Made by a program: the position numbers and the translations under genes. A stretch of DNA of 64,000 nucleotides from Rhizodiscina lignyota (taxonomy: Eukaryota > Ascomycota > Dothideomycetes > Aulographales > Rhizodiscinaceae): positions 1 to 64,000 of the forward strand of contig ML978124.1 in the NCBI GenBank assembly GCA_010015805.1, in the 5' to 3' direction. This document shows, piece by piece, positions 1-64,000 of the stretch (the stretch's first letter is position 1; each line of letters starts with the position of its first letter). The notes under the pieces were generated by a model. It did no database searches and was not told where the DNA came from. It was given only the letters and a program-made list of their open reading frames with translations.

Positions 1-156
1 ACAGAATTCAACAGTCGACTAGCAGCCTTACAAACCGACTTGGATACACTCAAGGCAGAGGTCACAAAGCTGCAAACACAAGTGCTGGCACAAAGGGAGG
101 CAAAGGCTCAGGCACAGGCACAAGGAGGAAGGCAAGGCAGGGAGGCTAGAGAGTGA
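1..156 (+). CDS. 3' end of an unknown ORF with coiled-coil tail
   Basis: A frame open from the first base ends at the TGA at 154-156 and gives about 51 residues. The sequence has leucine heptads (LAALQTDLDTLKAEV) and then a Gln/Ala/Arg-rich tail, so the visible part is a coiled coil with a basic, low-complexity end. Such tails occur on transposases, retroelement gag-like proteins and ordinary fungal proteins, so I cannot name it. The gene continues to the left of the window. The codons look like real coding DNA, but no conserved domain is in view. Confidence 0.4.
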   Translation, partial: TEFNSRLAALQTDLDTLKAEVTKLQTQVLAQREAKAQAQAQGGRQGREARE

Positions 157-328
157 AGGAACAGATGGAACAGGCCTGAAGCACACTGTTTAAGGCCTGA
201 ATACTTGAAAGGAGCCAAAGCTTTCATAAAAAGTGTTTATTTTAAAGAGATTATAAGGCATATTGTATGATTAGTCAGGCAGGAACCCCCACGTGGGCCA
301 GAAATGGCCTAAAAGGGCGAATGAAAAT

Positions 329-347
329 CTCTCTCTCTCTCTCTCTC
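329..347. repeat. CT dinucleotide microsatellite
   Basis: About nine CT units in a row in the short gap between the ORF tail at the left edge and the 3' end of the zinc-ribbon gene. It is a simple repeat with no sign of function. Confidence 0.85.
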
Positions 348-411
348 CCGTCCATTCCACCCTTCTTTTCACGTGATTGTATATCGCCAATTCCAGCTCG
401 GTCTGAACGAT

Positions 412-951
412 TTATTCTGCAACTCTTGGACATGGGCTTTGATCTTGTTGCCCACTCGCTGCTTCGCCATCTTCCTCCTTGCTTTCAGCGGGCGCAGCGT
501 CTTTGAACACCGCAAAGCTCGACGGCATTTCCCCCAGGACAGGAAAATGAAAGCCGCACTTGGGACATTGCTCGTGCAACACGGCCTGCTCCTGCGCGAG
601 ATCGTACTTCTTGTCCTGCGTCTCGTTGCACACGGGGCACACGCGGAGCAGTCGGGTGCCGACGAGCTCGAAGTTGGTGATGATGTCCTCCATGATGGCG
701 CCGTTAGCGGCCCACGTTTTGCAAAACTTGTGGTAAGTGTCCTTGTGCCAGTCATACAGCGCACCGCGGCTCGTCCAGAAGCTGCATTCGTTGTACCAGC
801 TTCGGTCGTCCGGGTGCTCCCACCACGTCAGGTGGAGGAAGCCCGGGAGTTTCATCAGGTGCCGACGCGTGTCGGCGAAGAGGACTTTGAACTTCTCGTA
901 CGCGTCCGGGCTAGAGAAGCGCACACGTTGCATGCTGAGATAGATCGTCAT
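412..951 (-). CDS. ABM-like domain protein with C-terminal zinc ribbon
   Basis: 179 residues, single exon, ATG at 949-951. The first ~95 residues look like a dimeric alpha/beta-barrel domain of the antibiotic biosynthesis monooxygenase type: aromatic-rich strands, a WYNECSFWTSRGALYDWHK stretch typical of the ABM helix/strand core, and a following helix. Residues 105-132 hold a zinc ribbon, C105-x2-C108-x20-C129-x2-C132 (CPVCNE ... CPKCGF). The last 30 residues are acidic and disordered. ABM proteins bind small aromatics or heme and some are cofactor-free oxygenases; whether this one is catalytic is not visible. The ribbon may be structural or may bind a partner. No signal peptide, so probably cytosolic or nuclear. 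The domain call rests on pattern only; the ribbon is certain. Confidence 0.65.
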   Translation of the reverse strand: MTIYLSMQRVRFSSPDAYEKFKVLFADTRRHLMKLPGFLHLTWWEHPDDRSWYNECSFWTSRGALYDWHKDTYHKFCKTWAANGAIMEDIITNFELVGTRLLRVCPVCNETQDKKYDLAQEQAVLHEQCPKCGFHFPVLGEMPSSFAVFKDAAPAESKEEDGEAASGQQDQSPCPRVAE

Positions 952-1035
952 GCTGTATTTGCGAGGGAGGTTTGTGAGGGAAGCTTCAATCGAAATAACT
1001 ATCCTATGTTTCTGGAAGTGGTGCTGTGCGTGTGA

Positions 1036-2062
1036 GGAGAGCGACAGAAAGAAAGCGTTTAATACCTAAAGTACTTATGGGTTGGACGACGTATATGGCC
1101 AAACAACCCGAGCGACCAGAGGATCAGCCAAACTCACTAAGATAGCAGAAATGGGCTGGACGCGATATCAGTAAAGTCGATTCGATCGACATGATTGAGA
1201 AGCATGGTTTTGCGGACCACGCCGCTCACAACAGTCTCCGTGTCTTATACGCAGTAAGGAGTCCAATAAGCCACCAGTACAATCGTCTCTGAGTAAAGAG
1301 TTCTCTGTGACTCGCTATCTTTCGAAACTATAACGTAGATGGTCGATTCCCACGTGAGCGCGCGGGACGTAGTGGGATTAGTGTACAATATGCAGATTGC
1401 AGGGTATATTGCGCTAGTCGAATCAGGCGCAACGACTCATGGAACATAAGGGTAAGAATGTCAACGTCTCGTTTTGTTCAACTACGATCCATTACCTCGC
1501 TATCGACACCTTCACAGTGTCCAAGCCTCATATCCCTTTCCCATGAGCATTCACTCCCGCCCCATCACAGCTTCACTACTAAAAAGTCGCTCAAATCTCT
1601 CTGTGGGGTCATTAAAAACTCATCCGAACTGATTGGCACCATGCTGAAGCTTCGGCTGGTCACCGTCGTCGATTAGCAAGATGAGACGTGATCAGATTAC
1701 CATTTGCTATCGATCCGAATGAAATACACAGGCTAAAATTTATGCAGCGATGTTGTCATAAGAGAAGCTGAGTTCGGTAGCATCTAAGAGACATACATGA
1801 AAATCGATTCGCACTGGAACGAGTACGCGCTGTGTCCGCTCAACTACAAGCAATCCTATGAACAATCACTCCAACGCCGGAACCTTCTTAGCATGAGCGT
1901 ACCGCTCAGCGCTAGCCACACAAACGGCAGACTGCTATTCTGCTTTGGACAAACATCATCCCTTCACATTAATGTCATTCCTTCCAGTCCCAATTCGCCG
2001 ATCTGGAGCTTCCGCAACGCAACTTGCCCATTCTCGAGTTCTTGACACATCTGCACAACAAT
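1036..2062. other. gene-free stretch
   Basis: About 1 kb between the start of the zinc-ribbon gene and the 3' end of the PEBP gene. Only short open frames with no recognisable content are present (the longest about 80 codons). It probably holds the promoter of the zinc-ribbon gene. I see no RNA gene or repeat. Confidence 0.5.
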
Positions 2063-2658
2063 CTAATTGCTGAAGAAATATGTGGCTGCGGCCACTGGCC
2101 CAAGCTTCGCCTGCTTCTCGAAATTCGAAAGATCCCATCTCATGCGATCCTTGATACCGTATCCACACGCTTTCGTAAACTGTCCTACATCACAGTCCTC
2201 CGGCTGTTGATAGAGAAGGAAGAGATATCGATGCGGACTGCTGATTGGTGGAGGACGTGGGGGCGCCCAGAAAGCGATCACAGGATCGGAGGAGGTCAGA
2301 ACACCACTTGATGCCTCAACCTCGAGGCCAGTCTGTAGCCAGTGTAGGGCGGGACTTAAAGGCGCAAAAGAAGGAAAGGGTGCATCGATGTCAAGACTGA
2401 TGACAATGAACTTCTGTCCCGAGAGCGCATTCCAGGTAAGTGTTGGGAGCCCATGAGCTTCTAACAAAGATCAGGTTAGCGAAAGAAGCGCACATTATGG
2501 TTTGCATCGTCGCGCAACGGATCCGTAACTAACTCACCTCCTTTGGGAATCTTCTCACCGGGTTTCACCTCGCGGGTCCCGAACTTCAAACCAATGACTT
2601 TCGAATCATCATTCTCAATTAGTGACAGCACCGCTTTGATGATCGGATTATCTCCCAT
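2063..2658 (-). CDS. PEBP-family (phosphatidylethanolamine-binding) protein
   Basis: Two exons, 2538-2658 and 2063-2460, split by a 77-base intron (2461-2537; GTGAGT donor, CTAAC branch, TTAG acceptor). The product is about 172 residues, usual for the family. PEBP signatures are visible: the first motif as DIDAPFPSFAP (family DPDxP), the strand ALHWLQTGLEVE, and the ligand-site motif PPPISSPHRYLFLLYQQP (family PxxxGxHRY). The last third has the helix expected at the C-terminus. Fungal PEBPs such as yeast Tfs1 bind phospholipid head groups or inhibit proteases and signalling enzymes; the ligand here is unknown. No signal peptide. It is divergent to the MFS exporter gene and shares a 680-base promoter with it, so co-regulation is possible. 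The Gly normally before His in GxHR is Pro here. Confidence 0.85.
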
Positions 2659-3337
2659 GGTGAAGAAAGTAAAGCTCCGCAGTAATTTCGAATGCGGACT
2701 CCTTTCTGTATCTAAGATAAAGGGAGGAGTGATTTGTCAATGTCAGTCGTGTAAGAATATAGCCTGAAAAGGGATCGGCAGATGTTAAAAACCTTCTACG
2801 GAGTATGGGAGTAGGAATAAAAGAATTATAATCGCCACCGGTGATGGCTCTATTGCGACTACTGTGGTGATCCATCCATAATGGCTTTGGATGCCCGGTC
2901 CCGGGCCGGTTCCGGAAATGGGGCCGGAGTCGCTCCCAGCCTGGACTGTTTGTTGATCGAGCGATGCAACGAATAACGCGCGAAAACTTCTCAACGCCTG
3001 TATTTCACAGTCATTCGGCGTGCTCAGTCATTTAGCCCTCAATTCCTTCTAATTCCGATCCCTGAAAGCGGAAATACCCTACTTAAACGCCTTCGTACAC
3101 GCCTTGTTGTGAACATGGCATCTTTCTCTGCTTCAATTATCAAGACAGGCAACAGCAGAGAACTGTTTTTGGTAGCTAAACGGCGATAAACCGTCTCTGT
3201 TTTCTACTTTAATAGGTATTGCAATTCCCCAGTTATCAATATTTCGTGAATGGGCTGATGGTTTTGACACAGACACACGTTTCTCAGTAGACCCTGTCTA
3301 CTCATCGCCACGAACAGTTACCGTTCTCTCTTGTGAC
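2659..3337. promoter_or_regulatory. divergent promoter of PEBP and MFS genes, CGG/CCG-rich box
   Basis: This 680-base interval separates two genes read outward. A GC-rich box at about 2894-2927 contains several CGG/CCG triplets close together, the half-site type bound by Zn(2)Cys(6) factors. A CTACGGAGTA motif lies near 2795. Binding is inference; only the spacing and triplets are seen. Confidence 0.4.
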
Positions 3338-5079
3338 ATGAACAGCGAAGAGAAAATAAGTGTCCTTCCCGATAGCGATGATGCCAAAGACACCAAAAAT
3401 ATCTCTGGGCCAGATGCTTCCGATCCACCAGCGTCAGAGCCAACGAAGAATTACATCGAAGCTCAAAATGCCGACTTGACGCTATCAAGGACCAAAAGCG
3501 AGAAGCCGTACACAGCCTTTTCCCCCGCTGCCAAATGGTTTATCGTAGTCATGACTGCCATGGCATCATTCTTCTCACCTCTATCCGGGCAGATTTACTT
3601 CCCTGTCCTGCCAATCCTGACAAAGTCCTATCATCTATCTGAGAGTCTCATCAATGTCTCTGTTACAACGTATATGATTTTCCAAGGTCTCGCACCGAGC
3701 TTCATGGGCACATTCTCCGATGCCAGTGGCCGAAGATTGGGATATATTCTTGCCTTCACCATCTACACAGGTGCGAATATTGGTCTTGCGCTACAGGATA
3801 ACTATGCGGCCTTACTCATACTGCGGTGCCTGCAGAGCGCGGGCAGTAGTGGCACAATTTCATTCGGTTACGGTGTTATTGCTGATATCGCCACTACCGG
3901 AGAGCGAGGGAAGTACTTTGGTCCGATGGCAGCAGGTGTCTTGACAGCGCCAGCCCTCGGACCAACCATTGGTGGTCTCTTGACGCAGTTCCTTGGATGG
4001 AGATCGGTCTTCTGGTTCCTGACAATTATCAGCGGGGGCTATCTTGTGCTGTATATCATCCTCATGCCGGAAACGCATCGCGGGATTGTAGACGACGGAA
4101 GCATTGTGCCGGATCAATGGTGGCGCCAGTCACTAGTGCAATATCTAGCCGCTCGACGTCGGCTGAAGAGAATGAATGTCGACGAAAAGGACGATTATGA
4201 GCGTTCGCAGCAAGCTCTTATAGAACGGCGGCAGGCTACGAAGATCCGTTTCCCAAATCCACTTGGATCCTTTGTCATCCTTACGAACCCGGACGCATTC
4301 TGTCTCATCATGTACTCGGGAATAATGATGTTCTGTAACTTAGTTCTGATGACAAGTACGGCAACCGTGTTTCCTGGTTTGTACGGCCTCGACGAGCTGC
4401 AAGTGGGACTGTGTTTCCTGTAAGTTGGACTTGTCTTCTCGCCAATTCAATGCATCGGTACTGACTGAGACATTAAAGACCGCTCGGCATTGCTGCCACA
4501 GTCGGCTCCTTCTGCAATGGACGTCTTCTCGACTGGAATTACCGCCGCACTGCACTCAGACTAGGACTCACAGTGGACAAGAAACGTGGCGACGATCTTC
4601 GCAATTTCCCCATTGAGCGGGCTCGCCTCCAGAACGTTTTCTTCTTCCAAATATTGCAGATGGCCGCTTATCTGCCTTACGGCTGGGCCCTCCAGAAGCA
4701 TGCTTCCCTCGCGGTGCCACTCGTCTTGCAAGGTATTTTGGGCCTCTGTTTGGTGATCACATCGAATTCGATAAGCACACTACTTTCCGATATTTACCCC
4801 AGGAATGTCTCAACTGCGTCAGCAGCGTCGAACCTCATCCGCTGCAGCTTGGGTGCCATTGGAGCGGCTGTCGTAAATGATATGTTAACCGCCATGGGAT
4901 TAGGTTGGGGTTTCACCTTCATCGGCTTGCTCATGGCGGCAGCGATTGGCTTCTTGTGGGTCGAAGTGGTATGGGGAATGGGATGGCGGCAGAAGCGTTG
5001 GCAGAAACTGGAAGCGAAGCAACAAGCCGAGAAAGAGAAAAAGGCCCAGGACGAAGCCACTAAGGAGCCTGCGGCATGA
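3338..5079 (+). CDS. MFS multidrug exporter, DHA1/Qdr-like
   Basis: Two exons, 3338-4419 and 4479-5079, with a 59-base intron (GTAAGT...TTAAAG). The product is 560 residues with a hydrophilic N-terminal tail of about 65 residues, then 12 predicted membrane segments in two halves. Family marks are visible: SDASGRRLGY between TM2 and TM3 (the MFS loop motif), GPTIGGLLTQFLGWRSVFW in TM5-6 (the antiporter motif), and after the splice NGRLLDWNYRR, typical of fungal Qdr-type proton antiporters. The cytoplasmic loop between TM6 and TM7 (around PDQWWRQSLVQYLAARRRL) is of usual length and the C-terminal tail is Lys/Glu-rich. Likely role: drug or metabolite efflux at the plasma membrane. Substrate unknown. 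It is divergent from the PEBP gene. Confidence 0.9.
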
Positions 5080-5336
5080 ATCTTTTAGAATGACTGCGTT
5101 TTTCTGTTTTGGGCTTGCATATTGACGTCTTCAACGTGAGCAATATCAAAGTCGAGGTGGGATTTGCTAGGAAAAGAGAGATGGCGGAGGACTCGCTTTT
5201 GTCGGCCGATTTGTGTGGGCGTACGTTTGGGCATCCAAGGCACCGAGATACCAAACTGTCGACAGTGAATTTACTCGTAAAATAGATGGAGTGGGTACTG
5301 TCCATGAGTGTAGAGACTGGGATTCTCTAGTAGATT

Positions 5337-5669
5337 TCACAGAGACAGAACAAACGAGAGGACTTTAAAGGATGCTAGAGTGTGTATGATACACTCACTA
5401 TCCCAATCAGTCCTCTGCTTCAACGGAATGCGATGTCTTCCTATTGCTCGCGCCCTCTTGTACACCGCTCCCACCTTCTGAATCTTAGCCATATTTTCCT
5501 TTTGCGCTCTTCTTTGCACTGCTTCGACTCCTCGCAGCTTAATTACCTCCTCTCCAGCGCTCTTCTTTGCTCCGATTCTACTCCTTGGCGATTCGCGGCC
5601 CTCTACTGTGAGATATGCTTGTTCCATGAGTGAGGCCCTCATCTCTTCCCATTTCTTCTTGATGGCCAC
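5337..5669 (-). CDS. short Lys/Arg-rich open frame, doubtful
   Basis: Up to 110 codons open with no ATG at the very start (first ATG near 5642). The residues are basic and helical (IKKKWEEMRASLMEQ). It lies in the same frame as the HET gene just upstream and begins about 40 bases after that gene's stop, so it may be an old 3' extension or a separate exon of that gene rather than a gene of its own. No domain recognised. Confidence 0.2.
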   Translation of the reverse strand: MAIKKKWEEMRASLMEQAYLTVEGRESPRSRIGAKKSAGEEVIKLRGVEAVQRRAQKENMAKIQKVGAVYKRARAIGRHRIPLKQRTDWDSECIIHTLASFKVLSFVLSL

Positions 5670-5708
5670 AGCAAGGTCGCGTGCGGATGGTTCACGGTCT
5701 TAAAGAGC

Positions 5709-7586
5709 TTAGGCCTCATTCCTCTCTGCGTGCAGCACCTCCAACCATTTCCTAGGGAATATCTTGATCACGAACAGTAGCTCAATCGGGCCTAGATATT
5801 GGCCTCGGCTAATCTCACGCACTTGGCCGCACAGCACAGAAACCCAGTGATTTGGCAGAAGAAAGGAGCCGGCCGTATGTTTTGCGCCGGTATCAGTGGA
5901 CAACTGACCTTTCTCTGTTGCGCGAAAACAACCTGACAAGGACGGTTGGGACATCCAGCGCCTTTCGTGGATTTGTTTCTGGACCCAGAGATCAATCGAG
6001 AGGACTTCCTTTCCCGATTCCGAAAATGTTACACGACCACAGGTTTCCTGGCCCCATCGTACAGTCCAGCCAATCACTTGGCGCTCGTCAGAGGTCCTGT
6101 CAGTCACATATATAGTGTTGACATCCTCAACTCTGATCGAATCAGTCCGGCTAACGTCGTATTTACACGATAGGGATAAGCTAGTAAGCGCAGTTGGGAA
6201 ACGAATGTCTGGAGCAGGTTCTCCAAGCAGGATGGTGCGAGCAGTTGGGGGAAGGTCATCCAGGATGATGAATTGGTCAACATGGATTCGTTTCAGTTCT
6301 GCACCTCGGACGTACAAAAGAATCCCCAGGTAGTTCTGTGGGCGGCGGCCTCTCATTGCGGACTTCGACTTCAACTCCGACGACTCTGTTTCCATGTGGC
6401 AGTTCAAGGCCATTACACAAAGATTCTTGAAGTTCACGCTGACTCTGAAGCAGTAGGCTTTAACCTGTAGGCCTCTGTTCGTGACTGTAAACGGCTTGTC
6501 CATTGCCATCAGGAAATGATTTCTGAACTGAGAAGGTCGAACCATTGCTGACATTTTGAAGTCCCTGGGAGATTTCGCCAATGGCACATGGCTATAGGAG
6601 GGCGTTAATTCAAAATCTCGCCGCCAAGCAAGAATGGACATGTCGTTTGATATTTTCATGATTTCTTCTTGTAGACGATGGAATGCTTGCGTGCCTTCGC
6701 CATAGAGCATTGGCATATTAACAGCGAAAATACCCATAAGGCAGTAGGCCATATCCTCGGAGCGTGAAGTTTCACGTTGTGATGCCCATGACATCCGTTG
6801 CGCGATGCTTCGCTCATGTATGTGGCGAGAGTCTGAAAGAGCATCGCTATCGATTCCGGTAATCCGCTGCAGGATAGCCGTAAGGGTGTATTTAGTACCA
6901 ATCTTCTTCCAGCCTCCAGTGAAAAAGACCACGTGCTTTGGTGCAATCAACTCTTGCAGGGTCCACCCTCTCGTGAACCAGCGAGACTTTGCAAATTCTG
7001 AATTTTCGATTGCAAACGAGTCGACATTGATTTGGGTATGAGAGTCAAAATCTTCATTCGAATCGATGCCGTCATCCAAGTCAATATCGTCATCTGAGTT
7101 GATATCGTCATCTGAGTTGATATCGTCATCTGAGTAGACACCATCATCAGGGTCGACATTGTCTTCAGAGTCGACATCGACATCCATATCGGCATTCAAA
7201 TTGGAGACCGAATCAGAAAAGGAGGCCGACTCGAATAAGGGGTCGACATTGACGACGTCGGAAAGATACGCATAGCATACCTCTGATCTCTGGTACCATC
7301 TGAACATCGAGTTGAGCGCTTCTTGGAGTTCTGCGCTACTGCTTTTATCTATGCAGCAGGTATCGATCCAGCAATACTCTAAGCCATCGTCGCGAGCCTG
7401 ATCACACACAAATTTCACCTTGATGAATGAAGCCTTCAAAGCTGCTTGCTGAGGTCCCATGGCCATATCCTGAAATAGAATTTCATCTTCAGGTGCGCCC
7501 CACGTGTGCGATAGAATCGCATACGGTGGAGGATCATCAGACGAGACGTTTTCAAGCTTGAGCGAGGCTGTATGCAAAAGGCGCAT
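5709..7586 (-). CDS. HET-domain protein (heterokaryon incompatibility family)
   Basis: 625 residues, single exon, ATG at 7584-7586. All HET-domain blocks are visible in order: YAILSHTWG at residues 22-30, YCWIDTCCIDKSSSAELQEAL, then WFTRGWTLQELIAPKHV, then the DMAYCLMGIFAVNMPMLYGEG block. HET proteins trigger cell death after fusion of unlike hyphae and act in the cytosol. Between the second and third blocks (residues about 135-185) sits an Asp/Ser-rich insert built on an 18-base repeat, not part of the usual domain. The ~300 residues after the domain are a beta-rich tail without NACHT or WD repeats. It points away from the gene at 8808, with 1.2 kb between them. The family call is safe; the partner and specificity cannot be read. 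Confidence 0.92.
   Translation of the reverse strand: MRLLHTASLKLENVSSDDPPPYAILSHTWGAPEDEILFQDMAMGPQQAALKASFIKVKFVCDQARDDGLEYCWIDTCCIDKSSSAELQEALNSMFRWYQRSEVCYAYLSDVVNVDPLFESASFSDSVSNLNADMDVDVDSEDNVDPDDGVYSDDDINSDDDINSDDDIDLDDGIDSNEDFDSHTQINVDSFAIENSEFAKSRWFTRGWTLQELIAPKHVVFFTGGWKKIGTKYTLTAILQRITGIDSDALSDSRHIHERSIAQRMSWASQRETSRSEDMAYCLMGIFAVNMPMLYGEGTQAFHRLQEEIMKISNDMSILAWRRDFELTPSYSHVPLAKSPRDFKMSAMVRPSQFRNHFLMAMDKPFTVTNRGLQVKAYCFRVSVNFKNLCVMALNCHMETESSELKSKSAMRGRRPQNYLGILLYVRGAELKRIHVDQFIILDDLPPTARTILLGEPAPDIRFPTALTSLSLSCKYDVSRTDSIRVEDVNTIYVTDRTSDERQVIGWTVRWGQETCGRVTFSESGKEVLSIDLWVQKQIHERRWMSQPSLSGCFRATEKGQLSTDTGAKHTAGSFLLPNHWVSVLCGQVREISRGQYLGPIELLFVIKIFPRKWLEVLHAERNEA
7084..7137. repeat. 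18-base in-frame minisatellite inside the HET gene
   Basis: Three copies of the unit ATATCGTCATCTGAGTTG lie head to tail; the third differs by one base. On the coding strand each unit encodes six residues of the (N)SDDDI type, and looser versions continue on both sides to about 7040-7190. Being a multiple of three, copy changes keep the frame. Confidence 0.9.
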
Positions 7587-8807
7587 TGCGAGCCGGTGCG
7601 AGGAGAATGATCAGAGTGATTTAGCGTTCTCGACGACGGAATTAAATCTGCGAAAAGGGAGAAATTCTGCAAGAGAAGAAATTCTCCGTGAGAAAGGACC
7701 GAAAAGTCTTACTTGAAGAGTCTCTTGTGTCCCTGTGAGACGCGTCACGCAGATGCGGCCGCCAATACAGCAGCTATGTTGGCGAAGTGTCATCGCGCCT
7801 AATTAGGACTCAGCTGTAGGCTCCTCACCACGCAACGGGGAGGGTATATGCGCTGAGCAGGCATTGTTTACGGAGTACGGATAGTAGTCGTACCGAAATG
7901 GAGAGGCATTTTCCCTGCGCGGACCACGCGATGTCGAGGATTCGGCATCGGATTTTCATTTTTTCCAGCCTTTCGAGGGTCGGAAAAATGGAAAAAGCAT
8001 TATCCGATACCGAATCCCCATCAATATCACGTGCTCCGGCGGCAGGTCACATTTCGATTTTCACGTGATTTCGCAACTGTCACCCCTGCTGAAGAATTGT
8101 TCTTGTATGGGCAGGGGAGAAAGAGCTCTTTCGATGCGCTACATCTCTACCTTGTCATTCGATCGTAGGGCCGCGGATGAAGTGGGAGTTGAAAAACTCT
8201 ACGGATTATTTACCAGCCTCTCATATTTCCTACGCAACACTTCCCCCTGCTCTACTTTTTCATAATCTCATAATGTCATAATCCCACCAATGCCAGGGCG
8301 CCCAAGATCCAAAAGATCGACAGCAGCGCTCGTCCCGTCACAAGACGCTTGCCGTGCCGCTCTCGAGATGGAGGCGGTGTCGTCTACTGGTCCAGACTTG
8401 CGGTGAGATGACGCGCCACCGTCTACGGAGCACAACCCGCCTGTCAGAATACGATAATGCGGGGATGGGAATTCCGCGAATCCCATCATTGGTCATGACG
8501 AACATGTAGATTTCGCCCATTTTCCATCACGCGCTGCAAATCTCGCTTGAGGTGCTCTGCTGCCTTACTTTGCATGCGGAGATGTAGACTGACGTATTGA
8601 GGGGGGAAGACGTAGGCAGCAACTGACGTATCGACGAGCTCGAAGGAGGGTAAGGGCATAAAACGGGGACTTTTAATAAATGTGCAGTGCGTAGTCGGTT
8701 CCAAATTTTCATTCGAATTTTCATCAAATCCAAATCGTCACGATTCAATAATTCACCTTTTTGTAAATTCCACGATCAATAAAAACTTTACCTCCGACTC
8801 TCAAATC
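7587..8807. other. divergent intergenic region, HET gene and disordered-protein gene
   Basis: About 1.2 kb with no convincing gene. It holds a TACGGAGTA motif near 7869, the inverted repeat at 7925-8033 and a second CACGTGAT at 8062. A 38-codon frame starting near 8291 begins with an AT-hook-like PGRPR but is too short to call. The last part should contain the promoter of the gene at 8808. Confidence 0.5.
7925..8033. repeat. long imperfect inverted repeat (hairpin)
   Basis: Left arm 7925-7967 and right arm 7989-8033 pair over about 43 bases around a 21-base loop. The best-matching core is GGATTCGGCATCGGAT against ATCCGATACCGAATCC, with a second block TTTTTCCA/TGGAAAAA, and both outer ends carry CACG(C/T)GAT in mirror orientation. 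It is too short and has no clear target-site duplication, so it could be a MITE remnant, a folded RNA or a palindromic regulatory site. Confidence 0.7.
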
Positions 8808-11529
8808 ATGGACAAGGTTCAAGAATTCCACGACCAGCAGTTAAATGAGACCCAAAAAGGTCATGTTCAAACTGCTATCAACGCCGTACGTGTATTGATG
8901 TCCTCCAAGCTAATGTGGCCGTTAATTGACGTTTCAAAATAGGCGTCCCAGATGTTCGAGGCGGTAACGGGGATCATTACAGGCGGAGGTCAGTCAGGGA
9001 AAAACTCCACTGGAGCCCAGGGAGAGAATGCTACTGGAGATGGCAAGCAAGAAGCTCAAGGGGCAGAGGATCAGTCTCAAAATAAGGAGGGAGATGAGCC
9101 GAAGCCGGAGCAAACGAGCAATGACTCAGCCATCAGCGCTGATGAAGCCCAAGCAAAGGATAAGAGCCAGTCGAAAGATCAAGATGATGCGGCCGACACC
9201 AGCAAGCCAGAGCAGCAGAAAGACGTGACAGACTCCACCAATACTGAAACTCAAGAGCAGTCAAGCAAGGGTGACTCCTCTGAAGAGCCACAAGATACAT
9301 CAACGGGAGCGAAGGACGGGACGACTGCTGGCCCTTCCGATCCTGAAACGAGCAAAGACGATTCTCAGGCAGAGCCAAAAGAGCAACCTTCGGGAGCTGC
9401 CGAATTTACTGAGTCACAAGAACAACCAGAAGCTGACAAGTCTTCCGATGACAAGAAGGCCGAAAATGAAGGTGCTAGCCCCGAGGAGATGAAAGATGCC
9501 GGCATAACCAAGACAGAACCGGACCTTCTTGAAGCGTCAGAAGATAGTCAGCCCAGCAGGGAAGAAGCTCAGAAGAGGGCTGCGGAGAATGATCCAACCA
9601 GTGAAAATCAGGAGGAGACTGGCAGCCAACAAGAGTCTGAAAAGCCGGCGGAATCGAAGGATGACGATCGCGAGGAGGCGTCCAAGGATCAAACTGAAGG
9701 AGGAAACAATCAAGATGACGGCGCTAGTGGCTTGAAGGGTGCTGTCGCCGAAGCTACCCCGGAAAATAATCACGAGAATGAATCTAAAGATCGTTCTGAG
9801 GAGAGTGCCCAGGATACCTCTGAGGACAAGCCTGAACCAAAGCAGGATGAGAAGCTGAGCGGTCAGCCTGAAAGTGGAGAACAAACGTCTCAGCCCAGCG
9901 AAGAGACACCATCGCAATTCGAGGACGCTCAGGACAAGCCCGAAGAGAAGTCTGAGCAAACGCAGGCTGTGCTGGGTGAGAAGCCTGAAGAGGGAGAGCA
10001 GGCTAATCAGGACGATAAAGGAGACGAGCCTTTGACTCAAGAAGGTGGTCAAGAAAATGATAAGCCAGAGAGCGGTGAGAACAAAGTCGAGGACATCGGG
10101 ACACACAACACTGAAGGGAACCTGCCAGAAGCGTCAGAAAAGGAAGGACCCAGTGCGGACGATGCCGGTGAGAAGGCTGAGGATAATGGCCGTAAAGTGG
10201 AAAGCTCGGCGGATGCGCAGGCCGGTAAAGACGAACAACCGAGAAAAGATGAGGCAGAGGTGGGAGACCAACAGCAAGGAGATGAGGAGTCCAAGAGCGC
10301 TATGGAGTCGAGCAAACCCACCAATGCCGCCGATGCCACCGATTTGAATGATGCAAACGAACCCGATGAATCGAACGCACCCAACGATGCAAACAAAGGC
10401 AACCAGGCTAATGAAGACAATGAAACAAAGGCCGCTGGCATGAATGAAATAGAGCCAGGTCTCATAGAAGCGTCAGAGACTGAGCAGCCAAGTTCAGACG
10501 ATGCCCGACAGAAGGCCGAGGAGAACGCCCCTCAGCTCGAAGAGCCAAACAATGAGTTGGGCGGAGAGAAGCAAGATCCAGATGAAAGAGCCGGAGACGA
10601 CAAGCCAGAATCCGATAAGCAAGCCGGAGGTGACAAGTCAGAAACTGACAGACAGCCGAGTCAAGAAGATTCGAAGGCAGATGAGCAGGAAGATGTCAGT
10701 GAACCCAAACAAGTTGGTGAGACTGACAAACCCGACGATGCGAACAAAGCAAGCGACGCCAACGAAGTAAAAGACGCTGGTATGCACGAGACAGAGCCAG
10801 ACCTGTTAGAGGCGTCGCAGACTGAGCAACCGAGTTCTGACGAAGCGCGAGAGAAGGCGAAGGAGAATGCTCCAACCGTCGAAGGTTCAAGTGATCAGCA
10901 AGGCGAAGGCGACAAACTACAGGACGATGAGCCGAGAAATGAGTCCGCCCCGGGAGACCTGCAGCAGCAGGACGAGAGTTCTGCGGAAGTTAAGGAACCT
11001 GGCAGCGCAGAGTCCCAGGGCGACGGCATACCTGGAGCATATCAATCTGGAGAGAAGGAAACAATAAAGACTGATGACTCGGCTCCCGAAGCGGCCGACT
11101 CTCAAGATCCCGAAACGTCCAAGCCAGATGCTGATAACGTCGAACCAAAAACTGAAGACTCGCAATCGAAGGGAACAGATCCCAACTGGAATCGCCAGGA
11201 GTCCTTACTTGAAGCCGGCGAGTCTGCGCCACAAGGATCTGACCCCAGCAGCGCGCGCGAGTTACCCGATCGCTCTAACACCGGAGATACTGGAGACGCT
11301 ACAAACTTGAGCAAGGTAGATACACCGATGGCGGATCAGCAGCTCAATTCTGGTGATGGGATTTCTGCGGGAAACGATGTGGAGGAGGAAGATGATGGTA
11401 CCGCAGGTAAGCGAGCCTAAGTCTACATAAGATGCGTGCATGCTAATTGTCGGAGAAGATTCCTCTGGGAAGAAGGAGAAGTTCACGGACAAGATGAAGA
11501 GGAAGATCAAAGAAGTGCGCCAGCACTAA
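8808..11529 (+). CDS. large acidic disordered repeat protein (LEA/hydrophilin-like)
   Basis: Three exons: 8808-8885, 8943-11406 and 11459-11529, with introns of 57 and 52 bases (GTACGT...AATAG; GTAAGC...GAAG). The product is about 870 residues. Only the ends look structured: an N-terminal helix (EFHDQQLNETQKGHVQTAIN) and a basic C-terminus (GKKEKFTDKMKRKIKEVRQH). Everything between is Glu/Asp/Ser/Gln/Pro/Lys-rich with almost no hydrophobic residues. Four copies of a ~35-residue module are clear, near 9490, 10093, 10429 and 10769. Each has EPDLLEAS-like then QPSSDEAR-like then KAEENAP-like blocks; a partial fifth lies near 11195. The composition recalls stress-protective hydrophilins, but no LEA motif is proven. 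The last acceptor is a GAGAAG tandem, so two forms differing by one residue are possible. No signal peptide or membrane segment. Confidence 0.8.
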
Positions 11530-11798
11530 AGCAGGAAATGTAGTACTGAAACTGGATACCCATTTGCACTTGGATTGAAATTGTACGAGGAGGAGATGAA
11601 TTCCGAAGGCTGCGACTGTGGAGCACGTTCTCTTTTAGTTATCTTGATACATTCATGACGGTCATTAAATTATTACGGCACAGCTTAATATCGAGCGGGA
11701 CTGCTTGCTAAATGTAGCATAGCAGGGCAGTATTTCCATATAAATGAGGCTTTTCAAATGACTCCTATTGAACATTTTGCAGATTGCAAATGTTACAA

Positions 11799-13688
11799 CT
11801 ATGCGTGTTGCCACGTTAATCCCGAGAACGCAATGATAATGTTGAACAACTCGTCCTTCTTCTTCAATCCCTCCAGCTCTTCCGTGTTGCCATCCGCGAA
11901 CGTTAACTCCAAGTGGTCTTGGGTGTCCTTGATGATTGATGTTTCTCCATTCCCCTTTACGATTTCCGCCAACTCACGTAATGGGCGCCTCCACATCTCC
12001 TTCTTTGGGAAACTACGTACGAATCGGATATCGTCACAGCTGAGGACGATATTTCCGGCGTTCTTCCGCCAACGGCATCGGGTCGCAAAGACGTCGGAGC
12101 ACGGGGCTTCTGCCGAATCGGTAACGCTATCCTTCCTTTCCTCTGAGCTTATCGGAGATGATAAGATTCGTCCGTTCGTGTCATGGTCTGATGCAGAGGC
12201 CCAGCTGTTTTCTGGGGAATCTGATGTCTGCTCACAGGCAGCTTCCCGGATCACTTCGGCATGCGCTCGCATGTGTCTGAACGAGGTCTCTGAGTGACTT
12301 GGAATATCCCAGAAGATCCACTGGAAAGGCATAAGAACCTGAGCATATTTCGGATACCGGTTTGCAAGTGGTCGATCTAGGAAGAAGAGGAGAATTACAA
12401 GCAGTTCCGCGACCCTCACGCAGAATTCTGTACTCGAAAATGTAGCGAACACAATAGAAATTGCCAGGAATAAAAGCAATGCAGCGGTATTTCGAGGTGC
12501 TTTCCACTCGTAAAAGTTCTCGAACACCTCCATCCAGTCCGCCAAATTTGTGAGATGCGGTTGGATCACTGGCCCGACTGCCTCGAGCATCGGATCTAGC
12601 CAGTTGGCGGAACCGTGACGGCTGATCATCTCCCCTAGAGTATGAGTTGTCGCATCCTCATCACCAGCGCGGTCATGAGACTGTTGTAAGGCGGCCCTCC
12701 TCCCTGGTCCCCTTTTGTGGTAAATGATGTAGTATCCGACATAGCAATGAGCGACTGTGAGAACACGGTTGCAGTACCATACGGCTAGCCATACAGCAAA
12801 CCATGCTGCTGTCGTCCTCGTATCGTTCCAGTTCCATAGCTGTCGGATATGTGATAGCCATTCTTGCCAAGGGTTGGAAGCCCTCACGACACGTTCGATC
12901 TGTTGTAGCAAGAGCCCGCGACTCCAAATCGGCGCATCCTCATGATCATCGAGGAACGGCTCGGTCCAGAGATGGTGGACAAAGAGTTGCATGTGGTCAG
13001 ACCATTGAGACCAACGACATCCTTGTGGTTGGCCGTGAAGGTCCACCCAGCGGCAGGACGATAACACAGGAAACTTAAATCGGCCCGGTCCTATCACTCG
13101 TGCTCTTTGGATGTATCTGCTCGATGTCCACGCAGCCCGTTTGCTTTCACGACCTTCCTCGATGTCATCAACTGTAGCCTTCAGTTCGTTGATATGCTCT
13201 TCGTGCTCTGGATTGACCTCGTGAACCTCTTCAGCATGCTGCAGTTTTTCGTGGGCATCGATAAGCAGCTCGTCATCATCTCGCGAGAGGTATGGTTCTT
13301 TTGAAGTTGCCAGGGTCTGCGATGTCTTCTCGGTGGCAACTTCTCGGGGGTGTCGTATAACATGCGCAAGCTCATGCGCGGAATCGGGCAGATGGCCTTT
13401 GATTTGAGCAATTGTTGAAGATTCTACATGAAGGCTATTTGGAAGGTCGAAGCCTGCGTCGTTCTTAAGCTTGCTCATTACACCGTCTCGGGAGTCTTTA
13501 AGCCGGTCTTTCGTTTCGTCAATTCGAAGGGCCCTTTTGAACTTTGACTTTGTCCTTTTTCCGAAGCTCTTTACCCCTCCACCAGGATCCTCGAGATTGG
13601 TGTGCCCCCTACAGTCAGTACTATTGGGCTTTAGAGGATATGCGTCGTCGTTCAGCATAGAAGGCGAAAGCTGCTTGTTGTTAGTCAT
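11799..13688 (-). CDS. DUF3292/GRAM-like multi-pass membrane protein
   Basis: 629 residues, single exon, ATG at 13686-13688. The N-terminal ~190 residues are charged, with a helical stretch (EEVHEVNPEHEEHINELKAT) and predicted disorder before it. Hydrophobic segments lie at about 292-325 (TTAAWFAVWLAVWYCNRVL), 400-417 and 425-438; the last two form a reticulon-like hairpin followed by DRPLANRYPKY. The C-terminal ~100 residues (NIVLSCDDIRFVRSFP, then RRPLRELAEIVKG) resemble the GRAM-like end of the fungal DUF3292 family. This suggests an ER or peroxisome-associated membrane-shaping or lipid-contact protein, but the function is inferred from architecture only. Its stop lies about 270 bases from the end of the converging disordered-protein gene. 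Confidence 0.7.
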   Translation of the reverse strand: MTNNKQLSPSMLNDDAYPLKPNSTDCRGHTNLEDPGGGVKSFGKRTKSKFKRALRIDETKDRLKDSRDGVMSKLKNDAGFDLPNSLHVESSTIAQIKGHLPDSAHELAHVIRHPREVATEKTSQTLATSKEPYLSRDDDELLIDAHEKLQHAEEVHEVNPEHEEHINELKATVDDIEEGRESKRAAWTSSRYIQRARVIGPGRFKFPVLSSCRWVDLHGQPQGCRWSQWSDHMQLFVHHLWTEPFLDDHEDAPIWSRGLLLQQIERVVRASNPWQEWLSHIRQLWNWNDTRTTAAWFAVWLAVWYCNRVLTVAHCYVGYYIIYHKRGPGRRAALQQSHDRAGDEDATTHTLGEMISRHGSANWLDPMLEAVGPVIQPHLTNLADWMEVFENFYEWKAPRNTAALLLFLAISIVFATFSSTEFCVRVAELLVILLFFLDRPLANRYPKYAQVLMPFQWIFWDIPSHSETSFRHMRAHAEVIREAACEQTSDSPENSWASASDHDTNGRILSSPISSEERKDSVTDSAEAPCSDVFATRCRWRKNAGNIVLSCDDIRFVRSFPKKEMWRRPLRELAEIVKGNGETSIIKDTQDHLELTFADGNTEELEGLKKKDELFNIIIAFSGLTWQHA

Positions 13689-14045
13689 CGTGGCATTAGT
13701 AGATGTGCCCAGGATTGCTTTTGTAAGCTGCGTTCTGTTGACTCTTAAAGGGTATGCTTTGTTCAGCGAGATGGCCGCTGGTGTTATATAATCTATGAGA
13801 GGCTGCCAAAATATTATTCAAAGAGCCTATGAAGAGGGGATGTTGACATCATCGTTGTCGCATGAGGTACTCGCACTCGCCTCGCTTAGAGGCCGTCACC
13901 CTTTCAAAGGTGTCACAAGACGCACATTGGACAGGGACTGGAAGAAAGATACACCTCTACATAATAATGGAAGCCCGCGCCTCATGGATTGGCTTAGAAA
14001 CGATAGGGGTTGAAGCCCAGTGCAGCAACCTCCTCTGCATTAACA
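13689..14045. other. short gene-free stretch
   Basis: About 360 bases between two genes on the minus strand; it should hold the promoter of the gene ending at 11799. No motif stands out. Confidence 0.45.
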
Positions 14046-15688
14046 CTAATCTTCCCGTACGCGCGCCTGGGCGAATACTTCGTCCAGTAAACGCGTTCTC
14101 CAGACCTTTAGGTCGAAAACCTGTCCATGATCAAGGTTATCGCAAAATACCACATTCAATCGGCTGTCATCGACTGAGTTTTCCAAGTACTTAATCATTT
14201 GCTGGCCTTTAGCACCGTCTTGTAGATATGCGCGTACAAGTGGCGCATTGATAATCGAATCGTTGCCGGAGAGGAATATGGTGACTTGGTGCCCGGTGAT
14301 ATCGCTCTTCCACAACACGTTCTCAGACCAGAAGAACGTGCGCGCCAGCGTATGTGCTACACCCATGTCTTTGGAGCCAAAGTACCACAGCAACCATTCA
14401 TTTGCGCCCTTGGGTTTTCGCGCGGTCTAGATACCTCGTAAGCATTTCCCATCGTGACATGCGAGCTGTCATCTTACAAAGTTGTACGCTACGTCAGGCT
14501 GATGCAGCAATACTGAGATGGGATCGACAAGGATAATGGACGAAATTAGGTTGGCAAAGTCTGGCGACTTCAGGAGATGGGTGGAGATCACCGAGCCATA
14601 TCTTGATATAAATTAGCAGGCCCTCACCGTATAGTCGTAAGGTGATACTTACGAGTGCGACACCAATACGAACTTCTGAAACCCATGATGACGAAGAATG
14701 TCCCGAAGTTGTTGACACATATCCTCTTTCTGAAGTAAAGGCGGCGCAATTCGAGAAGATATTGGCAGGATCTCAACTGCAAGAATCCCAATCATCCTAT
14801 CCTTTGGACGTCCCTCATTAAGCTCCCTCAGAAACTGCATGTAGGGCCACAGACCAACTCCAATGCCGTGAAGAAACAGTATCGGCAACTCCTTGTCAGA
14901 TGTATGAGGGTGGTACCAGTATGTCAGGTCTTTGGCGGGCGAACGGAGCGAATCGATGAGAGCATGTGGCCGCGGTGGAAGAATTCGAACAAAGTGCGCG
15001 ATGGATGGCCGATAGAACTCGAACCTGGAGAAGCGCATGTAGGCGTGCGTAATGATGTCGACCACGAAGATGCACTGTAGTAGGATAATCTGTTAGAGCT
15101 GCTCGACATCTAGGTTCGTTGATAAAGCGAGGCACTCACGGCGTACCATATCACACTCCGGTGGAGAGCATCGACTTTGTCCAAAGTCAGTCGTAGACAC
15201 TTCACATCACTTCGTCCAGGCTCGAAAGCCATCCCAATCTCAGCCTCAATCTTCCTGACATAGCCTTCCATTTCCTCATCGTAGGAGGGGTCGTTTATGT
15301 CGGTGTTGAAAAAGGCCCATCTGAGAAACTCTTTGATGTTGTCGAGCTTCACGTCGGCAAGGGGAGCACCTAGAAACCACATTGAGACGTATCGCCTGTA
15401 GTCCTGGACACTCTCATGACAGCGGTCGAAGAGGGCATTTCGCTCTTGTCTCGAGGGGAGAGGAGGGTGTAGAGCCGGGCGTTGGAGGTGGTATTTTTGG
15501 TAGACGTAGGTAAGGAAGTAGAACGCCGTCTCAACGGATGCCAAATATTCGAGGTACTTCGGGAGACGTAGAGACGAAGGCAGGACGGTAGTCAAGAAGC
15601 AGTAGGCTACGCAGAGAGGCGCAATCGAGTGTAGGATGGCCGCCCAGGTTCGCACCCAGATGTACTCTGCGGTTGAGGTTCCAATCAT
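14046..15688 (-). CDS. membrane-anchored alpha/beta hydrolase
   Basis: Four exons, 15140-15688, 14653-15074, 14478-14601 and 14046-14426, with introns of 65, 51 and 51 bases; the joined frame gives 491 residues. The N-terminus has hydrophobic segments (WAAILHSIAPLCVAYCFLTTVL). The hydrolase core begins near LPILFLHGIGVGLW, the HG oxyanion strand. The nucleophile elbow is SHSYGS, and the codon of its central serine is split by intron 2 (TC|A). The acid is in SGNDSIINA and the histidine in NLDHGQVFD. This is a fungal family of putative membrane-bound lipases/esterases of unknown substrate. The neighbours give no pathway hint; it is divergent to the HAD phosphatase gene with 630 bases between. 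Confidence 0.85.
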
Positions 15689-16318
15689 GCCGACTGCATG
15701 GCTCGTGTGTGGGAATCGCAGCGAGTATGATGGTCAATAGATGCTTTCCAACATGCATCTTTAAGAAGGCAGCTTGAGCAATTTGTTGAGCACGTTTGTC
15801 CCCTGAGAGGAGCTAGAACACAACGCAGTGTTGCCATTTTCGTTGGGACATCCAAAAGTGCCGAGCATGAATCACATGTGATGTGCCATATCGTAGTTGC
15901 TGTGTGTACTCGAGTGGGGCCTTCGTGTTTAGGAGAGAACCGGCTCGGGCTCAGCTCCGCCAGTGGCAACCTATCCTACGGCTTACACGTGCCCTGGCGT
16001 CGCGAGCGCGACACGTTGCCGCCGCTCGCCTGCACCCGTGCCCTACTTACCCCGCTTTTATATGATTACGATCATGGTGCTGTTTGGAAATTCCATCTGT
16101 CCAACATCGTAATTCCCGTCTCTAATGGCCGTCATTGATATAGGATAAGCACCCCATGCTGTAGCCCCTGACTCTGCAGAGACTCCCGTCGAGACATTTA
16201 AGCCTCTCCGGCTCACCGTGCAACTCTGTTACGCTTTCCTTCACCTTTCTAGTTTTTGAGCAGTCAAAGGTTCCATTTCTCTCATACATCCTCGATCGTA
16301 TTCATCCCCGCTACAGCC
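15689..16318. promoter_or_regulatory. divergent promoter, hydrolase and HAD genes
   Basis: 630 bases between two genes read outward. A pyrimidine-rich stretch lies just before the ATG at 16319 (CTTTCCTTCACCTTTCTAG), as is common at fungal transcription starts. No further motif is clear. Confidence 0.4.
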
Positions 16319-17722
16319 ATGGCTGCTCCTTTGCTCGACGCTCCGCAGTCGCGGCATGCCTTGCGGCGGCTATCATCCAAGGACATCACCAAGGAAGATC
16401 TCATGAGTGTTATGGGTCCCGCCGTGGTCGTCCCTCCAACCGATCCTGAGGGAGACTCGGGCGCTCTTGAGATCGCTGCGTCAATGGAATTGGCTAGACG
16501 CGAGATTGACGGATTTCGATCTGCAACTGCCTCTCATACCACATCAACAGAGACTCTAGTGACCGACAAATTCGCTTTCGCCTTCGATATTGACGGGGTG
16601 CTCATCCGTGGAGGCAAGGTCATTCCCGCGGCGATAGATGCCATGAAGGTACTGAATGGTGACAATCGATACGGCATTAAGATGTACGCACGCGTGCTAT
16701 TTCTGCATATTCGTGGCTCTGCTAAGCCGGACCAGTCCTTATATCTTCGTCACTAATGGGGGAGGAAAGACTGAACAAGAGCGATGCATCCAGTTGAGCC
16801 AACAGCTCCAGATGGAGGTCTCCCCGGGCCAATTTATCTGTGGGCACACGCCAATGCGGGAACTGGTTCAAAAATACCACACCGTTCTCGTCGTGGGCGG
16901 CGAGGGTGAAAAATGTAGGGAAGTCGCGGAAGGGTACGGCTTCAAAGATGTAGTCACGCCTGGGGATATCATCAAAGATAACGAGGCTACTACACCATTC
17001 CGGACGCTGACTGAAGACGAATATAAGAATTCGAGGGCAAGGAACTTTGCCGAGGTGGATATCGAGGCTATCTTAGTGTTTGCTGACTCTAGAGACTGGG
17101 CGTCGGATCAGCAGATTATTCTTGACCTACTAATGTCGAAGAATCATCGCTTGGGAAGCCGCTCAGATACCTATCATGATGCTCCACCGGTTTTCTTCTC
17201 CCACAACGATGTCGTTTGGAGCGCGTCGCACGACCTGACACGTCTCGGAATGGGAGCGCTCCGAGTCTCATTAGAGGCTATGTACAAGGCTGTGACTGGA
17301 AGAGCACTTCAGACAAATGCATTTGGTAAACCCCAACTCGGGACTTTTCAATTCGCTACGCGCCTTCTCCGCCAATGGCGACTGGAGACCCATGGTATCG
17401 ACTCTGCGCCCGATACTGTGTACTTTGTCGGTAAGAACTCCTCCTGAAAGTTTGGAGCAACTTTCCCTGACGGTGTGAAGGCGATACTCCAGAGTCTGAC
17501 ATTCGCGGAACGAACGAGTTCGACAGCAGCGACAGCAGCGAGAACACGTGGTACTCCATTCTGGTTCGTACAGGCGTATATCAAGGTGGTACGACTCCCA
17601 CATTTGCTCCGAGGGCCACCGTCGACAATGTCCTCGACGCCGTTCGGCATGGCATCGAGCGCGAGTATCGTAATGCGTTGAAAAAGGCAGCCGCTGCGGA
17701 GGCAGAAGAGGCGGTAGCTTGA
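16319..17722 (+). CDS. HAD-superfamily hydrolase, CECR5/YKR070W type
   Basis: Three exons, 16319-16683, 16736-17430 and 17481-17722; introns 52 and 50 bases. The product is 433 residues. HAD motif I is FDIDGVLIRGG with nucleophile D90 and general acid D92. Motif II, IPYIFVTNGGGK, is formed across the first splice. The later stretch YFVGDTPESDIRGTNEF, formed across the second splice, is motif IV with the magnesium-binding aspartates. The cap carries HTPMRELVQKY. The yeast homologue is mitochondrial and the family is thought to dephosphorylate small phosphorylated metabolites; the substrate is not established. The N-terminal 80 residues are Arg/Ser-rich and may be a mitochondrial presequence. 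The C-terminus is Ala/Glu-rich. An upstream TTG in frame is not used because the ATG at 16319 has a good context. Confidence 0.9.
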
Positions 17723-17879
17723 ATGGTCAAGTGGTTTCCATAAGGCTGTTGGTAACTTAGCCTGCTTCGCTCGAGAACGTCGCTTGGTGAAGCTGTAATA
17801 CAAACCAACTGGCTGCTTTTGAGAATCCAATTTTGGGCAAATCGGAGGCCTTCAACTAAAGGATGAAAGGGGCATCCTG

Positions 17880-18480
17880 AAACCTATGAGCTCTTTCCAA
17901 AAATCGTTCGACGTGTCTTCAGAGGACAGCTAAACTTCCCGTTCGGTGCTGGTAGAACAAGCCTGGATTTGAACGAGTCGCTTCGGAACCACTAGGTCTT
18001 TCCGAGTCGTCAACGCCTCTACTGGCTGCAAGCATCGCTTCAACGCTCTTTAACAGGGAGAGTCTTCTTTCGTGATATATTAGATGGAACAGTACGCGTT
18101 GTGGTCACGCCCATCTGGAAGCCGGTTTCATCGAAGTTGTATATATCTTTATCTTTGATACCGTATTTGTTGATCGTATTGAGTACAAAGCGGAATCATT
18201 CCTACATAACCTCTAGAAACCATTCAAGGCTCTTTAGTAGTCGTACTGGTCAATAATTACCTTCCCTTCTAGATCTGACAGAAGTTTCGATTTGGTTGAA
18301 CAATTGTGTCGGGGACGCCTTCCATTACGGCGGTCACGGAGGGTGCTTTCCCGGCCGTGGAAAGCCTTTGCAGCTTCATAAACCGATCGAACCTGATTTT
18401 TCTTCTTGGGTAGCTAGAAGAACCATCGTAATTCTAGCTCCTTCTAGAAGGGACCCAAAAAGTGGTTGTTGAGACATTGT
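17880..18480 (-). mobile_element. decayed pogo/Fot1-type DNA transposon
   Basis: No intact ORF, but read on the minus strand the segment near 18110-18190 gives INKYGIKDKDIYNFDETGF followed by QMG, the DDE transposase block around the first catalytic aspartate of pogo/Fot1 elements. Upstream, near 18300-18345, RNGRRPRHN and LEGKVIIDQY-like pieces match the helix-turn-helix part of these enzymes in shifting frames. Stops such as TAG and TGA interrupt the reading, as expected after C-to-T mutation by RIP. The ends and terminal repeats are not clear, so the limits are approximate. It is an old, inactive copy. Confidence 0.7.
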
Positions 18481-18765
18481 TGGAAAATAAGATGATCACC
18501 GCAGTGGTGGGAAAGCGCGCGACTCGGTGGTTTGCGCGACTCGAGGCTCGCTACATTCGGCAATAGAGTCCGACTACGGAGTGGTACTTTACATATCCAA
18601 TTGAGCCTCCTCACCTTTCGAACAATATCTAAAGAGCCTCGTAGAAGAACGAGCACTTCAATTGTCCTTGGCTACTGCTAACCACTATTACTTCAATTAC
18701 TGCTTGTAATCGAACAAGCACACCACTGACGGCAGTGCTCCACACTAACCACCCAAAGCGTCGCC

Positions 18766-19674
18766 ATGGCATCCCTCCTCAAACAACCCGTCAAGCTCGC
18801 CCTCATCCAACTCGCCTCCGGCGCAGATAAAGCCGCCAACCTCTCACACGCCCGCACGCGCGTCCTCGAAGCCGCCTCGCGGGGTGCGCGCATCATCGTC
18901 TTACCTGAATGCTTCAACTCGCCGTACGGCGTGAAGTACTTCTCCAAATATGCCGAGCAACTCCTACCCTCTCCACCCTCGAAAGAACAGTCGCCCTCCT
19001 TCCATGCGCTGTCCGCGATGGCGAAGGAGGCGAAGGCATACCTCGTTGGAGGAAGCATACCGGAGCTCGACCCAGATGCGAAGACGCTCTACAATACCAA
19101 TCTGACGTTCAGCCCTACAGGCGAGCTGCTGGCGAGCCATCGGAAGGTGCATCTGTTTGACATTGACATCCCGGGGAAGATCAGCTTCCACGAGTCGGAT
19201 GCACTGAGTCCGGGGAATAAGTTGACGATGGTGGACTTTCCGGAGTACGGGAAGATCGCCATTGCGATATGCTACGATGTGCGATTCCCCGAGCTGGCGA
19301 CGATTGCAGCAAGACGCGGCGCGTTTCTGCTATTGTACCCAGGCGCATTCAATCTGACGACCGGCGCACTGCATTGGGAGCTGCAAGCAAGAGCGAGGGC
19401 GATGGATAATCAGGTGTATGTGGGCTTGTGCAGTCCGGCGAGGGATATGAGTGCGGACTACAATGCGTGGGGCCACAGTATGATCGTGGACCCAAATGCA
19501 GAGATATTGAGCGAGGCTGGGACGGGGGATGAGATGGTTGATGCGGAGTTGAAGGGCGAACGGATAGAGGAAGTGCGGAAAGGAATCCCAATCTATACAC
19601 AGAGAAGATTTGATGTATACCCAGATGTCAGCAAAGGGGACGTCAAGACGGAAGAGAATGGGCAGCCCAAATAA
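18766..19674 (+). CDS. carbon-nitrogen hydrolase, Nit2/Nit3 omega-amidase type
   Basis: 302 residues, single exon, ATG at 18766. The nitrilase-family catalytic triad is complete: E48 in IVLPECFNSPYG, K127 in SHRKVHLFDIDIPGK and C169 in AICYDVRFPE. The length and the HLFDIDIPGK signature place it with Nit2/Nit3, cytosolic or mitochondrial enzymes. These hydrolyse alpha-ketoglutaramate and deaminated glutathione, repairing side products of transamination. The C-terminal helix (YTQRRFDVYPDVS) is typical of the family. Intact. The transposon relic lies just upstream and about 2 kb of gene-poor DNA downstream. Confidence 0.95.
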   Translation: MASLLKQPVKLALIQLASGADKAANLSHARTRVLEAASRGARIIVLPECFNSPYGVKYFSKYAEQLLPSPPSKEQSPSFHALSAMAKEAKAYLVGGSIPELDPDAKTLYNTNLTFSPTGELLASHRKVHLFDIDIPGKISFHESDALSPGNKLTMVDFPEYGKIAIAICYDVRFPELATIAARRGAFLLLYPGAFNLTTGALHWELQARARAMDNQVYVGLCSPARDMSADYNAWGHSMIVDPNAEILSEAGTGDEMVDAELKGERIEEVRKGIPIYTQRRFDVYPDVSKGDVKTEENGQPK

Positions 19675-21827
19675 ATTGAAGAAGTTCGGATGGCAAAATT
19701 GCTGACTCTAATAGAATGGAAATGATACAGAAACACCGAGTCCCGCTATTCTCCACATGCGAGAGCGTCGGTGAGATTTAGACTTGACATGAGTAGGCCG
19801 TCCATCTTCTAGCTTCCCATATAATGATTGAAATGATACGGTATACTGGTCCCCCTATTCAGCACTATTATAGACGCGATGGCCGAGGGGCCATTAAACG
19901 TCACACTGAACAGTCGGAGGAAATATCTCAGATTTTGGATTCTTCGCGATGGTGGTTAGAAGTAAGTGCCTTCTATTTCTATTTCTGCAATTTGTTGTAT
20001 CGCAACGTTCAGGTTTCCAAGAGTGATTTCATCCAAGTTTATAGCCAGTGAAGCTTACAATTGGGATGCGTAGGAACGTGTTTATGTATAACTGGGCCGT
20101 GACGAGCTCGATTTGTATTGATTGAAGAAACAGAATATCCGATGTCCCGTATAATACCCGAAATGATACAGAAATACCACATCCATCTATTCTATGCTTG
20201 CAAGAGCATCAGTAAAGAGTCGACTTGCTATGTGTTGGCGCGCATTTACGCGTAGAACGGCGCTTTGATAAATTAGAGATTATGGTCTACATGGCTGAGG
20301 CTCCGACGATGGATAAAATGTCGTAGACACTAGTAAGTCTTCCTAATTGCAACGTGTGAGAGCATTGGCAGAGCGCTGAACTGATATATGCTGGAGCGTA
20401 TTTATGCGTAAGACCGGACTTTGAGGAATTGGACATACCTTATACAAAGAGACAGAACAGGTGGTCACTAGCAGAGCACCCAAAACGACACAGCTCTGCT
20501 CGCTTCTTCCAGATACATAGAATTTCTTGAAATCTCCCAACTTAAGCCCTTAACAGTAAGCTTAAACAGCCTCTCATCTTCGCCTAGAATCCACAGGAAT
20601 GTGAAGTGAATTTAGAAAGCGTCCGTTGGCTTGCAATGCCAATAGCAAGTCTAGGCCCATCGTCGGCTTAACTGCCGAATGGTCGATAGGCATGCAATGT
20701 GAGCCAGTCATTGGATCCGGGGTTGGTCGCAGGGGTCGTTGACGAGTTAAATTACAGTACAATTACTGCTCTCCGCCTCCTTATTCCTCTGTAAATTACG
20801 TCTAGAAAACACGGCTTCAGACCAATGAATGCCTCAAATCCTACCGGGCCGGGCCGTGCCCCGATTACTTGTGTGCGCCTTGACGCGCTAGTGGCTTTAA
20901 GAACGGTTCAGTCATGTACTTTAGACCACGCAATCATATAATACACAATATCACCGTCACCCTCTCTTAGAACCCCTGCTCTCAGCGAGCGCGCGGGCGG
21001 AGTGATTAGAGCTCCGGAAGTGGGCAGCGGTGGTAAGTGGGTAGCGTTGGTAATGGGGAGCAAGCCAGAAAGTGAGATCCAAAGGACTGGTGCGGCTAAG
21101 GAGCCGAAGCCTGAAGGGTCCTTAGTCCCTGCAGATGTTCACTTCTCAGCCAGCCAACTATTGGACTCGCGGACAAGACTCCGAAAGAGATCGACTCCGC
21201 GCAGATTTAGCTCCTCTACGGCGAATTGCAAAATCGGACGCCGCCATGACGTCACCAAGCTGATGCAGAGAAACCTGCTTGGGGTACGCCCTCTTAAGCA
21301 CTCAGACGCCTTTCCACTGTACAGATCCAAACCATGCCTGCGCGGGGTCCAATCGACGAGCGCGTACTACCTCTCTCATCTACGACAGGCTTAACATGAA
21401 TTATTGAATGTCTGTACAAGATGACAGCTACGTTACGGAGTAGCAACCACCTGATCCTAGAAAGAAAAGAGCTCTCACCTGAGACACTGCAGGCCGTGTC
21501 TTGAGCTAGTGAGTACTGCGTCGTATCTGAGGGCTTTCATGCGGCTACAGGGTCCCTCAGTCGCTTCGTCTCCCCTACGCCGTCCACTCGTTGTAGAGTA
21601 AAACTTGATTCTCACCACGCGTCCCAAAATGATTGTGACGCCCTGACGCCTCTTGAGGCACGGAGGGGCCTCCGTCATCTGCTTCACTCACTAGAAATAC
21701 TCGGCTACGTACTGACCATCGCTCATAACCCGAATTTTAACGCACGCTTTCAAAGTTCATCAATTTTCCCTCGTTCTGCAAAACGTCTCCCCCACACAAT
21801 ATCAAAAGGGTCGATTCTTTCGTCTTC
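19675..21827. other. 2.1 kb gene-poor stretch with degenerate repeats
   Basis: No convincing gene. Up to 20440 it contains several diverged copies of the same segments (listed separately). A TACGGAGTA motif lies near 21432. The longest open frame (about 21002-21394) lacks an ATG and any recognisable residues. The last 200 bases should hold the promoter of the gene at 21828. Confidence 0.5.
19718..20445. repeat. degenerate dispersed repeat copies
   Basis: GAAATGATACAGAAA-like segments occur at 19719, 19829 and 20160. The first and last are followed at similar distance by a (C/T)TGC(G/A)AGAGC(A/G)TC(A/G)GT-like motif (19755, 20197). A second pair, GCGCGCATTTACGCGTAGAA (20238) and GGAGCGTATTTATGCGTAAG (20391), each follows a GAGAGCAT or AAGAGCAT block. 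Another copy of the CTTGCGAGAGCATCAG motif lies at 44327-44347, far away. This looks like an old, mutated repeat family without coding potential. Confidence 0.6.
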
Positions 21828-22301
21828 ATGGCTGATTCGAACAGGTAGGCCTACAATTTTCCTTCCCTGCCCTTTCCTGGCTCCGAACTAACTGCCTCCA
21901 TTGCAGAAGCACCGATGTGCAGGGCGATTCGACAAGCACAAACGACGCCGTCAATAATGTAACCAAGACGAGGCCCAGAAAAATATCCGGGGCCCTCCAA
22001 AGACAAACAATTGAGGAACCCGATGACGAAAATGACGACGACATACTAGCAACAATGGGCCCCACCCGAAACCCGGCGTCGCGCCGCCGCATAGTGCCGG
22101 TACACCAGTCACGCATTTCAGACAGACCCCCAAAGGTCGGTGAGAAGGACAGCAGTTTAAAGATCAAGATCGAGCTGGATCTGGAAGTCGAGGTAGAGAT
22201 TTACGCGCGCGTCAAGGGCGATGTGACCATTGGGTTGATGTAGTGCCCAGGTCGAGATCTACGCACGAGTCAAAGGCGACGTCACCATTGGTTTATTGTG
22301 A
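21828..22301 (+). CDS. small conserved-type protein with tandemly duplicated terminal exon
   Basis: Exon 1 is 21828-21844, the intron 21845-21906 (GTAGGC...TTGCAG), and exon 2 starts at 21907. Read straight on, exon 2 ends at the TAG at 22241-22243 and gives 117 residues. If 22193-22250 is removed as a second GT-AG intron, the frame continues into 22251-22301, ends at TGA, and again gives 117 residues. The protein is polar and disordered up to about residue 95, then ends in a strand-rich tail, KIKIELDLEVEVEIYARVKG and on to DVTIGL plus Met or Leu. I recall similar tails on other fungal proteins of unknown function, but I cannot name the family. Nothing points to a membrane or secretion. Confidence 0.7.
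22193..22301 (+). repeat. tandem duplication forming an optional intron
   Basis: Copy 1 (22193-22243) and copy 2 (22251-22301) are each 51 bases, separated by TGCCCAG. Copy 1 starts with GTAGAG and the spacer ends in CAG, so copy 1 plus spacer (58 bases) is a formal intron of phase 0. Of 16 sense codons nine differ by a silent change, one gives Met/Leu, and the stops are TAG and TGA. Confidence 0.9.
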
Positions 22302-23069
22302 GATGTGAGTCGGACCTCGTTCGCCAGTCCTATCTTAGTAATATAAGAATAGTACGACTTAGCTCACTCTCAAAGCTCCTCTATGGCATCACAGCAATGC
22401 ATGTCTACTCTTGTTGTACTCGCGCCGATTTTCACCCGCCTGTGTATCTGTGGTTTGGAGCTGAAGGGTGCCAGGATGGGGGAAAGGGTCTTCGCAATGT
22501 ATCTAGTCCTTCATAACAGTAATTGAGGGAGTTTCTTCCGCAAGTGCACGACAAAGCACCAGTTCACTCAAAAGGATGAACAATTATCTAACACTTGGGA
22601 CTTTGGATCCTGCATAGACTGGCGCTATAAAATCTTAAATTGAGCTGCTGGAAACGAACTTCGCTCTGTTAAAATGGGTGCGCCTTCAACCATGATATCC
22701 GGCAAGCTGAGAAAACGTAATGCAAGGCTGGAAACTGGATTCGCCCCCAGCTCCCCGGTTCTCCATCTCTAGTCTTCCCGAAACGGAGTAGCGCATCTGA
22801 GCGGCCCCGCTATTTAGCGTCGACGAGAAAGAAAGAGGACCGCGACTTTGCGATCGAGCAGCTGAGTCTAGACTCTACATACTTCCAGCTACAAATCGCT
22901 TAATATACCAATCTTCGCAGAACATTGATCTTCCACTCTCCTCGACACCAAATTGATAAACAGAATATCTCGAGCTCTGATCCTGAGCTTACGGCCACGG
23001 CCTGGACAGTTGTCGGTCCCTTCGCGTTTCGCCCTCTGCCTGCGCTGGCGATCACCCAAGGAAAAAAAT
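22302..23069. other. gene-free stretch
   Basis: About 770 bases between two small genes on the plus strand. It holds the downstream part of the duplicated-exon gene and the promoter of the next gene. No RNA gene or repeat was recognised. Confidence 0.45.
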
Positions 23070-23784
23070 ATGGTCCTCGGTATTTTAACTTCTATAGCAG
23101 CCTGCCCCGCGATCATTGGCACCACTGAGGCTGTCCGTCAGGGTCAAAAGACGAGCGCCAAAGAGAAGCACAGAGGTCTCAAGTCGAACCTGTTCGTTTC
23201 GTGCTCCACGACCACGCGAAGTGGCAGAGAAGTAAACGGCAGCGAAGTAGTCCTGCAGAACAATAAGGTGCGTTGTTCTCACAAAGCCTACTCTAAGCGA
23301 GCAGTTCGCTCGTCTTTAGATCCTGATAGCGACAATCCTGCAGCTGTACCTTTCGACGCCTTCGCCCGACTTCCCAGACGGGAGCGAAGGCGACCATCCT
23401 TTCGCAGGCTATTTCCTTCCCTACCCAGATCAGAACTGGGGCCGTCTGGGGGAGGGCTTCGTCTCCACCATCTCCGACGAACCGCCCCAGCTCAACTGGA
23501 TATATGTGGACGAGGATACCCACGAAGTCAAATATGGAAATCGAGAAGAGTCCGAACCTCACGTCATTGGGCCGTGGGATTGCACACCGGTGGATAAGAG
23601 GGTCACGCTAGAGGGCTGGGAAGGCTTTTTGGCTGTCAGAGATGCGCCGGGGGAATGGGCGCTTTATTTTGACAGAGATGATGATGGCTTAAAAGAAATT
23701 GTCTCTCATAGTAAGCGAAAGGTAGAAGTCGAATTAATACGAAAGGAGAGGAGACAGCGCAAACCGAAGCCAGAGGATGATTGA
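23070..23784 (+). CDS. conserved small fungal protein of unknown function
   Basis: Exon 1 is 23070-23267. Exon 2 starts at 23344 (CCTGCAG acceptor) or, less likely, at 23320 (TTTAG); both keep the frame and give 212 or 220 residues. The N-terminus MVLGILTSIAACPAIIGTTE and the later block HPFAGYFLPYPDQNWGRLG, then LNWIYVDEDTHEVKYGNR, HVIGPWDCT and WALYFDRDDDG, form a pattern I recognise as a widespread ascomycete family without assigned function. The first 20 residues are hydrophobic and could be a short membrane anchor. The C-terminal 30 residues are Lys/Arg/Glu-rich. I prefer the downstream acceptor because NNKLYL fits the family better than the longer form. Confidence 0.8.
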
Positions 23785-24710
23785 GTTGTTCGCTTTTAAG
23801 CTATTCTCTTTTGTATAACATGTACAACTGTTCCTCGTCCGCCATGAATCCTCAACGATTTTCATGTGATCTCAATACTGCCATGAATCTGAGCGTGATA
23901 AGCACAGTCAAGATAAACCTTAGCTGTTCGATGTACTTGAGGTTGTGAAACACCAAGAACTCTGTTGCGCATATTTCAACCGAGTAATGGTGGCTAGGGG
24001 GTTCCATTAACGAGTAATACGAGCTCCTAGTAGCTCGGAGCTAACTCAACATAGGTAAAGTGCTCGCCCCACGCTGCATGACATCTTCAGGGAAAAGTTG
24101 GAGCAACGTGCAAAACCAGAAACCGGACCTGAATATCAATGTAGTGGGCCCAAAACCGGGCCTCCTCGTAGTGTCTGAAAATAGGGCCCCAACATGTGCT
24201 CAACATGCTCACTTACTCTACTACAATACAAAGCCCGAACAGTTACCAAGAGCCAGCTATTATTGCACATCCCGGGCCTGAAATCGGGCCCATCAGTGTC
24301 ACGAGCATAATGAGTCCAGCATGGGACGAAGAGATGATTTTCACAGAATTTTATTAGTGTGATTGATTAACTATACATTTACTGTGCATCGCTCGAGCAT
24401 CCACGTCATTATCATCAGGGGGAAGCCTCCCCCAGCCAAATGTGGCGTGAGAGGGCTCACAAAGCAGAAAAGGAAAGGCGGAAAGCGTCCGCCGGCTGTG
24501 TGAGTACCTAGGTACAAAATCCAAAAAGGACCAAGACAAAACAAAATCCCACGCACTAGGCGTGATGTGGATGGAAGGTACGGATCGCTCCGTCATGTCC
24601 TTCCCGCTTGACCCATCTTTACATTCGCATATCAGCTCCAAACTCCATTAATCACCAGAATGCTGAGGGAACTCGAGCCCTCACTTGGTCAAGACGTTGA
24701 GGAAAATTCC
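23785..24710. other. gene-free stretch between converging genes
   Basis: About 0.9 kb between two gene 3' ends. At 24146-24290 there are repeated GGGCC(C/T) blocks (GGGCCCAAAACCGGGCCT and GGGCCTGAAATCGGGCCC), the latter nearly palindromic. This may be a small repeat remnant. Otherwise nothing was seen. Confidence 0.4.
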
Positions 24711-27700
24711 TCAGTGAAAGATGACACCGAAGTGGAAGAGAACGACCAGGATAATTGCGAGGATCGGGAGAGCAGTGCAGAGAGTGATGCCCAAGTAGAG
24801 TGACAGCTGCTTCGGGACGCGGTTGACAGTCAAGATCTTCTCATCGGTCATCTTGGCGATCAGGGCGTCTCCTCCACCGAAGCGGTAGAGGATCAGGAGG
24901 GGTGGGAACACAGCGGCGCAGCCGAAGAGGAACCAGCTCAGAATCATGCGCCTGTTCTTCGTCTCGGCGTCGGTTATTGGGCCCAGCGGGATGTTGTACA
25001 GGTGCTGATCATGCTCGGAGGCCTGCTGGCGGAGCTGCTCGGTCACCGAGCGAACACCACTGGGAGTGTCGAAGAGAGGCGAACCCGTGTCGGAGCTGTC
25101 ACGACGGGCGGCGACAACAGGGGCAGGTCCGGCGAACTGGGAGAAGTGGGTGTTAACAGTCGACGTGCTGTGGTGATGCTTCCGGCTGATGGAAGGCGAA
25201 ATGGGTGAGACTTGCTTGTTGCGGACCAGCTGCATCTCGCGCAGCTCAGTTTGGCCGGACACGGAGGCACGCTTGCCGCTGTTGAGTGCAGTCTGGTGCC
25301 TGAGAGCGGCAAGACGGCGCTCCTCACGCTCACGACGCCTGATCTCGCGCAGCTCGACCAGGTTGCCAGTTTCGACGTTGCCGCGAGACGATGCCTTTGA
25401 TTTGGGCAGGAGAGGCGACGGAGCCTCGGCATGGGCGAGAGTTGGCGACTTTGGAGGAGGCGAAGACGGGAAGTACTTGGCCGTAACTGGAGATCCAGGA
25501 AAGGAACGCTGCGGAGACTCGAGAGGGGATACCGTGTAACCCTCTTGCTGGCCTTCTTCGTAGTATTGGCCATAGTCCACGTCTCTGCCATAGGCATCTT
25601 CTTCATCAGTAGGTGGCGAGGGCATCTGAACTAGCGGAGAGCTCTCGAATTGATGGACGGGCGTGCTGCTCCATTGAGCACCAGGAGTGCTGGAGTTGGC
25701 GAGACTGCTGCCGGCTTCGCGCATGCCAGTGCCGAGAGGTGTTCCAGTAAGATTCGCCTTTGGACCAAGAACCGTGAACTTCGAGAAGGAATCCTCGTGT
25801 GCGTGCTGGCTGACGGGAAGGGGGCTACTTGGGCCAGCCTCGGGCGAAACGGACATATCTCTCATGTTGCCGAGAACATTCGGGTCATTGTCGTAGATGA
25901 TGTCTTCGTTGGGTCCGGCCGTGAGAAGCTGGCTCATCGTGTGTGGTCCGCGTGTAGTGCCAACGAAGAAGTCATCAGTGTTCCAGGAAGTGTACTGTGG
26001 ACGCGTTCCAGTAGACTCGGTCGGCTCAGCTGCATGTGTTGGCTGCGCATTGTTTCCGATGATAGGTGAAGCCTGACGCGACCTTGGACTCTCTGCAAAC
26101 TCGACTGTAGGTGCACGTGTCGGAGTAGACTGTAAGTGTACTGAAGGAGTGCCTTGGAATGGGTGTTGGTAGCCTGGAGCCAATGGGGCAGGTTGATAGC
26201 GTGAAGAAGCAGCCAAGTCATGCAGGTGTTCCTGTTGTGCCGGAACAGTGGGGATAGCGTCTTCGCTGTAGTAACTGCTACGGTTATCTTGCAATTCACC
26301 AATGCCGTAGTTTGCGTGTGGCTGGAACATAGGCTGGGACACCATGAAAGACGCGTCGGAATAATCCGCCATGCTCGACATAGTTCCTTCCGGTTGGAGT
26401 GTCTGCTTGCTGTTGGATCCAACAGTCTCCCAATCGCCTTCACGGTATTCAACGCCTTCCTCTTCCTCGTCTTCAGTGTCCATGTCAGCATACGAGTGCT
26501 CACCAGGAGAGTCTTCTCTAGGCGGATGGCCCTCCATCGGAAACAGACGCGGCGAGTTGCCCGCCCACATCACTGGAACGCCCGAAGACTTGTAAGATCT
26601 GTGAGATAGGGGACTCGACAGAGGACTCGACGTGTTCGCAGCGCCGCGTGGGAACTCGATCTCAGCGCTATCTTCCTCATCGATGATCTGATTGAGCCTT
26701 CTTGGAGTCGTCGGCGTACGTCCATGAGCGAAATAGTCCTCAGGATACTCAGGAGCTAACTCGTATGCGTGGTTCGAGTGCGCGGTTGTCGGTCGGTTTG
26801 ACAGCATATCACCACTACGGCCACTTGCGCGGCTCAAGACTCGAGGAGTACTGGCAACAGCAGACGGTGAACGGATAGACGGCGAACCCAGAATCGGTGA
26901 ACGAGGATTCAGAGGCAGCGGCGACATGCGTATCATGGTATCCGGGCTCATTCGATCGATCTCGGCTTCATTATCATCTTGCACTCCCGGAAGAGTCTGT
27001 GATGAAGCTGTCGCTTGCTCGGACATGACATTCAAGCCAGATCCATTTCCACCGTTTCCTCCAGCAAACTGCTGAGACAAGAGCAGAAGCTGCCTTGTGT
27101 CACCATACGACTCGCCGGAAGTGATATCCGAAAGACCAGAGCCAGGGTTGAACTGAAACCTTGGTACGAAAGCTGGAAGCGAACCCATCAGTGGCAACGA
27201 AATTGGCGGCGGCACTCCAGATGAAGTGTGGAACACATGAGCACCAGGTACGAATGCGTGCATCTCTGGAGTCTTCGGGCTTGGAGATGAGCTGCTGTTC
27301 TGGCTGCTCATCGTTGTAGTGTTGGTGTTAAGAGAAGTGGCAGAGATCTGAGCCTCAGTTGGTGCATTACCGACCAGGTCGTGAGGCGAAATTTGAATGG
27401 CGTTCTCGTCATCATGGAGATCAATCAGCGAAGTATCCGTCACATCCGTGTCACCGTATTCATTGATGATGTTGTTGATGGTTGTGTCCTTCGTACTGGA
27501 CTCTCGATGCGCATGAAGCGGGAAAGAGGAATGGCGACTGTTACGACTGTTACGCTGGGGATCAAAGTCAAAGTCGAAACCGTGCACGCCGGCTTCGCTC
27601 GAGTAGTCGGTCTGGCCAGTGCGACGACCATACGGAACGCTATGACGCAGGTCGATGAGACTTTCGGGATACATCAATTCAGAGTCCTGTCGAAGATATG

Positions 27701-29300
27701 TCGAAGACGGATAGTGAGACTCGTAATCGCGTAGCGTATGCGCCATGCCAATATCTCCGAGTGATTCGGAGATACGGTTCGGATTGCCAGGGTCGAGATC
27801 GAACGGGTCATCGTCTGCATGAAAGCCATATGGAGCAGACTGGCTGGGAGCACCAATACCTGCGATGAGTTGCTGGCCTTGCAGATTTGTCACTTCACCT
27901 CCTTGCTGAGCAATAGCCTGGTTCATGACACGAAAGGTATCCATGCCTCTATGCCATGCCCTCGACAACCGATCTCTGATGCTCGTAGAACGCGCCGGGG
28001 TAAAGGCACCGCGATGGGGAGAAGTTGCAGGAAGGTCATCGTTCGAAGTAAGGGTCTGATACCCGACCGAGGTTGGAGTACGAGCTGGAGTACGAGCTGG
28101 AGTAGTACGCATGACGGGCTCCGGAATCTGAGGAAGATTGAAGTTGGACGGGGCAGGAACTTGGGGAAGATTGACGTTAGATTGGGTAGGGGATTTGCCA
28201 CTACGAATCGAACGCGTCGTAATTGACTCATGAGCCGAAGCAAAGTCATCGTACAGAGCACGACGAGATGGTGGTTGCATCTCGATGCCCTCAGCGTCGG
28301 TGTTACGACGCAAACGTGGCGCCATGTCGGCGCTCACTTCTGAGAGAGCAGCGGTGGCAGGATTGAAATAATCCGCGCTGTCCCTCTCGACGGGTTCTGG
28401 AGTTTCTATACATGATAAGAGTAGCGACTGATGCGGATTAACAAGGTCAAAGGACACACCACGATAGTGCAAGACAGTTGGGGGTGCCGAGTGTGGCTGT
28501 TGTTGTTGCGGAGCTGCCTCTTCACTCGAGCTTTGTTGTGGTTGAGTTGGACGCGTCAGCAACTCTGTTGTGGTCGCAAGAGGAGTTGGTTCGATTCTTC
28601 GAGGCGGCTGAGGAAATTTCGAAAGCGAAACAGTCGGTGAGCTTGTTGCAGGCCGTGCTTCAAGTGCAGGACTGCCACTGGCGCTGGCGGGCTGCGAAAA
28701 GGAAACGGTGGCAAACAGCTGCTCTGGCTGCGAAGCTTCCCGCCGCGGCAGGTGTTTGATCGACTTGAAATTCTTCGTGCGATCACGCAACCTGCTGCTG
28801 TCGAGAGCTGTAGCTGGAGTGCTGCTTGAGTTTGTAAAGAGCGAGGGTGTTCGTGAATGAGCGTGATGAGGTTGTGGTGGAGAGGCAGAAGCGAGGGAAG
28901 AGGGCGGCGGCGGGATGTGCGAAAAAAAAAAGGTTGGGCCGGCAATTTCCGCCGGAGGCAAAAGAGATTGCAGGCGACGCGTCGAGCGCGACTTTGAGGA
29001 TGACGATGGTTGCACAAGCGACCGCTGAGAAGGCACGCGTTCGATCACATTCAGCCCCGATGCGCCTCTCCTCCTCTTCAATCTTCTCTCACTGCTCACC
29101 GACGACCCGACCGAGCTTGGAGTCGCCTGTTGTTTTCGATATTCGTGCAGCGAAAGAGCTTGGCCGGGCGTGTGCGACCTCATCGAGCTCAGCGAGTGAT
29201 GCGGTGTGTGAATTGGAGTGATTGGAGTCGCGGCACGAACCGGAACGCCTTGATCGATCGTTGTCGGGATTGCTGTGTATCCAGTAGAAAACATCTTCAT
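24711..29300 (-). CDS. very large Ser/Pro/Thr-rich protein with C-terminal membrane segments
   Basis: About 1529 residues without introns, taking the ATG at 29298-29300; a second ATG follows two codons later. The N-terminus carries PGQALSLHEYRKQQ, a conserved block in ascomycete proteins of unknown function. Most of the chain is disordered, with Ser, Pro, Thr, Gln and many SP/TP sites that could be phosphorylated. Acidic patches (TEDEEEEGVEYREGDWE) and a charged helix (REIRRREREERRLAALRHQT) are visible near the C-terminus. The last ~85 residues hold two hydrophobic spans, MILSWFLFGCAAVFPPLLIL and LYLGITLCTALPILAIILVV, so the protein is probably tail-anchored with a large cytosolic domain. It may be a cell-cortex or signalling scaffold, but that is speculation. 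The frame stays open over 4.6 kb, so it is surely coding. Confidence 0.85.
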   Translation of the reverse strand: MKMFSTGYTAIPTTIDQGVPVRAATPITPIHTPHHSLSSMRSHTPGQALSLHEYRKQQATPSSVGSSVSSERRLKRRRGASGLNVIERVPSQRSLVQPSSSSKSRSTRRLQSLLPPAEIAGPTFFFSHIPPPPSSLASASPPQPHHAHSRTPSLFTNSSSTPATALDSSRLRDRTKNFKSIKHLPRREASQPEQLFATVSFSQPASASGSPALEARPATSSPTVSLSKFPQPPRRIEPTPLATTTELLTRPTQPQQSSSEEAAPQQQQPHSAPPTVLHYRGVSFDLVNPHQSLLLSCIETPEPVERDSADYFNPATAALSEVSADMAPRLRRNTDAEGIEMQPPSRRALYDDFASAHESITTRSIRSGKSPTQSNVNLPQVPAPSNFNLPQIPEPVMRTTPARTPARTPTSVGYQTLTSNDDLPATSPHRGAFTPARSTSIRDRLSRAWHRGMDTFRVMNQAIAQQGGEVTNLQGQQLIAGIGAPSQSAPYGFHADDDPFDLDPGNPNRISESLGDIGMAHTLRDYESHYPSSTYLRQDSELMYPESLIDLRHSVPYGRRTGQTDYSSEAGVHGFDFDFDPQRNSRNSRHSSFPLHAHRESSTKDTTINNIINEYGDTDVTDTSLIDLHDDENAIQISPHDLVGNAPTEAQISATSLNTNTTTMSSQNSSSSPSPKTPEMHAFVPGAHVFHTSSGVPPPISLPLMGSLPAFVPRFQFNPGSGLSDITSGESYGDTRQLLLLSQQFAGGNGGNGSGLNVMSEQATASSQTLPGVQDDNEAEIDRMSPDTMIRMSPLPLNPRSPILGSPSIRSPSAVASTPRVLSRASGRSGDMLSNRPTTAHSNHAYELAPEYPEDYFAHGRTPTTPRRLNQIIDEEDSAEIEFPRGAANTSSPLSSPLSHRSYKSSGVPVMWAGNSPRLFPMEGHPPREDSPGEHSYADMDTEDEEEEGVEYREGDWETVGSNSKQTLQPEGTMSSMADYSDASFMVSQPMFQPHANYGIGELQDNRSSYYSEDAIPTVPAQQEHLHDLAASSRYQPAPLAPGYQHPFQGTPSVHLQSTPTRAPTVEFAESPRSRQASPIIGNNAQPTHAAEPTESTGTRPQYTSWNTDDFFVGTTRGPHTMSQLLTAGPNEDIIYDNDPNVLGNMRDMSVSPEAGPSSPLPVSQHAHEDSFSKFTVLGPKANLTGTPLGTGMREAGSSLANSSTPGAQWSSTPVHQFESSPLVQMPSPPTDEEDAYGRDVDYGQYYEEGQQEGYTVSPLESPQRSFPGSPVTAKYFPSSPPPKSPTLAHAEAPSPLLPKSKASSRGNVETGNLVELREIRRREREERRLAALRHQTALNSGKRASVSGQTELREMQLVRNKQVSPISPSISRKHHHSTSTVNTHFSQFAGPAPVVAARRDSSDTGSPLFDTPSGVRSVTEQLRQQASEHDQHLYNIPLGPITDAETKNRRMILSWFLFGCAAVFPPLLILYRFGGGDALIAKMTDEKILTVNRVPKQLSLYLGITLCTALPILAIILVVLFHFGVIFH

Positions 29301-31023
29301 TCGAACTCTGTCTCTTCTTCGGCTCGTAATTCCTATCTCCTTCTCAATCGTCTTTTCGTACACCTTGTACCGTCTGTTGTGGCTCGTTCAACCGGGGATA
29401 TTATATACCACCGTGCATCGTCATCTAGCTCCTGTACATACAACGCAAGTCGAGCGGCACCTATATATTAAGGTTTAGCTGTCAATTCAGGGTACATCTT
29501 TGCATACTCTTACCAGAACCCCGTTTTCGTCTTGCACGCATTACGACATCCCAGTCCGGAGCTTTCGTCTGTTGTCGTGGACTTGCGATGAACTCGGCGC
29601 ACTGTAGCCGACTAAACGAGAGCAGTGACGTCGGCCGACCGCCGAGTCGTGAAATTAGCAATTACGGATGGGCCAACAGAGTCGCTGCGAGTCTTGTCCG
29701 GCAAAATCTCCCAGCGGCCAGCCACAGATGATCGAAATGCTTCGAGAAGAGAACGAGAAGGTCTTGGAAACTCCTACGAGGCTCGGGGCTCGATGTCCAG
29801 TGGAGACGAGAGGAAGGAGTGCGCAGCACGAGACTTCAGTAGGCACGACGCGTGCTTTCCTTCATCCGCAGCCGTTGGGATGGAATCGAGCAGGCGGAAG
29901 GAGCGTGGGAGAGCGATGGAGTTGGAAAGAGCCCCATCGTGCCTTTCCGGCGATGAAGAAGTTATCTGACATCCTTACCTAACTTAAGGCAAATGCAAAA
30001 GGTCCGAAGACACCGTCTTTTGGCTCTCTACACACCAAAACATGGGCCCGTCTCTTCAGCAGGACGAGTTTGCTGGACGTGAGAGGTTCGGCGAGTGGAG
30101 CCAGGGCTCCCAGGCTGACAACCAATCAGCGCGCAAAGGGCCAGATTTTCGCAACCCTTCGATGAGCGTTCCACACCACCGCATCCACATCACCGGCACA
30201 GCTGGCCAGTAGAACCCTCCAAGGCCAGCTAAGGAGCGGGCTTATGCTTGCCATTGAGACATAGCACCACGACCGTCCACGAGCTCGCCCAAGCTGTCTC
30301 CGCCAGCCACCAGGCCAATGTGGTGCCACGACGCCTTTGCCTCCCAAGAGAGCAGCAGGATCGGGTGACCTGGCCACTCACCAGCGGCCAGGAAGGCGTC
30401 CATGTCATTGGAAACAGATCTGCCGCTTGTGCAGGTTGCGGAGCCTCAAAACGCGTCAACGACGATGCATCTCGGGGCGACCGAACTCGTGGCGGCGGAG
30501 AAGACTCCTGGGGCGAACAATGACATGCACGACACCCTTCGGCCCGTTTTGCGCTGTGTGACCGCGCTTATGCAAGATCACGTCGTAAGGCTGAAGGAAA
30601 AGTCTCACTTTGCTACAAAGCCTTGAAGTACAAGCACTGCCGATGTCACCTCGTGAGCCCCGAGAGCTCGCGTACGAAGTCACTTTCTGTCCGCCATCGT
30701 ACACAGAGGATCTATTTCCGGGGCAGGAGTTGTGCGATACCGAGGCGATAACGACATTCAACGCTTTGGCCCTCTATAATCTCTGAAATATAGATTTGGG
30801 CCTCTTTAGGACATTTTTCATTTCTCGACATTACGAAGTTACGATATTAGTTTAGGGTAAAAACGGGATTTGCAGCAAAAGGACATTCAGCGCCCCCAGC
30901 GTCCCGGCGCATGAAATTGGATCGTATTCTCTTGGCGGATGAAAATATTCGAGAACATTGCCAATTCCAGTGCATCCACTATTTTTATCATGTCTTCTCT
31001 TTTGAAGTCCATCGCAAACACTA
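29301..31023. other. 1.7 kb gene-free stretch
   Basis: It lies between the start of the large tail-anchored-protein gene and the 3' end of the urease gene, both on the minus strand. Several overlapping frames of 60-110 codons occur on both strands around 29.6-30.8 kb, but none has a recognisable domain or intron signals. It is most likely a long promoter and 5' leader for the large gene. Confidence 0.45.
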
Positions 31024-33765
31024 TCAATATACAAAGTACGTTTGCGTGAGTGGCAAAGATGTGGAAGGCTCGGCGGTGCACACCATCCCGTCCGCTTCAA
31101 CAGTCTAGCAAAGCATCGTTAGCATCGCCATTTCCCTTTTAAGGAAATTTCAGAAAACTCACATAGCTCTCCGGATCAACTTTCATCTTCGGTTGCAAGT
31201 CGTTAAACTTCATATCCTTCTTTCCAATCTTTCGACATTCCTTCACAGCCTCAATTCTCTTCCGTAAGCCGTACTTCTCCACAGCACCCGACTCAATACT
31301 CGCCTGCGACACAAAGGTGACGCTCATGCCCGGCACAAACGTCGCGAACATCGGCCTCATAATAATCGGCTCGACAGTCGGGATACTCGCGTTTGGATCG
31401 CCCATCTGCGCGTAGCTGATCATTCCGCTCTTCACCACCAGGCTCGGCTTCGTGCCGAAGTTCGCTGGATTCCAGATGACGAGATCCGCTAGTTTTCCGG
31501 GCTCAATGCTACCGATTAGATACCCCATGCCTTGCGTTATTGCCGGATTGATTGTGTATTTCGAAATGTACCGCTTCACCCTAAAATTATCCGCATCGGT
31601 GCCTTCATCTTCTTTCAGGGTACCACGCTGCACTTTGTTCTTGTGAGCGGTATTCCACGTCCGCAGGATGACTTCTCCGCATCGGCCCATAGCCTGTGAG
31701 TCGGACGACATCATGCTGATTGCGCCTAGGTCATGAAGAACATCCTCCGCAGCAATCGTCTCCGCTCTGATACGGCTCTCCGCAAACGCGACGTCCTCGG
31801 GAATATTTCTACTCAAGTGGTGGCACACCATCAGCATATCCAAATGCTCGTCTAGCGTATTTCTGGTATATGGCCTTGTCGGGTTGGTTGAGGATGGCAG
31901 CACATTGTCGTGTTCGACCACCGAGATGATGTCGGGGGCATGTCCGCCTCCGGCGCCTTCGGTATGATAAGTGTGAATGGCCCTGTTCTTGAACGCTTTG
32001 ATTGTCTGCTCAACGAAGCCAGACTCATTCAGCGTGTCAGTGTGAATGAGACATTGAACATCATACTCGTCGCACACTGAAAGACAGGTATCGATCGCAG
32101 CAGGTGTTGTACCCCAATCTTCATGAAGCTTCAGACCACAAACACCTGCTTCGCACTGCTCTTGCAGACCCTTCTTCATGCTATCATTGCCTTTTCCGGT
32201 AATGCCGAAGTTCAGCGGCAACTCATCACAAGCTTGCAGCATCTGCTTAATGTGGTTCGCGCCCGGCGTGCAAGTCGTCGCATTCGTGCCAGTACTCGGT
32301 CCAGTACCTCCTCCAAGCATCGTGGTGATGCCCGCAGCAATGGCTTCGTATGCTTGCTGTGGACAGATAAAGTGGATGTGGGTGTCGAATCCACCTGCTG
32401 TAACAATCTTGTGCTCGCCGGCAATCACATCTGTGCAGCTTCCCACAACCAACTTCGGATCTACACCATCCATTACATCTGGATTGCCTGCCTTGCCAAC
32501 ACCCGCGATGACGCCGTCCTTGATGCCAATGTCGGCTTTGTAGATACCACTCCAGTCCACGATCAGCGCATTCGTGATGACGGTGTCCAGGCACTCAGAA
32601 TCAGGTCGACCGGATGCTTGGCCCATGCCCTCACGAAGTGTCTTACCGCCGCCGAAGGAGCACTCGTCGCCGTAATGCGTGAAATCCTTTTCGACTTTGA
32701 TCCACAAGTCCGTCGCTCCCAAGCGCACGAGGTCGCCGGTCGTGGGGCCAAACATGCTGCAATAAGCTTCGCGGTCCATGGAAGCCGTGTCGATGTGCGC
32801 CGAGTCACCTGCTGGCTCTGGAGCGTGGAGGAAGCCACCCTGTTGCAGCTTTTCGACGATGCTCTCTGCGATGGATGTATCGAGAATATGACCCGGTGCA
32901 ATGCTATTGCCTCCATTGATGATCTGGTTCCCCCCAATCTGCACAAGCGTCACAGTCTTGCTGTCTCCAGGCTCGAAACGGACGGACGTGCCAGCTGGGA
33001 TGTCCAAACGGTATCCATGCGCTCTAATGCGGTCGAATTCAAGCTGCGGGTTAGTCTCGATGAAGTGGTAATGCGAGCCGACCTGGATTGGCCTGTCGCC
33101 CTTACTAACAACCTTCAACTGGATCCTCTTCCGTCCCTCGCTAAGCTTAATCCTCCCTTCCTTCACACAGACGACCGCTCCGGGTTGCTTCTTCGGCTCG
33201 TAGTCTGCTGGATCTGGGAGCGGGAATTTGTCCTGCGATGGGATAGGCAAGAAGCTACCATACAGTGCTTTCTCCAGATCCCCATCATCCGAGCTGACGG
33301 GATTGTGTACGGTGACAAGGTAGGTGCCGCTTGGAAACGTGCCCTCGATCATGAGCTCCGAAAGTGAACTCACGACTGATGGAAGAACATGTCGTCGGCC
33401 GAGCATTTGCTTGCCGATGGACATGAGATCGGCGACTGTGTGGTTGCCATCGCGGACGAGCTATTGAGGATGTTTAGTTGAATTTGTTGTTCAAGTGCTC
33501 GGACATGCGGAAGAAGGGATACCTCTTGCAGATTGTTCGCTATGAGTGCCTGTCCCTGTTAACACGGAAAGTCTCAAAATACGTTTATATTCATACCGTA
33601 GCTTCAGCATGATTTAATTTGACTCCTCTAGCCAGTCTTCTCTGTGCAAGAAGTCCCAATTGCGAAATCACGAACTTGTCAAGCTGTTGAACCTCTTATC
33701 AGCAAACGTTCGTTAAGGTCATTGCCTGGGAGTGGTTCGAATACCTCCTTTGGCACGAGATGCAT
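31024..33765 (-). CDS. URE1: urease, fused single-chain fungal type
   Basis: Five exons: 33745-33765, 33597-33683, 33523-33549, 31163-33460 and 31024-31104; introns 61, 47, 62 and 58 bases. The joined frame gives 837 residues, the usual fungal length, with gamma, beta and alpha parts in one chain. The N-terminus [17 protein letters not shown] and the C-terminus [10 protein letters not shown] appear only after splicing. Nickel-site residues are present: the His pair in [12 protein letters not shown], the lysine to be carbamylated in [11 protein letters not shown], histidines in [13 protein letters not shown] and [15 protein letters not shown], the flap MVCHHLS and the aspartate in [12 protein letters not shown]. 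The enzyme splits urea to ammonia and carbamate in the cytosol and needs accessory proteins, none of which lies here. Two exons are very short (21 and 27 bases). Intact. Confidence 0.97.
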
Positions 33766-34039
33766 ATTTGCACCACAATTGAGCGTCCTCGGTGTTACAG
33801 ACTTAGTTCCAAGCTCATGAAATTCCTTCAATTCCTTATTTGGACATATCCGGTGTGATGTTGGAGGTGAGCACGAGTAATGCGGGGCAGATAACCTTAA
33901 ATTCAGCCCCGCCAATGACGTCGCTGTAAAACCCCAGGCGCATCCTATTATTCGATTTAATCGAGTGATCTGGAATGCGGAGGCTAACATCACCGTTCGT
34001 CCAATGGTACATATTGAATCGAACAGTACATAAATGTGG

Positions 34040-34326
34040 CATCATCATCCTCATCGCCCAGTTTTGGACTGGTTTTCGCGCCCGTGGGCTACGCCTCAGC
34101 TTCCGAGTTGGTATAAGATTTCTTCGAAGCATACCTCGCGGCTCCGATTATATTCGTCTTCTTCATCAACTTCAAGGCGTGGAAGCGCACGAGCTTCAAG
34201 CGCTTGAGGGACATTGATGTCACTAGCGGCAGGAGAGAGATGAAGCTGGCAGAGATCCTTACGGAGGAATGGGAGATTCAAGCGAGATGGCCGAAGTGGA
34301 AGAGGGTTTATAAGTTCTTCTGCTGA
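34040..34326 (+). pseudogene. C-terminal relic of an amino acid permease
   Basis: In one frame from about 34078 the DNA reads GYASASELV, a TAA stop, then DFFEAYLAAPIIFVFFINFK, KRTSFKRLRDIDVTSGRRE and WPKWKRVYKFFC followed by TGA. This is the end of a fungal YAT-family (Gap1-like) permease: last membrane segment, DIDxxSGRRE box and terminal FC. Just upstream ILIAQFWTGF fits the preceding segment but in another frame. No matching N-terminal part is found, so this is a fragment about 90 codons long with at least one stop and one frame change, and it is dead. Confidence 0.7.
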
Positions 34327-34940
34327 ATTAAATCATCAAGATGCAGAATGGGTGGGAAGGACATAAGGGCGGAAGTGGGGCAATAGCATTACACCCAGCC
34401 TTACGCTGGATGTGTCAAAGAAATTGCTGTGTCAGGAACTTGTTGCAAAGTATCTGGGCTCCTTATGTAAATATTGATCTTGGAAATATTCTTGTAAACT
34501 GCGCACTTGGCTCATTCATCAGAGGCGACTATATAAAAGGGAGTTGAAAGACTAACAATTCTATGTCTCAAACCGGCAGTGCTTTTTAGAACGAGCCCAT
34601 GGCTGCTGTCTTTTCACCTCTCCAAATTACTTTCGTTTCCGCAAGAAGTTCCCTCTGTGCGCTAAGCAGCATCAGCAGGTAATGATGCTCATCATCGGCA
34701 CTTCTCAATGGTGCACAACGACAACACAAACCAGCTTCTGAATGCCAGTCATTGCTTCCGGTGCTGCTGGGCTCCTCAGCGCCCTTTAAGTATGCAGCAT
34801 TATACTGAATTGTTTCAACGCCTTTGTTGTGCGCTAATGCGAGCTTGCCCAATAAATAGCACTCTGATTTATTTTTCTCCTTGGAGACATGTCTTGTATG
34901 AAACCATGTTGGGAATGGATTGGGGACGATAGTGTTGCAA

Positions 34941-35347
34941 CTAGCTCATAAAATCAGGTCGGCGGAAGTACCGTCTTCGGCAAATTTTCACCAATACCTG
35001 TTGAGTAGATGGCAATGGCAGCCAATTGAAATACTTTCGGCGATCTCCTCGGCATATTGGAAGGCTCAAGGCTGCTGCGACCAAGTCCTCAGACAGGCTG
35101 CCCGCATATTTCGAAGAGATATCTTGTTGATATTCACCCAACCAAACCAAAACTGAGGAAGCTTTGCTGTAGACTTCCCCATAATCTGCACCTGATGGCC
35201 TTGCTCCAAGCGTTCGAGGCGAGAAGAAGATGGAGGGGAGCTCCGATTTCGGAGAATGGAGCGAAGACAATGCTGCAGCTGGGCTGTTCTGGCGAGAACA
35301 CGGCCTTGACGGTGAGATAGCTCTGCCAGTCGCGTTGTCGGTAACAA
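34941..35347 (-). pseudogene. fossil fragment of a HET-domain gene
   Basis: The stretch carries HQVQIMG and GEVYSKASSVLVWLGE, the hallmark block of the HET domain, followed by a weak CRRRYFRRP match to the downstream block. The reading shifts between frames and there is no complete gene around it, so it is a broken remnant with about two or three breaks. It is unrelated in position to the intact HET gene at 5.7-7.6 kb. Confidence 0.6.
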
Positions 35348-35860
35348 AAACTATAAAGCTATTAAGGTACTTAACTACCCATGCTTCCGGAAGCTAGCTT
35401 CCTTAGGGATGGGCTACCCGATCCATCGGACCATCTTATTATATAAGTCTAGTTATGGACTCGCGTTATTCCATAATGGATTACATCCCTGACCTTTTGG
35501 CTTAACTCAGCATGCCGAAGACCCGCCCCGACTCCCAAGACTCGTTAGAACCCTTCCGCAATTGCGTTAAAACACCAGTCCCCATTGGCACCTTTCTCCA
35601 CAGTCGATAATGACAATTCGAACATAGCAGCGTAGTCAAACTCTATACGATAGTCCTTGAAACAATGTATCAGCAAACGGAAATCTTCCCCAGAGATGCA
35701 TCGACCAACACTGGAAATTTGTAAGACTCTCGCCAAGCGGCCAAGTTGAATAGCTAACACGAATTATCTGTAGTGGGAAAAATTATCCCCATAATCGACA
35801 GCTCCTGATACTGGTGTGTACGCTGAGCTGGCTCCGTCGACCAATCTAATTATCAAATAG

Positions 35861-36953
35861 GGCGGATTCATTGGAATAGCATGGATGTGTCAATTTCAAG
35901 TGATTGTGATTGGCTACACTACGTTCAAACGCTACTCTGGGCTGTACTTTTGGTCTATTTGCTCTGCTACTGTTTCACTGATAATATACACTCTTGGGGT
36001 TCTTTTGTATGACTTTATTCTTGGAGACACGCACGCCTGGATTCCCTCGGTACTGATAACGGCTGGATATCTTATTTTCATTCCCTCGGAATATCTGTTC
36101 ATCTTTTCACGGTATGCAAGTCACAATTCTATACGGGTAATAGAAACATCTGATCATTTTTGATAGGCTCCATTTACTACAGCCTAGCCGGAGGATGGCC
36201 AATTTCGTCAAATGGATGCTTCTGTCAGAGTATCTCCTCATAGAGATTCCGGCGACTACGCTCTATTTAGTAGTAGCCAATACTCCCTACAATCCACTCC
36301 TTGGAGATGTCGTGCAGGTCTATGTAGGCATAAGTGTTGTCCTACTTTCAGCAGTCTTAATGATTGTGTCAAGTCTTTATCTATACCTCGCATGGAGTAA
36401 GTCTACGCTGCCAACCTTCCCTGATCAGAGTTACTAATATACGGTCTTTAGAATTATTCGGACTAAATGCGAGCCCTGAAGTGAAGCGTATCTTTGTGTC
36501 CCTATTCGCTGGAACTACCTTCATCTTCATTCTTTACTGTATTAATATAATTATATGGTTTATCAGTACGTCACGCGATAGGCCTTCCATTATATGCTCT
36601 GAATACTAACGAATGCTATGTAGAAAAAGCAGTGATAAGAGGCTGTTGGCTCCCTTTCGAATTCTCTTGCGTAAGTAATCTCAGATTAATAAGGTTGTAA
36701 TTCCAATCAATACTAATACTAGCTTAGACACTGATAGTAGAGTTCTGGATTCTCAATCACCTTAGCCAGTTGGCGACATCAACATCTCGGGATCTTCAAA
36801 GGTATAGTCTATTACTGTACCAACTTCACACAAAGCAATCAAGACTAACTAAAAATAAGTATAAATATAGAACATGTAGAGACTCAACAACAAAGTGTCC
36901 AAATGGGTAGCACTAGTACAAGCGACGAAAGTCGTAGCTTCTATAGAAAATAA
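35861..36953 (+). CDS. multi-pass fungal membrane protein, 3' end uncertain
   Basis: Exons read as 35861-36110, 36167-36391, 36451-36569 and 36624-36672, with weaker exons to about 36953. The frame includes GYTTFKRYSGLYFWS, PSEYLFIFSRLHLLQPSRRM (across a splice) and RGCWLPFEFSC. At least six hydrophobic spans are seen. The pattern matches a large ascomycete family of seven-helix integral membrane proteins without known function, which differ from RTA1 proteins. The region before 35861 has an in-frame stop, so either an upstream short exon is joined at the AAATAG acceptor or the start is ATG 35885. The 3' part can be spliced in more than one way. One version ends with a polar tail, VETQQQSVQMGSTSTSDES, at the TAA at 36951-36953. 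The gene sits in a decayed region and may itself be decaying. Confidence 0.5.
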
Positions 36954-39100
36954 ATAGCAGTTAGCCATTTTTACGTAAAATGGGTTTAGCTGATGGATCA
37001 GATGCGAATGGATACATGCTTACGAGTTCCTTTGGTCTATGGACTTCTTTGTTGTATAGACTTGAGTAAAGTGTTTTGATCTTCTTTTGCGTAGTTGCAG
37101 AGTGCTTGTGAATTCAGGGCAAATATGGGAGCCGAAGTACCTTTAAATACTCGGGATCTTCCCAAAGTCTGCACGCTTATATTTCCTTCGTGATGCTGAC
37201 AGTTCTATTACTACGCAGCTACGGATATGTTCCCATAATCAGCTTGCAGATTGCATCATCATCATTCGGCCACTGAGATTTAGAGTTCATCCCGTGTCTT
37301 CAGCTTCGACGCACGATAGACAGGATTATAAGCAGTCAGTGCTATTCGGCTATCTAGAATTGCTGGCCTTCAAGACAGGCAGATGGGCCAGTCTTTGAAG
37401 TTTTGGGTCGCTGAACTCGCGATAATCGTGCTTGTGGTTTCAGCAGTTGAGGCTAGAACCTACTAGCTCTATGTGGATTGTGTACCTTTCCAACGGCGTC
37501 ATTTCTTTCGTATACCATCAATCCAATGACGTGATGAATCGCCATTGTCTCGATGTTACATCTGTAGCTGCAATGCAGCAGCCGCAGCTACTTAGCAGGA
37601 TCGGCTCTTGCTCAGTTGTCAAGCTTCCCTCTCGGCGTCTTACTATTGCTTAAGTTGTATCCTCAGCCCGGCGCTTTTCCAATTACTGATCTTGGACTCT
37701 GTTGAGATCAAGAAGGTCTGCCTTCCTAGACCAGTTAGACCGCCTCCTTTAGATGCGTTCTCTTGCTATAGTCGTTGAACGAAGAAATGCCGAGAATATT
37801 GCAATGGACGAACTGAATGCAGCATGCTTTACCGCGAGAAGCGATTCATCGAATGACATTTTAAAGCAATTTTCGCATAAAAAACTGTGCAATACAGCTG
37901 TAAAATGAATCCTTAGTGTATTGGGTTAACTGATCAGAGCACCGAACAAGTTCGTTGTCTCTTTCGAAAATCGTTGAACAGCCCAGCCTTGGCAGCTAGC
38001 CACACACCTTAAGAAACGGCGCGCCCCGTATTACGGGACTCTCAATCCACAAACCCACGGGACACTCGTTTCCTGTCTGGGCCACGCAGGCCACGCGAGC
38101 CACGCGAGGCTAAACTCGAGCGCCTTTGAAGTGGGGAACACGCACATTCCTGGCCACTATCACTCCGTTTTGGCAATCGCTTAGGCTGGGCCTGGACACC
38201 TGAGTCTAGACTTTAACTTTGACGATATGCGACTTTCCGATAGTTGATATCGATGATGTAGAAGATGACGATGCGGATGGTGCACTCATCTTTCGCTAGA
38301 ATGGCAGCTTTGAGAAGTTCACCAATTGTATTCTGTTGCAGCGCCGAGGGTCGCCACGATCAGAATGGTATCGACGCAACTCTTCTTCCAGCTTTAATTG
38401 CCGTAACCTGTGCACAGTTGCATGGAGTGAACTGAAGATGTTCCAAGACTCCAGCAGCCAGCTTGGCATACGTGCCTCCCCACAAGACGAGTGTCTGCCA
38501 CTCTGCTACCTTGGCCGACTAGTAGCAGCGTGAAGAAAGAGCAGGATGAAAGGGTGACGAAAGGAAGAGTTCGTTGAAGTGCGAGTGAAAGAATGAGTGA
38601 GAGAAGTTAACGCATCAGACGCAAAGTCGAAGGATGGTTTCACTGTCCAACGACTATGCCATTTTCGAGCCTACTGCCTCACCTCATCTGATAACCGAGT
38701 GGGTAGTACAAACTTTCAATAGCTCTTCTGAATAATCAGCACACCACATCACCGATTCTCAGAGCATATGATAACATACACCGCCGGTTAATACACCATC
38801 GGTTCATATTGAGCACGTATTGGCTCCTAACGAGACGTAGTATTTACACCTCAACCCCAAATTTTGAGCCCATTGCATATCCTCTCAGAGCCATGCCTTG
38901 TACAAAACGGAAAAACCTAGTAGCAGTCGCTGCGTCTCAGTAGTGCTAAATTTCTCTTCATGAATTGATGCACCGCCTCAAGCGCCGTCGATTGAACAGC
39001 ACAGGCGCCAGGTCCGCATGTCCCATACCCGCAAAATGCAAAAAAGACCGCCAGCCCTAGAGAAGAGGCTTTGAAGAACGAAAGAAGAAACAGTGGCAAA
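36954..39100. other. 2.1 kb gene-poor stretch
   Basis: No frame with recognisable content. Short direct repeats of the type CCACGCGAG occur near 38080-38110 beside a GGCGCGCCCCG stretch. The remainder is of mixed composition and could be decayed repeats or long untranslated DNA. Confidence 0.45.
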
Positions 39101-41015
39101 TCAGCCGGAGCGAGGGAAGATGCGGCCCGCAACACCCTTCCACCATGTCTTCTCAACCCGCCTTGACGGCTCTGCCCCGCTTGCCACAGGCTCCAACGTG
39201 AGGGGCCTTGCAGCAGACGGGCCCTCTCTTACATCCTGCTCCGTGGGCTCGATATCTGCCTCTTCTGTCGTCGTCGTTGGTGGCTGACTCGGCGGCGCAA
39301 CGGCCGCAGGCCCCACGCCTGTGGTCTCACCCGTCACAGGCGCAGGACTCTCTGCAGTTGCTGCAGTTGGATGAATCTCCTGCATCTCACGCGCACCGCC
39401 CACTGCGGTCCTCTGCGTGGTGCCTGCAGGCGCGCTGAACACCCGTCGTCCATTGCTCAAGGCGGTGCGTATGCGCGGGGGAACAGGGACATGCAGTCCA
39501 CCATCGACTACTCTCTCCACAAGACTTCTCTCCTCTCTTCCATGCCCGTTCAGCACCGAAGCGCGCACAATATCCTCGCTGCCGCCATTCCGCACACGAA
39601 TACCTCGTCCGCGTAACCTGCGGACTTGCCGCTCACGGCGCACCATGGTGTTGGTGATGGTCTTCGGGACGTACCCGACGGGGAGCGAGGACTTCTTGCA
39701 CAGCGGGCAGAGCGAAGAGTGTGTGGTGAGGAAGGGGTCGACGCACTCGGCATGGAAGATGTGACCGCAGGGGAGTTCGCGGACCATTGATGGGGAGGGT
39801 TGAGATTCGGTAAAGTCGTCGAGGCAGATTGCGCAGGTCGTTTGCAGCTCGGTTTGCTGCCGGGATGCTCTGGGGGCGGAGAGCACGGAGACGCTGATGT
39901 TAGCGGTGGTCTTGGCCGCTTCGGAATTCGAGCGATTGTGGGTGGCGAGCGTGGCGGGAGCTGATGCTTGAGCGATGTTGTAGGGATAGAGAGGCATCTC
40001 GTCGAGGACTTCTCTCGGCACCATGAGGCGTTTGATACCAAGGGCTTCTAGGTCGATCTCGCCGTTGGCGATGCGTCGTCGGAGTATCGAGCGGCGCTGG
40101 CGTGCGACGAAGTGCATGAGGCCGGATGTGAAGGCGATGATGACGATGAGGAGCGCGAGAACGATAAGAAGGAATACCCATAGGGATGGGATATGTGAAC
40201 CTCCGCCTTTTGCACGTAGGGTCAACCGTTCAATATACAGGCATGCAGCGTGACGTAGGAAAGAAACAACACGAGAATAGACATGTCAAAATGACAAGTA
40301 GAAGTTGACACTCACCAGTACTAATGTCCGCCATCAACCGCACATAATCCGTCGGTCCCACCAGTCCCAAATCACCCAGCTCTTTCCCCTCCGGCACTTG
40401 CGTCATGTTCCCACTGTACGCCGCGAGCTGCTGCATCCACAGCACGCCCAGACTACTCGGCACTGCATACACCGGGAAATTGTACTTGCTCTTCCACGAT
40501 CCGCCATCACCCAAGTCCCAGACCGGATCGCTGTCCAAGGGTGGCGTCTCCGTGCCATTGCCACCACCATCTCTGCTGCTGTTCAGTGTCGAGGCGATAG
40601 AGGACACATTGCTCGACGGTGGAGGTATGTAGAACAGCATCGCAGCGAGGAGGTCAGCGGATGCAGCCTCCAGGAACGCCAACGTGCAGTTCTTGTTCAA
40701 CCACGGCACCAACGCAATCAACTCGTAATTCACCGGCAGGTCTGCCCTATGCGTCGCATTGTGTGGTATCCAGCTACTATTGCTTGCCTGAAGACACGCG
40801 ACCTGCTGCTGCGTGTTTAATGTCGGGACGTACAGCAAGCCGGAGATGTCGTCGTTGGAGGGCGCGCCGGTTGTTGACAAGGTGCGAATCGAGTCCTCGA
40901 GGTCGTACTGGAACGACACGTTGGCCGGCAGCTCGGTCCATCGGTCCTGGGAGGTATCGAAGAATTCGGGGTTCTGGATGGCGAGCGTGACGAGCTCGAT
41001 GCTTTCGGCACTCAT
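39101..41015 (-). CDS. PA-TM-RING-type E3 ubiquitin ligase
   Basis: Two exons, 40316-41015 and 39101-40206, intron 109 bases (GTGAGT...CAAAAG); 601 residues. The first ~235 residues hold many N-glycosylation sequons (NVS, NSS, NAT, NCT, NGT, NMT), so this part is luminal or extracellular and may be a protease-associated-like domain. A membrane span follows at about 241-267 (WVFLLIVLALLIVIIAF). A RING-H2 finger lies at about 358-403: CAIC, then CGHIFHAEC and CPLC. The ~200-residue tail is disordered. Such proteins ubiquitinate membrane cargo in the endosome or vacuole membrane. No classical signal peptide is visible at this ATG and a stop lies just upstream, so the true start may be in an extra upstream exon. 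Confidence 0.88.
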
Positions 41016-41869
41016 CGTGGGCGCTGGGGCGCGCTACGGCGCGAGTGGATTGGGAGGAGGCGGGGGAAGCGGATGTGAGTTCAGAGATGGCGCGTCCGAG
41101 TATGTATAGCTCTGTGTGGTTGTAATTGCATGATTGAGCCAGCGAAAGCGAGGAAGCGAAGGTGGGAGGGTGCGTGAGGGTGCAAGGCGGGAGTTGGAGG
41201 AGTGTAAGTTGGATTGGGGGTGGTGGTGGTGCGAATTGGGGTTGGGTGGATCAGGATCAGGACCAGCCCCGGCCGTGCTTCGCTCCTCCCGCCGCCAGCC
41301 ACGTCTCGGCAAACGGTCAAGCTTTTTGGCAAAAGCTTAGTGCTGCACGCGTCGATGGAAAGCAATGCGATCGCGCGAGCTGCGCCCATTCGTGCCACCT
41401 CCAGCGGTATATCGCTGCGGGACATAATTCACGCGCGCACAATGCCGGGTGCAGCGATTGCGCTCGCATTGCGCGGGTGCAGCAGTCCACTCGACGGCCG
41501 CGCGTCCAAGTGGAATGGTCACGGAGCACGTGCGCTTGCATCACAAATAACAGCCCGGTTGATCAGCAACGCGATAAGCAATCCTGCCCATAATCCCGCT
41601 GCTTCCACAGCGTCGTGCACCATACTCAGACATCCAATTCTAGCAATTCAAACCCTTCCTCCTGCTCCGTAGAGCATCCGCTGATTCTAAACATTCCAAA
41701 GTTCTGATGCATCCCCAAACGAGATAAAACGCCTTCTGATGCAAAACACCCACGTACGCCTCGATCATCTCCATGTCCCATTTGAGACAGTTCGTGCCAG
41801 AGGCTTGGCATCAGATCTCATAAACGTCACAAGTTCGTCTGCCCTCTCCCCAGGTCTTCCCTCATAACC
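41016..41869. other. gene-free stretch
   Basis: About 850 bases between two minus-strand genes. Purine-rich GGGTGGTGGTGG-type sequence occurs near 41215-41245. It should be the promoter of the RING gene. No other feature seen. Confidence 0.45.
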
Positions 41870-43912
41870 CTAACCCTCCACCTGCGTCTCCTCCCAATTC
41901 GGCGCCTCAGCCTTCTCCAGCTCACGCATAAGCTCCGACGGGAAGATTGATTCCTTCGGGATCTTGCTCAAGCCATCATCAACCACCGGGCCAATCCACC
42001 CATTCCACTTGGCCTTCCTCTCCAACAGATTCTTAATCGGATCACCCAGCGTCGTCCTCGCCACGCCTGCCGGCTCCACGCTGCCTTGGTGCTGCCCGCT
42101 GCTGGATTTCTTCGGCTGCTGTTTGCCCTTCTTGCTCATGTTCTTCGTGCGCTTCAGATACGCTTGGTTGAGCTGGTTGTCCAGGTCGTCCGCGATGCTC
42201 ATGTACTCCTGCATCGCCATGCGGCCCTGCGTGAGCTCCAAGACACGCTCTTTTCGCGCGCCGTTGATGATGCCCTGGCGGCGGAGTTCGCGCTGCAGAT
42301 AGCGGAGTCGTGCAGCGACATTGTCGTCTTCGGCCGCGTTGTATTGCGACTCGTTAATGGTGACGTCCTCCGGCAAGAAGCCGATGTGCTTGAGCTCCAT
42401 GACGAGTCGCTCGTCGATATTCGGTGGAGGGTCGCCAGCTGCGGATCCGAATGCGTTCTTCCATGCAGCAGTTGTTGATTCGGGCATGAATGTCGCTGGT
42501 TGTTGATATTGATGGTGGCTCGTGTCCCCATTTGTCATCGGCATATCACCATCGCCGTCGACATCTCCATTCGTGATACCGTTAACCATCGTCGCATCTC
42601 CATTCGTTTCTGCGCCATGGCTGCCCTTTGGAGGTCTGCCGGGACGTAAGGTTTGCAAGACACGTGAGAGGACAGGGCCACATGAAATATCATCACCTTC
42701 GGCAGTCATATCATTCATGTCCTCCATACTGCCGCGTGCTTGGTTCTGTGGGAGGCCTGGCCCTTCGATATTGTCAATAGCCATCGCACCATCTTCTTCT
42801 GCCCATTTAAGTTTGTATGACTTCTTGTCACGTGGTGGTGTCTGGAACGGCTCCACACGGTCCCCTCGCTCACGGAGAAAGGCGACATCCTCATCGTTGA
42901 GAGGTCGGATAAAAGGCTCAACAAAGTTGGCAAACTGCTGCGCCGAGACGCTCTGCTTCTGCCCCTCCTTTGCCTTGCTGAAGTCCTGGTCCGGAGGTGT
43001 GCCAGCAGTTAACCTGACTAGATCATCGTGAGGGTAACTTTTGACACTGAATATCTCAAGCTTCTCCGCTTCGCTCATACCTGGCGTGACATCTCTGATA
43101 TGGTATATCGTAGGATCTGGGAATTTATTCGGGTCTTCGCCAAACAACTGGAAATGGTTGATTGCCGGTGCCGGTGTGGGCTGATGCGGACTGGTTGGTG
43201 AAGAGCCATCGGACTTTGGTGACTTTACACCCTCAGCAGTTCCAATTAGCGAAGGCGGCGCAGGCGAGGCAGGCGAAGAGATCTCAGACGAATTGTCCTG
43301 ATCCATACCATCTTGCCTCGCAGGTTGATGAGCGCCAACCGCCAACGGTCTGCTCGAGTCCTCTTCCCTCCCCCTCTTCTTGGATACCTTCCCCTCCTTT
43401 GCTTGCCTCTCTTTCTCCTTTACGCGCCGCCTCTCCTCGGCCTCCTTCTCGCTTGCTATTCTTGCCTGCTCTTGTTGCTCCCGCTCCCTGTGCGTCTTGC
43501 TGAGCTCGCGCATCAATCGGTCGTACTTGTCACCCCTTGTCTTGACACCATCCATCAAGGTCTGCAGTCCATCTCTGATTCCTTGAAGCTGCGTAGCGGA
43601 GGGTATCGTATTCGCGCTCCCTCCGCCGCTTGCGGTGAAGATATCACTGAAAGTGCGAGAGTTACCAAGCGGGGAGAGCGTCGTGTTGAAGAAGCTGATG
43701 GCTGGAGACGTTGTGGGGGATTTGGCGACAGCAGAGATGGGAGTTGTGTTGCGGCTGCGAGAACGTCGTGCATCGCGGTTGGCAAGCTTCCCACTTTTGC
43801 TGGCGGAAGTACCGCTTTTACCACCGGCGGAAGGCATTGTGTAGTTGTTGTGATTGCCGTTGGTGGACGGATGCGGTCGCGGGGTGACTGTAGCGGAATT
43901 GGAATGCTGCAC
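41870..43912 (-). CDS. NGG1: SAGA complex subunit Ngg1/Ada3
   Basis: 680 residues, single exon. The N-terminal ~300 residues are disordered with a charged coiled coil (LSKTHREREQQEQARIASEK). The middle carries FPDPTIYHIRDVTPGMSEAE, then EIFSVKSYPHDDLVRLTAGTPP and VEPFIRPLNDEDVAFLRERGD, a block I associate with fungal Ngg1. The C-terminal Ada3 domain has ERLVMELKHIGFLPEDV, LRYLQRELRRQGIINGARK and DDLDNQLNQAYLKRTKNMSK, the helix bundle that binds Ada2 and Gcn5. The protein is part of the histone acetyltransferase module of SAGA/ADA in the nucleus. Length is near that of other filamentous fungi. No break seen. Confidence 0.93.
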   Translation of the reverse strand: MQHSNSATVTPRPHPSTNGNHNNYTMPSAGGKSGTSASKSGKLANRDARRSRSRNTTPISAVAKSPTTSPAISFFNTTLSPLGNSRTFSDIFTASGGGSANTIPSATQLQGIRDGLQTLMDGVKTRGDKYDRLMRELSKTHREREQQEQARIASEKEAEERRRVKEKERQAKEGKVSKKRGREEDSSRPLAVGAHQPARQDGMDQDNSSEISSPASPAPPSLIGTAEGVKSPKSDGSSPTSPHQPTPAPAINHFQLFGEDPNKFPDPTIYHIRDVTPGMSEAEKLEIFSVKSYPHDDLVRLTAGTPPDQDFSKAKEGQKQSVSAQQFANFVEPFIRPLNDEDVAFLRERGDRVEPFQTPPRDKKSYKLKWAEEDGAMAIDNIEGPGLPQNQARGSMEDMNDMTAEGDDISCGPVLSRVLQTLRPGRPPKGSHGAETNGDATMVNGITNGDVDGDGDMPMTNGDTSHHQYQQPATFMPESTTAAWKNAFGSAAGDPPPNIDERLVMELKHIGFLPEDVTINESQYNAAEDDNVAARLRYLQRELRRQGIINGARKERVLELTQGRMAMQEYMSIADDLDNQLNQAYLKRTKNMSKKGKQQPKKSSSGQHQGSVEPAGVARTTLGDPIKNLLERKAKWNGWIGPVVDDGLSKIPKESIFPSELMRELEKAEAPNWEETQVEG

Positions 43913-44482
43913 ACGCGGAGATAGGTCCGCAGTGGGAGATCTAACTCGGCGCCGATGGATGCAAGAGGTCTAAAGGCTGCGAATGCTCATGCGACTTTGA
44001 TGAAGCGGCAAGGTGTTTGATGGAAAGTTGATGGTGGAAGTTGAATGGCGCTTCTTGGCGATTGCGCTGCAGCCTTATGATCCGCAGTCCGCGCGCTAAG
44101 CCAAGCTAAGCTCCGAAAACGCCGAAGATCACGTGCAGTGCTCCAGTCCTCTGCGATTCCCATATAGCTTGTTCGAACCATAGTAACAGACACAGTGTTT
44201 ATTCGCAACTGCTATCGAGATTGTACAGTGTCAATGCGTGGAACTATATTGTGAGAAGAAGTAACTCAATAACGAAGGCCCATGAAATCCAAACACAGCA
44301 GTAGCAACTGGGTTTACTCTTCTACACTTGCGAGAGCATCAGTTAAGCCTTGGTTGAAGACACCTTAGACTATATGTGTTAGAACTTCACAGCTTCAGCG
44401 TGCATGACATGTACGTGTTAAAGAGTATATGTTGCATGAACGGTATTCAATTCGTTCCTTGAAATCAAGTTACTGCTGCTAT
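43913..44482. other. gene-free stretch with one dispersed-motif copy
   Basis: 570 bases between the start of the NGG1 gene and the end of the NPR2 gene. A CTTGCGAGAGCATCAGTTAAG segment at 44327-44347 matches, with two differences, the repeat at 20197-20217. Confidence 0.5.
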
Positions 44483-46137
44483 TTACTTGCTTATGAGAAC
44501 TACGTCGCCGTACGCGGCCTTCATCTTCGCCAGCACCTCCTTCTCACTCATCTCCAGCTCCGTGCAGATCTCATCGAAGCAGTGCTGCCCGTCCAAGTAC
44601 TTCGCTAGTGGCAGGTCCGGCATCTCCTTGCCCTTGCCGATATCTGCCCACGCGTAGCGATGTACGCGGTACAGGAAGCCTTTGATGATGCCGAACGTGA
44701 TGAAGCGGCGTACGTCGATCCCGGCGAGTAGCGTCTCGTTCTCCACACACCATGCCCTCAGCGGCAGTCCTTGCTTCAAGCTTGTGTACAGCTGCACGAC
44801 CTGTACGCGGTTGAGCGATGTAGAGGCTGGATTCCACTCCCATCGGCCGGAAGGGCTTGGCTTCGGGGTTCCGCTGAAGTTGATATCAGGGTTGGACGAA
44901 GGATTGGAGGCGGGTCTGGACTGCATGCCGGCTCCGGTCGGGGTTGATGAGAGTTCGATAATAGATGACGGTTTCTTTGCATGCGACGCATGAGATGAGC
45001 AAAGCGTTGGTGCTTCGGTGGCTGTGATCGGCATGTACTGTCCCACGCTGATGTAGTTGATCGCCTCGTCCTGTGCTTCTTCATCGACAACGAACTGTCT
45101 AATCTCTGGCGTAGGCGCATAGACGGCCGCGAACTGGAAGATGTCGAGGAGGATGATGCAGTTGTAGTACAGCAAGTGCTGAATGGCCTTGCGTGCAAGA
45201 CTCAGGTCTACATCCGCGCTTTTCGCAATCCTGGCGATAGAACGGATGCCGTCGATAAACGGGACAATGCGCTTCAGCGTGAGATCTGAAGTTGACTCGT
45301 CTCCGAGGAGAGAGGGCTGAATGGTGAGAAGTGGGACATGCCATGCGTGAACTGGAGCCGGAGGAGGACGCGTCGGGAAGAGCTTGAGTTGGACCGTATT
45401 CGCATCATCTGGTGGACCTGGTTACCATCGACTTCATAGATATGTTAAAGGTGGCAAAATAGACATACCGATGGGTATCATGCATTCGCCGTAGTTATTC
45501 AAGTCCTCCAATATCATCTCACACAGAGCGTAGACCTTCTCTCCTTTCTGTGAGGCCATAGTAGCCGAAGGGCTGTCACCTTCGAGGCTCAAGCTGTTCA
45601 TTCCCTCCGAAATATCTTCTTTCTCAAACTGCAAGCCAGATCCTTCCAATCGATCCCAGAGTCGCTCGTCCTCCTCGTTGCTCAGGAAACTGCTCTGCTC
45701 TTCCAAGTTCTTCAACAGTCTTGCCAACTTCTGCACTACGCTCTTATGCGCGGACATGTCTGCTCGCTCATCCAGCACAATCGCCAAGTTGAAGATGAAC
45801 TGGTTTCGGTCATAGCGCTTTGAATCTTCGATGCAGACCGGATAACCGATAACGCGGTACTCGCCGATGCGGACAGTGAGGAGTCTGTCGAAGAATTCAG
45901 CATGTGGGATGATGAAGTCGGAAATGTCAGCGAAGTTGAAGAGAGGAGTAGGATAGGTATTCGAGGAGGAGGCAGGAGCTGGCGTGATCGAGTATTCTGG
46001 GACTTGATGAAGCACGCGCGAGCCTTCAACAGTAGTTAGCCAGTGCCTTTGGAGAGGCTGAATGCGTTCAGCTTACCTTTCTTCGGGTGGAAGCGCGTGA
46101 AGAAGATGGCGCGCATCTTCGGAGTCGAGGGCTCCAT
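44483..46137 (-). CDS. NPR2: Npr2/NPRL2, SEACIT (GATOR1) subunit
   Basis: Three exons, 46077-46137, 45469-46023 and 44483-45417; introns 53 and 51 bases; 516 residues. Family blocks are clear. The N-terminus, completed only after the first splice, is MRAIFFTRFHPKKGSRVLHQ; then FDRLLTVRIGEYRVIGYPV, RNQFIFNLAIVLDE and LCEMILEDLNNYGECMIPI. After the second splice come LTLKRIVPFIDGIRSIARIA, DVDLSLARKAIQHLLYYNC and the winged-helix-rich end GFLYRVHRYAW. Npr2 pairs with Npr3 (Iml1 completes the complex) and restrains TORC1 at the vacuole when nitrogen is short. A Ser/Pro-rich insert sits in the C-terminal half (about residues 320-365). Intact. Confidence 0.95.
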
Positions 46138-46959
46138 AATGGGGGTAGAGTACTGAAAGGGAAGTCGAGAAAGAGACTACATCGTCAAGAGTAGAGAACT
46201 TTGTCGAAGGTGAACTTCGGGGAGGAGAGAGAGGAGATTTAGCTCGAAGGTTGCAGAGCGCGGTGGGAAATTAGGCAGAAACTGGTCGCCTGACCTCATA
46301 GTGAGGAGAGATGTGCGCGTCGCGTCTGTATTCTAGCAATGCGGCTACAAGCGGAGAGTTGTCACAGTTGTGAGCTCGACTTTGGCCTTTGGCGTTGACT
46401 GACGGGTTATGCCAATTGTGGACGCTGATTGGTCAATGGGCCCTGAACTGACTCAAGCTCTCGAACTTTGTTTCGACCACTTTCGACCACTTAACAAATC
46501 ATATACCTTGAGAGCCCGAGTCGCATAGTGCCCTAACAAAGTATTATATACCGTAGATTGCCTCTCTTCGCTATGATGCTGGAAGTCTTCCACTTGCCTC
46601 AAGGTCTCACTCGTCGGAGCTTCGAAGCGCGAGCACCGAGCTTGTCCTTCGACATCGCAAAGAAAGATCATCATGTGAACTTATACTGGAATATTATTGA
46701 GGCGTTTTCAACCTCTTACTGATCACAGCCCAAAAATCTATAATCCTTTCAGTCAATCTAATCTTCCTTTCATATATATATTCAGAGTGAAGGCTTTGGA
46801 TGTCTTCATTTCATTCGTCCGCTTGAGTGGATAAATGGCTTTGAATGGGTGCTGCATGACGGCGCTTTAGGACAGCTTCCCTCGTGAGCTCCACTGTGGC
46901 GACTGAAATTCCCATGCGGTCTATGCCGTCCCTCTCTCAACACTCAATTTCATTCCATC
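46138..46959. promoter_or_regulatory. divergent promoter, NPR2 and P450 genes
   Basis: 820 bases between genes read outward. A 73-codon frame (46453-46674, minus) has no ATG context or domain and is not called. CATATATATATTCAG near 46772 is a possible TATA region about 190 bases before the P450 ATG. Confidence 0.4.
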
Positions 46960-48549
46960 ATGACATTGGTCGGCGAATTGACCCTTGGGACTGGTGCGGG
47001 AGTGCTTGCGGGATGTATTGCAGTCTATCTAGTCTGCATGAGCATCTATCGGCTGTACTTTTGCCCAATCGCTCACATTCCAGGACCCAAGTTAGCCGCT
47101 TTGACTTTCTGGTATGAATTCTATTATGATGTTGTCAAGCGAGGGAAATATACGTTCCGGATTGCAGAGATGCATGAGCAGTATGGTCAGTAGTGGTTTT
47201 CACCTTGCAGTACTCAGAAACAACGCTAACCGTTCGCAGGTCCAATAATACAAGTCAACCCATACGAGGTCCATATCAACGATCCAGAGTTTCACGAAGA
47301 GATCTACACCGGTCCAGGACGTCGGCGAGACAAGTGGGCCTGGTCAGCGAAGATGTTCGGCATCCCGGGTTCCATGTTCTCGACCGTCGCAGCAGACCAT
47401 CATCGCATCCGCAGAGCCCCCGTTAACCCATTCTTTTCTCGTCAAGCAATAACCCGATTCGAACCGCGCCTGCATCACTTCGTTGAGGAACTTTGCGTAC
47501 GCTTCGAAGAGCGCAGAAGCACCGGCCAGCCAGTTGAACTTGAAGCTGCCTTTTATGGTCTCACGATTGACAACATTTCGGACTATGCTTTCGGAGAGCC
47601 ATTTGGCAGCTTGAAGAAGCCCGAGTATGGTAAAGACTGGTTGAATTTGTTCATGGCATTGAGCGAGATGACGCACATGAACAAACAGTTTGGCTGGCTG
47701 GCCCCTCTTATGCGTTCTCTGCCTCACTGGCTCACGGAGAAGGCGTACCCCGAGATGATGCTGCTGATCAACTATGAGAAATGGCTTATGAAGAAGGTGC
47801 AAAGTGTCATAGATGAGCATGACAGCTACTCAAATAAAGAAAAGGAAGCAGACACTGGACATCCGACTATGTTCCACGAGTTCCTAGCATCGCCAAGCTT
47901 GCCGCCGGAAGAGAAAGAGCTCCAGCGACTAGTCGACGAGGCTGGGACGATCCTCGGCGCCGGAGGAAATACAGTTGCTTGGTATCTGAAAAGCACATTC
48001 TTCCACATCCTCGACAATCCCTCTATCCGTAAACAACTAAAGGACGAGCTGCAGAGCGCCATGCCCGATCCTAGCATCATACCTTCGCTGAACGAACTTG
48101 AGCGCCTACCGTACCTCGCAGCTATAATCAAAGAAGGATTCCGCATCTCATTTGGCTTGACGCAACGCCTCCAACGTGTCGCACCTTATGACGCGCTATA
48201 CTACGGAGGATATACGATTCCTCCAGGCACACCAGTCAGCATGACCTCTGTACTTTCCCACACGAATCCAAAGAACTTCCCAAATCCAATGTCGTTCGAG
48301 CCGGAGCGATGGTTGCAGCCAGACTCGAAGCAGAAAGAGAAATACCTTGTGAATTTCAGTCGCGGGACTAGAGCGTGTATTGGCAAGAACCTTGCCATTG
48401 GCGAAATACACGCGACCATAGCGGCGCTATTTCGTAGATTTGATTTTGAATTGTATGAAACGGATAGGAGTGACGTTGATTTTGCGCACGATTTCTTTAA
48501 TCCGAGTGCCCGGGTGGATTCAAAGGGCATGAGGGTCTTGATCAAATGA
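46960..48549 (+). CDS. cytochrome P450 monooxygenase
   Basis: Two exons, 46960-47185 and 47240-48549, with a 54-base intron (GTCAGT...TCGCAG); 511 residues. An N-terminal membrane anchor ([20 protein letters not shown]) is followed by the proline hinge IPGPKLA. The oxygen-binding I-helix reads GAGGNTVAW, where the usual acidic residue and Thr pair is altered to Asn-Thr. The K-helix ExxR is EGFR, the PERF-like motif is FEPERW, and the heme loop is [14 protein letters not shown] with C455 as the iron ligand. The type resembles fungal trichodiene-oxygenase-like P450s and acts on the ER face; substrate unknown. It ends 63 bases from the tail of the MFS gene. It is the best anchor for any metabolic cluster here. 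Confidence 0.95.
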
Positions 48550-48612
48550 CAAATTTCTTTAGGACCAGGATCGGATGAGCTTGCTGCTCCTGTATACTCT
48601 TTCCTTTACAAT

Positions 48613-50145
48613 TTAAGGATAATACAAGAAATGCGGATTCTTGTCCTTCAGCTCCGGCCGATCAGGCGCACCAGCCGCGATTCTAGCTCTCCTCTTCGTA
48701 TTTGCCTTTCTCAAGTAAAAGCTTAGTCCGGCTGTCAAAATCAATGACATGCAGGTCATGCCGATGGCAAAGTAGAACCCTTCCAAATATCTCGGCGCGC
48801 TCTGAACTGTAAATATGAAGCCGATCGCCGCACCAGCGGAGTTCCCGACAAGTTGTACGAACCCCGTAGCAAAGGCGCGCTTGAAATAGCCAGCGTGGTT
48901 CGTTGCCGCCCACACGATGTTTAGCGACGTCGAGACGTACAGACCAATGGCGACCATGAAAACGCCCCAGAAACGCACACCGACAACTGGAGATGCGGCG
49001 AGGATTATATACCCGATGAGGCATGAAGTGAGCGCCGCCAGCAGAAATGGTGAGCGGACTTTGAGGCGATCGGAGAAATAACCCATAATCATGTATGATA
49101 CCGCAGCCACGAAGTAAACTGGGACGGTCAAGAGCTGCGAGTTAATCTTTGACGTGAAACCCAGCCCGGCGATGATAGTCGGCATAAACGTCGTCACGCA
49201 GTACAGCGTCGTATCGATACCAAAGTGGCTGACAGATTGCACGTACAACTTCCAGTCCTTGAGACAGCGCCAGATCTCGCTCCAAGAGAATTGCTCTTCG
49301 GGGTCATACTGAGTCTTATTGAGTTCGATGCGTAAGGCTACGAGTCTCCGTTCGTCTTCGGTAAGCCATTTCGCTTCAGCCGCGGAATTTGGCAGCCAGA
49401 AAAAAACTACAGGTGCGAGGCAGAAACTGATGATTCCTTCGACAATGTACATCCACTGCCACCCGTGCATTCCAGCTGCGTTGATTTGAGTGAGTCCGTA
49501 GGCCAATAGGCCACCGAATGCTCCAGACAAGGCGGAAGCTGCGAATATGTACGTGTTGCGGACGGCGTATTCATCTCGATTGTACGTCATTGTGATATAC
49601 ATCAAGATGCACGGAATGATGGCCGCCTCTGTTGCACCTAGCAAAATGCGCACAGCAATGAGCTGATTGAAGGTTTTGACGAATGCGGTTCCGATGGTGA
49701 GTGCTGACCAACACAATGTTGAGCATGTCATGAGATACTTGGGTGTAATGATCTTCAGAAGTACCGTCCAAAAAGGCTCGAAGACGACATAGGTTGCGTA
49801 TACAACTGAAACTGCTGCTCCATACTCATTGTTAACGAGACCAAGGTCAGTACTAAAGCCTGTGAGATTTGCGTTTCCGATATTCGATCGATCTGTTCCT
49901 TGTCAATGCCGCGATTCTTCTTGAGTATAGCAGTTGATTGAAGTACCAAGAAAGCTCATAAGATACAGTGCGCCGAAGAGAGTGATGATGTTGAGATCGA
50001 GTTTTCGGAGGAGCTTCTTCTCGGCGACAGGGTCTATCGCCGCTATTAGATCGCCGGTTTCTGTATCGTGCTTCGAAGGCGAGGTCTTCTCATCGAACCC
50101 TTTAGAGTCCATGTCGAGCTCTTGTACCTCTTTTGGTGCATCCAT
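48613..50145 (-). CDS. MFS transporter, Dal5/Tna1 (allantoate permease) type
   Basis: Two exons, 49947-50145 and 48613-49898, with a 48-base intron; 494 residues. The splice produces FLGTDRSNIGNANLTGF, the anion:cation symporter motif of TM1 (family LDRSNIGNA). Twelve membrane spans are expected; the TM4 region reads AVRILLGATEAAIIPCILMY and the loop LTEDERRLVALRIELNKTQ is typical. Relatives take up allantoate, nicotinate, pantothenate or related organic anions with protons at the plasma membrane. The start is the ATG at 50143-50145, since the frame upstream has only a TTG. It is tail to tail with the P450 gene. Confidence 0.92.
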
Positions 50146-51118
50146 GCTGAGGGCCGTAGACAACCGGGCGGAAAATAGAGGAACTCAAGATGGCAGAGTG
50201 CGAATTTCCAGCCTTTCTGGATGTGACGTTTGTCCAACAGTGCAATGTAATGGTGACTACGCAATGAAGCAATGGTACGACCTGAGACGACTTCTGCTGT
50301 ACAACGAATCTCAAGGATCTCCTACCTCTACTTAAATAATCTACTTGGGGAATGATCGACATATCCCCTGATAGTTGCGATAAGAGACAATGGGAAGAAA
50401 CTGACTAGATAATCTGGAGACGACGGCTTACCGCGGCCATTGATCCTCACCTCCGCCAAAAGCTACCCGGGTAATATCCACGTTGATTGGATCAATAGCA
50501 TAACTGTATCCTGCGGCGACATGCTCAAGACATGCGGCTCCTTACTCCCGTCACGCGTTATCTCTAGGCAGTGGGTGTAACGATCCAGACAGTACATCGA
50601 TAAGAACAATAGATATGCGAACGTTTCGTATTCATGGTATTCGGCCAACTTTCAAGTAAGAAGCAGGTGTTTAACGTTGAGTGCGCTAGACTGTGGTGTT
50701 GTGCAGGAGCAATTCTCAGTCCCAAATCGTCCCGCTGGAATTTGCGCTACCCCGTACTCCAAGCCAATTTAACGCTAGCAGACCCACTTGGTTCCAGTGA
50801 ACCAATCAGCGTATGAAACCATGCCATAGCCGTAGCAGAAAGATTTTAGTACGGAGTACAAGTACAGTCCTCAAGATTCTTTCCACGAAATAAATTTAAT
50901 AAGCACTACAAGCACTAGGCTACCCTACGTCGAATATCTCCTCTTAGAGGAATCTGCGGTCTACATGGTGTCCTTCAACTGACCAAGGAAGCCTGAAGGG
51001 CAACCCGAAGAAAAGACTCCAATCATGCCAACAATACCTCCTTGATACTCATACTTCCGCCCCTCACACAGTACAATACTCCAAAGGCCTACCACGACCA
51101 AGGAAATGGCGACACAGC
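50146..51118. other. gene-free stretch
   Basis: About 970 bases between the start of the Dal5-type transporter and the end of the secreted hydrolase, both on the minus strand. A TACGGAGTA motif lies at about 50850. No gene seen. Confidence 0.45.
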
Positions 51119-52836
51119 TTAAGCACCTGTCCCTTGGAACGGAAGAGCGTTTGGCTGACAAACTGTACCAGGAGAAGGCAGTTTGCCTTTCCAGTAGTCG
51201 TACACATGGCCCAAGGTACAATTTGATACTCCGGTGCTGCTGGTATGCCCAACCGAGTCCTGCTCCAAGAGCACTGATCCTGGGAACTTGGAAGCCATCG
51301 CGCGCGCGTTTGCCATTGGCGTTACGGGATCGATGGAGTTGGTGATGAAGAGCATGGGAAACGCCGTCTTGTTCTGGACTCCAAGACTAGCAGGAAATGT
51401 GCCACTAGGAGGCGGAGCTACATCCATATTCTGGCAACTTGCGACGACGATGGACCAAGCACCACCAGCGTACCTGCTTTGGGCATGTAGCAGCTCCGTG
51501 TATTGCTGGAAGCTTTCGAGCGAGTCTGTGGTGTTTGCTCTCCCGTGACTGTCAACGCAGCTAATAATGACCCCAGGAGTACTCGGATCCAGAGCCGGTA
51601 CCGTGGCTGGGTTGGAGCCTTGGATGAGCCCAGCGGCTATGAGCAAAGACGTGCCATTGCGATGCTCAAGATCAACGAGAATTTGCGCGAGCAATGGAAA
51701 CATCCGTTCGGGCGAATAGAGAGCATTTAGCAAGACATTCTCGAAGTCCGCATATGTGGCGATCCATGGTTCCTCCACATTCGGATCGTCGATGACCGGT
51801 ACCGGGTGTCCACGAAGATAACCAATGAGCAGTCGGAAGCGAGTTGAAATTGCCTCCGGAGAGTTCTCGTAGAAAGGACATGACTCTTCACCAGCCTCGA
51901 AACAATACTTGAAAAAGCTTTCAACTGCCTGGTCTGTCTGGACAAGTTCCGTGTCCCATCTGCCGCTGTAGTAGCTATCCATATTGCCGACACCGTCTAG
52001 AACGACCCTCCCAACTCGCTCTGGAAACAGAGAGGCGAAAGTCATTCCAAGCAATGTGCCGTAGCTGTATCCGTAATACCAGACTGTCGCGTTCTCCTTT
52101 GACTTTCCGTTTGACACGGCTTGTGCTTCGGCAAACGTGAGCATATCGTGTGCCACGGAAGGAGTGTTGATATATCGCGCCATCCCGTTGGGACCGCCTA
52201 CTGACTTGGCACACCACTCGCTCAAAGCTTTGCCCCAGTAGTACTGCTCAGAGACGGACGTGGAAGAATAATCAGAGACGAGATTTTGGTACATCGTGAT
52301 GAAGTTGTTGCGGATTGCAGGAGCATTGGGGAAGCAGTCGATGGCCGGCCCGCTGTAGTTGACGCCACGTGGGTCGAATGCCACAATATTGACCTTATCC
52401 TGCACACTGTCGTCAGCAACCTGAATCACGCAGTTCCAACATCACAGGGTAAGTAAGCATTAGAGAAAGGTTTACTCACGCCGTACCACAGCCTGAGACT
52501 CTCGGGAGCATCAAGTAGCGAATTTACGCCAGAATCGCCCGGCCCTCCAAAGTTCACCAGTACGTCCTCGGCAGGCTGCTGAACAGCATCGATCTTGATG
52601 AAGGCGATCGACGTGTTACCGACACTGGGGTTGTCGTAGTCCAAAGGGACTTGAAGTCGTGTACAGGTGAAATTGTCAAAGCAGTGGGTCCATTTTACCT
52701 CCGTTGAGGGTGCTAATTTGTTGAAGTCGTAGATCATGGTGCTGTTTTCTGTCGACTCAACTGGAGCAGCCTGGGCTCTCAAGACAGTAGAGAGATATAC
52801 GGCCACAAGGACCTTAAGACTCATGCCTAACAGCAT
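51119..52836 (-). CDS. secreted alpha/beta hydrolase, TAP-like peptidase family
   Basis: Two exons, 52480-52836 and 51119-52420, with a 59-base intron; 552 residues from the ATG at 52834-52836 (a second ATG follows four codons on). A signal peptide is evident (SLKVLVAVYLSTVLRAQAAP). The hydrolase fold shows VNFGGPGDSGVNSL (oxyanion strand), FDPRGVNYSGP, the nucleophile elbow YYGYSYGTLLG, the acid in FITNSIDPVTP and the histidine in DSVGHTSSTG. The C-terminal part matches the TAP-like domain of Streptomyces tripeptidyl aminopeptidase relatives. Paired cysteines and sequons (NFT, NTS, NGT, NCT) fit an extracellular enzyme. It may cleave N-terminal peptides or hydrolyse esters; the exact substrate is open. 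Confidence 0.92.
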
Positions 52837-53616
52837 AGAGACCACAGACGAATGCTGATAAAATGGTTGATAATTGGACGGCAGGCTTCGATGATAGATG
52901 CGGATGAAGGGAGACGATGAAAGGAGCAATCGAAATAAACAACAGATTGAGAGATAAAGAAGGTGCACTTGAACTTCAGTAAACCTTGAGATGGTCCAAT
53001 CTCTAGCCGTCAATGCGGCCTTGCCCATATATATACTCTGAAATTTGCGCAGTGACGTCGCTAACGTCGCCCAACTCACGATCGCAAACGCTTCCTTTGC
53101 GTCCATCGAGCCAAGGGCTGAATTCAAAGGCGGTCAAATCAATGAAAATCCTTGACTACGTGATATTGTGATATCGGAGGTAGAAGCGATTTACAAGGCG
53201 TTCATGCTTCCTAAAGAAGGAAGGGCGACCCAAGCTTCTTCGCAAATCAAACGAATTAGGAAATGCTAACTACTGTCGGTAGTTGGCGGTGCAAGTTAAG
53301 CAGAACCTTGGTAAAGAACTTTGAGAACCACTCATCATTTTAATTTTAATCGGTGCTAAGTCAAGGCACTTCTGGACGCACGATGTAGCTGTCGACAAGG
53401 ATGTATTCCGCCGTCTGACAGGGTTTAAGGGTGCTCTTGCTTCAGCTCTGTTACTCACATGCCGCCTATCCCTTTTAGGTGCTGTTGCGATCTCATGAAG
53501 GAAAAGAGGCTGATTTACCAGAAATTACAATTCGGACAATGCGCCTCAATGTATTTCTTGTTTGGTCGTCTGCTTCCTTGGGCTTGTCCTCCATTCCTTA
53601 GTTTTTTTTCTAAACG
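52837..53616. promoter_or_regulatory. divergent promoter, secreted hydrolase and zinc-cluster gene
   Basis: 780 bases between genes read outward. The frame of the hydrolase stays open upstream of its ATG for about 95 codons, but the residues there have no family match and precede the signal peptide, so I treat this as 5' leader. Confidence 0.4.
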
Positions 53617-55713
53617 ATGACGCAGCTTTACAAGTGCGACACTTGCAGGTGAGCTTCCAGGAGTTCTTCTTCCACATTAAGCTTGCTGAGTCTTGCCTCC
53701 AGGCGACGAAAGATTAAGGTGTGTTGAATGCCTTATACTGGTTTCAAACCGGTTGACTTTGGCGTGGTATATTTGCTCACTTCATTTTTAGTGTGGTGAG
53801 CAAAGGCCGAAATGTCATGCTTGCATGAAGAAGAATCGGCCATGCACATACACAAACGGCAAGGCGCCTTCCGGATTTGTATACGAACATGCTAACTCTC
53901 GCTAGCTAACCGGGGATGATCTTAACAGGCCCACGAATTCTGATTCTGCCCGTGAGATTAGTATCCCACGCTTCCGTCGAGCTATGGAAACCCCCACAGT
54001 TCTCACTCCCCAAAAAACCAAAATCGCTGGATCTGGTGCTGGATTGTTCGTTACGTATGCACCATTGTACTTCATTCAAGATGTGGCACATGAATCATCC
54101 GTAAGACGTTCCGACGAAAGTCCAACGAGGCCATTCTCCAGCCCGGTGGCTTCGAGATCCAGCTCTCCATGCACATTTGCAAGGTTACCATCATGCGAAG
54201 AGTCGCGACTGATATCACGTTGGATATCAGTAGTAGGGAGAAACCATTATATGTATGAACATATGAGGATCTCCGGGCCCTGGGTCACCCTGATTCCCTC
54301 CCGTATCGGAACCAGCCACCTCGTGGATCTTGCTGCCAGCTACTTCATCGATGGTATCATTGCACATTCTTCTCGAACTAAGCAAAGTCTACGCTTAGCT
54401 CAGTCGTCAGGTGTAAAAGCCCTAAGCTGTTTGCGGCACTCCCTTGCCATCAGGCCAGCACAGGTCAAGATATCGAGTACCGTGCTTGCTATCAAAGCTA
54501 TTGCCGATACCGAAGTCTGATTTCACCATTACCTCACAAATACAGTACCATATTTAACCTGAACTAGATCTTCATCGCTGGTTACCCATCGAGATATATG
54601 CCGCATGTGTGCGGCCTTTCTACATTGCTCACTTCAATCCATCATAACGCTATTGATGAGGAGACGCAAAGTAGCTTGTACTATTCGATGTATCTGGAAG
54701 AAGTAAGCCACATTCGATTCTCAGTCTATTCCTTTCATGAGCTTATATGTCGTACTTGGAAGGTATCAGAAGCAATTATACACAATCGAGCGTCCCGCTT
54801 TAATGACCCATACGGGTTGGACATTTCTCCACCAATTGGTTTGTTTAGAGGAGACCTTGCTCTCGACCATGCGGCCAGTTACGTAATGCAGCAGAATATC
54901 CAACTACCTGGTCCGATGACTCTTGTCCGTCACTATTGTGAAGCGCCGAATGATGATGATACCTGGGCAAGTGTACATGAGCTGGCCGACGCCTTTGGTG
55001 CTCGAGACTCGCAAATCAACATGGTCGTGCAGCAGCATATCTACTACGGACACGAGATATCCGTTGAGCAATGTGTATGGCCACAATGCATACTGGGCCT
55101 CTTCAAATCTCAAGCGTATCGCATGGCATCTATTCAGACTTACAATTTGTGCATACAATATTGGACGACGAGAGTGTGGTTCTGTGGACTGATACAAACA
55201 ATCCACTCCGAGGACCTCCGCAACCATCGGGGCCGCGGCGCGCTCTTCTCGCAATCATCCTCGAGCACTGACGCTTCTACTCTTTACTTGGATGATATAG
55301 ATGCGGCCGTCAACCTTATCATGTGCATACCATTCGCTCTTGGGCTGCTTGACTCAACACCGGGAACAGTCTGTGAATTTGTTTTTCCAGATGAGATTCC
55401 ACACCAGGAACTACTCTTACTTCCCTTACGACTTGTGATCTGCTTGCAGATTTCGTTCGGCTCATGGCATCGCCTGGAAAAACGCCTCGGTCACGGGCCT
55501 TCGGGAATCCTCTCCTCCGCCCTCGATGCAGGAATTGGTCTGGACGTTGGTCAAGTCCAGCACATTAAGAAATGGCTGCTCAAGATCATCATTGAAATGC
55601 AGAACATGTGGCAAATTCGGCCTTCGGTGTATGAAGAGCTGGAACATAAAGTCGAGATGATGGCTGGTGGTACCTTTGATGAGTCGGTATGGGCACCATG
55701 GCAGTACAATTGA
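53617..55713 (+). CDS. Zn(2)Cys(6) transcription factor with an in-frame UAG
   Basis: Exons 53617-53648, 53703-53718 and 53792-54514 build the N-terminus; a last exon 54568-55713 follows a 53-base intron with a weak GTCTGA donor. The first three give CDTCRRRKIKCGEQRPKCHA and CMKKNRPC, a complete zinc cluster C7-x2-C10-x6-C17-x6-C24-x2-C27-x6-C34; one exon is only 16 bases. The frame then meets a TAG at 53903-53905, followed directly by CTA, and continues in phase through KIAGSGAGLFVTYAPLYF to a ~560-residue fungal-specific (Fungal_trans_2-like) regulatory half ending WAPWQYN. Either the gene is freshly broken, or two products or readthrough occur; a 27-base GT-AG interval (53879-53905) is too short to be a usual intron. 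Intact it would have about 640 residues. Confidence 0.75.
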
Positions 55714-55992
55714 GACAATAGAAATGAACTTTACTGAACGTCAGGTCCAGTACACTTAGTTGACTCTGCGATGGATGACATAAGAATTCTTCATCTCGAT
55801 CGACATGACTCGTGATATTTTCGGCAACATGCTTACCTAGCTAAGCGAGATTATGCTGCGTGATGAAACAGGACATCTTCTATTTTGGGTATAGACGTCA
55901 TCTTCACTAAGTTAACTTCATCTGCGCACGACGCTTTAGATTTTACCAATCTTCCAATTCACGAGCATCTTTCCGCGAACCACTTTCCTGAA

Positions 55993-57252
55993 ATGACAGC
56001 CAAACCGAGAGCAAGTTCGTACTCGGATGAATATACCAAAAATGTGTGCAAACTCCTCAGTCTGCCACGCGAGCTACGCGACGAGATCTGGAGTTTTGTG
56101 GTGGCTGAGTATGTCACATCCGCAACAGCTTCTCCGCGAGACCGCGTTGCACTGTCTCTTCTGCGTGTAAATAAGCAGATTCGGAAAGAGATCACGACAG
56201 TATTCCGCGAAAGGCCATTTTGCTTCAATAGCGGTCACCACGCTGCCCTGCTACTGGGACACCGGTGGTACAATCAGTATGGAGTCTCACTCGAGTATCG
56301 ACCTCAACCTCGCATATTCCTCAAAATGGGGCACCTCCGCATTCTGCCAGGAAAAATGACACTTAGCGGTGAAGTCGAACTAAAGACCTGGCTCCACGTT
56401 GTATTCAGCAACCGTATCTTGCACTGCAGCAGTACTTCTTCAATGGGTTGGGATGATGTCGAAAAAAGAATAGTACCACTTCTGCAGACAATCCGGTTCC
56501 AGAGAATAGGTCTCCGCTCATTAGAGATCCCAGTAACATCTCTCTTCGATGTTTCAGTAGTCCGTTCCTTAAGACGACTGCGTGGAGTGAATGTCCACTT
56601 CACGTTTACGCCAGGTACTTCTGCTATTGAGACTTTCCTAAAAATGGGCCGAGAATCGCTGTCAAGCAGAAAGTGGGTAGGTGAAACGGGCGAGACAGAC
56701 ATCGTCGTTCCCGTCTACGCTTCGCCCTCCACCACAGAACCCGTCGCATTGGCGCCATTGGAGAATTTCGTCACCGCAGTCCGTCGTGAGGTGGCAAGCA
56801 CAATTCCCATTAAAATTACCATAGGCAATGCTCAAAAAGATATACCAATTTGGATCGAATCCCAAAACCACAAGGAAGGTGACACTCGAAACCTGTCTCC
56901 ACCAGACTCGGGCTGGTATAAGTACGTGGCGCGTGATCCGGGAATCTGCTGCCTTGAACGAGCGTCTGCACCGGATCCGAGAACAACCCCCGGAAGGAAA
57001 CAGTCGCGTAACTGTCGAAGATGTGTGACGAAGATGCAGCGGAAAGCCCTATTGTGCACATGCTGGACATGTACCACTCGGCGTGACAGAAGCAGAGATA
57101 AGGAAAGAGTGATTTGGATCCAAGATGCGGGCATCGAAGGAGTTGTGATAAAGAACAGAATCACATTGGCAGAGAATCCCGTCATCGGTAATGGATGCAT
57201 GGCAGATCATCGACACTCACCCCGGCGCTGGCAAACATACCCCCTGCTGTGA
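55993..57252 (+). CDS. 2EXR/F-box-like protein with C-terminal cysteine cluster
   Basis: 419 residues from the ATG at 55993; the frame is open further upstream but only with a TTG. LLSLPRELRDEIWSFVV at residues ~18-34 is the fungal 2EXR/F-box-like signature, followed by LLRVNKQIRKEITTVF and a beta-rich middle domain typical of this large family of unknown function. Unusually, the C-terminus carries NCRRC then LCTCWTC within a very basic stretch, a possible zinc-binding site. F-box-like proteins may recruit substrates to SCF ubiquitin ligases, but for 2EXR proteins this is unproven. It lies between two zinc-cluster regulators. Confidence 0.75.
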   Translation: MTAKPRASSYSDEYTKNVCKLLSLPRELRDEIWSFVVAEYVTSATASPRDRVALSLLRVNKQIRKEITTVFRERPFCFNSGHHAALLLGHRWYNQYGVSLEYRPQPRIFLKMGHLRILPGKMTLSGEVELKTWLHVVFSNRILHCSSTSSMGWDDVEKRIVPLLQTIRFQRIGLRSLEIPVTSLFDVSVVRSLRRLRGVNVHFTFTPGTSAIETFLKMGRESLSSRKWVGETGETDIVVPVYASPSTTEPVALAPLENFVTAVRREVASTIPIKITIGNAQKDIPIWIESQNHKEGDTRNLSPPDSGWYKYVARDPGICCLERASAPDPRTTPGRKQSRNCRRCVTKMQRKALLCTCWTCTTRRDRSRDKERVIWIQDAGIEGVVIKNRITLAENPVIGNGCMADHRHSPRRWQTYPLL

Positions 57253-58232
57253 TGAGGTTCCATGGATTGCCGAATGGATGATCTGTTATTCCTGCGTGTA
57301 ATGGTTGGAGATAGTCTCGATATGTTCTGCTTGCTCGGAGACGTTACGGTTTGCCGGACGCGAAGCACTGAGATAGTCGCCCTGGTTCACATCCTTACTA
57401 GCAGCTCTCAGCTACACGCCTTGAGCAATGCTTGTGATATGCAGAGGTATTTGTAAGTCAGGTTATCCCGAGCAGGCCAAGTAGGGGGCTTTTCTCGAGC
57501 GAGAACGTGAACTGATGCGAGTATCCTCTGTATTCTGTCGCCCTTGAAAGCAGATAGCAACGGATTAGGCTATTGAGCTCATTTGAAGCAGGGTGAACTT
57601 GATTGTTAATATTTGCGTTTCAGAAAGTTCAGCGCCGAGCTACAGTGCGTGTTAACTTTTTCGATTCTCGATTTTCAAACTGTCAGTCTCTCGCGGGGAG
57701 CTGAGTAGGATGCATAGGAGGTTTACTAAGGCACGCCTAGCTAATGCTAATCTGGCTAGACACTTATTATTAATTCAATTAAATATAGCTTAAGCTTAGC
57801 CCCGACGTAGACCGGGGGGAGCGGAGATTCGAAGATTCGAAAGTCGGGAAACGAAAAATCAAGGACGAAGGAGTTGACATGCGCTGTAGCATCTTTAGCG
57901 AAGGGAATTTAAAGGAAGCAGTTTGCACGTCGAAGAGATATGCAAGGCTGTTGAAAAGGGTTAGCTGCCACGTACTAGAGCGTGCGGCGTTTCGAAAGAA
58001 GATGGCGGCGGCTGATGTAATGCGGCAATCCTTGTCGGCTCCAGCGGAAAAGCCAAGAAGTGGAATGAGATAGATCGCTCTTCAGGCCAAGAACGGCAGA
58101 AGGTGGCGGGAATAATCATCAAAGCCACGGGCCAGGAGGCAAGAACTGGACGAGATCACGGACATCTCAGAGAGCGAACGACGCGAGTATAAAGGAACGC
58201 TCGGGGAACATCATACGTCCTCGCCGATCACA
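57253..58232. other. gene-free stretch
   Basis: About 980 bases before the second zinc-cluster gene. AT-rich sequence lies at 57755-57795. A frame at 57879-58073 has 64 codons but no recognisable content. No RNA or repeat was identified. Confidence 0.45.
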
Positions 58233-60426
58233 ATGATATCTGTCGAGGCTCTGCAGAGCGTGCTCGCTGCCGGAAAGGCCAGCACAGACGACAATATGAA
58301 TAACAGCTCGCCGAGTGACGGCGGCGGCACAGGTACTGCAAGAGAAACGGCAAATTTCAACAGAGTCACGATTCCTCTCGCTTGTACCACATGCCGGAGC
58401 CGACACTTGAAGTGCGACGGGAAGATGCCGTGCTCACGATGCAAGGTTGACAGCGTCGAATGTCTGTACGTGAAGAGCCGACGAGGTTACAAAGGACCAC
58501 GGAAATCGAAGATTGGGGTGACTGAAGATGGAAAAGGCCCGAACGGTATGTACATGATTCTTTCGTTCTATGTCTTTTCACGAGCCTCCATTTCAGACAA
58601 CTCGTCTTGGCGGCTGTCGGCTTGGCCCTTGATGCACTGAATTGTCGCTGCGATCGGTATTATCGTCCAGATGGGTCGCTTCCTCTTCACTATATCGCCG
58701 AATCGTCGTATTTCTTGCGCCGACTTGCTGACCGGAATCAAGAGAAAAATATGTCTCCGCCACAGTCGACGACTGCTGTTGATTTTACGGCACCGATAAC
58801 CGCGCCACTCGATCTGTACATCCCACCTGTATCAAGCGCCATTACTACTACTCCGTCAAATCCGATGGGAATGATAGGTCATCCAAGCCACCCTTCATCA
58901 ACTCCAAGCTTCGAAGACGTCGAAATTTCAAACGCGTTGTCATCTACGAAGCTGCCATCGGAGCTGATGGTAAACAGCTGGCCGGCTCCACTGTTTGTCA
59001 ATGCTTATTACGAGCACTTCCACAGGTGTCATCCTTTCTTACTTCCACGGCCTCGGATGTTGGAACTGTTGCGGAATCGGAGCATACCGCATCTGGTACT
59101 CGCGGTGCAATATGTCGGATCTTTCTACTTCCCATCCGCCTCTACTCAGCTAGCACAGGACGCATTAAGCCAAGCCCTCCATCAGATCCCGGCAAAAGAT
59201 GGCTATTATGTCCAGGCGATGCTGCTACTTACTATTGGTCTGCAGATGGCAAATCGCGTGGAGCAGGCAAATGCAGTACTTTGTTCGACGAGCGATCTTG
59301 CCTTACAACTTGGCATGCATAGACGAGAGTATGCTTGGTCGCACGGAAATGGCTCGAGAGAGTTGGAGGAGAGCTGGAGACGCACGTGGTGGGAGTTGTA
59401 CATGATAAACGCGCTGATGGCAGGGATGAATCAGATCGAGTTTCATCTCTGGCCTGTCGAGGCGGATTGTCTTCTTCCGTGTGAGGAACATGAATATCAG
59501 AGTGGAGTAAGTTGCCTCATACATTTTTGATTGGCGATGCTTTACTGACAGATCTACCTTACGAACAGCAAATTCCTCCATCCAAGTCTCTCGAAGACAT
59601 GGAAGACTCGGACTTCGTCTCTCATAACGACACATTCTCATCGGCCGCTTATCGAATTGATGCAGCTCGGCGGTGTGGCGCTGTACTAGCTGCCGTTCGT
59701 TCTGATCCTATCTGCTTCAACAAACTCGGTGCCGCGGAAATGGGGCTCGCAAATTGGGCACTTCAACTCCCAGAGTCTAAGCGTGATCCGATTGACCGCA
59801 ATGGTACCGTCGATGAACTGATGTTTCAGGCACACATGATCGCTGCTGCTGCCGGCGTCTTGCTGAATAGACCGAGATCGGACTTGAATCTCGAGGATGT
59901 CATAGATATCCGCACTTGCGTTGGGGCTGGTTCCTGCGTCTTGCCTGGCGACCAACGACAAATCTACACCGCAAAAGCCGTCCAGGCCGCAAACGACATT
60001 GCTCGACTGATGACCCTACCAGTGCCACTACTCAAACATACCCCGTTCTTCACCTGTATCACCACCATGGCTGCCACCATCTACCTCTCATATTGGTCTT
60101 TCTGTGCCATTGATGGCAGTGACACCTTTACGAAAGAGCAGATCAGACTGACGATCGGCGTGCTGAAGAACTTGAGCGAACTCTGGCCTATCGCGAGAAA
60201 CACCCTCGCACAGGTTCGCGGCGTGGCACGGGAGCTGTATGCTGCACGGAAGGCCATTAACAGTGCGAACTGGGATGCTGTGACGACAGGAGAGATCCTC
60301 CGAGGACTGATCGAGCAAAACGTTGGAGGCAGTGCAGGGCTACCAATCGACCCGGCCATTGCGGCCATTGCTCCCCTTCCTGAGAGGTGGAGTGTGAGCG
60401 ATGCGTCGATGGACATGCAACAATGA
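58233..60426 (+). CDS. Zn(2)Cys(6) transcription factor, Fungal_trans type
   Basis: Three exons, most likely 58233-58549, 58597-59506 and 59569-60426, giving 694 residues. The zinc cluster is C51-x2-C54-x6-C61-x5-C67-x2-C70-x6-C77 (CTTCRSRHLKCDGKMPCSRC and on), followed by a basic linker KSRRGYKGPRKSK. The middle homology region shows FVNAYYEHFHRCHPFLL, LQLGMHRREYAW and RRTWWELYMINALMAGM, with LPCEEHEYQSG joined across intron 2 to QIPPSKSLED. Intron 2 ends at GAACAG (59568), because an earlier GACAG would break the frame. The first intron needs the GTACAT donor at 58550; the stronger-looking GTATGT four bases upstream would shift the frame. It is a nuclear regulator; targets are unknown. Confidence 0.88.
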
Positions 60427-60691
60427 CAAGACTAAAAATGGGCGTAGTAATAACAGCAAAGGACACAAAGGAAAGGTGCACAAGCGCTGAATGCTGACTC
60501 AACTCAGCATTTTACGATCAACATGATGTAACGACTTGGCAATGACCTGTAAGATAATGGATCTTTTTTAAATGTGTTTCAATTGCTATTCCTGTTTTCA
60601 CCCGTAACCATTATAAGGCACTCGACCTTGAAGATACTATCCTACCAAACGCAGCTCCAGTACTTGTGATTTCTCAGCCTATTTCTAGCGC

Positions 60692-61753
60692 TTACTCCTT
60701 TCCAGCTTCCAGGAACTCGAGGTAGTGTCCAATAACGCTCTCCACCTGATCCTCAAGAGTCTTGTACTTGAAGCCAAACACCCTCTCCGACTTCCTCCCG
60801 TCAACCTTCAGTGGCACAGTGTTCGCTTTTCCGGTCGCTGGCAGGATGCCCTTCTCAACAGCCTCAGGGAAGAGCTTCTTCACAGCAGCGCGAACATCAT
60901 TCCAATCGGTTCCCTTCACCTCGCCCTCATCGGGCGTCCAGTCCAGGACGTACGTGCCGGCAGGGACGTGCTCATCCAGAGCCTGCACATGCGATCGTGC
61001 AACGTCTTCAAGGTGAACGGTGGCGCCAAGCATTGGGCCCTCCAAGTCCTTGCCAAGAGCGATGTTGATGAACTGGGAATTTGTACCGCGGATGCTACCA
61101 GAGGCGCTAGTGTCAAGGTCATCCTTGCCCATGACGAAGGAGGGAGCAAGGTTCACCACGTCGAAGCTGGGCTTGTTCTTCTCGATCCAGTCATGGGTCG
61201 CGTTGTACGCTGCGGCCTTTGATGCGGAGTACGCCTGGAACTCGACGGCGTACGGGCCCTCGTCGAGAGGAATACGGCTGTCGTCATTGTAGAGCGTCAG
61301 GGTGGGCTTGAAGGCCTCGCTGATCGGGAGAATCGCGACGACGGAGGTTGTGATGGCGACACGCTTGACGGAGGGCGACTTGGCGGCCGACTCGAGCATG
61401 CCGACAGTACCCTGGACGGCGGGCTTGATGAAGTACTCCTTGTACTCATCCGTGCTGAGCTGACCGCCAGTAGTGATCGGGCTGGCGATGTGGATCACGT
61501 AGTCGACGCCCTTAACAGCATTGTCGAATGCTCCTGGTGTGGTAATGTCTTCAACCGTGGTAAATGTGATGGCATTGGGAGCAAGTTTGGATGCGATGGC
61601 CTTGAAAGTCGGTGCTGAGAGAACAGCGTCGGCGCGCTTTTGCGAGCGGACTGAGAGGCGGACACGATAGCCAGCTTCGAGGGCGAGGATGGTGGTGCGG
61701 AAACCGATGTGGCCGGTACCGCCAGTAATAAGGACGAGGTCGCCTTTGCCCAT
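60692..61753 (-). CDS. extended SDR reductase (Gre2/cinnamoyl-CoA reductase-like)
   Basis: 353 residues, single exon. The Rossmann motif GGTGHIG at residues 11-17 binds NADP(H); the catalytic set is T135/S136-S137, Y175 and K179 in AYSASKAAAYN. HIASPITTGG at ~88-97 and LAPSFVMGKDD are typical of the flavonoid reductase/methylglyoxal reductase branch. The C-terminal substrate domain is complete (KSERVFGFKYKTLEDQVESV). Likely reaction: NADPH-dependent reduction of an aldehyde or ketone in the cytosol. It is convergent with the second zinc-cluster gene, 265 bases away. Confidence 0.93.
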   Translation of the reverse strand: MGKGDLVLITGGTGHIGFRTTILALEAGYRVRLSVRSQKRADAVLSAPTFKAIASKLAPNAITFTTVEDITTPGAFDNAVKGVDYVIHIASPITTGGQLSTDEYKEYFIKPAVQGTVGMLESAAKSPSVKRVAITTSVVAILPISEAFKPTLTLYNDDSRIPLDEGPYAVEFQAYSASKAAAYNATHDWIEKNKPSFDVVNLAPSFVMGKDDLDTSASGSIRGTNSQFINIALGKDLEGPMLGATVHLEDVARSHVQALDEHVPAGTYVLDWTPDEGEVKGTDWNDVRAAVKKLFPEAVEKGILPATGKANTVPLKVDGRKSERVFGFKYKTLEDQVESVIGHYLEFLEAGKE

Positions 61754-63042
61754 CGTGATTATTGGATCTCAAGGGTTTGCTCGAGAGTAAAAGGGTTCGG
61801 AGTTGGGTGAGGTAGAGGTAAGTTTGAGAAGTCTGAAGAGTGTTGGAATTGAGCTGGAGATGCAATTGGAATATGTGCTAAGTCTGAGGCAGATACGATC
61901 GAGCTCTGGGTCTTTTGAGCCTTTGAAGTGAAGTGTGTTCAGAAGCTTGTGTCTGGAGATGAATCTTGGAGGCGCGATCGCACGAACTTTATAGTTTCTT
62001 CACGATCAGTCGTGTCACAGATGCCATACTTCTAAAACATTCCAGCTTCTGTGAAACTTCCCTTCAAGTCTTTGAATTTTCAATCACAGTTAGCTTACGA
62101 AAGGCATGCAATTGTCGCCTACCCCATTCGGGAATTGAGCCCTTCCGTGGCGTTTCGCCGGACGAAGGCATGGAGATAGGAGTCCTTCTCACGAGAGGTA
62201 ACAGTCTGCCAAGGCAACCGAGGTGGCGTATAACTCATCTTCACTCACAGCTCTGGGTGTTCTCATTGTGCAGCTTTGATACGCCGGCCAAACTTTGCGT
62301 CGTCGTAGAGTGCTAGCCGCATCGGTCCATCCCTGATGGATTTCCAATACAATTATACCACGGCCTTCTCCACACGTTGAGTAACCAAAGCTCGAATAAC
62401 GTTTCCTAAATGAGTTACTTGAACTCTTCTGCTCTGTATTCGTCTGTGAAACCAAAATTAAGCTTAATTCGACGGTGATGCCCGGGGCTGCAGGAAGTGT
62501 GATTACTCACGCAAGCCCGATTACTTAGCAGCGTGGCTTGCTTCCCAGCCAAGCCCGCATTACCTCGATAAAGTAACTTCAGGATATTTCGTCATTTGGC
62601 TGCTTGATAATTTGCTTAGTTGGTAAATTCCTTCATATGCTACGTTCACCCCCGTGTGTGAGGAATCCTCGACCAAGTGCTTGAAAATGATACCATAGCC
62701 CGGACCCAGAACTTTGTCCCGAGCAACATTACTTTATGCCGCATTGTCGCTTGCAAATGCAAAAGAATTGATGAGCTCATTAATGACAACAGGGCGTGCG
62801 TGCGTGCAAAATGATGCGCTGCATTATGACGGCGGAGAGGCATTCTCCGTCTTCTCTCGTTCACGCCTCGGCCAATAGCGGGACGTAGATCAGTGAGATA
62901 CCAAGCAAGCAATCAGCTTACCCGGAGACTTCTATTTTTCAATAATTTGCACTGACAAGACAGTTCCGACGGAATCGGGTTACTGCGGCAAACAATCGTT
63001 GATGCTTTACTCTGTACGGCCCGACCGAAACACGATCGCACA
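61754..63042. promoter_or_regulatory. divergent intergenic region, SDR and DUF1907 genes
   Basis: About 1.3 kb between outward-read genes. No frame with recognisable content; a 62189-62455 minus frame of 88 codons is not supported. Short GTGCGTGCGTGC tract near 62796. Confidence 0.45.
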
Positions 63043-63963
63043 ATGACCGGTTGGCCCGTGGTTAAGGATACTACAGCTCCTCCGAATCTTGAAGAGTTGG
63101 TGCCAATAATCCAAGCTGGTCTGGATCAAAATTTCAAAGAGGCATCTGTTTCGGTTGCAGAATGTCCAGACCTCTCATCTCCTCCGTTCAACCTGGCAGG
63201 GCAGGGTCTCTGCGGAAATGAGCGAATCGCAGATATTGGAGGCCAGCCTTACCTCTCACCGGTGCCACAGCTTGACAAGAAGTATTTGTTGTTAGACATG
63301 GCAAGGTTGATGGAGATGCCGAAAGAGCAAGGTTTCCTTTTGGGTGCTGGTGCAGGACCATGCCATGAATTGGGCTACAACTCTGAATTGGTGCCGAATA
63401 TATCTTGGAAGGGCGACAAGATCAACTCAGGCTGCACTCGATATGTCAAAATTCAAGATTCCGGAGACCCTCGCTGTGACAAACTGGACTCTACGGGCTT
63501 TGCGCTGATGTGTAACCTCTTTGGTAGCGACGGTCTTCCAGGCCCTGTGCTGAAGATCACGGCAAAATCGCGAACAGGTCCACTGAACTTTCCAGCGACA
63601 GTCCAGAAAGCCCTCCGAGAGCAGTACAAGGACCATCGTATCTCCTTGGGCGGTGTGTTTCTTCTCAAGTCTGGCAAGGCTAGGATGCACGTCATGCCGG
63701 ACTTCGCAGGGAAGCCACTAAAGACAACCGAAGAGAAGCTGCAATGGCTGCGCTTCTTCGAAATGAACGCTCCGTTGGTTTGCTTGAGCGTGTTCCATTC
63801 GCATGATCCTGGTTTGAGCCTCCGCATGGAGCATACGCATTGCTTCTCGGATCATGGAGATGGAGGACATTATCACTTCGACACAACGCCAGACGAGGTG
63901 GAGTATGAAGGATACTTCCAGGCCAGCAAAGTGCTGTACAGAATTGATCGACCGCCTTCGTAG
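63043..63963 (+). CDS. DUF1907 ester hydrolase (C11orf54/PTD012 family)
   Basis: 306 residues, single exon, stop TAG at 63961-63963. The family signatures are all present: GQGLCGNERIADIGGQPYL, GFLLGAGAGPCHELGYNSEL, the stretch ARMHVMPDF and the C-terminal zinc-site region VFHSHDPGLSLRMEHTHCFS followed by DHGDGGHYHFDTTPDEVEY. In the human homologue three histidines of this area bind zinc and the protein shows esterase activity in vitro; the natural substrate is unknown. Length agrees with homologues (about 315). Cytosolic or nuclear; no signal peptide. Confidence 0.95.
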   Translation: MTGWPVVKDTTAPPNLEELVPIIQAGLDQNFKEASVSVAECPDLSSPPFNLAGQGLCGNERIADIGGQPYLSPVPQLDKKYLLLDMARLMEMPKEQGFLLGAGAGPCHELGYNSELVPNISWKGDKINSGCTRYVKIQDSGDPRCDKLDSTGFALMCNLFGSDGLPGPVLKITAKSRTGPLNFPATVQKALREQYKDHRISLGGVFLLKSGKARMHVMPDFAGKPLKTTEEKLQWLRFFEMNAPLVCLSVFHSHDPGLSLRMEHTHCFSDHGDGGHYHFDTTPDEVEYEGYFQASKVLYRIDRPPS

Positions 63964-64000
63964 CCCGTTATCAACAATAGCATTGCTGTTGAACTGCACC

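Follow-up and report, generated by a model that had tools for sequence, protein, structure and literature searches.

Gene content of the window

The window, by which we mean the whole 64-kb stretch of DNA that was analysed, includes genes assigned by Pfam to a HET-domain protein, a fused urease, an Ada3 protein, a P450 and an MFS transporter. Its introns are short with CTRAY branch sites, and genes and introns together indicate a filamentous ascomycete as the source. An Rfam match to 5_ureB_sRNA (RF02514, 115 bits) was located at 32344-32638 (+), with the urease gene on the other strand. The bacterial 5_ureB_sRNA is antisense to ureB, and conservation of the urease coding sequence, rather than a fungal RNA, most likely accounts for the match. 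A frame of 822 codons at 8952-11420 (+) was of very low complexity, dominated by E, D, K, Q, S and A. It contained imperfect internal repeats such as EPDLLEAS...QPSS, and the composition profile showed an A excess.

A small gene with a duplicated tail

A tandem duplication of the tail was located at the end of a small fungal gene on the + strand (21828-22301), as read directly and recomputed. The features of this region were as follows.

21828-21844, +: exon 1 of the small gene, 17 bases, ATGGCTGATTCGAACAG, with a presumed start codon
21845-21906, +: intron 1, 62 bases, GTAGGC...CTAAC...TTGCAG, phase 2
21907-22192, +: exon 2 as far as the putative donor, ending ...SSLKIKIELDLEVE and followed by both copies
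22193-22243, +: copy 1, 51 bases, VEIYARVKGDVTIGLM and stop TAG, the end of the frame if unspliced
22193-22250, +: putative intron, 58 bases, phase 0, GTAGAG...TGCCCAG, made up of copy 1 and TGCCCAG, with a very weak donor
22235-22239, +: TTGAT, the sole YTRAY branch-site match of the putative intron; the ATG that differs from copy 2 starts with its final two bases
22244-22250, +: spacer TGCCCAG, 7 bases long, directly following the first stop and providing the acceptor
22251-22301, +: copy 2, 51 bases, VEIYARVKGDVTIGLL and stop TGA, in a frame readable only after splicing

Copies 1 and 2 were identical at 39 of 51 bases. The twelve differences consisted of nine silent third-position changes, a single replacement (ATG/TTG, M/L) and two changes within the stop codons (TAG/TGA), and the silent differences fell in 9 of the 16 sense codons, with the copies using different codons for the same tail. 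The copies start AGGTAGAG and AGGTCGAG, that is, AG|GT is duplicated at the edges of the repeat. The spacing of the repeat (58) equals the length of the putative intron (58), and its removal restores the 117-residue reading. With exon 1 and intron 1 as modelled, the retained and spliced readings were both 117 residues long and differed in the last residue alone. The first-pass annotation had described two 51-base tandem copies of which the first is a formal 58-base phase-0 intron, products of equal length differing in one terminal residue, and nine silently different codons with a stop of its own in each copy; reading, recomputation and a recount reproduced all of these. The product of the small gene had no Pfam or PDB match, and a structure prediction for the frame 21908-22240 from a single sequence was uninformative (pLDDT 62.9, pTM 0.17).

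Homology of the copies and searches for relatives

Ungapped 51-base comparisons within 21801-22800, at distances of less than 300 bases, gave a best match of 41, whereas 60 first-order random sequences of this region reached 31 at most, and chance similarity of the copies was rejected on this comparison. The 64-kb window had two occurrences of a degenerate pattern covering part of the tail, and none was found in 100 shuffles. The copies are homologous without gaps from AG|GT to within the stop codons; that the duplication took place in situ is what we infer.

A tblastn search of the 64-kb window with the 30-residue tail recovered the two copies (E 3.5e-15 and 3.8e-7), the next match being at 0.18, and no third copy of the tail was seen. 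The whole protein gave 16 pattern-matching stretches in viral contigs and no relatives among them by tblastn. Three degenerate tail patterns searched in viral contigs gave 5, 0 and 0 loci and one searched in genome contigs gave 12; the 17 loci, on contigs labelled bacterial or viral, showed on translation no likeness to the tail beyond the short core of the pattern. No fungal relatives turned up in the viral and genome contig collections searched, and peptide strings of the tail were not found in print in the literature searched.

Selection on the two copies

By the Nei-Gojobori method the copies contain 11.8 silent and 36.2 replacement sites, giving a pS of 0.76 and a pN of 0.028. Five of the ten sense differences were transversions and all nine silent ones were at third positions; the chance of at least nine silent changes among ten neutral ones was 1.8e-5 to 2.2e-4, varying with the copy and the transition bias. 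Read in its own frame, each copy had the score of a coding sequence, and both shifted frames scored negative. Independent codings drawn from the codon usage of the window were expected to differ at 9.7 of the 15 shared codons and nine differed (P(<=9)=0.44), so the silent sites keep no memory of a common origin.

Simulations in which one copy was neutral and ten of 16 codons differed gave no pair with one replacement or fewer, either in 1365 pairs or in 1406 (0 of 2771 in total), and where copy 2 was the neutral one the simulated pairs carried 2 to 10 replacement codons, mostly 6 to 8. The proposal that one copy had been unconstrained since an in-place duplication was therefore rejected. The few replacements relative to the simulations point to protein-level selection on both copies while they diverged, and to judge by these comparisons both have been under such selection, exerted in this gene or, for a copy that arrived later, elsewhere. 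It does not follow that they diverged side by side, as the divergence could have taken place in two separate genes before these were joined. The earlier claim that both copies had long been translated and selected thus stands as to strong protein-level constraint on both, though a copy that arrived later may have been constrained elsewhere. The accompanying remark that the event had been caught with both outcomes still usable hints at a recent origin and is not supported as worded; silent divergence is saturated, and the event is consequently either old or a joining of copies already diverged.

Splice signals at the putative intron

Donors were scored with a published Fusarium matrix from 2022 introns, as given in the available part of its source (PMC5677156), which may not fit this fungus. 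An intron search free of donor requirements returned 19 non-overlapping candidates for GT and 9 to 14 for each of the 15 other dinucleotides, so most candidates not filtered by donor are false. A donor-filtered search returned 11 candidate introns, nine of which were scored (+1.8 to +5.1 bits) and two of which (4465-4571 and 23268-23343) were left out as doubtful. These candidates had been picked partly by their donors and do not form an independent yardstick, hence the reliance on the Fusarium matrix. A stricter search returned six candidates and missed intron 1, which has a CTAAC branch site 15 bases from its end and a donor of +1.8 bits on the Fusarium matrix.

Upstream of copy 2 its frame reads TGA (22236-22238), TGT, AGT, GCC, CAG with no ATG from there to the copy 2 stop, so that copy 2 can be read only by splicing; the unspliced reading stops at 22243. 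An enumeration of GT-AG pairs joining exon 2 in frame to copy 2 gave 22, and the pair 22193-22250 was the one that leaves the entire tail unchanged. Its donor GTAGAG scored -5.3 bits on the Fusarium matrix, which may not fit the host, and was about average for a random GT of the window, 51% of 6951 GTs on both strands scoring above it. It departs from the canonical fungal donor GTRNGT, and G at +4, A at +5 and G at +6 were present in 4, 3 and 4% of the 2022 Fusarium introns according to the part of the source available (PMC5677156). Efficient splicing at GTAGAG is not predicted from these scores. The poor donor is forced by the coding of Val-Glu, which permits only GTNGAR, and GTAGAG is the second best of the eight spellings.

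The acceptor side was ordinary, with CCCAG, TTGAT 12 bases before the intron end and a length of 58, and agreed with the canonical fungal signals, CTRAY or TTRAY for the branch site and YAG for the acceptor. TTRAY is a minor branch site in Fusarium, at 3.96% in the table and 4.99% in the text of the paper as available (PMC5677156). The TAG of the copy 1 stop ends just 5 bases from the branch A, which would make CAG the likelier acceptor. Use of TAG at 22243, for a 51-base intron, was rejected, as it leads in another frame to an unrelated 90-residue extension that ignores the conserved frame of copy 2.

Two further features of copy 1 resemble those of an intron. Its first Val codon is GTA and that of copy 2 is GTC; GTA is the rarest Val codon in 18 frames of the window (11%, a chance of 0.11 for this choice), and A is the preferred base at donor position +3 in Fusarium introns as far as the accessible part of PMC5677156 describes them. 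The sole residue change, ATG for TTG after TTG, creates TTGAT, the only YTRAY of the putative intron, and the sequence of copy 2 followed by the same spacer had no YTRAY in range. With the branch A allowed 8-35 bases before the intron end, YTRAY arose in 0 of 20,000 random recodings of the tail ending LL and in 56% of 20,000 recodings of the tail ending LM. The GTA choice and the branch site, noticed after looking, would be modest signs towards an intron, and the L/M change may have run in either direction.

The first-pass annotation had proposed intron gain by tandem duplication of an AG|GT-bearing segment. This agrees with the tandem copies, their AG|GT start and a spacing equal to the intron length, but is weakened by the donor at -5.3 bits.

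Explanations for the tandem tail

The reading that we favour, tentatively and at somewhat less than even chances, is that the tail was duplicated in tandem at AG|GT long ago and that the result persists as an intron which is weakly spliced and neutral for the protein. The last coding segment including its stop would have been duplicated in tandem at AG|GT, leaving copy 1 between GT and AG and removable as a 58-base intron. Removal would give the tail from copy 2, while retention would give the tail from copy 1 with translation ended by the copy 1 stop, and the protein would be the same either way except for L/M at the last residue. Splicing would probably be inefficient, with a bad donor imposed by the Val-Glu of copy 1, and with retention free of cost this would be tolerated. 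Both tails would have been preserved, through selection on either outcome, until the silent sites were saturated. Short direct repeats are prone to loss or homogenisation, so the survival of the copies to saturation is itself surprising.

Two donors above 1.5 bits were located 3' of copy 2 in 22291-22700, GTGAGT at 22305 and GTACGA at 22352. The first of these (22305-22310, +, +3.0 bits) is a good donor adjoining the second stop. Neither was combined with YAG and YTRAY at a length of 42-139 in 22291-22700, and exposure of the retained form to nonsense-mediated decay (NMD) through an intron in the 3' UTR was set aside. With no further intron in that search the retained form should escape junction-dependent decay, as predicted from the sequence. 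Fungal NMD can act without junctions. RNA structure over the repeat was likewise set aside as an explanation, since the fold of 22151-22320 had a z-score of -0.89 and 40 of 200 shuffles folded equally well or better.

An extension of the favoured reading, speculative and on the unlikely side, is an old fail-safe intron conserved in the lineage. It would encode the same tail and stop as the exon behind it, making splice failure harmless; both tails would be selected, the donor would be kept weak by coding, and the poorly spliced intron would perhaps be kept for an effect at the mRNA level.

The main rival, unlikely but a serious competitor, is that copy 2 came from another gene, either a paralogue that had diverged or a gene of a related species. 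It would have been the final exon there, complete with the acceptor TGCCCAG, and would recently have been joined behind an intact gene. The silent differences would then be older than the joining and copy 2 would now be an undecayed 3' UTR. Silent differences at the level of independent codings (9 against 9.7 expected, P(<=9)=0.44) agree with this, as do homology that begins exactly at a plausible exon edge and the very poor present donor; splicing at present is not required. The proposal nevertheless requires a second gene with 15 consecutive identical residues, part of which by chance came to lie in the right order 7 bases after the stop, and no further copy was found within the 64-kb window.

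It is distinctly improbable that the order of events was reversed. In that case the last exon would be preceded by an old phase-0 intron, normal in this gene family, and copy 1 would be a read-through tail added later, for instance when the gene recombined with a cDNA or with an intronless relative. The exon edge coincides with the limits of homology, and CCCAG with TTGAT at 12 bases makes an ordinary acceptor side, yet just 7 bases of the old intron would be left.

Less credible again is the use of copy 2 through another donor in exon 2. GTCGGT (22136-22141, +) is in phase 0 and, at +0.3 bits, scores higher than GTAGAG with its -5.3. Through an unchanged acceptor and branch site it would join copy 2 in frame by a 115-base intron and give a shorter isoform PPK|VEIYARVKGDVTIGLL without LKIKIELDLEVE, and the copies would be alternative tails of different proteins. 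GTCGGT is still a weak donor, however, and the isoform loses a patterned segment directly joined to the tail, with nothing else to indicate it. A plain relic of an in-place duplication that was never spliced, with copy 1 the sole functional end and copy 2 an unconstrained 3' UTR, suits the weak donor but is very improbable given that none of the 1365 simulated pairs with copy 2 neutral had one replacement or fewer.

Comparison with known systems

Intron gain by tandem duplication follows the model of Rogers (1989), with ATP2A1 as the example of Hellsten et al. 2011, both as recounted in the available parts of PMC4974935 and PMC3443670. As in those accounts, an exon segment bearing AG|GT lies in tandem, the intron equals the repeat spacing and the protein would be unchanged by the gain. 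The present case differs from what these accounts describe in that a stop codon lies inside the duplicated piece, that retention would be neutral though 58 is not a multiple of three, that the copies are saturated at silent sites, and that the intron is putative and read from the sequence alone.

Two fungal introns of this kind, SPOG_01682 and SOCG_00815, are described for fission yeasts in the portion of PMC3629103 available, and they too are built from repeated sequence of the neighbouring exon, at a proto-splice site that is AGGC in the fission yeasts. Their repeats are of 24 bases and the introns lie within coding sequence. Spliced ESTs are described for them, one of which disagrees with the annotation of the intron. 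Mutually exclusive tandem duplicated exons such as those of Dscam, as far as our sources cover them, resemble the present case in that duplicated exons are used singly, but they diversify the protein, whereas here the copies are kept alike and the choice would be between retention and splicing.

Among the matches listed, by titles and the beginnings of abstracts, no intron was found that gives the same protein on retention and on splicing. Weak new splice sites are shared by the putative intron with new introns in Drosophila and with those backed by NMD, in the extracts at hand. For Drosophila introns from tandem duplication, retention is described as a possible temporary or permanent alternative if the size is a multiple of three (PMC2891723, in part), and weakly spliced new introns are described as backed by NMD (PMC2809761, in part). 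These passages name two ways out of an open problem, namely the persistence of a new intron that is badly spliced until its signals have improved. Harmless retention would here be due to the duplicated stop and tail rather than to a multiple-of-three size or to NMD. The locus would be informative in that the silent sites of each copy keep a separate record and the sequence shows Val-Glu coding in conflict with the donor. If the putative intron is unspliced the locus would still be an unusual conserved tandem tail; if it is spliced, what would be new relative to these known systems is a third route, in which a duplicated stop makes a kept 58-base intron neutral.
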